Assembly (NCBI GenBank): GCA_031262165.1
Contig: JAISIF010000157.1
Coordinates: 1 to 54,470, forward strand
DNA length: 54,470 nucleotides
Source: Myxococcales bacterium
GTDB lineage: Bacteria > Myxococcota > Myxococcia > Myxococcales > UBA5297
Direction of reading: 5' to 3'
Shown: piece by piece, positions 1-54,470 of the stretch
How positions within the stretch are numbered: the stretch's first letter is position 1
How the letters are laid out: every line of letters starts with the position of its first letter
The notes under the pieces: model-generated
Told to the model about the DNA's origin: nothing
The model's input: only the letters and a program-made list of their open reading frames with translations
Databases searched by the model: none
Made by a program: the position numbers and the translations under genes

Positions 1-2
1 CG

Positions 3-221
3 GCCCACGCGATCGGCGCGCAGGCCCTCGCCCCATTCCTGAGCTGCCAGAGCATCGAGGAACAAGAGCGCTTGATCTTCGACGAAGGCGGCAGCTTCGA
101 CGCCTGGAACCTCTGGCGAGCCGTCGGCAATTGCTGGACAGGCATCGATGGCTTCCTCCCACTCTCTGAGTTCGCGCTTCCGGCTTCCATGACTTCGAGA
201 GGCGGTGGAGCGCATGGGTAA
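3..221 (+). CDS. C-terminal end of an unidentified protein (partial, enters from the left edge)
   Basis: An open frame runs from the window edge to a TAA at 219-221 and encodes about 72 residues beginning AHAIGAQALAPFLSC. The stop overlaps the candidate ATG (214) of the next gene, so the two are probably one translationally coupled unit. I see no recognisable motif. Its position directly before a DUF927-type ATPase suggests it belongs to the same mobile-element replication module, but that is inference. Confidence 0.45.
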   Translation, partial: AHAIGAQALAPFLSCQSIEEQERLIFDEGGSFDAWNLWRAVGNCWTGIDGFLPLSEFALPASMTSRGGGAHG

Positions 222-1821
222 GCGAACAAAACGCTTCAAGACTGTCCCAGACTGGTTGCTCCTTGTCGAAGAGGAAGAGCGGCTGACCCGAAGCGGCGAT
301 GTCGAGGTGTGCCAGATCAAGGAACTGAAGCTCGCGAAGATGCCCTTTCAGTGCGTTGGGCAGCTCCATGTTCAAGGCGAAGGCTGGAAGTTCCGCTTTC
401 GAGGCGCGGACGCGCGCGGCGTCGTGCGGACCTGGCTCGTGCCTCGCGAGGCGACAGGGGATGAGCTCCTCAAGGCGCTGTCATCGCAAGGCGCGCAAAC
501 CTGCGTCGAGCGCGGCGTGGGGCAGGCTCTCCTTGAGTATGCGAGGAGCGCGATCGAAGAGAGCCATTCGAAGATCCAAGAGGCGACCGACCGCATGGGC
601 TGGCACACACCACCCGGCTTCGAGCCAGGCGACCCGCTCGACCCGCCGTTCTTTGTGTTTCCCTCTGGCGAGGTCGTCGCTCCCACCGGGTGCGAGGCAG
701 AGCCGCCCGAACTCCTCGAACCGCCCTCCATTGCCGCATCGTTCAAGGTCAAGGGTGAGGTGAGCGACTGGGTGCGTGAGGTGACGTCGTTCGTCCGTGG
801 CCAGAGCAAGGGCTTGCTGGCGCTGTCGATGGCCGTCTTTGCGCCCGTGGCGCGCCTCATTCCTGGCGCCACTGGGTTCTCGCTCGTCCTGACCGGGGCC
901 AGTTCCAATGGGAAGACGACGTGGCTCCTCGTTGCCGAGTCGTTCTTCTGTAAGCCGGGCGCTGGCCAGTTCTCGTTCAACTCGACCGGAAACGCCCTCG
1001 AAGCCAACGTGCGGCAGCGACGCGATGTCGTGAGCGCGATTGACGAGATTACCGTGGCAACAGCCGATCTCATTGGTCGGCTGGGCTACATGGCGAACGG
1101 CGCCGGGCGCGCTCGTGCCGACAAGACGGGCGCGGCGCGGGTGGTCGAGAACTTCTTTCCGGTCATCCTGGGCACGTCCGAGGCCTCGGCATCGGCCAAG
1201 CTGGCAGAGATGGGCAAGACGACGACGGGCGGGCAGGAGGCGCGTTTGCTCTGTCCTGACAGCGGCGCAGGCGCTGACTTGGGCGCGTTCACGACGCTGG
1301 ACCTGTGCGAGGTTCCAGAGCTCGAAGGCTGGCGTGCGCTGTCGAGCGCTGAGCGCCTCGAAGAGGCCAACCGCAAACACTGGGGCGCGGAGTTCTCCAA
1401 GACTCTGAAGGCAGCGGTCCAGAGGGCCTACGGCGCGCCCTGCCGCGCGTGGGTGCAATGGACGGCGGACAACGTGGCAGAGCTTCGGGAGCGCGTCTCC
1501 GTGGAGGTCAAGGCATTCAACGCGGAACTGAGCGCGCTCGCCTCGCAACGCTTCACCGGGAAGAGCCTGTCCGCCGTCGGGCATCGCGTGGCCGACCGCT
1601 TCGCGTTGCTGTTCGCCTGCCTGACATCGGAGACCCAGGCCTTCTCACGAGGCTCGCGGCTTCTCGTTTGTCTCACACGCAGCCGCGTCCGAACGCGAGG
1701 CGCGCGTCTTCGCCGACGCGCTCCATGCCCTCGAGCTCGAGCGGGATGGCGGTGCTCATCGCGTCGCGCGGCGCCAGCGCTGCCCACGACAGGCCATCAC
1801 CAAGGAGCTTGGGCGCGATGA
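205..1821 (+). CDS. DUF927-type P-loop ATPase/helicase-like protein, 3' end probably truncated
   Basis: Residues around 230-240 form a Walker A (GASSNGKTT), followed by an acidic segment (SAIDEIT) that fits a Walker B. This arrangement matches DUF927 proteins, which are found on prophages and integrative elements and resemble replicative helicase/primase proteins. The start is either GTG 205 or ATG 214; the latter overlaps the upstream stop. The frame looks protein-like only up to about residue 475 (near base 1630). The last 60 residues are Arg/Ala-rich and are antisense to the end of ribD, which stops at 1673. The original C-terminus is therefore probably lost and replaced by read-through into ribD antisense sequence. 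I infer this is the broken edge of a mobile element. Confidence 0.6.
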   Translation: MERMGKRTKRFKTVPDWLLLVEEEERLTRSGDVEVCQIKELKLAKMPFQCVGQLHVQGEGWKFRFRGADARGVVRTWLVPREATGDELLKALSSQGAQTCVERGVGQALLEYARSAIEESHSKIQEATDRMGWHTPPGFEPGDPLDPPFFVFPSGEVVAPTGCEAEPPELLEPPSIAASFKVKGEVSDWVREVTSFVRGQSKGLLALSMAVFAPVARLIPGATGFSLVLTGASSNGKTTWLLVAESFFCKPGAGQFSFNSTGNALEANVRQRRDVVSAIDEITVATADLIGRLGYMANGAGRARADKTGAARVVENFFPVILGTSEASASAKLAEMGKTTTGGQEARLLCPDSGAGADLGAFTTLDLCEVPELEGWRALSSAERLEEANRKHWGAEFSKTLKAAVQRAYGAPCRAWVQWTADNVAELRERVSVEVKAFNAELSALASQRFTGKSLSAVGHRVADRFALLFACLTSETQAFSRGSRLLVCLTRSRVRTRGARLRRRAPCPRARAGWRCSSRRAAPALPTTGHHQGAWAR

Positions 1822-2818
1822 ACAGCTCGATGCGATCGAACAGGCCTTGCTCAATGAAGCCGCCGAACAGGCCCGCGCCACCCTCGACGAGGAGGTGCAT
1901 GACGTCCCGGGCGGCGAGCAGGTCGAGCAGGTCGGCCAGCGACACGCGAGCATCCGCGCCAGGGCCGAGCACCTGAACCTCGACGCCGCGGCCGCGCAGC
2001 GCCTCGATCGACGCCCGATCTTCACAGGTCGTCACGACGAGCACGGGCGCGTTCGGGAGCTGCTCGCGGAAGAGCTTGGCCTCCAAGGGAAGATCGAGGC
2101 TTGCCGAGAGCACGACGCGCAGCGGCTGATGCTCGGCGCGCGCGCCACCCGGCCGCGCCGTGAGCTCGGGATCGTCGCGGCGGACCGTGTTGCCTCCGAC
2201 GAGGATGGCGTCGACACGCGCACGCCAGTCGTGGGTGAGCGCCCGCGCGGCTTTACCTGTCACCCAGCGCGAATCGCCCGAGCGCGTGGCGATCTTGCCA
2301 TCTGCCGTGGCCGCAACCTTGAGCGTGACGAGCGGTCGATGCTGCGTGATGAACTTGAAGAATGGCGCGTTCAGATCGGCGCACGCCTGCCGGAGCACGT
2401 CGCAGACGACCTCGACGCCGTTGGCACGCAGCCGCTCGATACCGCGGCCAGAGACCCTGGGGTTGGCGTCCGCGCAGCCGACGAACACGCGCGCGATGCC
2501 TGCGTCGAGGATGGCCTGGGTGCAGGGCGGTGTCCGGCCCTGATGATCGCAGGGCTCCAGCGTCGAGTAGAGGTCGGCGCCGCGCGCGCGCGCGCCTGCC
2601 TGGCGCAGGGCAATGATCTCGGCGTGAGGCGCGCCTGCCCGGGCATGGAAGCCGCGCCCGACGATCTCGCCGCCCTGGACGATGACGACCCCGACGCACG
2701 GGTTGGGGCGGGTGCGGCCTTCGGCTTGACGCGCCTCGCTCAACGCCAGGGCCATGAAGCGCTCGACCTCGCTCAGCGTCTGCCGCGTCTGGTCGATGGA
2801 GAAAGAGAACGGGCTCAT
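1673..2818 (-). CDS. ribD: Bifunctional riboflavin biosynthesis deaminase/reductase RibD
   Basis: Cytosolic enzyme that deaminates the pyrimidine ring and then reduces the ribosyl side chain in riboflavin synthesis. The N-terminal zinc deaminase domain has HAE at 65-67 and the PC...GRTPPC pair (C90, C99). The reductase domain from about residue 160 carries [10 protein letters not shown], the NADPH/substrate loop. The length of 381 aa is normal for fused RibD. The ATG overlaps the nrdR stop by ATGA (2815-2818), so the two are co-translated; nrdR-ribD adjacency is a common arrangement. The last 149 bases lie antisense under the reading frame of the DUF927 gene, but RibD itself looks intact. Confidence 0.95.
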
Positions 2819-3333
2819 GTCTGCGCGTCCGGCGGGCTACTCGGCTTTTTCTTTGTCTGGGCCACACGCGCGCGCACGGAGGGCTCGGCCAGGAGCGCTT
2901 CCAGCTCGGCCATGAACTCACGCACGTCGCGAAACTCCCGATAGACCGACGCAAAGCGGACGTAGGCCACGTCATCGAGCTCGTGGAGAGCGGCCATCAC
3001 CATTTCGCCCAGGGCCGTCGAGAGGATCTCCTTGTCGCCCTGCGAGGAGAGTCGTTGCTCGATCCGGGAGACGCTCTCGTCGATCTGCTCGGCGCTGACG
3101 GGCCGCTTCTCGACCGCCTTCTGGATGCCCGCGACGAGCTTGGCCCGATCGAAGGCCTCTCGACGACCGTCCTTCTTCACGACCAGCGGCGCCATCTCCT
3201 CGACGCGTTCGTAGGTCGTGAAGCGGCGGCCACAGCTCAGGCACTCGCGGCGGCGGCGAATCGCGAGCGAGGCGTTCGCCAGTCGCGAGTCGATCACCTT
3301 GTTCTCGGTCATTCTGCAGAAGGGACAGAGCAT
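2815..3333 (-). CDS. nrdR: Transcriptional repressor NrdR
   Basis: NrdR senses ATP/dATP and represses ribonucleotide reductase operons by binding NrdR boxes. The N-terminus has the zinc ribbon CPFC (C3, C6) and CLSC (C31, C34), followed by an ATP-cone domain at roughly residues 49-139 ([20 protein letters not shown]). The length of 172 aa is slightly longer than the typical 150-160; the extra is a charged tail. It is the first gene of the pair with ribD, whose start overlaps its stop. No NrdR-regulated nrd gene lies in this window. Confidence 0.96.
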
Positions 3334-3385
3334 GATGGATGAGCGATCTCGGAGCGGCAGCGAAGGTGAAGGCGTGGCGGCTTCA

Positions 3386-4411
3386 CTATTTCCTGAAGTC
3401 CACTGAAACGGTCTTCCCAGCCTCGACGCAGACGGAACGGGTCGACTCGATCGTGTTCTGACTCGGTTCCAAGGGGTCCTCCTGGCTCAGGACAGTCGTT
3501 TGTTTCAGGACGATCGTGTGCTGACCCGCCGGTAGGACGCGCTTGTAGGGGGCTTTCCCTGGCGTGAACGTGTGAGACTTGCCGTCGACACGAATACTCA
3601 GCTCCTCACCTGCGGGGAGGAGGATGTCCACGTAGCCCTTCTTCGAGCTGGTCTTGCAGGGTTGCTGTCTAGGGGGGGACAGCACCTTTGGCTTGGGCTG
3701 AGCCGAGATGGCTGGCGGCCTGCTGGAGACTTCGGGACGCAGGGCGACACTCGTTGTCGAAGCTCTGAAGGGCGCGGCAGGAGGAGGCGGCTCGGCGGCG
3801 AGCGCAGGCGGGGCTTCGTCTTGTTGGGCCAACGCGGCGGCGAGCGCGGATGGCTGCTCCGCGCGCGGGCGGGCCTGCCTCTGCGGCTGGAAAGCCTCGC
3901 GGGTGGCCTGGAGGGGAATCCCTCGGAACAGGGCGTTGCACCCCGGCAAAGCCGTTGGCGCAACGGCCCCGGCAAAGCCGTTCGCGTCCGACGTGGCGAG
4001 CGCCATGAAGTAGATCCAGCGGCTGTCGACACCCGCGCACTGGATGCTGGCGCACACGAGGAACTCGCCAGAGAAGATGCCCTCGTCGTCGAGCCTCCCA
4101 CGCAGGACTTCGCCACCCGGCTCGTCGAGGCCGCAGCGCGGGTTCGCCTCGATGAGCCGCCCCGTGTAGCGACCGGCCCCGTCGCTCGTGAGCTCGACGG
4201 TGGCATACGGCCACAGATCCTTCCAGCGACCTTCGAGGTTCGGTCCCAGGCCCCGCGCCATCGGTCTCGGATCCAGGTTCATCGGGTTGGAGCGATCGAT
4301 CTCGCGCTCGGCCTTCTCGACCGAACAGGCGGCGAGGGCCAAGAGCGCGCCGAGCAGCGCGCCCTTCAGGATTGGCCAGAGCCGGGAGGATATGGACGTC
4401 GGTGAAATCAT
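3386..4411 (-). CDS. Lipoprotein with C-terminal PEGA-like domain
   Basis: The N-terminus (about 28 residues) is a lipoprotein signal ending LALAAC, with lipidation at Cys29. Residues about 50-165 form a compact domain with several Cys ([17 protein letters not shown]), followed by a Pro/Ala-rich linker. The C-terminal segment ([20 protein letters not shown]) resembles a PEGA beta-sandwich like that at the end of the upstream kinase. It starts 21 bases after the kinase stop, so the pair is likely one operon. I infer an envelope partner of the kinase, perhaps sharing a ligand through the PEGA-like domain; the middle domain is unrecognised. Confidence 0.6.
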
Positions 4412-4432
4412 CTCTGCCTGGGCTGGAATGGA

Positions 4433-6400
<1,968 letters not shown>

Positions 6401-6611
6401 CTGCGCTTCACCTTGTCTTCTAAAAAGTCCAATGAATTCAAAGGGTTGGCCCAGATCTTCGCATCTACCCGATCCCTGGATCGGCCCGCTGGAGACGCGC
6501 GAGACCCGCATGGGTAGACGAACCTCTTGGGGCCAAAGAACGCGCCTTCTAGCCAGGGGTTGGCGCGTTTTGCAATTGCCTTCCCAGGGGCAAAGCAGGG
6601 CGGGCGAGTTC

Positions 6612-6764
6612 CAAGGACTTATCCCTCCATCAGGAGCGAGCAACGCGAAGGACTGGGAAAGCCAGAAGAGGCGCGAGGCTTTGAACTTCCAGACGGAAGT
6701 GAAGCGCGAAGCAACGAGGGTTGGCGTTTCACGGACGAGCGGGGCGACGGGATGAATGCTTGAT
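6612..6764 (+). repeat. MITE-like interspersed repeat, copy 1
   Basis: The left end reads AAGGACTTATCCCTCC and the right end GGGATGAATGCTTGATAC, a decayed version of the inverted ends seen in the other copies. The interior (GCGAAGCAACGAGGGTTGGC, TTCACGGACGAGCGGGGCGA) aligns with the copies at 26605, 36706, 42807 and 43334. Confidence 0.8.
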
Positions 6765-6775
6765 ACGATCACTCC

Positions 6776-6870
6776 CTCCGGGCCACCTCCCTCTGAGCGG
6801 GAGGCTTTTGGAGATTTGGAGAAGCCCCCCTCGGCGAGGGGGAGGTCGGCGAAGTCGACAGGGGGGAAAT
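6776..6870. repeat. Intergenic hairpin repeat (CTCCC...GGGAG type), copy a
   Basis: Contains paired arms CCTCCCTCTGAGCGGGAGG and CCCCCTCGGCGAGGGGG, followed by GTCGGCGAAGTCGAC. A closely similar arrangement occurs at 11140-11235, and both are followed by AGCTCGATTGCCC. Likely a REP-like palindromic repeat. Confidence 0.65.
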
Positions 6871-6902
6871 GCGGGGTGGAGCGTTCGAGCTCGATTGCCC
6901 TG

Positions 6903-9320
6903 CTACAGCCCCCGCTGAAAGTTCGCGCCATGGCCACCAGCCAGCGCCCGCCGGGCGCGGATCTCTCGCCACAGCCGGGCCACCTCGTCCGGCGTGTAAG
7001 GGCGCCAGGCAAAGTCGGCGCGCACGGCGCCCACGCCGAGCTCGAGGATCTGTCGGAGCTGGCGCGTCAGGTTGAGCGGCGCGGCGCTGAGTGCGACCGT
7101 GCGGCAGGCCGCGCTGAACACGTCGATCTCGGTGCCATGGCTGCCCACGAGCTTCATCGATGAGAAATCGCAGGCGCTCGGTCCAGGGCAGCGGCCAGCG
7201 AGCGCAGCCTTGGGGCAGGCCTCCGAAAGGAAGAGCGGCGTGTCCTGATAGACGATGGCCACCGTGCGCGAGGCGAGGCGCGGGACGAGCGCACGCCAGT
7301 TGTCGAGGCTGTCCTCGGGCGAGAGCGTGACGCGCTGGATGCCCATCTCGAACAGGGCCTCGGCGCTCTGGGTGTTGAGCGCGTAGAGCGGCCAGTCGGC
7401 GGTGATGTCCAGCTCGCTCGCGTCACCCACGTCCAAGAAGGAGAAGCCCGAGAGGTTGGCGATCTCGAAGCGAGCAAAGCCCTCGACGCGCAGCGCGGCG
7501 ATGTTCGCGCGCAGGGCGTCCGCCTCGTGGGCCCGTGTCAGGACGGGCAAGGCCCAGCGCAGCTTCGAGCGATCGAGGTTCACGTCGGTCAGGCGCGTCG
7601 AGATGTCCGCGGTCTGTGGGATTTGGATGATGATCTCGTCGATGCCAGCCCAGTCCTCTGCGGTGAGACGCTCCAGATAGCCGAGGCGATCGACCTTGAG
7701 GATCCAGCGGGTCGGGGCCGCTGATGGCCGTGCCGTCATGATGCGGATCTCTTCCAGCGCGGTGTCGAGGCGGCGAGCCTGGTTTTCCTTCAACGCGGCG
7801 CCCAATCGATCGATCAGCGCACGGCGGGCAGTGTTCAGGCGCGAGAGCGGGACGAAGCAGCCATCCACGTCGTCGAGCTCGAATAGGGCGAGCTCGAACT
7901 GGCTGTTGCCCAGTTTGACGCAGGCGCGACGCATGGCGTCGGCGGTTTGGGTCGCGTCTTTGGCAGGCTCGAAGGGGCCGAGGACCTCTTCGCGCGCCGA
8001 AATCGCTCCGCTCCTGCCCTCGAGGATCAGCGCCTCGCGCGTGAGGCGGGCCGAGATCGACAGAGGCCTCTGACAGCGCAGCGCGCCCACATTTGGTCTG
8101 GGAAAATCGTATGCGCGCTTGAGCGCGTTGGAGGCCGAGTGGCGCACCTCCATCCCGACGCGCAGCGCGGGCGCGCCCTTGGGCAGCGTCACCTCGACGA
8201 GCGCTCCAGCTTCCACTCGGACGACAGGGGCGAGCCGTCTCGATCCTTGGACGAGCCGCAGCTCATCCACGCCAAATCCAAAGGGCCGCTCCAGCTCTGC
8301 GAGCTCGATCTGGAGGCCGTCGTGCTTCTCGATCGAGCGCTCTGGCACGAGACGGATCGAGCTGCGCTGCACCGACTGGATGGTGCCGAGCCGCGCGCCG
8401 CGGTGGCCAGTGAAGCTCGGATCCACGCAGGTCTGAGCACGGCGCGAGCGCGCGTAGAGCTCGGTCCAGGGGCGGCTGAAGATCGTCTGGATGGACGCCT
8501 CGCCATCGATGCTGTCTTTGCCGTCGAGCAGCCGCCGGTAGTGATCGACCGTGGCCGCCACGTAGAGCGGGCTCTTCTTGCGGCCCTCGATCTTGAGCGA
8601 GGCCACGCCTGCCGCGCGCAGCTCGGACAGGCGCCTGCCCAGCGCCAGATCCTTCATCGAGAAGCAGTGGCCGCGCTCGCCCGTTCGTTCGACACGCCAC
8701 AGGTCGCGGCACGGGTAGGCGCACGCGCCTCGGTTGCCGCTCTTGCCGATGAGCTGCGACGAGAACAGACACAGGCCGCTGTAGGCGTAGCAGAGCGCGC
8801 CGTGCAGGAAGGTCTCGATCTCGACGCCATCGACGCGCGCCGCGGCCGCGATCTCGTCGAGGCACAACTCGCGCGCCAGGACCACGCGCTCGAAGCCGAG
8901 CCTGGCCAGCGCCTCGACCCCCTGGCGCGAGTGAACTGCCATCTGAGTGCTGGCGTGCAGTGCGAGGTTCGGGAAGTGGCGCCGCGCGAGGCGAGCGACC
9001 GCCAAATCCTGGAGGATGACCGCGTCCACGCCGAGCTCGTCCACGAGGCCCAAGCAGTCGATGAGCTCGGGCAGCTCGGCCTCGACGAGGAGCGTGTTCA
9101 GCGCCACGAAGACCTTGCGCCGAGGCGTGAGGTGCTGACCGTGGGCCAGGGCCACGAGCGCGCTCAGCTCGTCCGGGCCAAAGTTCTCGGCCTCGGCGCG
9201 CGCCGAGAAGCGTTGCAGCCCGAGATAGACGGCGTCCGCGCCAAAGAGAAAGGCGGCCAGCGCCGCCTCCATCCCGCCTGCCGGAGCCAGGAGTTCTGGA
9301 GATTTGGAGATCTTCGACAT
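6903..9320 (-). CDS. Peptidase U32 family protein (RlhA/YdcP-like, with DUF3656-type C-terminal part)
   Basis: The N-terminus SPELLAPAGGMEAALAAFLF followed by GADAVYLG is typical of U32 proteins. The family signature ETFLHGALCYAYSGLCLFS and downstream cysteines (GACAYPC) are present; these family cysteines are thought to bind an Fe-S cluster or metal in RNA hydroxylases. At about 805 aa it is long, consistent with the RlhA-like branch that carries DUF3656 and is linked to 23S rRNA C2501 hydroxylation. I use ATG 9320, behind GGGGAGAGGG. A GTG at 9359 overlaps the kinase stop (GTGA) and is an alternative coupled start. The rRNA role is inferred from family, not shown here. Confidence 0.85.
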   Translation of the reverse strand: MSKISKSPELLAPAGGMEAALAAFLFGADAVYLGLQRFSARAEAENFGPDELSALVALAHGQHLTPRRKVFVALNTLLVEAELPELIDCLGLVDELGVDAVILQDLAVARLARRHFPNLALHASTQMAVHSRQGVEALARLGFERVVLARELCLDEIAAAARVDGVEIETFLHGALCYAYSGLCLFSSQLIGKSGNRGACAYPCRDLWRVERTGERGHCFSMKDLALGRRLSELRAAGVASLKIEGRKKSPLYVAATVDHYRRLLDGKDSIDGEASIQTIFSRPWTELYARSRRAQTCVDPSFTGHRGARLGTIQSVQRSSIRLVPERSIEKHDGLQIELAELERPFGFGVDELRLVQGSRRLAPVVRVEAGALVEVTLPKGAPALRVGMEVRHSASNALKRAYDFPRPNVGALRCQRPLSISARLTREALILEGRSGAISAREEVLGPFEPAKDATQTADAMRRACVKLGNSQFELALFELDDVDGCFVPLSRLNTARRALIDRLGAALKENQARRLDTALEEIRIMTARPSAAPTRWILKVDRLGYLERLTAEDWAGIDEIIIQIPQTADISTRLTDVNLDRSKLRWALPVLTRAHEADALRANIAALRVEGFARFEIANLSGFSFLDVGDASELDITADWPLYALNTQSAEALFEMGIQRVTLSPEDSLDNWRALVPRLASRTVAIVYQDTPLFLSEACPKAALAGRCPGPSACDFSSMKLVGSHGTEIDVFSAACRTVALSAAPLNLTRQLRQILELGVGAVRADFAWRPYTPDEVARLWREIRARRALAGGHGANFQRGL

Positions 9321-9355
9321 CGTTGGCTCAACCCTCTCCCCGTCGCTTCGGCCAA

Positions 9356-10285
9356 TCACTCCTGGATCGCCTCTTCGAGAAAGCGCCCGAGCTCACCATC
9401 GAACGCCTCACCCAGCTCGTCGAAGAGCACCCGGTAGAGCTCGCCAGCCATAGCCCCGGCCGTCTTGAAGCGGTGCTTGGCGCTCCGGGCAAAGGCGCGC
9501 GAGAAGAACTCCTCCTGCCAAAGCGTCATGGGCACGTCCTCGCTGTAGCGGCACTGGGCGATGCGCTCCAGGATCTCCTCGGAGCTGCTGTCCTCGAAGG
9601 GCCGCACACCGAACAGGAGCTCGTAGAGCACCGTGGCCATCGCGAACAGATCCGTGGCCGGGGTGACGGGGAGGCCAGCGGCCTGCTCGGGCGAGAGGTA
9701 GTTGAGCTTGCCGCCCGCGATGCCGTCGGGCAGGCCCACGCCGATCGTCTGGCTGTGGGCCATGCCAAAGTCGCCGAGCTTCACGATACCCGAGGTCCCG
9801 TCGAGGAAGATATTGCCCGGGTTCACGTCGCCGTGGACGATCTGGAGCGCCATGCCCGACGCGCTCTTGGCGGTGTGGACGAAGGCGAGGGTGCGCAAAA
9901 CCTGAAGTCCGAGTTGGACGGCCAGCGGTGCGGGAAAGTGGCGTCCCTTCCGGCGCAGGGCCGCGAGCACGGCGGCCAGGTCACCGCCGCTCAGGAACTC
10001 CATGGACAAGAAGATGCGCTCCTGGACCTGGCCGACCTCGTAGAGCTTCACGACGCCCGGGTGCGCGAGCAGCCGCATCAGGTCTGCCTCGGTCGTGAAG
10101 AGATCTTCGACGTCGAGCCCCAGGCCGTCGAGCGGCTTGGCGATCTTGATGGCCACGGGCAGCAGGTTGCCCGACTCGTCGATCACGCTGCCCAGGAAGA
10201 CCTCGGCCATACCGCCCTCACCGAGCTTGCGAGCCAAGGTGTAGGCGCCGTAGCGGTCGGACGGGATGGTGTTGGGCGACGGCAT
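9356..10285 (-). CDS. Soluble Ser/Thr protein kinase with HGD catalytic loop
   Basis: A 309-aa kinase with no membrane segment. The glycine loop is GEGGMAEV (22-29), the ATP lysine is K47 (VAIKIAK), the catalytic loop is HGDVNPGN (151-158), DFG lies at 172-174 and an SPEQ activation-loop end follows. The usual HRD arginine is Gly, as in RD-minus kinases, so activation-loop phosphorylation may not be needed. Asp153, Asn158 and Asp172 are kept, so it should be catalytic. It lies between recO and the U32 gene, overlapping the latter's possible GTG start. Substrates are unknown. Confidence 0.88.
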   Translation of the reverse strand: MPSPNTIPSDRYGAYTLARKLGEGGMAEVFLGSVIDESGNLLPVAIKIAKPLDGLGLDVEDLFTTEADLMRLLAHPGVVKLYEVGQVQERIFLSMEFLSGGDLAAVLAALRRKGRHFPAPLAVQLGLQVLRTLAFVHTAKSASGMALQIVHGDVNPGNIFLDGTSGIVKLGDFGMAHSQTIGVGLPDGIAGGKLNYLSPEQAAGLPVTPATDLFAMATVLYELLFGVRPFEDSSSEEILERIAQCRYSEDVPMTLWQEEFFSRAFARSAKHRFKTAGAMAGELYRVLFDELGEAFDGELGRFLEEAIQE

Positions 10286-10354
10286 CGATGCCTCTCTGAG
10301 TCTTCTGAATCCGGAGATTCGGCTGGCGAGCGGGACCGGCTCAAGGCGGCGCCT

Positions 10355-11101
10355 TCAGGCGTCCAGGCCGATATCGCGCATGAAATCGTAGCTCTTGAGC
10401 CTGTGTCCCATGTGGTGGACGACGAACCCGGTGAGCGCGGCCCTGGCCTCGGCGCGCACCCAGGCTGGCGCCTCCAGGGCGCCGTGTCCCTCGGTCACAC
10501 CCGTCTGGAGCGCGGCCAGGACGCCGAGCGTCACGTTCGAGATGCGGGTGCCCCGCGAGCGGGCACAGCGGCCACACAGGCGACCACCGCGCTCTGGATC
10601 GAATCGGGAGTCGAGCTCGACACTGCCGCTGTCCGCCGCGCCGCACTGCACGCAGTGATCGAGGTGCGGCCTGAGGCCGGACAGGCTCAGCGCGCCCAGC
10701 TCGAAACGCATCAGCTCGACTGGATCGACGCTCCCGCCGAGGAACGCGCGCAGGAGCGAGAAGAACTCGGGCGAGGCCGCGTGGTCGCGGCATAGCTCCC
10801 GGGCCAGCTCGCAGGCATAGGCAGCCCGCGACATCGCGCCCAGATCGCGACGCAGCGCGTCAAAGCCATCGACGAGCGAGGCCTCTTCCAAGGTGTGCAG
10901 CGCGCCGCGCGCGGATCTCAGGTTGGCCTGGATCAGCGAGAACGGCTCCAGCACGCCGACGAAGCGGCGACGACTCTTGCGTGCCCCACGGGCGAACGCC
11001 GACAGCTTGCCACGCTCCTCGGTGAGCAACGTCAGGATGCGGTCGGACTCACCGAAGTCGATCCGGGAGAGGATCAGGGCTGTGCAGCTGAAGCGTTCCA
11101 T
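10355..11101 (-). CDS. recO: DNA repair protein RecO
   Basis: RecO anneals single strands and works with RecR to load RecA at gaps. The N-terminal OB-fold starts ALILSRIDFGESDRILTLLT and the helical part carries a zinc site at C150, C153, C176 and C179. The length is 248 aa from ATG 11101. An in-frame extension to 11197 covers only repeat DNA, so I rejected it. It is the first gene of recO-kinase-U32, with 69 bases between it and the kinase. Confidence 0.93.
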   Translation of the reverse strand: MERFSCTALILSRIDFGESDRILTLLTEERGKLSAFARGARKSRRRFVGVLEPFSLIQANLRSARGALHTLEEASLVDGFDALRRDLGAMSRAAYACELARELCRDHAASPEFFSLLRAFLGGSVDPVELMRFELGALSLSGLRPHLDHCVQCGAADSGSVELDSRFDPERGGRLCGRCARSRGTRISNVTLGVLAALQTGVTEGHGALEAPAWVRAEARAALTGFVVHHMGHRLKSYDFMRDIGLDA

Positions 11102-11139
11102 ATTTGTTCGGACGTTGCCTCTCTCATCGAGCGACGCGC

Positions 11140-11235
11140 TCCCGCCTCCTGAGCGGGAGGCGGCCCCCAACGCCCCCTTCTGTGGAGAGAGGGCCATGTC
11201 GGTGAGCCCGACAGAAGGGAGCGATGGGGATTCGA
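11140..11235. repeat. Intergenic hairpin repeat, copy b
   Basis: CGCCTCCTGAGCGGGAGGCG forms a stem, and CCCTTCTGT...ACAGAAGGG brackets GTCGGTGAGCCCGAC. It resembles the copy at 6776-6870, including the trailing AGCTCGATTGCCCC. It lies between the RodZ-like gene and recO. Confidence 0.65.
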
Positions 11236-11256
11236 TGGAGCTCGATTGCCCCGAGA

Positions 11257-11976
11257 TCAGGGGGTGGATTTGGACGGCGCCTGGGGCTTGGGCAGCTCGG
11301 CGGCGGCCTCGTTCGGCGCTGGCGCTGGCGTTGCCGGATCCGCGGTGCCAACGGCGTTGGCGACTGGAGCTGGGGCGGCGTTGGAGCGAGATTGAGCCTG
11401 TCGAAGTTCGGGCAGGACTTGCGCTTCACTGGCGTTCGGCGCCGCACCCAGCGCCGACGCGTCGTCGTCTGGCCCGATTGCCAGCTTCACGCAGACGGTC
11501 ACCGCGACGGCGAGCGCGACGACGAGGAGCGCGGCGAACAGGATGGCGAACCTGGGATCGGGCGCCGCACGGCGGTGCGGGCGCTGGAGAGTGGGCGGCG
11601 CGGAGGGCTCGGGCGCCCACTTCTGGACGTATTCGTCGTAGCGCAGGAGCGCCTCGTTCGGGTCGATCCCGATCGCCTTGGCATAGCCGCGGATGTAGCC
11701 CAGAACGAAGACACGCTCCGGCAGGCGCTCCAGATCGTCCTCTTCGAGCGCCCGGAGATACGTCGTGTGGATGCGCGTCGCCTCCGCGATCTGATCGATC
11801 GGGATCCCTCTGAGTTCTCGGGCACGGGTCAGATAGGCGCCAAACGACTCCTCACGCGACTCGGCCGCGGGAAGGCGGCTGCCGCTGTTCGTCCGCGACG
11901 TCTGGGCAGCGCCGTGAGGTTTTTGTTTCGATGCGATCATGTTTCGACAGACCTGTTCGGAAACCCTCGTTGTCAT
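11257..11976 (-). CDS. RodZ-like membrane protein with N-terminal HTH_25 domain
   Basis: Residues about 45-110 form a helix-turn-helix (FGAYLTRARELRGIPIDQIA, then ATRIHTTYLRALEEDD and LPERVFVLGYIRGYAKAIG), the signature of the RodZ cytoplasmic domain. A single transmembrane helix follows (AILFAALLVVALAVAVTVCV), then an Ala/Pro-rich periplasmic tail. RodZ links MreB to the elongasome in rod-shaped bacteria. Here the tail is short and lacks an obvious DUF4115 domain, so RodZ itself or a RodZ-like regulator are both possible. ATG 11940 is an alternative start; neither site has a strong ribosome-binding site. Confidence 0.75.
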   Translation of the reverse strand: MTTRVSEQVCRNMIASKQKPHGAAQTSRTNSGSRLPAAESREESFGAYLTRARELRGIPIDQIAEATRIHTTYLRALEEDDLERLPERVFVLGYIRGYAKAIGIDPNEALLRYDEYVQKWAPEPSAPPTLQRPHRRAAPDPRFAILFAALLVVALAVAVTVCVKLAIGPDDDASALGAAPNASEAQVLPELRQAQSRSNAAPAPVANAVGTADPATPAPAPNEAAAELPKPQAPSKSTP

Positions 11977-12063
11977 GGAGCGCAGCGCCGAGCCGTGAAC
12001 CTCAGGTGTCGGCGCCGTCGATCACCCGCCAGCGTCATCGTCTATTGCGCTCTTGGCACCTCA

Positions 12064-12768
12064 TCACCTGACGTTGAGCTGGAATTCCCTGGTGCTGTCG
12101 AGCGCCTCGGACGCCGTCACCCGGTGCTTGATGCCAGTGCCCGCCTTGATGATGAGCGAGTCAGTGGCTGGATCGATCGATCCCTCGGTGATCTGGATCT
12201 CGAAGAAGTCGTTCGGCAGCGCCTTGATCTGACGCACGGAGGGCTTCTTGCGGGCCACGAACGTAACGGCGTTCTCGCCCTGCCGCAGGTAGCGCGTGAC
12301 GTCTTCGACGGCCTGCACGTCCTCGTTCTTCAGACGGACCGCGAGCACGCCATTGATGAACACGTCCACGTCGAAGCCCGTGGCGCCGACCTGCGACTGC
12401 GAGGTGAAGAGCACGTATTGGGCGCTCAGCTTGGCGGGCAGGGGCATGGGCTGCGGCGCGCTCGGCGTCCTGTCCGCGGACGACGCCGGGCCAGAGGCAG
12501 GGGGAGGGGTGGCTGCCTGCGCCGCGCGTGACACCGGGGCATCGTCCATCTCGACGCTCAGATTGTAGCCAGGGCAATCGAGGAAGAGGTCGCCGCGCGC
12601 GTCGAACGAGGCCGAGCACTTGGTCAGCTTGTAATTGGCCAGCACGCCATCGACCTTGGTTCCATTGATGAAGATCGAGGCGGCGTGCCCAGGTGCTGGC
12701 AAGAGGACCAGGCCGAGAGAGGCGAGCGCGGCGAGGGCAAATGGCTTCATCGTGAACGTCTGGAACAT
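12064..12768 (-). CDS. Secreted protein of unknown function
   Basis: ATG 12768 is chosen because AGGAG lies seven bases upstream. A Sec signal peptide (KPFALAALASLGLVLLPAPG, then HA) precedes ASIFINGTKVDGVLANYKLT. Two beta-rich halves are separated by a Pro/Ala-rich linker at about 90-120. The N-terminal FINGTKVDG pattern reminds me of small conserved periplasmic proteins in myxobacteria, but I cannot name the family. The second half contains another FINGV segment, hinting at an internal repeat. There are 87 bases between it and the RodZ-like gene, so they may be co-transcribed. Confidence 0.7.
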   Translation of the reverse strand: MFQTFTMKPFALAALASLGLVLLPAPGHAASIFINGTKVDGVLANYKLTKCSASFDARGDLFLDCPGYNLSVEMDDAPVSRAAQAATPPPASGPASSADRTPSAPQPMPLPAKLSAQYVLFTSQSQVGATGFDVDVFINGVLAVRLKNEDVQAVEDVTRYLRQGENAVTFVARKKPSVRQIKALPNDFFEIQITEGSIDPATDSLIIKAGTGIKHRVTASEALDSTREFQLNVR

Positions 12769-13176
12769 GGGGAAACTCCTCATCCATCCAATCACTCTCG
12801 AATCGGATGTCGGATCGAGCGTCGAAGAGATCGAAAGATCTGAAGATCGAACGGCGGACGCCGAAAGCCAGAACGGCGCGCGGCGTTTCGGTTTCCCGCA
12901 GCCTGTGGCGCCCTTCTTGGGTCATCAAAAAAGCCGCGCTTCCTACCCGCCTCCGATCTGCCAAGTCAAGCGGGCCAGAGTTGGCCAACCCCGCGAAATC
13001 TCAAGGGATTTTTCGATCCCCATCCGGCCCGCGCGCGCTCCAAAACAGGTTTGACCCCACAGATCGCTTTCTGCTAGGGCAGCGCGCCGCTCGAAAGCGC
13101 CCCCTCCTCCGAGGGAGTGCGGCCCTGGCGACCCCTCTCCAGAACGCCCGTCTGCCTCGTCTGTCGGCAGGTGCGT

Positions 13177-13214
13177 GTCCCCGAAAGGCCCTTGGGCATT
13201 TCGGGACTTTTTTT
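13177..13214 (+). terminator. Intrinsic terminator in the leader of the EF-G-like gene
   Basis: A stem CCCGAAA/TTTCGGG enclosing GCC-CTTG-GGC is followed by seven T (13208-13214). It is oriented to stop plus-strand transcription about 120 bases before the EF-G start codon. No plus-strand gene lies upstream for it to terminate, so an attenuator role or an unannotated small RNA is likely. Confidence 0.75.
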
Positions 13215-13304
13215 GGCTTCGGTCGATCCGACGGCCTCCCCGAACCCCTCTCCCGAGCGCCATCCCACCCATCTCCATCCACATCCACGCGGCGACGCGA
13301 CGTC

Positions 13305-13332
13305 CCCCCGAACATCGGGGGCCTCTTGAGGC
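13305..13332 (+). promoter_or_regulatory. Leader hairpin overlapping the EF-G ribosome-binding site
   Basis: CCCCCGA-ACA-TCGGGGG (13305-13321) is a perfect 7-bp stem. It is followed by GCCT-CTTG-AGGC (13321-13332), which can pair over the GAGG ribosome-binding site (13328-13331) upstream of ATG 13337. This could modulate translation; regulation is inference. Confidence 0.4.
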
Positions 13333-13336
13333 TTTC

Positions 13337-15427
13337 ATGAACGTTCTCGACCCACGCAAAATCCGAAATGTTGGGCTGTTTGGACACCAGGGCACGGGCA
13401 AGACCTCGTTTGCCGAGGCGCTGCTCTTCTCGGCCAAGGTCTTTCCAAAGCTGGGCAGCATCGCCGATGGAACGAGTCAGCTCGACACGGAGCCCGAGGA
13501 GATCAAGCGCAAGGGCTCCATCGGCCTGCACCTGGGCGCGCTCGAATGGAATGGCCACAAGATCAACGTCCTCGACACGCCGGGCGATCCCAACTTCGCG
13601 ATGGACATGCGCGCCACCATCTCGGCCGTCGATCTGGCCGCCATGTTCGTCAGCGCGACCGACGGCGTCCAAGTCCAGACCGACCGCATCTGGAGCATCG
13701 CCGAAGAGAAGCACCTGCCGCGCGCCGTCATCGTCAACAAGCTCGACCGCGAGCGCGCCGACTTCGAGTCCACGCTCGCCGACATCCGCGAATCGCTCTC
13801 GGCCAAGGTCACGCCGGTTCAGCTGCCCTTCGGCAAGGAGGCGGGCTTCAGCGGCGTCATCGACCTCGTCGCGATGAAGCTGCGCCGCGTGAAGGACGAG
13901 TCCGGCGCCTATGTCGAGGAGGAGATCCCTGCCGATCTCGAAGCCGAGGCCGTGGCGGCCCACGAACTCCTCGTCGATGCCGTGGCAGCCACCGACGACG
14001 CGCTGACCGAGAAGTATCTCGAAGAGGGTGACCTCGGCACGGACGACCTCCAAAGGGGGCTGCGCAAGGCCATCGCCGCCTCCGAGATCTTCCCGCTGCT
14101 GTGTGCCTCTGGCCTGAAGAACATCGGCGCCACGAACCTGCTCGACTTCCTCGTTGAGAGCAGCCCGATGCCCATGGAGCGCCCGGCCAAGAAGGCCACG
14201 GACCCGCGCAATGGCCAGCGCGTGGATCGCGCCTGCGATCCAGCGGGCCCGCTCGCGACCCAGGTCTTCAAGACGATCGTCGATCAGTTCGTCGGCAAGC
14301 TCTCGATCATGCGCGTGTGGTCCGGGACGCTGCCGGGCGACGGCCAGCTCCTCAACACGAGCAAGGGCTCGAACGAGCGCTACACGCAGCTCATCACGCT
14401 CCAGGGCAAGAAGAGCTTGGTCGTGCCTCAGGCCGTGAGTGGCGACATCGTGGTCATCGCCAAGCTCAAGGACACCGCGACGGGCGACACGCTCAGCGAG
14501 ACCAAGTCGCCCACGCTCCTGTCCGATCTGCCGATCGTCAAGCCGGTCATCACCTACGCGCTCAAGCCCAAGACGAAGCAGGACGAGGACCGCATCGCCA
14601 ACGCGCTCAGCCGTCTGTCCGACGAGGACCCGACCCTGGAGATCGGCCGCGACGTGGAGGCGGGTGAGACCCTGCTCTCGGGCGTGGGCCAGACCCACAT
14701 CGAGATCACCGTCGAGCGCCTGCGCCGCAAATACTCGGTCGATGTCGAGCTGCTGCCGCCGAAGATCCCCTATCGCGAGACGATCAAGGGCGTCGCGAAG
14801 AACGTCGAGGGCAAGCACAAGAAGCAATCCGGCGGTCGCGGGCAGTTCGGCGTGGCCATCATCAACCTCGAACCGAACCGAGGCCTTGGCTACGAGTTCG
14901 TGGACAAGATCGTCGGCGGCGCCATCCCGAGGAATTTCATCCCCTCGGTGGACAAGGGCATCCGCGGCGCCATGGTCAAGGGCGTCTATGCGGGCTTCCC
15001 GGTCGTGGACGTGAAGGTCGAGCTCATCGACGGCAAATTCCACGACGTGGATTCCAGCGACTTCAGCTTCCAGATGGCCGGATCCAAGGGCTTCAAGCAG
15101 GCGTTCATGGCCGCCAAGCCCATCCTGCTCGAGCCGGTGATGAACCTGGAGGTCACCATCCCCGAGGAGAGCACCGGCGACGTGATCGGCGACATCAACC
15201 AGCGCCGCGGTCGCGTGCTGGGCGTCGATGCCAAGGGCAAAAACCAGGTCATCAAGGCCCAGGCGCCGATGAGCGAGCTGCTCACCTATGCGCCCGACCT
15301 GCGCTCCATCACGAGCGGTCGCAGCAGCTTCACGATGGAATACTCGCACTACGACGAGGTCCCGGCGAACCTGGCCGAGAAGATCGTGGCTGGTCGCGTC
15401 AAGGCCAAGGACGAGGATGACGAATAG
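13337..15427 (+). CDS. Elongation factor G-like GTPase (EF-G2/FusA2 type)
   Basis: A 696-aa translational GTPase. G1 is GHQGTGKT (16-23), which differs from the AHIDAGKT of canonical EF-G and matches the EF-G-like branch. The switch I region is degenerate (EPEEIKRKGSIGLHL, no RGITI). G3 is DTPG (80-83) and G4 is NKLD (134-137). Domain IV has GGRGQFGV and the C-terminus DVIGDINQRRGRVLG is normal for EF-G. I infer a second EF-G whose role may be specialised (recycling, stress or incomplete GTPase function). ATG 13337 follows GAGG; codons upstream in frame belong to the leader. No rpsL/rpsG/tuf neighbours are present, also unlike canonical fusA. Confidence 0.88.
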   Translation: MNVLDPRKIRNVGLFGHQGTGKTSFAEALLFSAKVFPKLGSIADGTSQLDTEPEEIKRKGSIGLHLGALEWNGHKINVLDTPGDPNFAMDMRATISAVDLAAMFVSATDGVQVQTDRIWSIAEEKHLPRAVIVNKLDRERADFESTLADIRESLSAKVTPVQLPFGKEAGFSGVIDLVAMKLRRVKDESGAYVEEEIPADLEAEAVAAHELLVDAVAATDDALTEKYLEEGDLGTDDLQRGLRKAIAASEIFPLLCASGLKNIGATNLLDFLVESSPMPMERPAKKATDPRNGQRVDRACDPAGPLATQVFKTIVDQFVGKLSIMRVWSGTLPGDGQLLNTSKGSNERYTQLITLQGKKSLVVPQAVSGDIVVIAKLKDTATGDTLSETKSPTLLSDLPIVKPVITYALKPKTKQDEDRIANALSRLSDEDPTLEIGRDVEAGETLLSGVGQTHIEITVERLRRKYSVDVELLPPKIPYRETIKGVAKNVEGKHKKQSGGRGQFGVAIINLEPNRGLGYEFVDKIVGGAIPRNFIPSVDKGIRGAMVKGVYAGFPVVDVKVELIDGKFHDVDSSDFSFQMAGSKGFKQAFMAAKPILLEPVMNLEVTIPEESTGDVIGDINQRRGRVLGVDAKGKNQVIKAQAPMSELLTYAPDLRSITSGRSSFTMEYSHYDEVPANLAEKIVAGRVKAKDEDDE

Positions 15428-15461
15428 AGCCGAGCCAATCGGTTGGTGAATAAAGAAAATG

Positions 15462-15498
15462 AAAAAAGGGTCAGGTCATCAAATGCCTGGCCCTTTTT
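15462..15498. terminator. Bidirectional intrinsic terminator after EF-G-like gene
   Basis: AAAAAGGGTCAGG and CCTGGCCCTTTTT flank a ten-base loop, giving a long stem with A and T runs on opposite sides. It lies 35 bases after the EF-G stop. Confidence 0.85.
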
Positions 15499-15766
15499 GT
15501 TTTCGCGGTAATTCAATTCTCCGATCGAACCAATCGTAAGGACGATTATCAATCGTCTGTCTTCGTCGGGGCAATTATCAATCGCCTGTCGTCGAAAGTA
15601 TTTTGATTCAACGGTCGCGAGGTTTGGTGAATGCGAACGCTCCATGCGGGGCTTCCGCTTTGCTTCGCTCCAATCCAATCCACGCGCTGAAAAAAAGAAT
15701 TTTTAATGTTTGTATTTTGTCTTCTATTGAAATGACGAATCAATCATTTTTCAGGAGAACCCTCAA
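15499..15766. other. Intergenic region with a short tandem duplication
   Basis: Contains two adjacent imperfect copies of TTATCAATCGYCTGTCKTCG (about 15545-15597) and otherwise AT-rich sequence before lpdA. A ribosome-binding site (AGGAGA) precedes ATG 15767. No gene seen. Confidence 0.5.
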
Positions 15767-17173
15767 ATGTCTCGAACCTTCGACGTGGTGGTGGTGGGTG
15801 CAGGCCCTGGCGGCTATGTGGCGGCGCTTCGATCGGCGCAGAACGGCCTGTCTGTCGCGCTCATCGAGCGGGAAAAGCGACTGGGTGGCACGTGCCTTTT
15901 GCGCGGCTGCATCCCGACGAAATCCCTGCTCGAGACCGCGCGGCGCCTCGACGAGCTGGGCCGCGCCGCCGACTTTGGCATCGAGGGGGTGGGCACGCCG
16001 ACCGTCGAGCTCTCCAAGGTGATGCGGCGCAAGGAGCGCGTGATCGCCAAGCTCGCGGCGGGCGTCGGCGGCCTGTGTCGGAAGTCGGGCGTGGAAGTGC
16101 TCCAGGGAACGGCCCGTCTGACCTCGCCCCACACCGTCCAGATCGAGCTCACCAGCGGCGGCGAAGAGACGATCGATGCTCGGAACGTCATCCTCGCGAC
16201 CGGCTCTTCTGTCCGAGATCTGCCGAACCTCACGCCCGATCACCGCCGCATCCTGACGAGCGATTCGGCCCTGAGCCTGACGGAGCTTCCCAAGCGCCTC
16301 TTGGTCCTGGGCTCGGGCGCGGTCGGCATCGAGTTCGCCTCGATCTTCAGGAGCTTTGGCGCCGAGGTGACTGTCGTCGAACTCATGGAGCGCCTGCTGC
16401 CGATCGAGGACGAGGAGATCTCCCGCGAGCTCGAGCGCGCCTTTCGACGGCGCGGCATCGGCTTCTTCACCTCGACCAAGCTCGCCCGCGTGGAGACGAG
16501 CGGGAGCGGCGTCCACGCTCACCTGCTCAAAGCCGATGGCACGATGGAGACGCTCGAGGCCGACGCGCTGCTCGTGGCCGTCGGCCGCGCGCCCAACACG
16601 CGAGCACTGGGCCTGGAATCGGCTGGCATCGAGCTCGACCAGCGCGGCTTCATCCCGGTCGATGCGGCAATGCGGACGCGCGTCAGCGGGGTCTATGCGA
16701 TCGGCGACATCGTGGCCTCGCCCGCGCTCGCGCACGTGGCCTCTCACGAGGGCCGCATCGCCGCGGATGCCATCGTTGGAAAAGCGGTCGCGCCAATCGA
16801 GCTCGATCGCGTCCCCGCAGCCGTCTATGCGAGCCCAGAGGTCGCCTCTGTCGGCCTGACCGAGGCAGTGGCCCGCGCGCGAGGCATCGACGCGCGCGTC
16901 GGCAAATTCCCGTTTGTCGCCATTGGCAAGGCGAACGTGCAGGGCGAGACCGAGGGCTTTGCCAAGCTCGTCGCCGATGGCGCGACGGACCGCCTCATCG
17001 GCGCGCAGCTCATCGGACCACACGCCACCGAGCTCATCGCCGAGATCGGTGCAGCGCTCGCCACTGGCGCGACGCTCCATCAGATGGCCGAGGTGATCCA
17101 CGCACACCCGACCTTGAGCGAGATCGTGGGCGAGGCCGCGCTCGTCGGGCTCGGGACGCCGCTGCACATCTAG
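15767..17173 (+). CDS. lpdA: Dihydrolipoyl dehydrogenase (E3)
   Basis: FAD-dependent disulfide oxidoreductase that reoxidises dihydrolipoamide in 2-oxoacid dehydrogenase and glycine cleavage complexes. The FAD motif is GAGPGGY (11-17), the redox disulfide is C43/C48 in GGTCLLRGC, an NAD-binding GSGAVGIEF follows, and the C-terminal HAHPTLSE carries the catalytic His-Glu pair. The length of 468 aa is normal. AGGAGA precedes the ATG. It stands alone with no E1/E2 genes nearby, so it probably serves complexes encoded elsewhere. Confidence 0.94.
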   Translation: MSRTFDVVVVGAGPGGYVAALRSAQNGLSVALIEREKRLGGTCLLRGCIPTKSLLETARRLDELGRAADFGIEGVGTPTVELSKVMRRKERVIAKLAAGVGGLCRKSGVEVLQGTARLTSPHTVQIELTSGGEETIDARNVILATGSSVRDLPNLTPDHRRILTSDSALSLTELPKRLLVLGSGAVGIEFASIFRSFGAEVTVVELMERLLPIEDEEISRELERAFRRRGIGFFTSTKLARVETSGSGVHAHLLKADGTMETLEADALLVAVGRAPNTRALGLESAGIELDQRGFIPVDAAMRTRVSGVYAIGDIVASPALAHVASHEGRIAADAIVGKAVAPIELDRVPAAVYASPEVASVGLTEAVARARGIDARVGKFPFVAIGKANVQGETEGFAKLVADGATDRLIGAQLIGPHATELIAEIGAALATGATLHQMAEVIHAHPTLSEIVGEAALVGLGTPLHI

Positions 17174-17270
17174 CCGGAGGAGGCCTCTCGCCCTTCTCCC
17201 GTCAAACGAGAAACGAGAGAGGGATGGAATCGAAGCCGTCACATCCGATTCCAAGCCGACTCACCAAAAT

Positions 17271-17295
17271 CCCTCTCCCGTTCAGCGGGAGAGGG
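17271..17295. repeat. Perfect 10-bp intergenic hairpin
   Basis: CCCTCTCCCG and CGGGAGAGGG flank the loop TTCAG. Related imperfect stems lie just upstream (near 17190-17225). It sits between convergent lpdA and the next minus-strand gene and belongs to the same general hairpin repeat type as 6776, 11140 and 38107. Confidence 0.7.
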
Positions 17296-17346
17296 CAGCC
17301 ACGGGGACGGGGAGGCCGTGAGAGGCCGTGAGAGGGAGCGCTGAAG

Positions 17347-19629
17347 CTAGCGACACACGGGCAGGGCGTTCAGGGCCGCGTCGACGGTGCTGGCGATCGA
17401 TGTCGGATGGCCGCCAGCGCATTTGGCGCTCGACTGGATGCTGAAAGCATCCTGCGCCACCTGCAACCCGCGGCGTGGCGCGCTCAGGTCCTTGACGTCG
17501 AGGAGATTGCGGGCGTTGCGGGCGTCGAGGCGACAGCCCGCGAAGCGCTCGAGTCTGCCCAGCGATTGGGGCGCATCGGCGCCGATCACGACGTAACGGC
17601 TGCCCGGCATACGGCCAGACGAGGCGGGCACCCGATCCTCCAGCACCAGCGTCTGACCTGGCTGGAGCACGCCCTCGCCCGGTTGCCTCGGGTAGATCAG
17701 CGCGGCCTGGCCGCCATCCACGCCGTAGAACTTCCAGACCTGGACGTGACGGCGTGTGCGCGACGTCACCTGCACCAACACCTTCTCACCAGGGCACAGG
17801 GCCACGCCCCGGGGCCTGTCCACGCGCAACACGAAGTTTCCGATCAGCCTGGAGGCGGCACTTCCGGGCGCCAAAGCTGGGACGACGGCGGTCTCGATGA
17901 CTGGGTGAGGCATGAAGAGTGGCGGTGCAGACGCGGGCTCAGACGCGAACGCTGGCTCAGACGCGGGGGTGGGTGCTGGTGCGGACGCGGGAGGCAGCGG
18001 TGCTGGAGGTATCGGCACAGCCACAGGTGCAGACGCTGGCTCAGATGCGGGTGCGGGAGGAGGAGGCGGTGCTGGAGGTATCGGCACAGCCACAGGTGCG
18101 GGCGCTGGAGCAGACGCGGGCGTAGCAACAGCCACGGGCGCGGGCACGGAGGGCTGGAACAGAGGCGGGAGGTTCGACCTGGACCTGAGGACAGCGGCGC
18201 TGATGTTGGGCTCGTGGGGGACGAGGCTCAGCGCGATGCTCATGGGCTTGAGCTGGATGAGGCGCACGCCGTGGACCGGGTCTGCGTAGCGGGCGCTCCA
18301 GGCCATCTCGAGCGCGCCGTCTTTCTCCGCGATCCGCACCGACAGGAGCAGGCGCAGCCCGGATGGCAGCGCGTCGCTCTGGCCGTTCTGCCAGTCGGCA
18401 GGCACCTCCTTGAGCACGAAGCGCTCATGGCGCCCCGACAGCTCCAACGCCATCTGCTCTCGAACCCACAGGGCACGAGGGTCTGCATTGGCGCCGAAGT
18501 GGCTGCCGCTGGCGGGCTCGATGGCCACGGGAATGGCGGCCTTCTCCGAGGCGAGGATCACCAGCAGCAGCTCGATGGCCGCGGCGCTCGCGGCAGAGGC
18601 AGCGCGCGGGCTGCGCATCACATGGAAATCCTCGGCAAAGATCCGTGCCGACTCGATAGCGCTCTGCGGCAGGCGCGCGAGCACGGTGACGACGCCACCA
18701 CCCTCCAGCGCGGACGGGCGGTTGTTCTGCGGCACATACCTGCACTCGCCAGTCACCTGCGCCGCTAGGCGCGCCCTCTGCTCGATGAGCTCGCGGCGAT
18801 CCGAAGCCGAGAGCTCGACGATGCCGTGCTCCTTTTCCACGCGCACGCGCGTCGAGTCGAACAGCTCCTGGAGGAAGGCCGACGCCTTGGCCTGCGCCGC
18901 GCCGAACGCCGCTGTCTTCGCCTTTGCTCCGGTCAGGGCGTTGTGCGGCGCCCCACCAACGAAAAATTGGCCATCGCGCGTCACCGGGAGCTGGCGCATC
19001 CAGGTGTTGGCCCTGTCGCAGACATCTTCCAATGAAGGGGCAGCGGCCACCGACCTGGCGTCCAGGTTGGGCAGCGGGGAGTTGGCCACGGTGAAGCCGA
19101 AATACTGTGGCCCCTGCGTCTCGCGGATGGTCTCTCGGCCCTGCCGACTCGTCCGATCGAAGACCTCTCCTCGGATGACCGAGTCGATGTAGCGGCGCGG
19201 GCACTGGTCCGGCAATTCGGTGCAGCAGTTCTGGAAGCCCTCCACGTCCACGTCGGCCACGAGCTTGGAGACGGACGTGTGCTGGATGCGGCGCACCGCG
19301 TCGCCCTCTTGAAAGACGTCCTCGGCGCTGCCCGACGCGGCCACGGAGCGATACTTGATGAAGGCCGAGCAGCGCGTCTGCACCGCCATGCCCTCGGTCA
19401 GGCGCCCCTGTGTGATGTCGTTCGGGATGAAGCGACCGACGAGGTGGCTCGCGTCGTCGTCGTAGTTGAAGCGCAGGTGGATTCGACCTGGCTGCGCCAT
19501 GTTCACGCTGGGCGCCGCTGCCAGGGCAATCCCTGGGATGGTCAACGCCAGGGAGAGGAGAGACGCGGCGGCGCGCAGGCACCACCGAGGTGGGGGCGCG
19601 ATGGGATGTGGAGCGGGGAGGGCTGACAT
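17347..19629 (-). CDS. Exported protein: paralogous N-terminal module plus DUF4384-like C-terminal domain
   Basis: About 760 aa from ATG 19629, with a Sec signal (AAASLLSLALTIPGIALAAA). The N-terminal module (FNYDDDASHLVGRF, CSAFIKYRSVA, NCCTELPDQCPRRYIDSVI) and a later segment (GVRLIQLKPMSIALS) match the ankyrin protein encoded at 21843-24980. A middle insertion absent from the neighbour (about residues 180-320) has further Cys. After a long Pro/Ala repeat (APAPVAVPIPPAP, repeated) comes a domain with CPGEKVLVQVTSRTRRHVQV and ALIYPRQPGEGVLQPGQ, which resembles DUF4384. The function is unknown; I infer a secreted or surface protein. ATG 19659 is an alternative start. Confidence 0.75.
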   Translation of the reverse strand: MSALPAPHPIAPPPRWCLRAAASLLSLALTIPGIALAAAPSVNMAQPGRIHLRFNYDDDASHLVGRFIPNDITQGRLTEGMAVQTRCSAFIKYRSVAASGSAEDVFQEGDAVRRIQHTSVSKLVADVDVEGFQNCCTELPDQCPRRYIDSVIRGEVFDRTSRQGRETIRETQGPQYFGFTVANSPLPNLDARSVAAAPSLEDVCDRANTWMRQLPVTRDGQFFVGGAPHNALTGAKAKTAAFGAAQAKASAFLQELFDSTRVRVEKEHGIVELSASDRRELIEQRARLAAQVTGECRYVPQNNRPSALEGGGVVTVLARLPQSAIESARIFAEDFHVMRSPRAASAASAAAIELLLVILASEKAAIPVAIEPASGSHFGANADPRALWVREQMALELSGRHERFVLKEVPADWQNGQSDALPSGLRLLLSVRIAEKDGALEMAWSARYADPVHGVRLIQLKPMSIALSLVPHEPNISAAVLRSRSNLPPLFQPSVPAPVAVATPASAPAPAPVAVPIPPAPPPPPAPASEPASAPVAVPIPPAPLPPASAPAPTPASEPAFASEPASAPPLFMPHPVIETAVVPALAPGSAASRLIGNFVLRVDRPRGVALCPGEKVLVQVTSRTRRHVQVWKFYGVDGGQAALIYPRQPGEGVLQPGQTLVLEDRVPASSGRMPGSRYVVIGADAPQSLGRLERFAGCRLDARNARNLLDVKDLSAPRRGLQVAQDAFSIQSSAKCAGGHPTSIASTVDAALNALPVCR

Positions 19630-19749
19630 GACGGTTGACGGTTCCTTGTGACCGGCCATTCGGGTGCTTCGGGTGCTGAAGTCTCTTCGTTCTTTAGAGT
19701 GTCACGCGCCGGGTTGATTCGAGGCCCACCTCTGACATCTCGCGCGGCC

Positions 19750-21846
19750 CTATCTGAAGACGACATCGACCGGGGTGTGACGGTCGGTCGTGGTCCCATC
19801 GCCGAGTTGGCCATATTCGTTCTTGCCCCAGCACTTGGCCCTGCCTGTCGTCATCAACGCGCACGTATGCTTCCATGTGCCAGCGATCGAGGTGACGCCC
19901 GAGCTCAGGCCCACGACATCGACCGGCGTGCGACGGAAGTCCGTCGTCCCGTCGCCGAGCTGGCCATCTTTGTTCCATCCCCAGCACTTGACGCTACCCG
20001 TCTTCATCAACGCGCACGTGTGCCCCCTCGAAGCAGCGATCGAGGCGACGCCCGAGCTCAAGCCAACGACATCGCCGGGCGAGGTGCTGTTGCCCCCCGT
20101 CGTCTCATAGCCGAGCTGCCCAATGTTCCATCCCCAGCACTTGACGCCGCCCGTCGCCATCAATGCGCACGTGTGATTGGCCCCTGCGGAAATAGCGGTG
20201 ACACCCGAACGCAGGCCAATGACATCGACAGGTCTCTGGCGGTCGGTCGTGGTCCCATCGCCGAGCTGGCCTTCTTCGTTCTCTCCCCAGCATTTGACGC
20301 CGCCTGCCGTGGTCAACGCGCACACGTGCTGATACCCAGAAGAGATGGAGACGGCGCCTAAGCCCAGGCCCACGACATCGATCGGCGTGTGGCGGTCGGT
20401 TGTCGTCCCATCGCCGAGCTGGCCTTTTTCGTTCTCGCCCCAGCATTTGACACCGCCAGCCTTCGTCAGCGCGCACACGTGCTGATACCCAGAAGAGATG
20501 GAGACGGCGCCTGAGCCCAGGCCCACGACATCGACAGGCGTGAGGCGGCTGGTCGTCGTCCCGTCGCCGATTTCGCCGCTGGCGTTGAATCCCCAGCACT
20601 TGACGTTGCCCGTCGCCATCAACGCGCACGTGTAGCCCCAACCGGCAGAAAGGGAGGCGGCACCCGAGCTCAGGCCGACGACATCGACCGGCGTGTGACG
20701 GTCGGTCATCGTGCCGTCGCCGAGCGCACCGCCGAGGGTCTCGCCCCAGCACTTGACGCCGCCCGTCCTCGTCAACGCGCACGTGTGGTTGTGGCCGGTC
20801 GCTATGACGGTCGAGGCAGGCGCTGAGGTAGAGGCGCCGCCCGAAGCTGCCGCCTTCTCGATCAGCTCAGCGATCTTCGTGTTGCCCTTCGCGCGGGCCA
20901 GCGAGAGCGCCGTCGAGCCGCTGTTGGCCTTGGCGTTCACGTTCGCGCCTGCCGCCAGCAGCGCCTGCACCAGCTCCAGCCGCTCATTGCTCGCCGCCAC
21001 CATGAGCGCCGTCAAACCGTCTTTCTTCGCGGTGTTCACGTTCGCGCCTGCCGCGACGAGCAGCTGCACAATCTGCGGCGTGCCCTTCTCCGCGGCGTTC
21101 ATCAGCGCGGTCCAACCATCATTCTCCGTGGCGTTCACATCCGCGCGCGCCGCCAGGAGCACCCGCACCACCTCGGGCGATGCCTTGCGCACAGCAAAGG
21201 TGAGCGCGGTCCAACCATCCTTCTCCGAGGCGTTCACGTTCGCGCCTGCCGCCAGCAGCGCCTGCACCTGGTCCGGCCGCTCATTGCCCGCCGCCACCAT
21301 GAGTGCCGTTGCGCCGTCTTTCTGCGCGGCGTTCACGTCCGCGCCTGCCGCGACGAGCAGCTGCACAATCTGCGGCGTGCCCTTCTCCGCGGTGTGCATC
21401 AGCGCGGTCCAACCGTTCTTGTCCGTGGCGTTCACATCCGCGCGCGCCGCCAGGAGCACCCGCACCACCTCGGGCGATGCCTTGCGCACGGCATACGTGA
21501 GCGCCGTCAAACCGTTCTTGTCCGTGGCGTTCACGTCCGCGCCTGCCGCCAGCAGCGCCTGCATCAGCTCCAGGAGCTTCTCATTGCTCGCTGCCCTCAT
21601 GAGCGCCGTCACGCCATCCTTGTCCGTGGCGCTCACATCCGCGCCTGCCGCCAAAAGCGCCTGCGCCATCTGTTGCCTCTGATTGACCGCCGCATACGCG
21701 AGCGCTGTCCAACCATCCGCGTCCCTGGCGTTCACGTTCGCGCCTGCCGCCAGGAGCGTCTGGAACTGTCTCTGGTCACCGTCGAAAACGGCTTGCATGA
21801 GCGGTGTCCTGCCCTGCTCTCCGACGTTCGGAGCCGCGCCTTTCAC
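19750..21846 (-). CDS. Ankyrin-repeat/RCC1-propeller protein, downstream part of a split gene
   Basis: Ten ankyrin repeats (about 33 aa each, e.g. DGWTALTFAVRKASPEVVRV) are followed from about residue 345 by seven RCC1 repeats (CALMTTGRAKCWGKNEYGQL, GDGTTTDR type), enough for one complete seven-bladed propeller. There is no signal peptide. The frame opens at GTG 21846, overlapping the upstream TGA (GTGA). At equivalent junctions upstream the DNA reads GTGGTGAAAAGC, but here GTGTGAAAGGC, one base shorter. The ORF therefore looks like the displaced 3' part of the gene at 21843-24980, although coupled re-initiation at the GTG could still produce it. Confidence 0.8.
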   Translation of the reverse strand: MKGAAPNVGEQGRTPLMQAVFDGDQRQFQTLLAAGANVNARDADGWTALAYAAVNQRQQMAQALLAAGADVSATDKDGVTALMRAASNEKLLELMQALLAAGADVNATDKNGLTALTYAVRKASPEVVRVLLAARADVNATDKNGWTALMHTAEKGTPQIVQLLVAAGADVNAAQKDGATALMVAAGNERPDQVQALLAAGANVNASEKDGWTALTFAVRKASPEVVRVLLAARADVNATENDGWTALMNAAEKGTPQIVQLLVAAGANVNTAKKDGLTALMVAASNERLELVQALLAAGANVNAKANSGSTALSLARAKGNTKIAELIEKAAASGGASTSAPASTVIATGHNHTCALTRTGGVKCWGETLGGALGDGTMTDRHTPVDVVGLSSGAASLSAGWGYTCALMATGNVKCWGFNASGEIGDGTTTSRLTPVDVVGLGSGAVSISSGYQHVCALTKAGGVKCWGENEKGQLGDGTTTDRHTPIDVVGLGLGAVSISSGYQHVCALTTAGGVKCWGENEEGQLGDGTTTDRQRPVDVIGLRSGVTAISAGANHTCALMATGGVKCWGWNIGQLGYETTGGNSTSPGDVVGLSSGVASIAASRGHTCALMKTGSVKCWGWNKDGQLGDGTTDFRRTPVDVVGLSSGVTSIAGTWKHTCALMTTGRAKCWGKNEYGQLGDGTTTDRHTPVDVVFR

Positions 21847-24800
21847 ACAGTGCCGCCCGAAGCCACCGCCCTCTCGATCAGCTCGGCGATCTTCGTGTTG
21901 CCCTTCGCGCGGGCCAGCGAGAGCGCCGTCGCGCCGCTGTTGGCTGCGGTGTTCACGTTCGCGCCTGCCGCCAGCAGCGCCTGCACCAGCTCCAGCCGCT
22001 CATTGTCCGCCGCCACAATGAGTGCCGTCGCGCCGTTTTTCTTCGTGGCATTCACGTTCGCGCCTGCTGCGACGAGCAGCTGCACAATCTGCGGCGTGCC
22101 CTTCTCCGCGGCGAACATCAGCGCAGTCCAACCGTTCTTGTCCGCGGCGTTCACATCCGCGCGCGCCGCCAGGAGCACCCGCACCACCTCAGGCGAAGCC
22201 TTGCGCACGGCATACGCGAGCGCCGACCAACCATCCTTGTCCGTGGCGTTCACGTTCGCGCCTGCCGCCAGCAGCGCCTGCACCAGCTCCAGCCGCTCAT
22301 TGCTCGCCGCCAGCATGAGCGCCGTCACACCGTTTTTGTCCGTGGCGTTCACGTCCGCACCCGCCGCGACGAGCAGCTGCACCATCTGCGGCACGCCCTT
22401 CAGCGCAGAGACCATCAGCGCCGTCACACCGTTCTTGTTCGTGGCTTTCACGTCCGCGCGCGCCGCCAGGAGCGCCTGCACCATCTGTTGCCTCTGATTG
22501 GCCGCCGCATACATGAGCGCGGTCCAGCCATCCGCGTCCGTGGCGTTCACGTTCGCGCCTGCCGCCAGGAGCGTCTGGAACTGTCTCTGGTCACCGGCGA
22601 AAACGGCTTGCATGAGCGGTGTCCTGCCCTGCTCTCCGACGTTCGGAGCCGCGCTTTTCACCACAGTGCTGCCCGAAGCCGCCGCCCTCTCGAGCAGCTC
22701 GGCGATCTTCGTGTTGCCCTTTGCGCGGGCCACCAAGAGCGCCGTCTCGCCGCTTTTCAGCGCGGCGTTCACGTTCGCGCCTGCCGCCAGCAGCGCCTGC
22801 ACCAGCTCCAGCCGCTCATTGAGCGTCGCCACCAAGAGCGCCGTCACACCGTCTTTCTGCGCGACGTTCACGTCCGCGCCTGCCGCGACGAGCAGCTGCA
22901 CAATCTGCGGCGTGCCCTTCTCCGCGGTGTGCATCAGCGCGGTCCAACCGTTCTTGTCCGCGGCGTTCACGTTCACGCGCGCCGCCAGGAGCACCCGCAC
23001 CACCTCGGGTGAGGCCTTGCGCACGGCATACGAGAGCGCCGTCAAATCGTTCTTGTCCGTGGCGTTCACGTCCGCGCCCGCTCTCAACAGCGCCTGCAGC
23101 AGATCCAGCCGCTCATTGCTCGCCGCCACCATGAGCGCCGTCACACCGTCTTTCTTCGCGGCGTTCACATCCGCGCCCGCGCCCAACAGCGCCTGCATCA
23201 TCTGCGGCGTGCCCTTCTCCGCGGTGTGCATCAGCGCGGTCCAACCGTTCTTGTCCGTGGCGTTCACGTCCGCGCGCGCCGCCAGGAGCAGCCGCACCTG
23301 CTCGGGCGATGTCTGGCGTGCGGCATACGTGAGCGCCGACCAACCGTCCGTGTTCGTGGCGTTCACGTCCGCGCCCGCTCCCAACAGCGCCTGCGCCATC
23401 TCTGGCCTCGTGTTACCCACGGCCACCATGAGCGCCGTCACACCGTTCTTGTCCGTGGCGTTCACGTCCGCGCCCGCTCCCAAGAGCGCCTGCGCCATCT
23501 GCGGCGTGCCCTTCTCCGCGGCGTGCATCAGCGCGGTCCAACCGTTCTTGTTCGTGGCGTTCACGTCCGCGCGCGCTCCCAAGAGCGCCTGCACCAGCTC
23601 CAGCCGATCATTGCCCGCCGCCACCATGAGCGTCGTCACACCGTCTTTCTTCGAGGCGTTCACATCCGCGCCTGCCGCGACGAGCAGCTGCACCATCTGC
23701 GGCGTGCCCTTCTCCGCGGCGGTCATCAGCGCGGTCCAACCATCCTTGTTCGAGGCGTTCACGTCTGCGCCTGCCGCCAAAAGCGCCTGCGCCATCTGTT
23801 GCCTCTGATTGGCCGCCGCATACGAGAGCGCTGTCCAGCCTTCCGCGTCCCCAGCGTTCACAGCCGCGCCCGCCGCCAGGAGCGTCTGAAACTGTTTCTG
23901 GTCACCGTCGAGAACGGCTTGCATGAGCGGTGTCCTGCCCTGCTTCCCGACGTTCGGAGCCGCGCTTTTCACCACAGAGTCGCCCGCCCTCGCGCTTGCC
24001 CCGGCGCTGACCGCCACCGCCAGTGTGCCGAGGTTCTTGGGAACGAAGTTCAGCGCGATGCTCACGGGCTTGAGCTGGATGAGGCGCACGCCATGCGTCG
24101 GATCCGCCAGCCGGGCGCTCCAGGCCAACTCGAGAGCGTCGCCCTTCTCCATGGTTCGAACCGTCAGGAGCAGCTGCACGCCTGGCGGCAGCTCACCGCC
24201 CGTGCCAGCTTTCCATGAGGCAGGAACCTCCTTGAGCACGAAGCGCTCGTGGTGCTCGGAGAGCTCCGAGGCCATCAGCATCGCGGCCCACTCGGCCCGA
24301 GCGATCGCCTGCGCGTCGTCCAGCCCCGTGACGGGCGCGATGGCCACCGAGATGGCCTTCTCTCCCGAGGGCAGGCGCGCGAGCAATTGCGCGATTGCGG
24401 CGGCGCTCGCAGCCTCGGCCGTGCGCTGGCTGTGCAGCGGGGCGTCGGCCACGGTGAAGGCGAAATACTGCGGCCGCTGCATCTCTTGCCTGGTCTCGCT
24501 GCCCTCTTTGTCCGAGCGATCGAAGACCTCTCCCTTGATGACCGAGTCGATGTAGCGGCGCGGGCACTGATCCGGGTGCTCCAGGCAGCACTTCTGAAAG
24601 CCCGCCATGTCCACGTCGGCCACGAGCTTGGACTCATAGGTCTGCTGGACGCGGCGGATCGCGTCACCCTGCCGGAGGACCGCCTCCTCGCTACCCGACA
24701 TGGCCACGGAGCGGTGCTTGATGAAGGCGGAGCACAGCGTCTGGACCGCCAGGCCTTCGACCAGGCGCTCTGGCGCGGCATCGTCTCGGAAGAAGCGACC

Positions 24801-24980
24801 GATCAGGTAGCTCGCGTCGTCGTCGTAGCTCGTCCGCAGATACTTGCCCGGCTGTGCCAGAGAGGATGCGGGCGCCGCTGCCAAGGCGCTCCCTGCGGGC
24901 AGGAGCGCTGCCAGAGACAGGAGCGCGGCGAGAGGCTTCCAGTGGGCGAGGCGGCGCGCGGAGGATGGGGCCGAGGACAT
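21843..24980 (-). CDS. Exported ankyrin-repeat protein with paralogous N-terminal module (upstream part of split gene)
   Basis: 1045 aa from ATG 24980, with TGGAG six bases upstream. A Sec signal (LAALLSLAALLPAGSALAAA) precedes the module shared with the gene at 17347 (TSYDDDASYLIGRF, KCCLEHPDQCPRRYIDSVI, GVRLIQLKPVSIALNFVP). Two ankyrin blocks follow, of about 13 and 8 repeats, each opening with VVKSAAPNVG and GRTPLMQAV and closing with SGxTALxxARAKGNTKIAEL. A third block begins right after its stop in the next ORF. The protein is predicted to be periplasmic or secreted, unusual for such a long ankyrin array; binding to host or envelope proteins is a possibility. Confidence 0.82.
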   Translation of the reverse strand: MSSAPSSARRLAHWKPLAALLSLAALLPAGSALAAAPASSLAQPGKYLRTSYDDDASYLIGRFFRDDAAPERLVEGLAVQTLCSAFIKHRSVAMSGSEEAVLRQGDAIRRVQQTYESKLVADVDMAGFQKCCLEHPDQCPRRYIDSVIKGEVFDRSDKEGSETRQEMQRPQYFAFTVADAPLHSQRTAEAASAAAIAQLLARLPSGEKAISVAIAPVTGLDDAQAIARAEWAAMLMASELSEHHERFVLKEVPASWKAGTGGELPPGVQLLLTVRTMEKGDALELAWSARLADPTHGVRLIQLKPVSIALNFVPKNLGTLAVAVSAGASARAGDSVVKSAAPNVGKQGRTPLMQAVLDGDQKQFQTLLAAGAAVNAGDAEGWTALSYAAANQRQQMAQALLAAGADVNASNKDGWTALMTAAEKGTPQMVQLLVAAGADVNASKKDGVTTLMVAAGNDRLELVQALLGARADVNATNKNGWTALMHAAEKGTPQMAQALLGAGADVNATDKNGVTALMVAVGNTRPEMAQALLGAGADVNATNTDGWSALTYAARQTSPEQVRLLLAARADVNATDKNGWTALMHTAEKGTPQMMQALLGAGADVNAAKKDGVTALMVAASNERLDLLQALLRAGADVNATDKNDLTALSYAVRKASPEVVRVLLAARVNVNAADKNGWTALMHTAEKGTPQIVQLLVAAGADVNVAQKDGVTALLVATLNERLELVQALLAAGANVNAALKSGETALLVARAKGNTKIAELLERAAASGSTVVKSAAPNVGEQGRTPLMQAVFAGDQRQFQTLLAAGANVNATDADGWTALMYAAANQRQQMVQALLAARADVKATNKNGVTALMVSALKGVPQMVQLLVAAGADVNATDKNGVTALMLAASNERLELVQALLAAGANVNATDKDGWSALAYAVRKASPEVVRVLLAARADVNAADKNGWTALMFAAEKGTPQIVQLLVAAGANVNATKKNGATALIVAADNERLELVQALLAAGANVNTAANSGATALSLARAKGNTKIAELIERAVASGGTV

Positions 24981-25353
24981 GGTGTCTCCAGGATCGGGAG
25001 AGGATGGATTGAGGCGATGAATGGGCATGGACCAGGGAGAGGCCGAAGGCCCGTCTCGTGGCAGCGACGACGCGCTCACCGACGCCTGGCTTCGAGGTCG
25101 CGCGCTGCCACCGAGGCTCGGGAGGGAATGGCGATCGCGCCTTCTTTGTAGGGCAAGCGCCGCGCCTTCTCCGTAGTGCTCTGAATGGCTTGGCAAGAGC
25201 ACTCCACCAGAGGGCTTGGGACGAAAAAACGAGCGCTTCTAGTCCAGAAGAGAGGTGCGGCGAAAGACTCTGCGCCCATCAAACTTCCAGAGGAGAAACG
25301 CCCGCGACCTGCCCTCTGGAGCGCGCCGTTCGAGTTTGAGATGCAGTCGAGTG
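24981..25353. other. Divergent intergenic region
   Basis: About 370 bases between the minus-strand ankyrin gene and the plus-strand protease. The frames through it are extensions of the two genes. I see no repeat or RNA, only a ribosome-binding site for the ankyrin gene at 24987-24991. Confidence 0.5.
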
Positions 25354-26409
25354 ATGAGCCCCCGCATCACGGCCTGGCTGGATTGCTGGCTGTCGAGGCG
25401 AGACGCTCCGAAAGCGCGATTTCCCTTGAGACGATTCGAAGTCTTCAGAGCTCAGCGAAGCACCCCTCGCGGCGCAGGCGATGACCAGAGTTCGAGGAGG
25501 CAGGCGCGTTGGCGCCGCATCTCGGTCCTGGGCCTGCCGCTCCTGCTGGCCAGCCTCACGGCGCTCGCCTGTTCACACGCAGGGCACGGCCAGGCTTCCT
25601 CGATGGACAGCGCCCCCCCACCGCCGAAGAGCGCGGATCCGATCGAGCGCCCGCGCGCGCCTGAGCCGATGCCCGCCGTGCTCGCTCAGAGTGTGCGCAT
25701 CCTCGTCTTCGAAGACGGCCAGATCGCACGCAGTGGTTCTGGCGTGGTCCTCGGTTCACGCCCTTTGTCTGCCGACGATGACCAGCACCAGCGCGCCGAG
25801 GCGCTCGCGCGCAACGTCATCGTCACCAACGCCCACGTGGTGGCGCCGCAGAAGCCGAACGAAGCCCTGCGCTACCGCGTCATCCTGGAGAGCCCGCGTC
25901 CAGATGGACACAGCGTGGAGTTCGAGGCGCTCCTCCTCGCGCTCGGCCAGGCCCCGAGCATGGACCTCGCGCTCCTCACCTTTGATGGGCCACGCCTCAC
26001 GCCAGCCCAACTCGCCAAGCCAGAAGAGCTGAGCGTCGGCAGCGCGCTGTTCGCCATCGGCGCGCCCTATGGCCGCGAGCTGTCGGTCTCTGCTGGCATC
26101 CTCAGTCGCGTCGATTACGAGCGCGGTCCAGGCGGCGAGATCCGCGCGGCGCTGCTCAAGACCGACGCCTCCATCGGCTACGGCGCCTCGGGCGGCGGGC
26201 TCTTCTCCCGCGAGAGCGGCCACCTCGTCGGCATCATCGAAGGCTATCGGACGGCCAAACTCTCCTTCCCCGTCGACGGCATGCTCTACTCGTTCGACAT
26301 CCCCATGCCCGGCGAGACGTTCGCCGCGCCTTCCGAGAAGCTCCTCCGCTTCGTCCAGGAACAGGGCTTGGGAGAGGTATTGGAATCGAGTGTGTCGAAT
26401 GAGCCGTGA
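25354..26409 (+). CDS. Trypsin-like serine protease lipoprotein
   Basis: The chymotrypsin fold triad is visible as His in VIVTNAHVV, Asp in APSMDLALL and Ser in GYGASGGGLF. The Ser motif is GASGG rather than the usual GNSGG but keeps the oxyanion glycines. A signal ending LASLTALAC suggests lipidation, followed by a Pro-rich linker. No PDZ domain follows, unlike DegP. The start is unsure: ATG 25354 gives a long Arg-rich leader before the hydrophobic stretch, and a non-ATG start closer to it is possible. Likely periplasmic. Confidence 0.78.
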   Translation: MSPRITAWLDCWLSRRDAPKARFPLRRFEVFRAQRSTPRGAGDDQSSRRQARWRRISVLGLPLLLASLTALACSHAGHGQASSMDSAPPPPKSADPIERPRAPEPMPAVLAQSVRILVFEDGQIARSGSGVVLGSRPLSADDDQHQRAEALARNVIVTNAHVVAPQKPNEALRYRVILESPRPDGHSVEFEALLLALGQAPSMDLALLTFDGPRLTPAQLAKPEELSVGSALFAIGAPYGRELSVSAGILSRVDYERGPGGEIRAALLKTDASIGYGASGGGLFSRESGHLVGIIEGYRTAKLSFPVDGMLYSFDIPMPGETFAAPSEKLLRFVQEQGLGEVLESSVSNEP

Positions 26410-26448
26410 AATGTGACGAATCGATAATACGTCTTCGACAAACGAACC

Positions 26449-26538
26449 GTCATTGTGAGGAACGAAGTGACGAAACAATCCATCGACACTTTGCCTCGAC
26501 AAACAAAAGGGATTGCTTCGCTTCGCTCGCAATGATGG
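26449..26538. repeat. CATTGCGAGG...CGCAATGA inverted-repeat element, copy 1
   Basis: The left arm GTCATTGTGAGGAACGAAGT (continuing GACGAAACAATCC) pairs with the right arm GGATTGCTTCGCTTCGCTCG (continuing CAATGATGG). A fuller copy lies at 43117-43211 and half copies lie at 28873 and 41918. This inverted pair recurs in many bacterial genomes as a non-autonomous element. Confidence 0.75.
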
Positions 26539-26604
26539 TTCATTGAACACATCATTGAAATGAATCGACCTGTTCCAAAACCGCATCCGCGCAAAAGGTC
26601 TTTC

Positions 26605-26767
26605 TAAGGATTTATTCCTATTAGGACCTTTGCAGCGCGAAGGACGGGGCATGTCAGAAGAGGCACGAGGCGGGGGAACTTCCAGACGAAAGTGAAGCGC
26701 GAAGCAACGACGGCTGGCGTTTCACGGACGAGCTTTGGCGACGGAATGATTGAGGGATAAATCCTTA
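26605..26767 (+). repeat. MITE-like interspersed repeat, copy 2
   Basis: The ends TAAGGATTTATTCC and GGGATAAATCCTTA are nearly perfect inverted repeats. The interior shares GAAGCGCGAAGCAACG and GGCTGGCGTTTCACGGACGA with copy 1. Confidence 0.85.
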
Positions 26768-26885
26768 TCAAATTTTCTATTTCTATTTCGAATGGTTGAA
26801 CCGAATAGGGCGCCATGAATGACTCCCCTCAAGAAAGATATTGTGCCTTTGAAGACAGATTCCAACGAATCCATTCGATGCCAAT

Positions 26886-26912
26886 AAAAAAAGGGCGCGA
26901 CGAATCGCGCCC
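26886..26912 (-). terminator. gdhA intrinsic terminator
   Basis: A perfect 8-bp stem GGGCGCGA/TCGCGCCC with loop CGAA is followed on the minus strand by seven T. It lies 50 bases after the gdhA stop. Confidence 0.9.
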
Positions 26913-26963
26913 CAAATATTCGATTCATTTCACCGATTCGGCTCACACGTTCATCAAACCGAA

Positions 26964-28325
26964 TCAGACCACACCCTGGGCCAGCATGGCGTTGGCGACC
27001 TTGATGAACCCGGCCACGTTGGCACCCTTGACGTAGTTGATTCCGTTGCCCTCCTTGCCGTGCTCGACGCAGGCGCGGTGGATCGACTTCATGATCCCGT
27101 GCAGTCGGGCATCGACCTCAGAGGCTTCCCAGCTCAGGTGCATGGCGTTCTGGGCCATCTCCAGGCCCGAGGTCGAGACGCCGCCCGCGTTCGCGGCTTT
27201 GCCCGGTGCGAGCACCACGCCCGCCGCGTGGAACGCCTCGATGGCCTCGATGCTCGATGGCATGTTCGCGCCTTCGACGACGTATCTGCAGCCGTTCTTG
27301 ATGAGCTCCCTGGCGTCGTCGAGCTCGAGCTCGTTCTCACAGGCCGTGGGGAACGCCACGTCGCAGGGGATGGCCCATGTCTTCTTGTCCTCGAACAGCT
27401 GCGAGCCGGGGAACTTCTCGACGTAGTGGTGGAGGAATCCACCCTTGGCCGACGGCGGCTTGACGCGCTTGAACACGAGGTTCTTGGTCCAGGCGAGCTT
27501 CTCGGCGTCGATGCCGTTCGGGTCGTAGATCGTCCCGTCGTAGTCGCGCATCGCGACGACCTTGCCGCCGAGCGCGTTGACCTTCTCGATGGTGTGCAGG
27601 CCGACGTTGCCAGCGCCCGAGATGACGCACGTCTTGCCCTCGAAGGACTCACCGTGCTGCGCGAGCATCTCGCTGGCAAAGTAGGTGACGCCGTAGCCCG
27701 TGGCCTCGGTGCGCATGAGTGAGCCGCCAAAGTCGAGACCCTTGCCCGTCAGCACGCCGGTGAACTCGTTGGCGAGCTTCTTATACATGCCGAACATGAA
27801 GCCGAGCTCGCGACCGCCCACGCCCAGGTCACCGGCGGGCACGTCCGTGTTCGGTCCGATGTGGCGGTAGAGCTCGGCCATGAAGCTCTGGCAGAAGCGC
27901 ATGATCTCCTGCTCACTCTTGCCGCGCGCGTCGAAGTCGCTGCCGCCCTTGCCGCCGCCCATGGGCAGACCCGTGAGCGCGTTCTTGAACGTCTGCTCGA
28001 AGCCGAGGAATTTGAGCACACCGAGCGTCACGGTCGAATGGAAGCGGATGCCGCCCTTGTAAGGACCGATCGCGCTGTTCATTTGGACGCGGATGCCTCG
28101 ATTGACCTGGACCTGCCCCTTGTCATCGACCCAGGTGACACGAAACAGGACGACGCGCTCGGGCTCGACCATCCGTTCGAGGATCTTCGCCTGGCGATAC
28201 GCGGGATTGGCCTCGATGACGGGCATCACGGATTCGGCAACCTCCTGGACGGCCTGGTGGAACTGGGGCTCGGAGGGGTTTTTGGCGATGACGTCGGCCA
28301 TGAATTCTTGGACAGCCTTGCTCAT
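26964..28325 (-). CDS. gdhA: Glutamate dehydrogenase (hexameric, probably NADP-linked)
   Basis: Interconverts 2-oxoglutarate plus ammonia and glutamate. ATG 28325 with AGGAG eight bases upstream gives 453 aa, the normal length for the about 450-aa hexameric class. Visible motifs include PMGGGKGGSDFDARGKSEQE around the catalytic lysine, PAGDLGVGGRE, a dinucleotide-binding VISGAGNVGLHT, and C-terminal NYVKGANVAGF. Cofactor choice (NADP) is inferred from the GdhA-like length and sequence. It is monocistronic with its own terminator and is read divergently from the gene at 28571. Confidence 0.95.
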   Translation of the reverse strand: MSKAVQEFMADVIAKNPSEPQFHQAVQEVAESVMPVIEANPAYRQAKILERMVEPERVVLFRVTWVDDKGQVQVNRGIRVQMNSAIGPYKGGIRFHSTVTLGVLKFLGFEQTFKNALTGLPMGGGKGGSDFDARGKSEQEIMRFCQSFMAELYRHIGPNTDVPAGDLGVGGRELGFMFGMYKKLANEFTGVLTGKGLDFGGSLMRTEATGYGVTYFASEMLAQHGESFEGKTCVISGAGNVGLHTIEKVNALGGKVVAMRDYDGTIYDPNGIDAEKLAWTKNLVFKRVKPPSAKGGFLHHYVEKFPGSQLFEDKKTWAIPCDVAFPTACENELELDDARELIKNGCRYVVEGANMPSSIEAIEAFHAAGVVLAPGKAANAGGVSTSGLEMAQNAMHLSWEASEVDARLHGIMKSIHRACVEHGKEGNGINYVKGANVAGFIKVANAMLAQGVV

Positions 28326-28570
28326 AACGACGACTCCTCTTGGACGTACGGTCAGACGCACGCGGTGTTCTGAAACGGGATGTGGGGGAAATCTTTTGGT
28401 GTCAGATGCACATCGGGCGCACCATCGATGAAGAGGATGGCGCGCCCGGCGAGCGCGTGCTGCATAGTCCTCGCCCCTTGAAATGCAAACACTTTGTCCC
28501 CCACGGATCTTTGCTCTGAAAGGTTCGTGAACAAACAAAAGCTGTTTGCAAACAAACATGGAGACGCAAC
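28326..28570. promoter_or_regulatory. Divergent promoter region with a GTTTGCAAAC palindrome
   Basis: The 245 bases between gdhA and the small plus-strand gene must hold both promoters. A perfect 10-bp palindrome (28544-28553) is flanked by AACAAAC repeats, just upstream of the GGAG ribosome-binding site of the plus-strand gene. A repressor site is possible but unproven. Confidence 0.35.
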
Positions 28571-28840
28571 ATGTCGCGAAAGGCCAACATTTCTTCGGAA
28601 GGCGCTCGTCAACTCGTCGAGAATTCGGGCGAAGCGCTCTCTGGCGATGCCGCTGGAAGGCTCGCTCGATTCGAGGATTTCTACGAGCACTTGATTTGGC
28701 AGAGGCAATCGATCCCGGTGGAATTGGATCGGCTGCGTGCCGAAGGGAAAACGAAGTCCCGTCAATTCAAGGAGTTGCTCGGACAAAAGCTCATGGCTGA
28801 GACGACCTTGAGCTTGCTCGCGCGGTTCGGGATTGAATGA
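28571..28840 (+). CDS. Small helical protein of unknown function (89 aa)
   Basis: Starts MSRKANISSEGARQLVENSG, with GGAG seven bases before the ATG. It is charged and predicted mostly alpha-helical, with no signal peptide, Cys or membrane segment. Base composition and the clear ribosome-binding site support a real gene. It is divergent from gdhA, which could reflect shared nitrogen-related control, but nothing in the sequence proves that. Confidence 0.55.
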   Translation: MSRKANISSEGARQLVENSGEALSGDAAGRLARFEDFYEHLIWQRQSIPVELDRLRAEGKTKSRQFKELLGQKLMAETTLSLLARFGIE

Positions 28841-28872
28841 GAGCTTCGGAAAACTCATTATCGATCAACAAA

Positions 28873-28902
28873 ATGGATTGCTGTGTTTCGCTCGCAATGA
28901 CG
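28873..28902. repeat. Half copy of the CATTGCGAGG inverted-repeat element
   Basis: GGATTGCTGTGTTTCGCTCG followed by CAATGACGG matches only the right arm of the element at 26449 and 43117. Confidence 0.55.
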
Positions 28903-28985
28903 GATGATTGAAATAAAGATTTGATCTATCAGCAAATCATCCATGGATTCCATTTCGGGAGCCGCCAAGCACACAAGATAAAAAG

Positions 28986-29421
28986 ATGTCCATGGATGGT
29001 ATGAAATTTTTCAATTGCTCGACAGGGGAATGAAAATACCACGTGGTCTTCATGCCGAAGTATCGAAAGAGAGCACTCTATGGCGAACTTCGGAAAGCTC
29101 TTGTGAACGTGATGAGGGAACTCGCATGACAAAAAGAATGCGTTATTTGAGGAAGGGTGTTTGATGCCCGAACATATTTATACATTGATCTCGACACTGT
29201 CGAAACATTCGGTGGCATCAGTGGTCGATTATATCAAAGGAAAGAGTTCGGTTTATCTTGCTTCGACATTTGGAGAAAAAACGAAATATCGAGGAGTAGC
29301 ATTTTGGGGCTCGCGGGTATTTCGTTTCAATAGTTGGAAGAGACGAGGCGACGATTCAAGCATCCAGGCGACCGAGCGAGCGTCATTGAATCATCCGCGA
29401 TTCGAACAAAATTCTGATTGA
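28986..29421 (+). pseudogene. Decayed IS200-type TnpA transposase
   Basis: Reading in pieces recovers an IS200/IS605-family Y1 transposase: KYHVVFMPKYRKRALYGELR, KALVNVMRELA, then a TGA stop, QKECVI, a frameshift (extra T near 29147), EEGCLMPEHIYTLIS, SVASVVDYIKGKSSVYLAST, another frameshift (extra G near 29307), and FWARGYFVSIVGRDEATIQ. The HUH metal motif HVH has become HIY, so it is inactive on that ground too. The second piece (from 29164) stays open as an 86-aa frame. The ends of the insertion sequence are not discernible. It marks a past single-strand transposon insertion between small genes. Confidence 0.8.
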
Positions 29422-29481
29422 ATCGCCTGGGGGCGCCAGCCTAAGGGGGCCTCTTTTTCAGCGTCTCCCCTCTCGCCCCTC

Positions 29482-30246
29482 ATGAAAATCATGAAAATCA
29501 TCTCCAGAGGCCTTTCGGACACGGGTCGCAAGCGCGATCACAACGAGGACAGTTTCCTGATCGATGAGGAGCTCTCTCTTTTCGTCGTGGCAGACGGAAT
29601 GGGTGGACACGCGGGCGGAGGCACGGCCTCCCGCCTCGCTGTCGAGACGATCGCCACGATCATGCGCGAGTCCTGGGCCCAAGAGGACAGCCCGCTGCGC
29701 GAAGACTGCCCGATTCAGGCCTCGCGCATCCCTTCGCTCCTGCGCCAGGCGGTTCAGGCCGCCTGCTGCAACATCTACATGGCGTCGCGCGAGAACCCAC
29801 ACCTCGCAGGCATGGGCACGACGACGGTCGTCCTCCTCATCCACGGCCAGCACGCCTTCTTCGCGCACGTCGGCGACAGCCGCATCTATCTGGTGCGTGA
29901 CGACTTCGTGCAGCAGGTCACCGAGGATCACAGCCTGGTCAATGAGCAGCTGCGCGCTGGCATGATCACCGCCGAGGAAGCCTTGAAGAGCCGCTACAAG
30001 AATATCATCACGCGCTCTGTCGGCTTCGAACGGAGCGTGGAGGTGGACGTGATGGGCCTCGTCTGCGAACCCGGCGACACCTTCATCCTCTGCTCGGACG
30101 GCATGTCCAACCTCGTGCACGAGGACGACATCCTGGAGCTCGCCGCCAAGGGCGATCTGGACGCGGTCACCAGTGCACTCGTCGCGTTGGCCAATGAGCG
30201 CGGTGGCGACGACAACATCACGGTCGTCGCGGCCAGAGCCCTCTGA
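29482..30246 (+). CDS. PP2C-family Ser/Thr protein phosphatase (PrpC/Stp type)
   Basis: A soluble 254-aa metal-dependent phosphatase that would counter Hanks-type kinases. Motifs are RKRDHNEDS (17-24), [10 protein letters not shown] (37-46), [25 protein letters not shown] and the terminal GGDDNITVV (241-249), so the metal aspartates D38 and D243/D244 are present. There is no regulatory domain. ATG 29491 is an alternative start; neither has a strong ribosome-binding site. It could act on the two kinases at 4433 and 9356, but no linkage shows this. Confidence 0.93.
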
Positions 30247-30299
30247 AGCAGGGTGGGGGCGCCAACGAACTCCAGCGGACGTAGCGCGATGTAGGCAGG

Positions 30300-30439
30300 G
30301 GCTGGGTTGAAGCGAAGCGGAAACCCAGCACGAACGAGCTCATGAAAGGCCTTCTCGAAACGCCTCGTCTGACGCAGCGATGCGGCGAGTTTCGCGAGGG
30401 GCGTTCGAGGCTGGGTCGTCGCTTCACTTCAACCCAGCC
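30300..30439. repeat. Inverted-repeat element with 30-bp GGCTGGGTTGAAG arms
   Basis: The left arm 30300-30329 and right arm 30410-30439 match in 26 of 30 positions when one is reversed (GGCTGGGTTGAAGYGAAGCG plus ten more). The spacer is 80 bases. It resembles small non-autonomous elements found in many bacteria. It lies just after the PP2C gene. Confidence 0.7.
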
Positions 30440-30757
30440 TACGGGCTCTGCTGACATCTCCCCCTTCGACATTGGAAAAACGCGATTGATCGGCGTCGAA
30501 TCGATTCAGTGGAACGATAGAATCTCCCAGAAAGACTGTCATTTTCACCAAACATCCTGGTTTTGGAAAGGGATTGAGAAATGACCGACAGAAGCATTCT
30601 TTTGAAAATTATTCAGTCCACTAACAATAATGCAAGGCAACGGCTATATTTAAAAAACAATAATAATTATGTAGAGGCAGCCCCCCCCTGTGGCCGCTCG
30701 AAATGACATTACAGCGTATTCAAGAAAGAATGAGGCAATTCATTACAAACAAAACAT

Positions 30758-30851
30758 GGGTGTCATGAACGACGCTCCTATGAAAAATAACAAACAATCA
30801 AAGCCGTGGTATTTATTGACGGGATTTGTAGGGGCGTCATCCATGACACCC
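30758..30851. repeat. Inverted repeat with 22-bp GGGTGTCATG arms
   Basis: Arms 30758-30779 (GGGTGTCATGAACGACGCTC) and 30830-30851 (reverse) match in 19 of 22 positions, with a 50-base AT-rich spacer. It can form a long hairpin in either strand. Confidence 0.65.
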
Positions 30852-31022
30852 AAAAGCCCCGTGAATTCGAATCCCGCTTCGCGGGAATCAATCATTCGCA
30901 GCTTCGCTGTGAAATTATGCCGCCTTTTAGCGGTGTTTCGCTTCTCTTTGCAATTTACAGCATTTTCGAGAAAGAATGAGATTGTTCATTTTATTTTCTA
31001 GACGGGCGCAGCACGCTGCGCA

Positions 31023-31070
31023 CCTACAAAACTTTCGATGAATAGCGTCAATTATTTTTGGAAACACTGT
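31023..31070 (-). repeat. Dispersed repeat CCTACAAAACYTTCGATGAA, internal copy
   Basis: The stretch through AATAGCGTCAATTATTTTTG and the CTGT end is nearly identical to the reverse complement of 54396-54443 at the right end of the window. Next to each copy is GC-rich hairpin-like sequence. Confidence 0.7.
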
Positions 31071-31651
31071 AAATCCAATAGAATCAATGTGGTCAAAAAT
31101 CAAAGCATGGTTCCGAAAGGTTCGAGCTCGAATTAATTGGATTTCAGAGGGTTGCAATTTCTAATATAGTCGGTTGGTTCGGACGCTATTGATATAAATG
31201 ACAATCTTTCTGGGAGATACTCTGGATGTATATGTCATTCTTTATTGAAAAAATTATAGTATGAACATGCTATTATAAGCAATCCTCAAGTGGTGTTTTC
31301 ACTCCCATGTCGAGTGGTTTAAAACCTCTATACCATTCATGAGTATTCGTTCGTTTTGTGTGCTTGGCGGCTCACAAAATGGAATCCAGGGATGATTTAC
31401 TGATAGGTCGAACCATTTCAGTCTCCTGGCAAAGCCGGGGGTTGCCTTTAGAAAATCAAAGTTATCATCACGTGGCGGGTATTGGTTCGATCGCGATTGC
31501 TTCGATATTATTTCATCGATTCTCCAAAAAATCATTTTCGCTTGAGTTAGGAAATCCAAACGGCTAGGGCGCGCCGTCTTTCTTTCAGGGCTGATGTTCG
31601 ATGTTTTGCCCCCAGCCCTCGAACGTCGCTCTCCGTGGCCGGACAGAGTTC

Positions 31652-32704
31652 ATGCCCCTCACAGCCCCCGCATCGAATGCCTCCGCTGCCTCTGCCGAGG
31701 GCCTGTCGTCGCAGGCCCTTCTGAGCGCCTTCCCCCGCAAGCGCGTCCTCGTCGTCGGCGACATCGTGGCCGACGAATACATCTATGGAGAGACCGATCG
31801 GGTCTCGCGCGAGGCGCCGGTCCTCATCGTCCGCTATGAGTCGTCGGAGATCATGCTCGGTGGGGCGGGAAACGCCGCGGCCAACCTGCGCGCCCTGGGC
31901 GCCGAGGTCTGCCTGCTCGGCATCGTGGGCTGTGACGAGATGGGGCGTGGCGTGCGCGCCCGGGCAGCCGAGATGGGCATCGACCTCGTCTCGCCCGAGA
32001 GCAACTTGCTCCTGACCGAGACGAAGACGCGCATCCTCGCCGGTGGCCGCAACACGCGGCGCCAGCAGATGCTGCGCATCGACCGAGGCCAGAGGGCGCT
32101 GCCCGCTGACATCGAACAGGCGCTGTGCGCCCTGCTCCGGCGCGAGGCGCCGCGCTGCGACGCCATCCTGGTCTCGGACTACGGGGCAGGCGTTCTGGGC
32201 GCCCCGCTCATCGCCGAGGTGCTCGCGCTGGCCCGGACCGGCGCCATCGTCTGCGTGGATTCCCGCTACAACCTCCCGGCCTTTGTCGGCGCCACGGTCC
32301 TCAAGCCCAACGAGGCCGAGTTCGAGGCTCTCGCCCAAGCGCATGCGCCAGACGAGGCCACGCTGCGCGACCTCGTCCGCCACACGCTGCGGCGCCTGAC
32401 CTCGACCAAGGCCCTGCTCGTCACGCGCGGCAGCAGCGGAATGATGCTCTGCGCCAGTAGTGGCGCTGGGGATGAGGGCGAGCTCGTCACCATCCCGCCA
32501 CACGGCACGCACGAGACCGTGGACGTGACGGGCGCGGGCGACACGGTCGCCGCCACCCTGGCCCTTGCGCTCGCCGCGGGCGCGTCATTCCCTCAAGCCG
32601 CCCGCCTCGCCAACGTGGCCGGCGCCCTCAAGGTTCGAAAGCTCGGAACGGTGACGGTCAGTCTGGCCGAACTGGAGCGCGAACTGTCGGAGTCCTGCTC
32701 GTGA
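31652..32704 (+). CDS. rfaE1: D-glycero-beta-D-manno-heptose-7-phosphate kinase (HldE kinase part)
   Basis: A PfkB/ribokinase-fold sugar kinase for the ADP-heptose path to LPS inner core. VLVVGDIVADEYIYGETDRV followed by SREAPV is diagnostic for RfaE domain I, as are MLGGAGNAAANLRALGA and the anion-hole motif DVTGAGDTVAA. ATG 31652 is used; an upstream alternative begins at 31601. Its stop overlaps the GTG of rfaE2. In enterics the two activities are fused as HldE; here they are separate but coupled, as in several non-enteric lineages. Confidence 0.92.
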   Translation: MPLTAPASNASAASAEGLSSQALLSAFPRKRVLVVGDIVADEYIYGETDRVSREAPVLIVRYESSEIMLGGAGNAAANLRALGAEVCLLGIVGCDEMGRGVRARAAEMGIDLVSPESNLLLTETKTRILAGGRNTRRQQMLRIDRGQRALPADIEQALCALLRREAPRCDAILVSDYGAGVLGAPLIAEVLALARTGAIVCVDSRYNLPAFVGATVLKPNEAEFEALAQAHAPDEATLRDLVRHTLRRLTSTKALLVTRGSSGMMLCASSGAGDEGELVTIPPHGTHETVDVTGAGDTVAATLALALAAGASFPQAARLANVAGALKVRKLGTVTVSLAELERELSESCS

Positions 32705-33186
32705 GTCTCTCGAAAATCGCCTCCCGCGAGGAGCTCGCCGCGCGCATCCGCGATGCGCAGGCCAGCGGAGAGGTCGTGGCCATGGCCAACGGCGTCTTCG
32801 ACCTGCTCCACGTCGGCCATGTCCGTTACCTCCAGGCCGCCCGCGAGATGGCTGACCGCCTCGTCGTGGCCGTGAACTCGGATGCCTCGACGCGCGCCTA
32901 CAAGGGCCCAGACCGCCCCATGATCCCCGAGGCCGAGCGCGCCGAGCTGGTGGCAGCGCTCGCGTGCGTCGATCACGTCATCGTGTTCGACGATTTGGAC
33001 GTGCGGCCCACCCTGCGCGCTCTCAGGCCAGATCTCCACGTGAAGGGGACCGACTACACCGAGGGCTCCGTCCCCGAGCGCGACGAGGTCCTCGCCTATG
33101 GCGGCCGCGTGGCCATCGCGGGCGATCCCAAGGATCACTCGTCCACCGAGACCATTGCCCGGCTGCGCCGCGCTCACGGGACATGA
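32701..33186 (+). CDS. rfaE2: D-glycero-beta-D-manno-heptose 1-phosphate adenylyltransferase (HldE transferase part)
   Basis: A 161-aa cytidylyltransferase-like enzyme that activates heptose 1-phosphate with ATP. GVFDLLHVGHVRYLQAA (31-47) holds the HxGH nucleotide site. KGTDYTEGSVPERDEVLAYG and DHSSTETIARLR near the end are typical for RfaE domain II. It starts at GTG 32701, overlapping the rfaE1 stop. A GmhA/GmhB gene is not in the window. Confidence 0.93.
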   Translation: MSLSKIASREELAARIRDAQASGEVVAMANGVFDLLHVGHVRYLQAAREMADRLVVAVNSDASTRAYKGPDRPMIPEAERAELVAALACVDHVIVFDDLDVRPTLRALRPDLHVKGTDYTEGSVPERDEVLAYGGRVAIAGDPKDHSSTETIARLRRAHGT

Positions 33187-33319
33187 CGGGCCCCCTGGGC
33201 CGACCCGGACTGGAAATGAACGCGCGACCGAGCCAAGTTCGACTCGTCTGAGACCTGCTCGTCGCGCTGGCACGATTCGACTCGATTCGACGGAACGTGA
33301 TGCCGCATTGGAGGCAGAC

Positions 33320-34249
33320 ATGCCCAGATTGGCCGTTACCATCATCACGCTGAACGAGGCGCAGGACTTGCCCGACTGCCTGCGCTCGGTCGCGTTCGCC
33401 GACGACATCCTCGTCGTGGATTCGGGGAGCACGGATCGGACGGTCGAGCTGGCCCGCCAGATGGGCGCCCGCGTCATCGAGAACCCGTGGCCAGGCTATG
33501 CCGCGCAGCGTCAGTTCGCGCTGGAGCGCGCTCAGGGTGACTGGTGCCTCATGTTGGACGCGGACGAGCGCGTCTCGCCCGAGCTGCAAGGTGAGATCGC
33601 CGTGGCCATCACGCGGGACAACGTGAACGGCTACTTCATCCCGTTCGTCACCCACATGTTCGACAAGGCGCTGCTTCACGGCGGCGATCGTGGCGAGCGC
33701 AACCTGCGCCTGGTGCGCAAGGCCAAAGCCCATTGGACTCAGAGCGGCTGCGGCATGGACGGCGCCGTGGTGGAGGGCGAGCTCGGCGCGCTCAAGGACC
33801 CCATCGTCCACATCCCCTATGCCTCGCTCGCCGAGTATTTCGACCGCCTCAACACGAAGACGAGCCAGTGCGCCCTCGATCTGCACCAGAGCGGGGTGCG
33901 CGCCTCCAGGCTGCACCTGCTCCGACACCCGTTCCTCTTCCTCTGGCACTACGTCGTGCTGCTCGGCTTCCTCGATGGCTGGGCAGGATTTCTCCACGCC
34001 TCGTTCAGATCGCTCTTCGATTTCATCACGCAGGCCAAGCTCCTCGACATCGAGCGCCGCGCGGGCAGCCTCTCCCCCGACACGATCGCGCAGAGCGCCA
34101 TCATCCCGCGTTTGGCCACGCCCCTCCAGACGTCGGAGACATCGGCGGAACCAGCGGCACTGCCGACGTCCGTGGAGGCGACATCGGATCGGCTCGCCCC
34201 ATCGAGTGAGACACCTTCCGAACGCGACGAGAAACAGGGCGCGGCGTGA
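33320..34249 (+). CDS. Family 2 glycosyltransferase (LPS core type, WaaE/KdtX-like)
   Basis: ATG 33320 with GGAGG six bases upstream gives 309 aa. The GT-A fold is shown by LAVTIITLNEAQDLPDCLRS, DDILVVDSGSTDRT and the metal-binding LMLDADERVSPEL. The order and spacing match LPS core beta-1,4-glucosyltransferases of the WaaE/KdtX type. A hydrophobic segment (FLFLWHYVVLLGFLDGW) near residues 205-230 may touch the membrane. A Thr/Ser-rich tail of about 50 residues is atypical. The GTGA overlap with the next glycosyltransferase gene indicates coupling. Confidence 0.88.
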   Translation: MPRLAVTIITLNEAQDLPDCLRSVAFADDILVVDSGSTDRTVELARQMGARVIENPWPGYAAQRQFALERAQGDWCLMLDADERVSPELQGEIAVAITRDNVNGYFIPFVTHMFDKALLHGGDRGERNLRLVRKAKAHWTQSGCGMDGAVVEGELGALKDPIVHIPYASLAEYFDRLNTKTSQCALDLHQSGVRASRLHLLRHPFLFLWHYVVLLGFLDGWAGFLHASFRSLFDFITQAKLLDIERRAGSLSPDTIAQSAIIPRLATPLQTSETSAEPAALPTSVEATSDRLAPSSETPSERDEKQGAA

Positions 34250-35487
34250 AGGTCCTGATGTTGCTCTCGTATCCGGGGCTGACCGGCCCGGCCGAGCTGG
34301 CGCTGAGCGACGCGCGGGGCCTGCGCGAGGCGGGGCACACGGTCCTGTTCGGCTGCGACACGCGGCGCGATTTGAAAAAGATCGAGCGCTCGGTGTGCGC
34401 CGATGGAACGCAGGACTTTGGCGACACGGCGTCCGCCGTCGATCCGCTCGCCCACCAGGACTTCGCGCGCGCCATCGACGCGGCTGGCTTCGAGCGCATG
34501 GCCGAGCTGACGCTGTGCAAGAGCAAACCGACGCCCCTGGAGCTGGCGCGCGACGTGTGGAGCCTGCGTCGCCGCATGGAGGGCGCGGACATCGTTCACA
34601 CGCGCTTCTCGCACGAGCTGCTCGTCGCGCTCGCGGCAGCAAAACTTTCGAGGCGGCCACCGCGCGTCGTCCACAGCGTCGAGAAGCCGCCGACCAAGGG
34701 TGGGCTCTGGGCCCTGAGGGCCGCGGACGCGCTCGTCCTGCCGAGCCGCCACGCGCTGGAGCGCCTCGTCCAAGTCCAGGGCTCGGGCACCGCTCTGCGT
34801 GAAGAGCGGCTCCATGTCCTGCCGGGCCGCGTGGATGGCGCGCGCTTCACGCCAGGGGATGGGAGCGCCCTGCGCGCCGAGCTGAACCTGCCGAGCGACG
34901 CGCTCGTCTTTGGCATCGTCTCGCGCATCAAGATCGAGCGGCGCCACGAGCTGTTCCTACGCGCCTTTGCCCAGGTCTCGACCGCGCTGCCCAACGCTCG
35001 ATTGTGCGTCGTGGGTCGAGGTGAACACAGGCCAGCCATCGAGGCGCTCGTCGATGAGCTCGGCCTGCGCGAGCGCGCCGTGTTCTCGGGCTATCGGGCG
35101 GGCGACGAGCTGGTGACGGCCTATCGCGCGCTCGACGCGCAGGTGTGGCTCGTCCAGGGCAACGATGGGACGAGCCGAGCCGTGCTCGAAGCGCTCGCGT
35201 GCGGCACGCCGGTCATCGCGGGCAGCGGCGGTGCGCAGGCCGAGGTGGTGCGCGATGGCCTCGATGGCCGCGTGGTGCCGCTCGATCCCGCGTGGACGCC
35301 GGGCATGGCCTCGAGCCGTGAGGAGCTCGACGCGCTCGCCCGCGCGCTGCTCGACCTGGCCGATCGCGATCGACGCGAGGCCATGCGGCAGAGCGCACGG
35401 CAGCGGGCACAGGCGTTCTCACCGGCCGCTCGGGCCGAGGGCTTGCGCCGGATTTATGAAGGCCTGTCGCCTGTTGAGGCCGGATGA
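34246..35487 (+). CDS. Family 4-type glycosyltransferase
   Basis: A 413-aa GT-B protein with N-terminal MKVLMLLSYPGLTGPAELAL, a linker, and C-terminal nucleotide-sugar part (FGIVSRIKIERRHELFL, LCVVGRGEHRPAIEAL, GTSRAVLEALACGTPVIA). The last gives the family's spaced acidic motif. It starts at GTG 34246 inside the previous stop. The rfaE1-rfaE2-GT2-GT4 order points to LPS core or O-chain assembly; the sugar is unknown. Confidence 0.88.
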   Translation: MKVLMLLSYPGLTGPAELALSDARGLREAGHTVLFGCDTRRDLKKIERSVCADGTQDFGDTASAVDPLAHQDFARAIDAAGFERMAELTLCKSKPTPLELARDVWSLRRRMEGADIVHTRFSHELLVALAAAKLSRRPPRVVHSVEKPPTKGGLWALRAADALVLPSRHALERLVQVQGSGTALREERLHVLPGRVDGARFTPGDGSALRAELNLPSDALVFGIVSRIKIERRHELFLRAFAQVSTALPNARLCVVGRGEHRPAIEALVDELGLRERAVFSGYRAGDELVTAYRALDAQVWLVQGNDGTSRAVLEALACGTPVIAGSGGAQAEVVRDGLDGRVVPLDPAWTPGMASSREELDALARALLDLADRDRREAMRQSARQRAQAFSPAARAEGLRRIYEGLSPVEAG

Positions 35488-35623
35488 GCGGCGCTCGACG
35501 GTCGTGATGTTGTAAAGAGCACGCCCTCGCGCCGGATGGGCCCCTCCTCCGCCCGGCGGAAGATCCCCAGATTTCATCCGCGCCATGGTGCCAGAGATTC
35601 TCTGGCAAGGAGCCCTTCCAAGA

Positions 35624-36643
35624 ATGAATCAACCTGCCCGCGTCGAGCTCGCCGATCCCGAAATCCTCCGAACCCTGTGCGGTGGCCAAAGCGAAAATCT
35701 GAAACTCATCGGAAAGAAGCTCGGCGTCAGCGTTGGCCAGCGCGGCTCCTGTCTCCTCGTGAGCGGCGCGACCGAGGCCGTGGCCTTTGCCGACCGCCTG
35801 CTGCGCGAGCTCTACGAGCTGCTCCAGCGCGGCTACCGGCTCTATCCTGAGGACATCGATCAGGCCATCAAGACGCTCTCCCTGGATGAACGCGTGAGCT
35901 TGCGCGACATCTTCATGGACTCGGTCTTCGTCTCGAACCGCAAGCGCGCCATCGCCCCCAAGGGGCTCGCGCAGAAGCGCTACGTCGAGGCCATCCGGCG
36001 CCACGACATCGTGTTTGGCATTGGCCCGGCCGGCACGGGCAAGACCTACCTGGCGATGGCCATGGCCGCCGCCGCGCTGGTCGAGCACCGCGTCAAGCGC
36101 CTCATCCTCACACGGCCTGCGGTCGAGGCGGGCGAGAAGCTCGGCTTCCTGCCCGGTGACCTGGCCGAGAAGATCAACCCCTACCTGCGGCCGCTCTACG
36201 ACGCGCTCCACGACATGATGGACGCCGAGAAGGTCGCCTCGCTCATGGAACGGGGGACCATCGAGGTCGCGCCGCTGGCCTTCATGCGCGGCCGGACGCT
36301 CAACGACGCCTTCGTCATCCTCGACGAGGCGCAGAACACCACGCCCGAGCAGATGAAGATGTTCCTGACGCGTCTCGGCTTTGGATCGCGCGCCGTGGTA
36401 ACGGGCGACATCACGCAGATCGACCTGCCGACAGGCCAGCCCTCGGGGCTCATCGCGGTCCGCGAGATCCTGCAAGATGTCGAGGGACTGCGCTTCTGCC
36501 AATTCAGCGAAGTGGATGTGGTCCGCCATCCGCTGGTCCAGGAGATCGTCCAGGCCTACGAGCGCTGGGACCTCCGGCGCAAAACGCCGCCATCCAAGCC
36601 GCCATCCAAAGCGGTGATGGCCGACGAACCGAATCCCAGCTGA
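35624..36643 (+). CDS. phoH: PhoH-like ATPase
   Basis: 339 aa from ATG 35624. It has the KH-like N-terminal part ([20 protein letters not shown]), Walker [33 protein letters not shown], Walker [15 protein letters not shown] and [12 protein letters not shown]. This is the YbeZ-type PhoH, linked in other bacteria to ybeY and ribosome/RNA metabolism. No ybeY follows here; instead there is a MITE-like copy and an RlmI-like gene. AAGGAG lies 12 bases before the ATG. Confidence 0.93.
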
Positions 36644-36705
36644 GTCGTCGCTCATCCAGGCGATGTCGACGGGCAGGCACAGGGGCTTTGCCCCTCTACG
36701 ATTCA

Positions 36706-36873
36706 TAAGGACTTATCCCTTCATGAGGACCGAGCAACGCGAAGGCCGGGGAATGTCAAATGTCAGACGAGGCGCGAGGCAGGAGCTTCCCGAGGGAAAT
36801 GAAGAGCGAAGCAACGAAGACTGGCGTTTCACGGACAAGTGGGGCGACGAGATAATTCATGGATAAGCCCCAA
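36706..36873 (+). repeat. MITE-like interspersed repeat, copy 3
   Basis: The ends TAAGGACTTATCCC and GGATAAGCCCC are imperfect inverted repeats. The interior carries GAGCGAAGCAACGAAGACTG and GCGTTTCACGGACAAGTGGG. An AGGGGCTTTGCCCCT hairpin lies just upstream (36681-36695). Confidence 0.8.
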
Positions 36874-36920
36874 GACCATCACCTGGAAATCACCTCACAC
36901 ACCTCGAAAGCACCACCGTC

Positions 36921-38096
36921 ATGACCGAACACAGCATCGCCATCACGCGCCGCGGCGACGAGCGCGTCGAGCAGGGCCTGCCCTGGATCTACCGCGCCGA
37001 TCTCAAGTCAGTCCCCAAGGGCCTTACCGAGGGCGCCATCGTGCGCGTGGTCGATGGTCGCGGCTGGTTCAAGGGGCGCGCGTTCTATTCGAGCCAGAGC
37101 CAGATCGCGCTGCGCCTGCTCACGCGCGAGGACGTGGCGTGCGATCGCGCCTTTTTTGCCGATCGCCTGCGCGCGGCCCTCGCACTCCGAGAGCGCCTCT
37201 TCCCAGGCGAGACGACCTATCGCCTCGTACACGGCGACGCCGATCTGCTCTCGGGCATCGTCATCGATCGCTACGGCGACGTGCTCTGCATCCAGCTCCT
37301 CACCCAGGCCGCCGATGCACTGCGAGAGTTGTTCGTCTCGCTGCTGCGCGAGCTCTTCCCTGGCACTCGTGCCATCATCGAGCGCAGCGACGCCAAGGTG
37401 CGGCTCCTCGAAGGCCTCGAACCGATCAAGCGGGTGCTGTTCGGCGAGGCGCCCGGCCCGATCGAGCTGCGCGAGGGCGACGTCACCCAGCGCATCGATC
37501 CCATGGAGGGCCAGAAGACGGGCGGTTTCCTGGACCAGCGCGAGAACCACCTGCTCGCTGCGCGCTTCGCGTCTGGCCTCGGGCTTGACTGCTTCTCCTA
37601 CACGGGCGGCTTCGCGCTCCAGCTCGCCAAGCACGGCTGCACGCGCGTGACGGCCGTCGAGTGCAGCGAAAGCGCCTCGGCCCTGCTGATGGAGAGCGCC
37701 GCGCGCAACGGCCTGTCGAACGTCGAGGTCACGACGGCCAACGTGTTCGACTTTCTCAAGGCCCAGTCCATGACGAGCACGCGCTACGACACGATCGTCC
37801 TCGACCCGCCCTCCTTTGCGAAGAACAAGGGCGCCATCGAGGGTGCGCTGCGCGGCTACAAGGAGATCAACCTGCGGGCGATGCAGCTGCTCAAACCAGG
37901 TGGCCACCTCATCAGCGCGAGCTGCTCGTTCCACGTCGATGAGGCGGGCTTCGAACAGATGCTCCACGCCGCGGCATGCGACGCCAAGCGCTCGGTCCAG
38001 ATCGTCGAGCGCCGGGGCGCGAGCCGCGATCACCCGGTCCTGCTCGGCGTGCGCGAGACGCGCTACCTCAAGTGCTTCTTTTTGCGGGTGCTGTGA
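36921..38096 (+). CDS. Class I SAM-dependent rRNA methyltransferase (RlmI/RlmK-C like)
   Basis: 391 aa. An N-terminal PUA-like domain (GDERVEQGLPWIYRADLKSV) is followed by a central segment with DPMEGQKTGGFLDQRENHLL. The Rossmann methyltransferase part has CFSYTGGFALQLA, then LDPPSFAKNKGAIEG and LISASCSFHV. The layout matches RlmI, which makes 5-methylcytosine in 23S rRNA; the Cys in SASCS fits the catalytic nucleophile. The exact base target is inferred from the family. No strong ribosome-binding site precedes ATG 36921. Confidence 0.9.
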   Translation: MTEHSIAITRRGDERVEQGLPWIYRADLKSVPKGLTEGAIVRVVDGRGWFKGRAFYSSQSQIALRLLTREDVACDRAFFADRLRAALALRERLFPGETTYRLVHGDADLLSGIVIDRYGDVLCIQLLTQAADALRELFVSLLRELFPGTRAIIERSDAKVRLLEGLEPIKRVLFGEAPGPIELREGDVTQRIDPMEGQKTGGFLDQRENHLLAARFASGLGLDCFSYTGGFALQLAKHGCTRVTAVECSESASALLMESAARNGLSNVEVTTANVFDFLKAQSMTSTRYDTIVLDPPSFAKNKGAIEGALRGYKEINLRAMQLLKPGGHLISASCSFHVDEAGFEQMLHAAACDAKRSVQIVERRGASRDHPVLLGVRETRYLKCFFLRVL

Positions 38097-38106
38097 CGAC
38101 CGCCCT

Positions 38107-38215
38107 CGCCCATTCCCCGGCCCTCTCCTGTTCAAGGGAGCGGGCGTTCGATGAGACACGCCTCTCTTTCCTCTCCCGCTCGTGGGCGAGGGGCCGCCGA
38201 AGAGGCGGGAGAGAA
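38107..38215. repeat. Intergenic hairpin repeat between rlmI-like gene and lptC
   Basis: Contains CCCTCTCCTGTTCAAGGGAGCGGG and CCTCTCCCGCTCGTGGGCGAGGGG, each able to fold back, then GCGGGAGAG. Same general type as 6776, 11140, 17271 and 46290. Confidence 0.55.
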
Positions 38216-38224
38216 AAATCTCCA

Positions 38225-38758
38225 ATGATTCCGAGATCTTACATCCTCCTATCCGCGATCCTCGCCGCCCTGACGGGGCTATCGTGCGCCGCTGCTCCCG
38301 CGCCCGAGACTCAGGGCGAGCTGCCGCCCGAGCTCATCCTCGAGGGCGTGACCTACCGCTACTACGAGGGCAGCACGCAGACCGTGAGCGGCAAGGCGGC
38401 CCGAGCCACCTACCGGAACGAGACGGGCGAGATAGGGGCGGACGAGCTGTTCGCCCTCCTGCACGACGAGGCCAAGGGCTCGGTCGAGGCGCGCGGCAGC
38501 CACGTGCTCGGCAGCCTCCTGCTCAGGTGGGCCGACGCCGAAGGTGGCGTCGAGATGCTCGACGTGAACGGCACCAAGGCCACGACCGAAAGCGCGAGCT
38601 TCGATGCCCGGCGGCGGCGCTTCTTCGGAGAGACACCCGTCGATGTGTTCGGCGAGGGATTCGACGCCACGGCCACCTCGGGCTTTTCCCTCAACCTCCG
38701 AACCGCCCGCGTGCTCCACTTCCAGGGGCCGATCCTCACCCGTGTCTTCGAGCACTGA
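38225..38758 (+). CDS. lptC: LptC-like LPS export lipoprotein
   Basis: 177 aa from ATG 38225; a longer frame upstream is repeat DNA. A hydrophobic N-terminus ends LTGLSC, a lipobox. LptC normally keeps an uncleaved membrane anchor, so this could be a lipidated version. The rest is beta-rich (EGVTYRYYEGSTQTVSGKAA, GEIGADELFALLHDE, then RRRFFGETPVDVFGEGFDA), matching the beta-jellyroll of the Lpt bridge. Position directly before lptA and lptB supports the call more than sequence alone. Confidence 0.78.
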   Translation: MIPRSYILLSAILAALTGLSCAAAPAPETQGELPPELILEGVTYRYYEGSTQTVSGKAARATYRNETGEIGADELFALLHDEAKGSVEARGSHVLGSLLLRWADAEGGVEMLDVNGTKATTESASFDARRRRFFGETPVDVFGEGFDATATSGFSLNLRTARVLHFQGPILTRVFEH

Positions 38759-38844
38759 CTCGACCCGCCCCATCGACATCGATCAACCAACCGATCGACC
38801 GACCAATCACGACGCGTCGGCTTTCTCACGTTCGAGGCCTGCCC

Positions 38845-39354
38845 ATGTCCCTCACCGCCATCACCCTCTGTCTCTTTGCGCTCGCCGCTCCGGCCTCGGG
38901 CGCGCCTGCCCACAAGCCAGCCGTGAACATCACCTCCGAGCGCTTCGAGATCCTGCCCAACGCCGAGCGCGCCCTCTGGACTGGTTCGGTCGTGGCCCAG
39001 CGCGGCGACCTGCGCCTGTCCTGCGACAAGCTGACCGCCGAATTCGACACTGGTGAGCGCCGCAGGATCAAATCACTCGTCTGTGAGGGCAACGTCCACA
39101 TGCTGCAGCGGCGCGGCGCGAGCGGCCCGGGATCAGCCAAATCGAACGCCGCCGATCGCGAGGCGTGGGGTGATCGGGCGCACTTCGACAACAAGCGCGG
39201 CCTCGTCACCGTCACCGGCAACCCCAAGGCACGCGAGGGCGAGAACCGCATCCACGGCGAGAAGGTCCTCATCTACGTCGAGGAGGATCGCGTGGTCGTC
39301 GAGAAGCCCAAGATGGTGCTGGAGACCGAGGTCGCGACAGGGAGCGCCCCGTGA
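38845..39354 (+). CDS. lptA: Periplasmic LPS-binding protein LptA
   Basis: 169 aa from ATG 38845, with GAGG seven bases upstream. A signal peptide (TAITLCLFALAAPASGAPA) precedes an OstA-like beta-jellyroll: VNITSERFEILPNAERALWT, GSVVAQRGDLRLSCDKLTA and NRIHGEKVLIYVEEDRVVVE. LptA carries LPS across the periplasm between LptC and LptD. Its stop overlaps the GTG/ATG of lptB. LptD, LptF and LptG are not in the window. Confidence 0.9.
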   Translation: MSLTAITLCLFALAAPASGAPAHKPAVNITSERFEILPNAERALWTGSVVAQRGDLRLSCDKLTAEFDTGERRRIKSLVCEGNVHMLQRRGASGPGSAKSNAADREAWGDRAHFDNKRGLVTVTGNPKAREGENRIHGEKVLIYVEEDRVVVEKPKMVLETEVATGSAP

Positions 39355-40145
39355 TGACGACGGAACGGACGGAGCGATCGAGCCCTCAGAGGCTCATCGT
39401 CGAAAACCTCCAGAAGCGCTTCCGCATCGCGCCGAGCTGGCAGTTCTGGAACAGGCACGCGCGCCAGGTCGTCCACAGCGTGTCGTTCGAGGTGACGCGC
39501 GGCGAGGTGGTCGGCCTGCTCGGCCCCAACGGCGCGGGCAAGACGACTAGCTTCAACATGGTCGTGGGCGTGCTGACCGCCGACGCGGGCACGATCCGGC
39601 TCGACGACCTCGACATCACCGCTCTGCCGATGCACCGCCGCGCGCGCCGAGGCATCGGCTACCTGCCGCAGGAGGCGTCGATCTTTCGGAAGCTGACCGT
39701 GCGCGACAACCTGCTCGCCGTCCTGGAGACGATGAAGCTCCCGCGCGCCGAACGCGAGCGCCGGGCAGCGGCGCTGATCGACGAATTCCGACTCGGCCAC
39801 GTGGCCGAAAGCCTCGGCGAGATGCTCTCTGGCGGTGAGCGGCGCCGGGCCGAGATCGCGCGCCTGCTCGTGCGCGAGCCCTCGTTCATCCTCTTCGACG
39901 AGCCGTTCGCGGGTGTGGATCCCATCGCCGTGGGCGAGATCCAGCGCCAGATCGCCAGCCTGCGCGAGCGCGGCATCGGCGTGCTCATCACGGATCACAA
40001 CGTCCGCGACACCCTGGGCATCTGCGATCGCGCCTACATCATCGCGCAGGGGGCACTGCTCGAATCCGGGACACCTGCCCAAATTGCCGAGAGCCCCAAG
40101 GCCAAGGCGGTCTATCTGGGCGAACGCTTCCACCTCGACAGCTGA
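39351..40145 (+). CDS. lptB: LPS export ABC transporter ATPase LptB
   Basis: 264 aa. Walker A is GLLGPNGAGKTTS (55-67), the Q-loop is YLPQEASIF, the signature LSGGERRRAEIARLL and Walker B ILFDEPFAGVDPIAV. The last matches the LptB-specific pattern, and ITDHNVRDTL holds the switch His. It powers LPS extraction from the inner membrane with LptF/G. An unusual insert of about 10 residues (PSWQFWNRHARQ) follows the first strand. The start is GTG 39351 or ATG 39354, overlapping the lptA stop. Confidence 0.95.
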   Translation: MMTTERTERSSPQRLIVENLQKRFRIAPSWQFWNRHARQVVHSVSFEVTRGEVVGLLGPNGAGKTTSFNMVVGVLTADAGTIRLDDLDITALPMHRRARRGIGYLPQEASIFRKLTVRDNLLAVLETMKLPRAERERRAAALIDEFRLGHVAESLGEMLSGGERRRAEIARLLVREPSFILFDEPFAGVDPIAVGEIQRQIASLRERGIGVLITDHNVRDTLGICDRAYIIAQGALLESGTPAQIAESPKAKAVYLGERFHLDS

Positions 40146-40268
40146 CCCGAACACCGCGCATGTCCGTCACACACGTCACACGCGGCCACGGGTGAACGGA
40201 CGAGGTGGGCGCTCAGAGGGCTTTTCGACTTCTCTCGATGAGATGACGACGGACGACAGGAGTGCGGG

Positions 40269-41756
40269 ATGGGACTCGAACTCAAGCAGAGCCTGAAGCT
40301 GACGCATCAGCTCATGATGACGCCGCAGCTGCAGCAGGCCATCAAGATGCTCCAGCTCTCTCGCGCGGAGCTCGAAGAACTCATCCGCGAAGAGCTGGAG
40401 AAGAACCCGACCCTGGAGGAGAAGGACGAGATCTCCGATCCGTCCGAGGATGAGCTGGCGCCAGGGCAGGCCTCAATGGTGGCCGACGCGCGCGAGGAAG
40501 GGCCGCCGCCCGAGTCGAACGACACGCAGGAGGTCCGAGGCGAGGACGAGGCGCCGGACATCGACTGGGAGAAGTTCTTCGAAAACGCTCAGTCCGGGCC
40601 GACCACGCCCTCGAACAAGGAGGCGCGCGAGAGCGATCTGCCGACGTTCGAGGCCATCCTGACGCGGCAGAGCACGCTCGCCGATCACGTCTTGGGGCAG
40701 ATTGGCGAGCTCCGGCTGACCGAGGCGGAGCAGCGCGCCTGCGAGCTCATCGTGGGCAACCTCGACGAGGACGGCTACCTCCGCTTCGAAGGGCTGGAGG
40801 GGGATCCCATCATCCACGTGGCGGCCGAGATCGGGCTCTCACTGACCGAGGCCGAGATGCTCCTCGCGCGCATCCAGCGCCTCGATCCCGTGGGCGTCGC
40901 CGCGCGCGATCTGCGTGAGTGCCTGATGGTCCAAGCCGAGACGCGAGGCGTCAGCGACTGCCTCGTCGGGCAGCTCATCCGCGACTGGCTGCCCCAGCTC
41001 GCGAACAAGCGCCTCCCGGTCATCGCCAAGAAGCTGGGCGTCACCCTCGAGGCGCTCGACTTTGCCATGCGCGAGCTCGCCGAGTTCGAGCCCAAGCCAG
41101 GGCGCCGCTTTTCCGGAGAGCCAGCGCGCTACATCACGCCTGACGTCTACATCCACAAGGTCGGTTCCGAGTTCATGGTGGTCGTGAACGACGACGGCCT
41201 CTCGCGACTGCGCATCAGCGCGTTCTATCGGAACGCGATCAGGTCGGGCACTGCCCTGGGCAAGGACCGCGAGTTCATCCAGGAAAAGCTGCGCAACGCC
41301 GCGTGGCTCGTGCGCGCCCTGCACCAGCGCCAGCGCACCATCCTCAAGGTGACGGAGTCGCTCGTGAAGTATCAGCGCGAGTTCCTGGAGAAGGGCATCG
41401 CCTACCTCAAGCCGCTCGTGCTGCGCGACGTGGCCGAGGACATCGGGATGCACGAGTCCACCGTCTCGCGCATCACGACCGCCAAATACGTCCACACGCC
41501 ACAGGGCGTTCATGAGCTGAAGTTCTTCTTCAACGCGGCCATCGCCAAGACGGGCGGGGAAGAGATTGCCAACGAGGCGGTGCGCAACCACATCAAGCGC
41601 ATCATCGCGAACGAGAACCCGAAGAAGCCCTATAGCGACCAGAAGATCGTCGAGATCCTCCAGAGCGAGGGCATCGAGCTCGCGCGGCGCACCGTCACGA
41701 AATACCGCGAGGTGATGCGCATCCCGACGTCGGCGCAGCGCAAGAAGTTCATCTGA
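40269..41756 (+). CDS. rpoN: RNA polymerase sigma-54 factor RpoN
   Basis: 495 aa. Region I opens GLELKQSLKLTHQLMMTPQL. An acidic region II (EEKDEISDPSEDELAPG and EDEAPDIDWEKFF) is followed by the core-binding domain (LRLTEAEQRACELIVGNLDE). The HTH has LRDVAEDIGMHESTVSRIT and the RpoN box is ARRTVTKYRE (472-481). It directs transcription from -24/-12 promoters with enhancer-binding proteins. It lies after lptB and before hpf, the standard order in proteobacteria. Confidence 0.97.
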   Translation: MGLELKQSLKLTHQLMMTPQLQQAIKMLQLSRAELEELIREELEKNPTLEEKDEISDPSEDELAPGQASMVADAREEGPPPESNDTQEVRGEDEAPDIDWEKFFENAQSGPTTPSNKEARESDLPTFEAILTRQSTLADHVLGQIGELRLTEAEQRACELIVGNLDEDGYLRFEGLEGDPIIHVAAEIGLSLTEAEMLLARIQRLDPVGVAARDLRECLMVQAETRGVSDCLVGQLIRDWLPQLANKRLPVIAKKLGVTLEALDFAMRELAEFEPKPGRRFSGEPARYITPDVYIHKVGSEFMVVVNDDGLSRLRISAFYRNAIRSGTALGKDREFIQEKLRNAAWLVRALHQRQRTILKVTESLVKYQREFLEKGIAYLKPLVLRDVAEDIGMHESTVSRITTAKYVHTPQGVHELKFFFNAAIAKTGGEEIANEAVRNHIKRIIANENPKKPYSDQKIVEILQSEGIELARRTVTKYREVMRIPTSAQRKKFI

Positions 41757-42106
41757 GCGCTCTCTCCTCCCAAGTTCTCGAGGGCAATCGCGTTCTCCCG
41801 AGCCCAACGCGATTCCGCCTGTCGGCGAAGCCTCCTTCTCGAAGAGCTGCGCTCCGCCACATCTCTCGCGATAGCGTTCGACGCCCCGGCGCAGCTGCCC
41901 ATCGGCCTGTCTTCGAACGTCATTGCGAAGCGCGAAGCGCCGCGACCGCCAACCTCGACCAAAGAGCGCGAATTTCGATCTTTTGCTGCCGCGCCAATTC
42001 GGAAAAACGCGAAAAAAAAGACGCGCCACCAATGAATGTCGGCATGATGTCCCACGTCGGAGCCACTGCCCCGATCATCCACCACCTCTTTCATTGGAGA
42101 GACGAA
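41757..42106. other. Intergenic region before hpf
   Basis: 350 bases between rpoN and hpf with no gene. Around 41918-41947 lies CGTCATTGCGAAGCGCGAAG followed by CGCCGCGAC, a half copy of the inverted-repeat element seen at 43117. The hpf ribosome-binding site GGAGAG is near 42094. Confidence 0.5.
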
Positions 42107-42718
42107 ATGCAGGTCAACATCACCTTCCGTGGAATCGAATCGACCGAGGGTCTGAAGAACCACCTCCAAGACCGACTGAGCCATCTGGAGAAATTTTTCG
42201 ATCGCGCGCTCGAAGCCCAGGCCGTGTTGTCCATCGAGCGCTACTTACAGAATGCCGACATCACCATTTACGCGGGCCAATACGTCCTGAGAGGTCGGGT
42301 CAAATCCGAGGACATGTACAAGTCCATCGATGACGCCGTGGAGAAGATCGAGAAGCAGCTCAATCGCTACAAGGGGCGGTTGCGCGCCACGCACCTGAAG
42401 GCCGCCTCCGAATTCGCCGCTTTCCGCGTGCGCAACGACATCATCGAGGTGCCTCAAGAAGAGGTGGGACTGACGGCCGCCGAAGAGAGCCGCGCGCAGG
42501 AGATCGAGGCAGAGGAGTGGAGCAAAGGACCGAAGATCGTCACCTCGCACGAGATCTTGGCCGAGGCCATGACCGTCGATGAGGCCATCATGCAGATGGA
42601 CCTCGCCGACTATGACTTCCGCATCTTCACCAATTGCGAGACCGGCCTGATGAACGTCCTCTATCGTCGCAAGGACGGGCACCTCGGCCTCTTGGAAGTC
42701 GCGGCCAACAAGAATTGA
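42107..42718 (+). CDS. hpf: Long-form ribosome hibernation promoting factor
   Basis: 203 aa from ATG 42107. The N-terminal HPF/RaiA domain (MQVNITFRGIESTEGLKNHL, GRVKSEDMYKSIDDAVEKIE and KQLNRYK) is followed by a linker and the C-terminal dimerisation domain (EAIMQMDLADYDFRIFTNCE, YRRKDGHLGLLEV). Long HPF dimerises to join two 70S ribosomes into 100S particles in stationary phase. It sits after rpoN as usual, but ptsN/rapZ do not follow; repeats and tRNA genes do. A MNVGMM start at 42032 was rejected because GGAGAG is well placed for 42107. Confidence 0.95.
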   Translation: MQVNITFRGIESTEGLKNHLQDRLSHLEKFFDRALEAQAVLSIERYLQNADITIYAGQYVLRGRVKSEDMYKSIDDAVEKIEKQLNRYKGRLRATHLKAASEFAAFRVRNDIIEVPQEEVGLTAAEESRAQEIEAEEWSKGPKIVTSHEILAEAMTVDEAIMQMDLADYDFRIFTNCETGLMNVLYRRKDGHLGLLEVAANKN

Positions 42719-42806
42719 ATCCAACAGATTTTGATTGAATGAGATTCGGTTCAACCGAATTGAATCGACTGCCGGGCACTGGAGAAATCCTTTGTCCGGT
42801 TTTTAT

Positions 42807-42968
42807 TTAGGGCTTATCCCTCGATTAAGACCTTTGCACCGCGAAGGACAGGGAAAGCCAGAAGAGGCACGAGGCGGGAGCTTCCAGAGGGAAATGACCA
42901 ACGAAGCAACGAAGGCTGGCGTTTTACCGATAATTGGGGCGACCGGATAATCGAGGGATAAGTTCTTA
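42807..42968 (+). repeat. MITE-like interspersed repeat, copy 4 (best-kept ends)
   Basis: The left end TTAGGGCTTATCCCTCGATT and right end AATCGAGGGATAAGTTCTTA pair in most positions over 19 bases, with TTA on both outer sides. The interior shares the GCGAAGGACAGGGAA, GAAGAGGCACGAGGCGGGAG and AACGAAGCAACGAAGGCTGG blocks. Confidence 0.88.
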
Positions 42969-43116
42969 GAGCGATTTGAATCGACATCGACAGACACCAT
43001 AGTTGTGTCCGAATGCCTCTGTGATCCGGAGATCTATAGATAATACAGTCAATATCAATTCAAACTTCTATCATTGTTCGATGCATATTCTTCAAATGCC
43101 ACTCTGGAAGGAATTC

Positions 43117-43211
43117 CTCATCGAGAGGAGCGGAGCGACGAAGCAATCCAGGAAATCATCGATCGATAGAGTCGATGACCGTGGATTGCTTCGCTTCGAC
43201 TACAATGACGG
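43117..43211. repeat. CATTGCGAGG inverted-repeat element, copy 2
   Basis: CTCATCGAGAGGAGCGGAGC, then GACGAAGCAATCC, pairs with GGATTGCTTCGCTTCGACTA, then CAATGACGG. The middle (ATCATCGATCGATAGAGTCG) is also partly palindromic. Confidence 0.7.
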
Positions 43212-43259
43212 ATCGTTGAAATGAATGTTTTGAAGAATGAGATGTAGATTGTATCGAGC

Positions 43260-43579
43260 AATGATCCCTCGGCAAAGCAGGGGGCTTTTCGCCGCGTTTT
43301 TCAAACATTCTCTGTCAGAGTTCTAATTCCGACTTAGGCCTTATTCCTTGGGACTTATCCCTGAATTAGGACCTTTGCACCGCGAAGGACGGGGAATGTC
43401 AGAAGAGCGAAGCAACGAAGGCTGGCGTTTCACGGAAGAGCGGGGCGACGGTGTAATTAATGAATAAGGCCTTAAATCATGCGCTAAAAGGCAAGCTCTT
43501 TTAAAATTGTAGTTTTCATGTGCTCGCCCTTACAGAAATATGGGGTGAAGCCAATTGCCATAAAGGTCAAACCTTTTCA
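43260..43579 (-). repeat. Dispersed repeat R5, copy A, interrupted by a MITE-like element
   Basis: Its reverse complement runs from ACCTTTATGGCAATTGGCTT, then CATATTTCTGTAAGGGCGAG, to AGTCGGAATTAGAA and GAAAAACGCGGCGAAAAGCC. It aligns with uninterrupted copies at 53373-53515 and, for the second half, 52026-52156. MITE-like copy 5 interrupts it at 43334-43474. Confidence 0.85.
43334..43474 (+). repeat. MITE-like interspersed repeat, copy 5, with TTA on both sides
   Basis: The inverted ends are GGCCTTATTC and GAATAAGGCC, flanked by TTA at 43334-43336 and 43472-43474. In the uninterrupted R5 copies the same place has a single TTA. About 30 internal bases are missing compared with copy 4. The ends also include a second nested GGACTTATCCC. 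Confidence 0.88.
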
Positions 43580-43615
43580 GTCCCCCGGCAAAGCCAGGGG
43601 TTTTTCTATTAAACC

Positions 43616-43660
43616 AAAAAAAGCCCCGATGGATTTCTCCATCGAGGCTTTTCTTTTTCT
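43616..43660 (-). terminator. Terminator of the tRNA operon
   Basis: GATGGA-TTTC-TCCATC inside AGCCYCGAT/ATCGRGGCT forms a long stem with runs of A and T on both sides. It sits 28 bases after the tRNA-Glu 3' end on the minus strand. Confidence 0.85.
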
Positions 43661-43687
43661 GCTGCACGTCTCACCCGTGCTGTTTTG

Positions 43688-43759
43688 TGACCCCGCCGAG
43701 AATCGAACTCGGGCTTATGCCGTGAGAGGGCACCGTCCTAACCGCTAGACAACGGGGCC
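43688..43759 (-). tRNA. tRNA-Glu (CTC)
   Basis: The cloverleaf reads GGCCCCG...CGGGGTC in the acceptor, D-arm TCTAGCGGTTAGGA, anticodon loop CTCTCAC (anticodon CTC) and T-arm GTTCGATTC. It decodes GAG. CCA is not encoded (discriminator A then CA), so it is added after transcription. Confidence 0.95.
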
Positions 43760-43767
43760 ATTCAACT

Positions 43768-43838
43768 CTGGGAAACTAGGATTCGAACCTAGATAAGCAA
43801 GTTCAGAGCCTGCTGTCCTGCCGTTAGACGATTTCCCA
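43768..43838 (-). tRNA. tRNA-Gln (CTG)
   Basis: Acceptor TGGGAAA/TTTCCCA, D-arm TCTAACGGCAGGA, anticodon loop CTCTGAA (anticodon CTG) and T-arm GGTTCGAATCC. It decodes CAG. CCA is not encoded. Eight bases separate it from tRNA-Glu; the two are transcribed together, Gln first. Confidence 0.95.
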
Positions 43839-44010
43839 ATTCATCGTCGGTGGCTACTGCCTCTCTGAACTCCACTGAACGATGTCTACGACTCATTCAA
43901 CCAGTTGACCTCAGCACTGATTTTTGAGGTCTGGAAAACGGCGCGGGCTTTTAGTGATCTCGCTTCTCGATGTCAACCATTTTTTGAACGAGATCTTGAA
44001 AAATCTGGCC

Positions 44011-44901
44011 TCACTTCCCGCCGGTGAGCGCCTCCATGTCGCGCCAGCTGCGCGCCATCTCGCCCCACAAGGCCTCGTCCGCGAGCTCGAGGCCGATCTC
44101 GAGCTCGGCCTTGGCCCTCTCCTCGTCACCGTCTTCGAGCAACGCCGCGGCCAGGAAAATTCGGTTGAGCGGGTGCGTCGGGAAGCGCTCCACGGCCTCT
44201 TGGAGGAGCGCGAGGGCGAGGTCGAGATCGCCTGGGCCAGCGGGCCAGCCAGGCGCCTTCAGATAGATCATGGCGAGCACGCGCAAGGGGCCGCCCTGCT
44301 CTTCCTCGGCAGCCAGGCGCGCCACGTCGAGCAGGGCCAGCTCCTGGTCGAGCAGCTGGAGCGCCTCACTCATCCCTGCCACACGCATCCTCAGGCCAAT
44401 CAGGAGGGCGTGGCGGTAGGCTGCACGCGCCACCTCGGGCGTGCAGGCGCGCATCTGGCCATTTGACTCCGCCGCCGCCTTCGCCTGCGCGTCGTGGCCC
44501 AGGCAGTCCCCTGCCTGGCTCGACCCAGCGGCCTGCGCCGCGTCAATGCCAATGTCGGTGATGAGCGCGAGCCGCGCCGGATCCATCTCGGCCTCGCCCA
44601 ACAGGTAGGCGCAACTGGAGAGCAGCAGGGCTGTCTCTGGATCGTCCGGGAGCGCGACGTGAGCTCGCCTGGCCAGCTCGAAGCCCAGCGCTCGCTGGGG
44701 CGCGTCTGCCAGCGGGTGGCACAGGCGCTCGGCTGCGGCGATCTGACCTGGCCGGTCGGCGTCGAACAGGGCCACATCGACCGACGCCTCGGGCGGTGGG
44801 AGAGCCCTCCTGAGCTGGGAAAGGCTGGGGCTACAGGCGGCGGCCAAGCTGAAGAGGCAGAGCGGCAACGAGAGGCGCCAGAGCGCGCGGTCGAGGATCA
44901 T
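44011..44901 (-). CDS. Helical-repeat lipoprotein (TatT-like)
   Basis: About 296 aa from ATG 44901, with the signal ending FSLAAAC and lipidation at that Cys. The rest is alpha-helical and Ala/Leu-rich. The C-terminal part (GPLRVLAMIYLKAPGWPAGP, GDLDLALALLQEAVERFP and NRIFLAAALLEDGDEERAKA) resembles the TatT component associated with some TRAP transporters and TPR lipoproteins. No TRAP genes are nearby, so a transporter role is only a guess. ATG 44922 is an alternative start. It is followed by the tRNA genes on the same strand. Confidence 0.65.
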   Translation of the reverse strand: MILDRALWRLSLPLCLFSLAAACSPSLSQLRRALPPPEASVDVALFDADRPGQIAAAERLCHPLADAPQRALGFELARRAHVALPDDPETALLLSSCAYLLGEAEMDPARLALITDIGIDAAQAAGSSQAGDCLGHDAQAKAAAESNGQMRACTPEVARAAYRHALLIGLRMRVAGMSEALQLLDQELALLDVARLAAEEEQGGPLRVLAMIYLKAPGWPAGPGDLDLALALLQEAVERFPTHPLNRIFLAAALLEDGDEERAKAELEIGLELADEALWGEMARSWRDMEALTGGK

Positions 44902-44953
44902 GTCGAAGAGGCTCCGAATCATCCGAATCAAAGGAGGCGAGTGAGGCGCATCG

Positions 44954-46255
44954 TCAGAAGAAGTAGCTGCCGCCGAACACGACGCCGATGTCGCGGCCCG
45001 AGACGCTGTAGCGCGCGTCGGCGCCGTCCATGGTGTCGATGTGCGTCTCGCCGATCATCCGGGCGTAGCGCAGCGCGAAGGTGAAGGCGTAGCCCGAGCG
45101 CTCGAACGTGGCGCCCAGTGTGCCGCCGTATTGATCCCAGCTCTCGGTGAGCCGCTCGACGCTCGCGGGCGCGCTCGAACGGTTCGTGAAGAAGCCCAGG
45201 CGCAGCGCGATGCCGTCGCGCATCAGGAACTCGGTCCCGATCGAACCGTTGAGCGTGGCGAGCTTCGTCACCTCACTGCCAAAGCTCTCGTAGTGGGCGT
45301 AGCCGTGGAAGGTCAGGTCGGCGGCCACGACCCAGAACGGTTTGATGCGCCAGGCGACGCCGAGCCCGAACATGGGTGGCGTGCGCGACGCGCCCCGCTT
45401 CTTCTCGTTCGGGGAGGAGGAGCGCTCATAGAAGAGCTCACCGCCCGAGCTTGGCCGCTGCTCGTAGCCTCGGAAGGTCGTCTCCTGGAGCGAGGCGCTC
45501 GTCGAGACGTTGACGCCGGTCCGCATGGAGGCACCGATGCGCAACGGCCCATCGATCCCCATCGGGTGCCAGAGGATCCCGGCCAGGAGCATGAGGCCGT
45601 GCTGGATGCCGCGCTGGGTCTGATCCAGGTCGATGGCGATCGCCCCGTCCTCGAGCGGCGTCCGGTAGTGGCTGAAGGTGGAGTACTTCATGCTCTGCGA
45701 GCTGTAGAGGTAGCCGACGCCCACGCCGAGATCGATGTCACGCCCGATGTTCACCCCGTAGGACAGGCCGACGAGGTAACTCGAATCGGAGCGCTCGATG
45801 TTCATGCGGGCGCTGACGAGCTCATCACCCTCGAAGGTTCGATCGACCTGGTAGGCGTCGTTCGATGGCGAGAGCGCCATGAACGCGATGTTGCCCGAGC
45901 CAGCCTGCGTGGTCGTGATGCCAGCGGGTGAGAACGCCACGGTCGAGCGCATCTCCAAGAGATCGCCGACGGCGAGTTGCTTGCCGAGCAGGGCCGTCGT
46001 GCTCACGGTGACGGTCGTGTTGCGGGCGCGGGCCAGGCCTGCCGGGTTGTAGTAGGCCGACGAGGGATCGTCGGCGAGACCGATCATGGTCCCTGCCAGA
46101 CCCGACGCGCGCGGTCCCATGAACACATCGTTGTAGTGGAACTCGTCGGCGCGCGCGCTGGATAGCGTGAAGAGCGCGGCCAGCGTCAGGAGCAGGAGCG
46201 ACGTCAGGAACGAGGGCAATCGGAGGTTGGTGATCGGTGGAGAGGGTCGAATCAT
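44954..46255 (-). CDS. Outer-membrane protein of the FadL/OmpP1 (PorV-like) type
   Basis: 433 aa from ATG 46255. A Sec signal (FLTSLLLLTLAALFTLSSAR, A) is followed by the typical start of this porin group: RASGLAGTMIGLADDPSSAY, YNPAGLARARN. Many amphipathic strands follow and the protein ends in aromatic YFF, a barrel C-terminal signal. FadL-type proteins move hydrophobic molecules. It lies just upstream of the helical lipoprotein gene (52-base gap) and may share an operon with it. Confidence 0.82.
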   Translation of the reverse strand: MIRPSPPITNLRLPSFLTSLLLLTLAALFTLSSARADEFHYNDVFMGPRASGLAGTMIGLADDPSSAYYNPAGLARARNTTVTVSTTALLGKQLAVGDLLEMRSTVAFSPAGITTTQAGSGNIAFMALSPSNDAYQVDRTFEGDELVSARMNIERSDSSYLVGLSYGVNIGRDIDLGVGVGYLYSSQSMKYSTFSHYRTPLEDGAIAIDLDQTQRGIQHGLMLLAGILWHPMGIDGPLRIGASMRTGVNVSTSASLQETTFRGYEQRPSSGGELFYERSSSPNEKKRGASRTPPMFGLGVAWRIKPFWVVAADLTFHGYAHYESFGSEVTKLATLNGSIGTEFLMRDGIALRLGFFTNRSSAPASVERLTESWDQYGGTLGATFERSGYAFTFALRYARMIGETHIDTMDGADARYSVSGRDIGVVFGGSYFF

Positions 46256-46289
46256 CTGGGACCTGGCGCTGGGCAGGGGGAGCCGATTG

Positions 46290-46385
46290 CTCGCTGAGCA
46301 ATGCCTCTCCCACCTGGCCACCGCCCTCGGTGAGGGGGATGTCGGCGTCGCCGACAAGGGGCATGGCGTTGAGATGGGGAGATCT
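46290..46385. repeat. Intergenic hairpin repeat
   Basis: CCGCCCTCGGTGAGGGGGAT and GTCGGCGTCGCCGAC match parts of the elements at 6776 and 11140. TTGCTCGCTGAGCAA adds another short hairpin. Confidence 0.6.
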
Positions 46386-46412
46386 CGATGGCTCTGAGTT
46401 TGTTCGGGTGGA

Positions 46413-47456
46413 TCACGGCTGAAGCGGCGGCGTCTGTCCTCGCTTCTCGATGGTGTCGAGCTGGAGTTGGGCAATGCGGCGCACGTCCTCGGAGACGTGG
46501 CCCGTGCTCAGGGTGAAGAGATAGCCCTCGGCCGTGGGGCCTCCGATGAAGCCGATGATGGCGAGCAGCGCGGCCTTCTCCGGCAGGCTCTCGCGCTCGG
46601 CAATCGCGATGAGTGGCGGGATGGCGCGTTCGTCGCCGAGGCTGCCCAAGGCACCGGCAGCGCGCAGCACGAGCGTGGGCTCCTCGCTCTCGTTGGACAG
46701 GCGCGCGATGAGCGGTTCGACGGCCTCACGTGCTCGCCGTTCGCCCAGCGCCCGAATGGCAAAGTCGCGACGGCGCACATCGCTCGAGTCGAGATCGGCG
46801 ATGAGCGCGGCGGTCGTCTTGTCGAGCGATTCGAGCTGGAGCGCCTGGTCGCCGATGGCCTCGCGAAGCGCGCGATCGAGCGCCTTGGCAAAGGCCTCGC
46901 GCCGTGCCGCATCTTTCACGGAGGCGCCCTCGATCTCATCCTCGTCCTCATCGCCGCCCTCGGTAGCGCCAGGGCTGAACACGACCTGTGCAAACCCATC
47001 GGCCGAGAGGCGGGGCAGGCCCTCGGCGCGCCACAGCTCGACGATCACGCCCACCTCTGCCTGGAGCGCGTTGCTCACGATCTTCGATGGGCCCTCGCGC
47101 GCCAGGACGATCTCCATGCGGCAGTGAAAGGCGCGGCTCTGCGTCCGCGGCTTGTGGCCAGCGTCGAGGAGGTGGAAGCGCGGCACGGCGCTCAGCGCGC
47201 GAGCGAGCGCGGCGTGGAGCTCGGCCTCGGTCAAGTCGAACTCCCGCATCCCTGGCTCAGGCGTGCCCGCAGCGACGCGAAACGAGGCGATGTCCCAGGG
47301 ATCGGGCGCGCGCTCGCGGCAGCCACCACAGCCCAGGGCCATCGTCAGCGGCAACGCCAGGGAGAGGGAGAGGAGGAGGCGCCACGGCGCGCTCAACCAC
47401 ATGAAGCCCCACGAAGAATTCAGCGCTCTCTCGTTCAAGACATCCATCCACGGCAT
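46413..47456 (-). CDS. HEAT-repeat lipoprotein
   Basis: About 347 aa. The signal ends TMALGC (lipobox). A beta-rich part (FHCRMEIVLAREGPSKIVSN) and an acidic stretch (GGDEDEDEIEG) are followed by HEAT-like helical repeats (DVRRRDFAIRALGERRAREA, VLRAAGALGSLGDERAIPPL). The start is uncertain: TTG 47474 overlaps the ArsA-like stop, ATG 47456 or 47447 are alternatives, and none has a good ribosome-binding site. Probably a periplasmic scaffold; partners unknown. Confidence 0.7.
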   Translation of the reverse strand: MPWMDVLNERALNSSWGFMWLSAPWRLLLSLSLALPLTMALGCGGCRERAPDPWDIASFRVAAGTPEPGMREFDLTEAELHAALARALSAVPRFHLLDAGHKPRTQSRAFHCRMEIVLAREGPSKIVSNALQAEVGVIVELWRAEGLPRLSADGFAQVVFSPGATEGGDEDEDEIEGASVKDAARREAFAKALDRALREAIGDQALQLESLDKTTAALIADLDSSDVRRRDFAIRALGERRAREAVEPLIARLSNESEEPTLVLRAAGALGSLGDERAIPPLIAIAERESLPEKAALLAIIGFIGGPTAEGYLFTLSTGHVSEDVRRIAQLQLDTIEKRGQTPPLQP

Positions 47457-47470
47457 TGGAATCGACTGAC

Positions 47471-48427
47471 TCAATTGGTTTTCGATGGCGGCACGGCGCG
47501 GTCATCGTCTGACTTGGCCACGTCCTTCGACAGCGCCGCACTCAGCGCGGGATCTTCGAGCAGCTTCTCTGGGAACACGCGGATCGGCAGAGAGGTCTGA
47601 GCGCGCAGCGCGCCGAGGGCATCCTGGGCGCGGGCGAGGCGCTGGAGTGTCTGCGCTCCCCAGAAAGGCGGCGCTTGGGTCGCGGCGAGCGCCAGTGCGG
47701 CGCGCTCTGCCTCGGGTCGCCCCTCGAATGGATTGAGCGGCATCCGGTTGACCCAAACCTCCACGACCGGCGTCTTGTTCTGCCGAAAGCCCTCGATCAG
47801 CTCGATCGACTCGGTGATGGGCAGCGCCTCGGGCAGCGTCACCACGATGCTGGCCGTCTGCGCTGGGTCGCGCAGAATCGCGAGGCCCTCGCGCGTCACC
47901 GTGCCGATCGGACCGCCGGGGATGAGGCGCAGGACGATGTCGGGAAGCTGCGCGATGGCCAGGGCGTGGCCCGTGGCCGGCGTATCGACGATGACGCGCT
48001 CGAAGCGCGGGTGGCCATCGGGGCGCCGCTCCCGCATGAGCTGGAAGAGCTGGTAGAGCACGCCCAGCTCGTTGAAGGCGGGCGCTGCCGAGAGGAAGCG
48101 GCGGATCGCGGCCAGGCGCAGGGCCGCATCGACGAGCAGCTTCACGCGCAGGGTGTCGCGCAAGAAGGCCTGCTGGCCAGCGTAGGGCATGAGGCGGACG
48201 GCTTCGAGGTTGGGCAGGACAGGCCGCACGCCGCTGTCGCGCGGGCGCTTGCCACCCAGTGCCCGGATCAAGGGCGAGGGCTCGTCCGCGTCGCTGCCGA
48301 CCTCGGCCACGAGCACGCGGTGACCTTGCTCGGCCAGGGCGCGCGCCAGCGCCGCGCTCAGGCTGGTCTTCCCCACGCCGCCCTTGCCCGTCACCATCAG
48401 CGCTCGCTGCGACCAGCTCTGCATCAT
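47471..48427 (-). CDS. ArsA/GET3-like ATPase
   Basis: 318 aa from ATG 48427. Deviant Walker A KGGVGKTSLSAALARAL, a switch I-like EVGSDADEP and the ArsA-type switch II VDTPATGHAL are visible, with VWVNRMP near the adenine pocket. No arsenite Cys triad or other arsenic genes are visible, so an arsenite pump is unlikely. In delta-proteobacteria such ATPases often occur next to envelope genes with unknown roles. Coupled to the following HEAT lipoprotein. Confidence 0.85.
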   Translation of the reverse strand: MMQSWSQRALMVTGKGGVGKTSLSAALARALAEQGHRVLVAEVGSDADEPSPLIRALGGKRPRDSGVRPVLPNLEAVRLMPYAGQQAFLRDTLRVKLLVDAALRLAAIRRFLSAAPAFNELGVLYQLFQLMRERRPDGHPRFERVIVDTPATGHALAIAQLPDIVLRLIPGGPIGTVTREGLAILRDPAQTASIVVTLPEALPITESIELIEGFRQNKTPVVEVWVNRMPLNPFEGRPEAERAALALAATQAPPFWGAQTLQRLARAQDALGALRAQTSLPIRVFPEKLLEDPALSAALSKDVAKSDDDRAVPPSKTN

Positions 48428-48598
48428 CGGCTCACTTCCGCACCCTCTGGACAATCGTTCTGATTTTCGGATGCCGCGAGATGGGTGGCGTTGAGGCACG
48501 GCGTGCCGTGCCCTGTCGACTGTCGAGCGACTCGAGCGCGATGGGAACGGCACGCCGTTCCCCTACAAAAAGCGCATCCAGCCTGACGAAGACGCACT

Positions 48599-48997
48599 TC
48601 AGATCGGCGTCTTCAGGAGTTGGTCGAGCGTCTTCTGATCGGCGGATGGGAAGTCGTAGTCGTCCAGTGCCTCCTCGACGACCCAGCGGTGATCGTGGAT
48701 GCGCAGGTGGGCGATCCGCGCCGACGCGCTCAGCTCGCAGCGATAGACTCGGAAGTCGATGTCGTAGTCGGGATAGGCGTGGTGGACGTGCAAGACCTGC
48801 TCGTGGACCACGGCCTCGATGCCCATCAGCTCCTTCAGCTCGCGCCGCAACGCCGCCTCATCGCTCTCACCCGCCTCGACCTTGCCTCCCGGGAATTCCC
48901 AGAGCAGCGGGAGGACGGCCTTCGCTGGCCGCTGGGTGATCAGATAGCGGCCATCCCGAGTGATGAGCGCGCCGACGACGGTTTTGATGCAGCGCAT
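48599..48997 (-). CDS. Nudix hydrolase (MutT-like) lacking one metal-site glutamate
   Basis: 132 aa from ATG 48997, with AGGAGG five bases upstream. It resembles MutT: VVGALITRDGRYLITQRPAK, WEFPGGKVEAGE and a C-terminal WVVEEALDDYDFPSADQKTL. The Nudix box runs from G38 to I60, but the REUxEE core reads R52-E53-L54-K55-E56-L57, so Leu replaces the last Glu. That residue normally helps bind magnesium. It may be slow, altered in substrate or non-catalytic. MutT would clean 8-oxo-dGTP; the exact substrate is unknown. Confidence 0.85.
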   Translation of the reverse strand: MRCIKTVVGALITRDGRYLITQRPAKAVLPLLWEFPGGKVEAGESDEAALRRELKELMGIEAVVHEQVLHVHHAYPDYDIDFRVYRCELSASARIAHLRIHDHRWVVEEALDDYDFPSADQKTLDQLLKTPI

Positions 48998-49260
48998 GGG
49001 ACCTCCTGTCCTGAGGTTCGGGCAGGTTGGTGGCTGAGAGTCGCTCGACGATCCGAACGAGGAGGCCATCAGGGCCATCGAGTGTCGTTTTTGAGGAGGA
49101 GAGAAGAGTCTCGGAGGAGGGGAGAAGTGTCTCGTCGTCGGCCCTTCCTCCCCGATCCAGAGTTCTCCCGACTCCTACCGCGGCTTCCCTTTGTCGGCTG
49201 CGCCACGGGGCGCGGCATTTTGTGATTGTGGCCGCCAAGTCGTCAGGAGTCATCGCCGTC

Positions 49261-49293
49261 AAAAAAACGGGGCGACCCATTCTGGCCGCCCCG
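49261..49293 (-). terminator. Intrinsic terminator after the ompA-like gene
   Basis: CGGGGCG/CGCCCCG stem with a 12-base loop, then seven T on the minus strand. It lies about 95 bases after the OmpA-like stop. Confidence 0.85.
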
Positions 49294-49386
49294 CCTTTGA
49301 TTCGATGGTCGTTGGGATGGTCGTTGGATCGATGTGAGGCCTGCCGTCGACCCGACCGGTCCGGCTCACCGCACCTCACCGCAGAC

Positions 49387-50601
<1,215 letters not shown>

Positions 50602-50662
50602 CGCAGTTCTTCCTTTGGAGCGTTGGAGCACCGGCCAGCGGGGCACGGTGCGCACAAGTGCA

Positions 50663-51073
50663 TCAGCGCAGGCTCGGCTCGTCGCCCATGACGCCCACCT
50701 CTTCGACGGTCGAGCGGGGCGCGGCAGTGCCGGGCAGGGGCTGGGCCCCTTCGGCCCTGGCCTCCATCGCCTTTGTCCGGGCGCTTCGGGCGAACTTCAG
50801 CGCCTTCTCGCCAAAGTCGGTCGAAACGGCGAAGTCGGCATAGCCGTGCTCCTCGCGCGTCTTCTCCAGGTAGGCGACAGCAGCCGTGTATTCGTAGGGG
50901 GCGAGCGTCTGGGCGTCGGCGGACCGCGCGGCCTGGAGCTCAGCCTTCGTCTGCTGGATGTAGGAGATAGTCAGGATGGGACCACACCCCGTCAGCTGAA
51001 GCGCTGTCCCCAGAAGGGCAGCACACAACGCACGCCTGGTGAATGCTCGGGAGGGACATTTCAGGAGGTTCAT
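50663..51073 (-). CDS. DUF4398-type lipoprotein
   Basis: 136 aa from ATG 51073, with AGGA eight bases upstream. The signal ends TALQLTGC. The rest is helical (TKAELQAARSADAQTLAPYE, YTAAVAYLEKTREEHGYADF), matching DUF4398. It is followed after about 60 bases by the OmpA gene, which carries a similar N-terminal helical module. The two likely form one operon and may interact. Confidence 0.85.
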   Translation of the reverse strand: MNLLKCPSRAFTRRALCAALLGTALQLTGCGPILTISYIQQTKAELQAARSADAQTLAPYEYTAAVAYLEKTREEHGYADFAVSTDFGEKALKFARSARTKAMEARAEGAQPLPGTAAPRSTVEEVGVMGDEPSLR

Positions 51074-51765
51074 GACGTTTTCCTCGCGCTCCGACAATTT
51101 GACGATCAGACGAAGCCCGGCTCTTCGGATGGCACAAAAAAGGGGCGTCCTCTATTCGGCCTTACCAGGAGCGTCAACCTGGTCTTTGGGCACCGCGTGG
51201 TGTTCGACCAGCGCAAGAGAAGTTCTCTGATCGAGGAAGCCTCGATGGCCTACCGCGCCATTGCATTGGCAAGGTCCTGGAGGATGAAGAAGACCTCGTC
51301 CGGCCTTTGTTTCGATTGGAGCCCATCGCGGTGGTGAAGGGCTGATGGCGTCAGCTTGAAAAAGGGCGCGACGGCGATGCGACAGGTCGCTGTGCGCCCT
51401 TTGAGATGACGGCCTCACCGAGATTCGAGCGCTTGCTTTAGGCGCGCATCAGAAGGCGAGAGCCAGGACTTCAACCGCGCCAAGATTTCCAAGAGTTTCT
51501 TATTGACAGAGAGAGCCAGCTCTCCCAGAGGCCCCCCCCGCTGTTCATTCGTTTGGGGGGGGGGGGGAAAGATGTCGACTTTCGTCAAAAGATGCTCATC
51601 CGCAATAGAGGCCTAAGGCGTCTTTGTGCGTGCAAGGCGGGGTGTTACCGAAAGGCAAGACATTCTTGTGCATTATTTTAAAATCCGCTGCAATCTATTC
51701 GCTGAATGCAATAGGGCAATAATGCCCCAAATACTGAGATAACCCTATCTCGGAAGGATTCTCCC
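51074..51765. other. Intergenic region with a poly-G tract
   Basis: About 690 bases with no convincing gene. A terminator-like hairpin lies at 51359-51402. Around 51530-51575, CCCCCCC is followed by TGTTCATTCGTTT and a run of 14 G. The composition shifts from GC-rich to AT-rich near 51600. GAGATA-ACCC-TATCTC (51736-51751) lies just before the ribosome-binding site of the next gene. Confidence 0.55.
51359..51402 (-). terminator. Orphan terminator-like hairpin
   Basis: GGGCGC/GCGCCC with an inner pairing region is followed on the minus strand by TTTTT. No minus-strand gene lies upstream for it to end, so it may be left from a lost gene. Confidence 0.55.
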
Positions 51766-52023
51766 ATGAAAAAAGTCTTTTGGCTATTGAGCATCGCCAC
51801 CATTCTCTCTTTCTCGGCATGCGATACCAAATATACCTGCGAAGATTTCTGCGATGAGTGCGGTTGCCTCGAGGGCGAGTGTAGCACCTGCACAAGCAGA
51901 TTGGATGACTTTGCAGATTGCATGAATCGTAATGCCGAAAATGTGTGCGACGGAAACTCGGATGGAGCAGGTCAATGTGCTGATGAAGCTTTAATGGTTT
52001 TAGAATGCATAGGGTATTACTGA
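51766..52023 (+). CDS. Small Cys-rich lipoprotein (85 aa)
   Basis: GGAAGGA precedes the ATG. The signal MKKVFWLLSIATILSFSAC ends in a lipobox with Cys19. The mature part has about ten more Cys (CEDFCDECGCLEGECSTC, then DDFADCMNRNAENVC), enough for several disulfides. I do not recognise the family. Lower GC than the genes to its left suggests it belongs to an acquired AT-rich segment. Its stop is directly followed by repeat R5 copy B. Confidence 0.65.
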   Translation: MKKVFWLLSIATILSFSACDTKYTCEDFCDECGCLEGECSTCTSRLDDFADCMNRNAENVCDGNSDGAGQCADEALMVLECIGYY

Positions 52024-52156
52024 AAGAGAACTTGCCTTTTCGCGCATGATTTAAGTCGGAATTAGAAGTCAGGCAGAGAATATTTGAAAAACGCCGCGAA
52101 AAGGCCTCTTTGAGAGGCCAGCGGCAAAAAGTCCCCGGCTTTGCCAGGGGATCATT
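52024..52156 (+). repeat. Dispersed repeat R5, copy B
   Basis: AGAACTTGCCTTTTCGCGCA through AGTCGGAATTAGAAGTCAGG to AAACGCCGCGAAAAGG. The part from CCTTTTCGCG (52035) to CGCGAAAAGG (52104) has perfect 10-bp inverted ends and an uninterrupted TTTAAG centre. A CCCCGGCTTTGCCAGGGG hairpin follows. Confidence 0.85.
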
Positions 52157-52294
52157 ACTTTGTCCGATGCAAGCATGACCCCAAATGGCCTATCTTCATC
52201 AAATTGGCCCAGCTATTTCTTATCGAAAACCAACGACTGTAATAATAATAACGACTGATTTTCGCAGAGACAAGTCGTTTCGGGGGTATAGAAC

Positions 52295-53311
52295 ATGAAC
52301 TTTCAGGAAGTAGCGGAACTGATAAAAAAAAGCAAACTGAGGAGAAGAGCGGGTAAGCTCGTGGAGGCCGAAAGAGATCTCAATGTCGCCCTAGAATTAT
52401 TAGAAAAAACATCTAACGAAGAAACAGACGACTGTAAGATTTATAAAGCGAAGGGCCTGATAGCCCAGGGCGATTTGAAGAGAAGACTGGGCGAGTTCGA
52501 GGAAGCCGAAAGAGATCTCAATGTCGCCCTAGAATTATTAAAAAAAACACCTAACGAAGAAGCCGACGACTGTAAGATTTATAAAGCGAAGGGCCTGATA
52601 GCCCGGGGCGATTTGAAGAGAAGACTGGGCGAGTTCAAGGAAGCCGAAAAAGATCTCAAAGGCGCTCTAAAATTATTAGAAAAAATATCTAACGAAGAAA
52701 CAAACGACTGTAAGATTTATGAAGCGGATGCCTTGAGACTCAAGGGCGATTTGAAGCTGATTTCCTTGGGGAGATTAACGGAACGACAGAATGAAGTTAA
52801 AACTGCTTTAAATTATTATGAAGAAGCCCGTGATTTGTGCCAGAAAGACAATCCTAATAATGAACTCCAGAAGCTAAAGACTAATTCTGAAAAAGAGATT
52901 AAAGAAATTGAGAAAGCTGATGAAATATATAAAAGGGACACAAACGATGCACTCATCAAAGCTCAGAAAGGATACGCTGATGACGCAGGACGCTACTCAA
53001 AGGGATGTGCTATTCTTTCCATAGCATGTATGATTTTTGCTATAATTTTTTTATTTTTATTCCTTTTTTGTCCAGATGTGTTCAATATATGTATGTGTGT
53101 TTCTGAACCCAAGCAATCCTGTCAACCATCGGAAACCTTTATTCTTAAGTTTTCTCTTGGTATTCTCTTTTTTATTCCGGCATTCTACTCTTCTAAATTA
53201 TCTAAAAGATGCCATGACCAGGAGAAACAATACAGGGAGCTGGAAATTAAAATGAGATGTGTCGGGCCATCTTTCAAGGAAATCCAGAGTAGCGATAAAG
53301 AAGGAGCATAG
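52295..53311 (+). CDS. Helical (TPR-like) repeat protein with two C-terminal membrane helices
   Basis: 338 aa. Three 46-residue repeats from about residue 25 (EAERDLNVALELLEKTSNEE, CKIYKAKGLIAQGDLKRRLG) resemble TPR/SLATT-like helical hairpins. A charged coiled stretch is followed by two membrane helices (AILSIACMIFAIIFLFLFLF and FILKFSLGILFFIPAFYSS). There is no signal peptide, so the repeats are probably cytosolic. The function is unknown. Its AT-rich composition and flanking direct copies of repeat R5 (B and C) suggest a recently acquired or mobile gene. The ribosome-binding site is weak. Confidence 0.7.
   Translation: MNFQEVAELIKKSKLRRRAGKLVEAERDLNVALELLEKTSNEETDDCKIYKAKGLIAQGDLKRRLGEFEEAERDLNVALELLKKTPNEEADDCKIYKAKGLIARGDLKRRLGEFKEAEKDLKGALKLLEKISNEETNDCKIYEADALRLKGDLKLISLGRLTERQNEVKTALNYYEEARDLCQKDNPNNELQKLKTNSEKEIKEIEKADEIYKRDTNDALIKAQKGYADDAGRYSKGCAILSIACMIFAIIFLFLFLFCPDVFNICMCVSEPKQSCQPSETFILKFSLGILFFIPAFYSSKLSKRCHDQEKQYRELEIKMRCVGPSFKEIQSSDKEGA
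52367..52780 (+). repeat. Three tandem 138-bp repeats within the helical-repeat gene
   Basis: Units begin at 52367, 52505 and 52643 (GCCGAAAGAGATCTCAATGT and variants). The first two are almost identical in DNA and the third is more diverged, so at least one duplication is recent. Confidence 0.9.
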
Positions 53312-53372
53312 TTGGATTTCCTCAAAAGCCTTTTTATCACCAAGTCGCGAAAAAGACGACCCAAAGGTTTAA

Positions 53373-53515
53373 CCTTTATGGTAATTGGCTTTACTCATAT
53401 TTCTGTAAGGGTGAGCACATAAAAACTATAATTTTAAGAGAACTTGCCTTTTCGCGCATGATTTAAGTCGGAATTAGAAGTCAGGCAGAGAATATTGAAA
53501 AACGCTGCGAAAAGG
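53373..53515 (+). repeat. Dispersed repeat R5, copy C
   Basis: Runs from AAGGTTTAACCTTTATGGTA through CATATTTCTGTAAGGGTGAG to AACGCTGCGAAAAGG. It carries the uninterrupted CATGATTTAAGTCGG site. It is in the same orientation as copy B and reversed relative to copy A. Confidence 0.85.
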
Positions 53516-53606
53516 CTCTTTAGGGCCAATGACGAGGTGTCGTAGCGCCGACCTGAGGCCCGCTGTCATTTTACAATCTGAATGAATGTCGGACGTTTTC
53601 CTGGAA

Positions 53607-53624
53607 GGCGTTGCGCGCAACGCC
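53607..53624. promoter_or_regulatory. 18-bp perfect palindrome before the DUF6273 gene
   Basis: GGCGTTGCGCGCAACGCC lies 46 bases upstream of the ATG at 53671. It could be an operator or an RNA hairpin in the leader; nothing else identifies it. Confidence 0.4.
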
Positions 53625-53670
53625 ATAACAAGCAGTCTCCCCCACCAAGCTGCAAACAAGGAGAAGTCAA

Positions 53671-54393
53671 ATGAAACGACGAAGCATCCTCTCCCAATGC
53701 AGTAAACTACTCGTTTATTGCATCGCCGGATTGATTTGTTTTGGATTGTCGGCGTGCGGGGACGAGTGTTCGGGGACAGGATGTGAAGACAATCTATCAT
53801 TAACATCCGATCAGACCTGCAGTGCATCGACAGCGACAAAAGGGGCGACGTGCGTATTTGGCCCTTACGAGTGGCTCGTTCTCGATAAGCAAAATAATAA
53901 AGCGTTGCTGTTGGCTAAAGATGTCCTCGTTGAAAAGCCATACAATACAACGGATCTCCCCGTCACATGGGCGAGCTGCATACTTCGGTCGTGGCTGAAC
54001 AATGAATTTCTCAATGAATTTACTTCGCAGGAGCAGGCAAAAATAGATCTTACCACAAATGTTAATGAGAATAATCAATGGTATGGAACGGCGGGAGGTG
54101 ATACGACGCAAGATCGGATATTTCTGCTCTCGCTATCGGAGATGGTGAAATATTTTGGCGACAGTGGCCAATTGGCGAGCGGGCCGGGAACCATTCCTTG
54201 GATAGATGATACATATAATTCGGAACGAATAGCCAAATATAATGGCAGCGCAACCTTATGGTGGCTTCGGTCGCCCGGCTTCATTAATTATAGCGCCGCC
54301 TTCGTCAGCGCCGACGGCATTGTCTATGTCTCTGGCAGCAATATTTTCGACGACTACCGTGGCGTCCGTCCCGCTTTGTGGCTAAATCTATAA
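53671..54393 (+). CDS. DUF6273-containing lipoprotein
   Basis: 240 aa, with AAGGAG eight bases before the ATG. The signal ends FGLSAC (Cys29). The mature part has EWLVLDKQNNKALLLAKDVL near the start and, at the C-terminus, ATLWWLRSPG...AAFVSADGIVYVSG...GVRPALWLNL, the hallmark of DUF6273, a beta-rich domain seen in many secreted and surface proteins. The function is unknown. Low GC and repeats nearby suggest an acquired accessory gene. Confidence 0.82.
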   Translation: MKRRSILSQCSKLLVYCIAGLICFGLSACGDECSGTGCEDNLSLTSDQTCSASTATKGATCVFGPYEWLVLDKQNNKALLLAKDVLVEKPYNTTDLPVTWASCILRSWLNNEFLNEFTSQEQAKIDLTTNVNENNQWYGTAGGDTTQDRIFLLSLSEMVKYFGDSGQLASGPGTIPWIDDTYNSERIAKYNGSATLWWLRSPGFINYSAAFVSADGIVYVSGSNIFDDYRGVRPALWLNL

Positions 54394-54395
54394 TC

Positions 54396-54443
54396 ACAGC
54401 ATTCTCAAAAAATAATTGACGCTATTCATCGAAGGTTTTGTAG
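54396..54443 (+). repeat. Dispersed repeat, second copy (inverted relative to 31023-31070)
   Basis: ACAGCATTCTCAAAAAATAA followed by TTGACGCTATTCATCGAAGG and TTTTGTAGG is the reverse complement of 31023-31070 with few changes. Beyond it lies GGGGCGGCCCCCTGTGGCCG, a GC-rich hairpin that continues past the window edge. Confidence 0.7.
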
Positions 54444-54470
54444 GGGCGGCCCCCTGTGGCCGCCCGGAGA

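Follow-up and report, generated by a model that had tools for sequence, protein, structure and literature searches.

A MITE-like element of 135 bp is inserted in one copy of the R5 repeat and is bounded on both sides by TTA, a triplet present only once in uninterrupted R5 copies. It belongs to a new, IS5/IS1031-type family of MITEs, which is real, well defined and ordinary in type. The window, i.e., the whole analyzed stretch of 54,470 nucleotides, represents contig C38 of a 3.02-Mb genome comprising 214 contigs, and the insertion of a high-copy bacterial MITE family was proven cleanly within this single assembly. Furthermore, the family could be tied to an IS5/IS1031-type parent. The mechanism itself is already established; the family provides a useful case of small IS derivatives filling a small bacterial genome and interrupting other repeats.

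Insertion of the element into R5 copy A

The following features of the window define the filled site and its uninterrupted counterparts:

43337..43471, plus strand: copy 5 of the MITE-like element, 135 bp with a shortened interior and the ends GGCCTTATTC and GAATAAGGCC
43334..43336, no strand: left TTA of the target-site duplication, a single TTA in the uninterrupted R5 copies
43472..43474, no strand: right TTA of the target-site duplication, deduced from the sequence read and the alignment of the R5 copies of the window
43285..43336, minus strand: 3' part of R5 copy A (R5 orientation)
43472..43590, minus strand: 5' part of R5 copy A (R5 orientation)
52024..52104, plus strand: R5 copy B, without its 5' part, uninterrupted, empty site CATGATTTAAGTCGG
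53363..53521, plus strand: R5 copy C, uninterrupted, empty site CATGATTTAAGTCGG

An earlier note on this DNA had proposed that copy 5 interrupts R5 copy A, whereas the other two R5 copies of the window are uninterrupted at that spot. Alignment of the three copies confirmed both statements, revealing a single gap of 138 columns which corresponds to the 135-bp element plus one 3-bp repeat. The filled site (43328-43480) consists of CCGACTTA, the element from GGCCTTATTC to GAATAAGGCC, and TTAAATC; the plus strand across copy 5 accordingly passes from CTAATTCCGACTTA into GGCCTTATTCC and leaves the element from GAATAAGGCC into TTAAATCATGCGC. At the insertion point, copies B and C read GATTTAAGTCGG without interruption (also given as GCGCATGATTTAAGTCGGAATTAG for both), with one TTA each. 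The span of 43334-43474 given in the earlier note takes in both TTA copies, the element proper being confined to 43337-43471. With 135 bp, copy 5 is shorter than typical family copies of 155-158 bp. The alignment thus supports the reading that a MITE-like element entered R5 and duplicated TTA in doing so.

The target-site duplication of the family

In order to characterize the duplication for the whole family, a profile was built from copies of 128-164 bp. In the sequence stretches covered, it detected 86 full-length copies after removal of redundancy, most of them 155-158 bp long. Identical 3-bp flanks were found for 35 of these 86 copies, compared to 22.1 expected from flank composition (permutation p ~0.0002), namely 23 TTA, 10 TAA, 1 TCA and 1 TGA, so that the genome-wide flank comparison proposed in the earlier note yielded the anticipated enrichment. 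Among the copies featuring TNA on both sides (n=56), 35 are identical as opposed to 22 expected, a value reached in 0 of 20,000 permutations. Identical flanks of 4 to 9 bp were observed for none of the 86 copies. Since 3-bp identity is enriched and identical 4-bp flanks are absent, the duplication is TNA, 3 bp in length, and the 86 copies show a flank preference of Y-TNA-R. Hence, of the originally suggested duplication of "TTA (or TA)", TTA holds for the R5 site and TA does not; as the target of the family, TTA has to be replaced by TNA.

A perfect duplication is kept in 41% of the copies and absent in 51 of 86, broken TNA triplets mostly showing single changes, e.g., CAA. Mismatch of the flanks did not track divergence of the copies from the consensus, and recombination between MITE copies may therefore contribute to mismatched flanks.

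A joined-flank search within the stretches examined uncovered five further MITE copies residing in other repeats that possess uninterrupted paralogues. Two of these, on C207 and C185, lie at TTA within copies of an IS5-type transposase, for which about ten uninterrupted paralogues are present. Another MITE (C188) occupies a TAA in the right end of a different IS, the paralogue of which on C152 is uninterrupted, and empty-site pairs were also obtained for MITEs on C90 (TAA) and C23 (TTA). These data bear on the alternative that the TTA pairs belong to the inverted repeat itself (TTA...TAA) and that the R5 gap arose in a different way, e.g., by deletion. Read from the outside inwards, TTA is indeed commoner than TAA at the ends, and some copies combine a left TTA with a right TAA. 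However, directly repeated triplets (TTA/TTA in 23 copies, TAA/TAA in 10) far exceed the TTA/TAA combination (6 copies), empty sites retain one triplet in several independent backgrounds, and TAA/TAA also flanks the IS on C107 and plasmid-borne IS5 elements described below. This alternative is highly improbable, and TTA as a component of the inverted repeat was rejected based on triplet statistics and empty sites. The 3-bp TNA duplication was thus retained.

Size, distribution and age of the family

The terminus TNAGGNCTTATYC has 237 exact matches genome-wide (120 forward and 117 reverse), compared to none for the reversed pattern, which is far beyond chance. Based on the fraction of exact ends among sampled copies, the copy number was estimated at roughly 230-265 (about 200 or more), a value that is approximate because the ends had themselves partly guided the choice of the sample. 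The terminus was absent from both congeners searched and reached at most three matches in any further relative searched; scanning genomes of other species for GGACTTATCCCTCAATTA returned just one hit, located in a Falkowbacteria MAG and interpreted as chance. With 237 exact ends here and none in two congeners, the family appears to represent a species-specific burst. Its members are short (below about 500 bp), non-coding, dispersed in multiple copies as deduced from these ends, and equipped with inverted repeats of approximately 18 bp, and they enclose no transposase; together with the target-site duplication, these are features of MITEs. Copies diverge from the consensus by about 10%, with a median nearest-neighbour identity of 0.91 and values of at least 0.95 in only two copies. 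The family gives the impression of an old, since decayed burst, which fits the observation that only 41% of the copies keep a perfect duplication.

Besides copy 5, the window harbors the following members:

42810..42965, plus strand: MITE copy, 156 bp, with TTA on either side (42807-42809 and 42966-42968)
36709..36870, plus strand: MITE copy, 162 bp, flanked by TAA and CAA, a decayed duplication
26608..26764, plus strand: MITE copy, 157 bp, flanked by TAA and TTA, mismatched
6615..6753, plus strand: MITE copy with a good left end and a decayed right end

Two of these copies adjoin predicted coding sequences. The TAA beside one MITE (36706-36709) overlaps a possible ATG of the minus-strand ORF 35213-36706, so that the MITE would supply the upstream region of this ORF. 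Moreover, the ATG of the minus-strand ORF 25756-26652 falls within the MITE copy 26608-26764; the real start of this ORF may be located further in, or the protein may have been lengthened by the MITE.

IS5-type elements as the putative parent

The MITE ends match those of IS5-family insertion sequences of the same genome, which encode DUF4096 and DDE_Tnp_1 domains. At the end of contig C190, TTTA is followed by GGACTTATCCCTAAATAAATTGAT and the beginning of a transposase gene, i.e., its ATG and N-terminal part (PF13340 DUF4096, E 4e-18; NF033580, NCBIfam IS5 family), after which the contig breaks off. In its first 12 bp, the left end of this IS is identical to the MITE consensus. Matches to PF13340, PF01609 and NF033580 identify IS5-type DDE transposases in elements with the same ends. 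PF07592 (ISAZ013) gave no match, a result that carries no information since the corresponding control search was likewise empty. Two contigs contain C-terminal fragments of a related IS: C86, at its end, and C152, where the right end AATTTATTCAGGGATAGACGC is included. Together with the N-terminus on C190, these fragments would constitute halves of one element.

A search for an intact autonomous copy with segments from the N-terminal, middle and C-terminal regions of the candidate IS recovered only fragments in the assembly. Likewise, a complete intact transposase gene with GGACTTATCCCT-type ends was not found in the assembly, the candidate IS being split over contig ends and decayed fragments. 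The transposase partner predicted in the earlier note is accordingly present in kind, albeit only as fragments. A hybrid locus (C190:27546-27780) joins the IS left end and the first 35 transposase codons to a MITE right end and is a possible intermediate in the birth of the MITE; homology between the MITE interior and the IS interior was found in this hybrid only.

A second IS5 element, complete in outline, was detected on C107. It comprises 945 bp, encodes DUF4096 and DDE_Tnp_1, and extends from GGACTTGTCC to GGATAAGCCC between two TAA triplets (the right end next to TAA also being given as GCGGATAAGCCC). Its transposase changes frame at an A8 run, corresponding either to a programmed frameshift, as in some IS5-family elements, or to decay. 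In addition, two short 3' fragments of the IS represented in the hybrid (C188:14931-15106 and C158:375-533) start right after a MITE and TNA with GGCGCGTAGATGG, their truncation point being identical at both loci.

Based on these results, the element is very probably a non-autonomous, non-coding MITE of an IS5-family (IS1031-type) IS, placed at TNA by a DDE transposase from elsewhere, with stagger repair doubling TNA. As judged from sequence features, an IS5/IS1031-type transposase would have moved these MITE copies in trans. Encoded elsewhere, it would recognize ends of approximately 18 bp (GGACTTATCCCTNRATTA) and cut out or copy the element, cut-and-paste versus replicative transposition being a conjectural part of the scheme. 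The element would then be joined to a TNA triplet, preferably YTNAR, opened by staggered cleavage, and repair of the 3-nt stagger would double TNA, i.e., TTA in R5.

The doubled left end of copy 5 and the filled R5 copies

Copy 5 has two left ends in succession (GGCCTTATTCCTTG followed by GGACTTATCCC), with a restart 14 bp further in:

43337..43350, plus strand: additional left-end fragment on the outer side, GGCCTTATTCCTTG; 43351 is the first base of the canonical left end GGACTTATCCCTGAATTAGG on the inner side

Offsets of 14 bp identical to that of copy 5 were encountered at two further loci, on C10 and C36, and offsets of 7 bp (GGACTTA-GGACTTATCC) at several loci, e.g., on C35 and C6. The consensus end, TNA-GGAC-TTA-TCCC-TNA, contains TNA sites at element positions 5-7 and 12-14. 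Copy 5 is best read as a composite: one MITE copy would have inserted into the end of another at an internal TNA site (positions 5-7 or 12-14), and recombination between the two interiors would subsequently have deleted the duplicate interior, leaving the doubled end. This order of events, nested insertion followed by recombination, is inferred from the arrangement of copy 5. A broader hypothesis, according to which the transposase prefers fixed TNA sites for re-insertion, including those within its own ends, the 7- and 14-bp offsets arise from self-targeting plus recombination, and R5 and the IS5 gene represent additional hot spots, is considered rather unlikely.

R5 occurs in about 15 copies genome-wide, those of the window being located at 43285-43590, 52024-52156 and 53363-53521, and has a core of approximately 160 bp. 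Among the copies spanning the insertion point, about a dozen are empty and three are filled, namely those of the window, C214 and C143, all three sharing the insertion base and the orientation of the MITE. R5 is often bounded by CCCCCGGCTTTGCCGGGGG hairpins. Two R5 subfamilies differ in their 3' ends, and all three MITE-filled copies belong to the subfamily featuring the shorter 3' end. Within the window, a gene encoding a TPR-repeat protein (52295-53311) lies between two directly repeated R5 copies. An orthologous empty site was not found in the two congeners, where neighboring genes align at 67-89% and the R5/MITE stretch itself does not.

The earlier note had also stated that a transposition product can be defined inside the window. 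The alignment bears this out for the insertion as such; reading it as a single event is too simple in view of the doubled left end of copy 5 and of the two other R5 copies that carry a MITE at exactly this base. Either the MITE entered one R5 copy and the composite then spread, implying that copy 5 is not fresh at this location and that its TTA duplication is real, but older, or the transposase returned repeatedly to one YTNAR site each of R5 and the IS5 gene, i.e., to an insertion hot spot. The former reading, to which slightly less than an even chance is given, accords with the filling of three R5 copies at one base in one orientation, with the filled R5 parts being among each other's closest relatives (0.89-0.915 identity vs. 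0.84 for all pairs), and with a C preceding TTA in both filled IS5 copies, which is missing from the empty paralogues compared. However, the MITEs in the three R5 copies are only 0.82-0.86 identical, compared to 0.83 for random MITE pairs, and are not mutual nearest neighbours, their nearest relatives being found elsewhere in the family. Moreover, the filled R5 copies resemble an empty copy on C18 (0.89) about as closely as they resemble one another, and the MITE tree holds too little signal, a single clade not being rejected (p-AU 0.81). Repeated choice of one site, which is regarded as plausible at somewhat below even odds, agrees with MITE sequences in the three filled copies being as different as unrelated copies, and with R5 copy C offering 18 TNA and 6 YTNAR sites, all three insertions having occurred at one; yet common descent fits the uniform orientation and the related R5 backbones equally well. 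The filled state of R5 may thus have spread with R5 instead of having arisen in copy A. Transposition into R5 at a TNA target with duplication of TTA is the reading retained for the site.

Comparison with known systems

Members of the IS1031 subgroup are reported to have a TNA target, a 3-bp repeat and a -1 frameshift (PMC12016507). The family described here shares the TNA target, the 3-bp duplication and a similar start of the ends (G-R-N-C-Y-T-R-T-C) with this subgroup (PMC12016507); the C107 IS shows a frame change between two ORFs, either programmed or due to decay. ISLrh, a representative of the IS1031 subgroup within the IS5 family, comprises 857 bp and has the ends GAACCTGTCTAGTATCT; in contrast to the subgroup, the window element lacks a transposase and has a size of 135-158 bp, and the ends diverge beyond approximately 10 bp. 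Duplications in the IS427 group are mostly 2 bp and sometimes 4 bp long. The parent matches the IS1031 subgroup by TNA target and 3-bp duplication rather than by transposase phylogeny, which leaves the IS427 group eligible. Plasmid-borne IS5 elements from Aminobacter (pBAM1), Azotobacter, Polaromonas and Aromatoleum (ISAzo38) possess GARCYTATCC-type ends between TAA triplets, and GAACTTATCCGTAAATAG-type ends flanked by TAA on both sides were present in five of seven plasmid IS5 relatives checked. Their transposases are 43-51% identical to that of C107. Unlike the MITE, these elements are full-length (~890-940 bp) and encode a transposase.

MITEAba12 of Acinetobacter, mobilized by ISAba12, is similarly tied to a resident IS via shared inverted repeats (PMC6382973), and approximately 40% of its copies keep duplications, compared to 41% here (PMC6382973). 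However, its duplications are 9 bp long without sequence preference, its end sequence is different, and its 90 copies are distributed over about 30 genomes (PMC6382973), as opposed to an estimated 230-265 copies in one genome here. Transposases of PIF/Harbinger-type elements and NuwaII (PHIS superfamily) are grouped with IS5, and these elements feature 3-bp duplications of TWA or of TNA between C and G (PMC4482050). Unlike the present family, they are eukaryotic and often encode a second protein, the likeness consisting in transposase grouping and target, not in element sequence. ERIC and Correia elements likewise represent small high-copy bacterial repeats with other sequences, likened here by description, not by alignment. 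With 711 ERIC copies in Photorhabdus and more than 120 Correia copies in N. gonorrhoeae (PMC10969869), the copy number of the present family is high for a 3-Mb genome, yet inside the range reported for bacterial repeats (PMC10969869).
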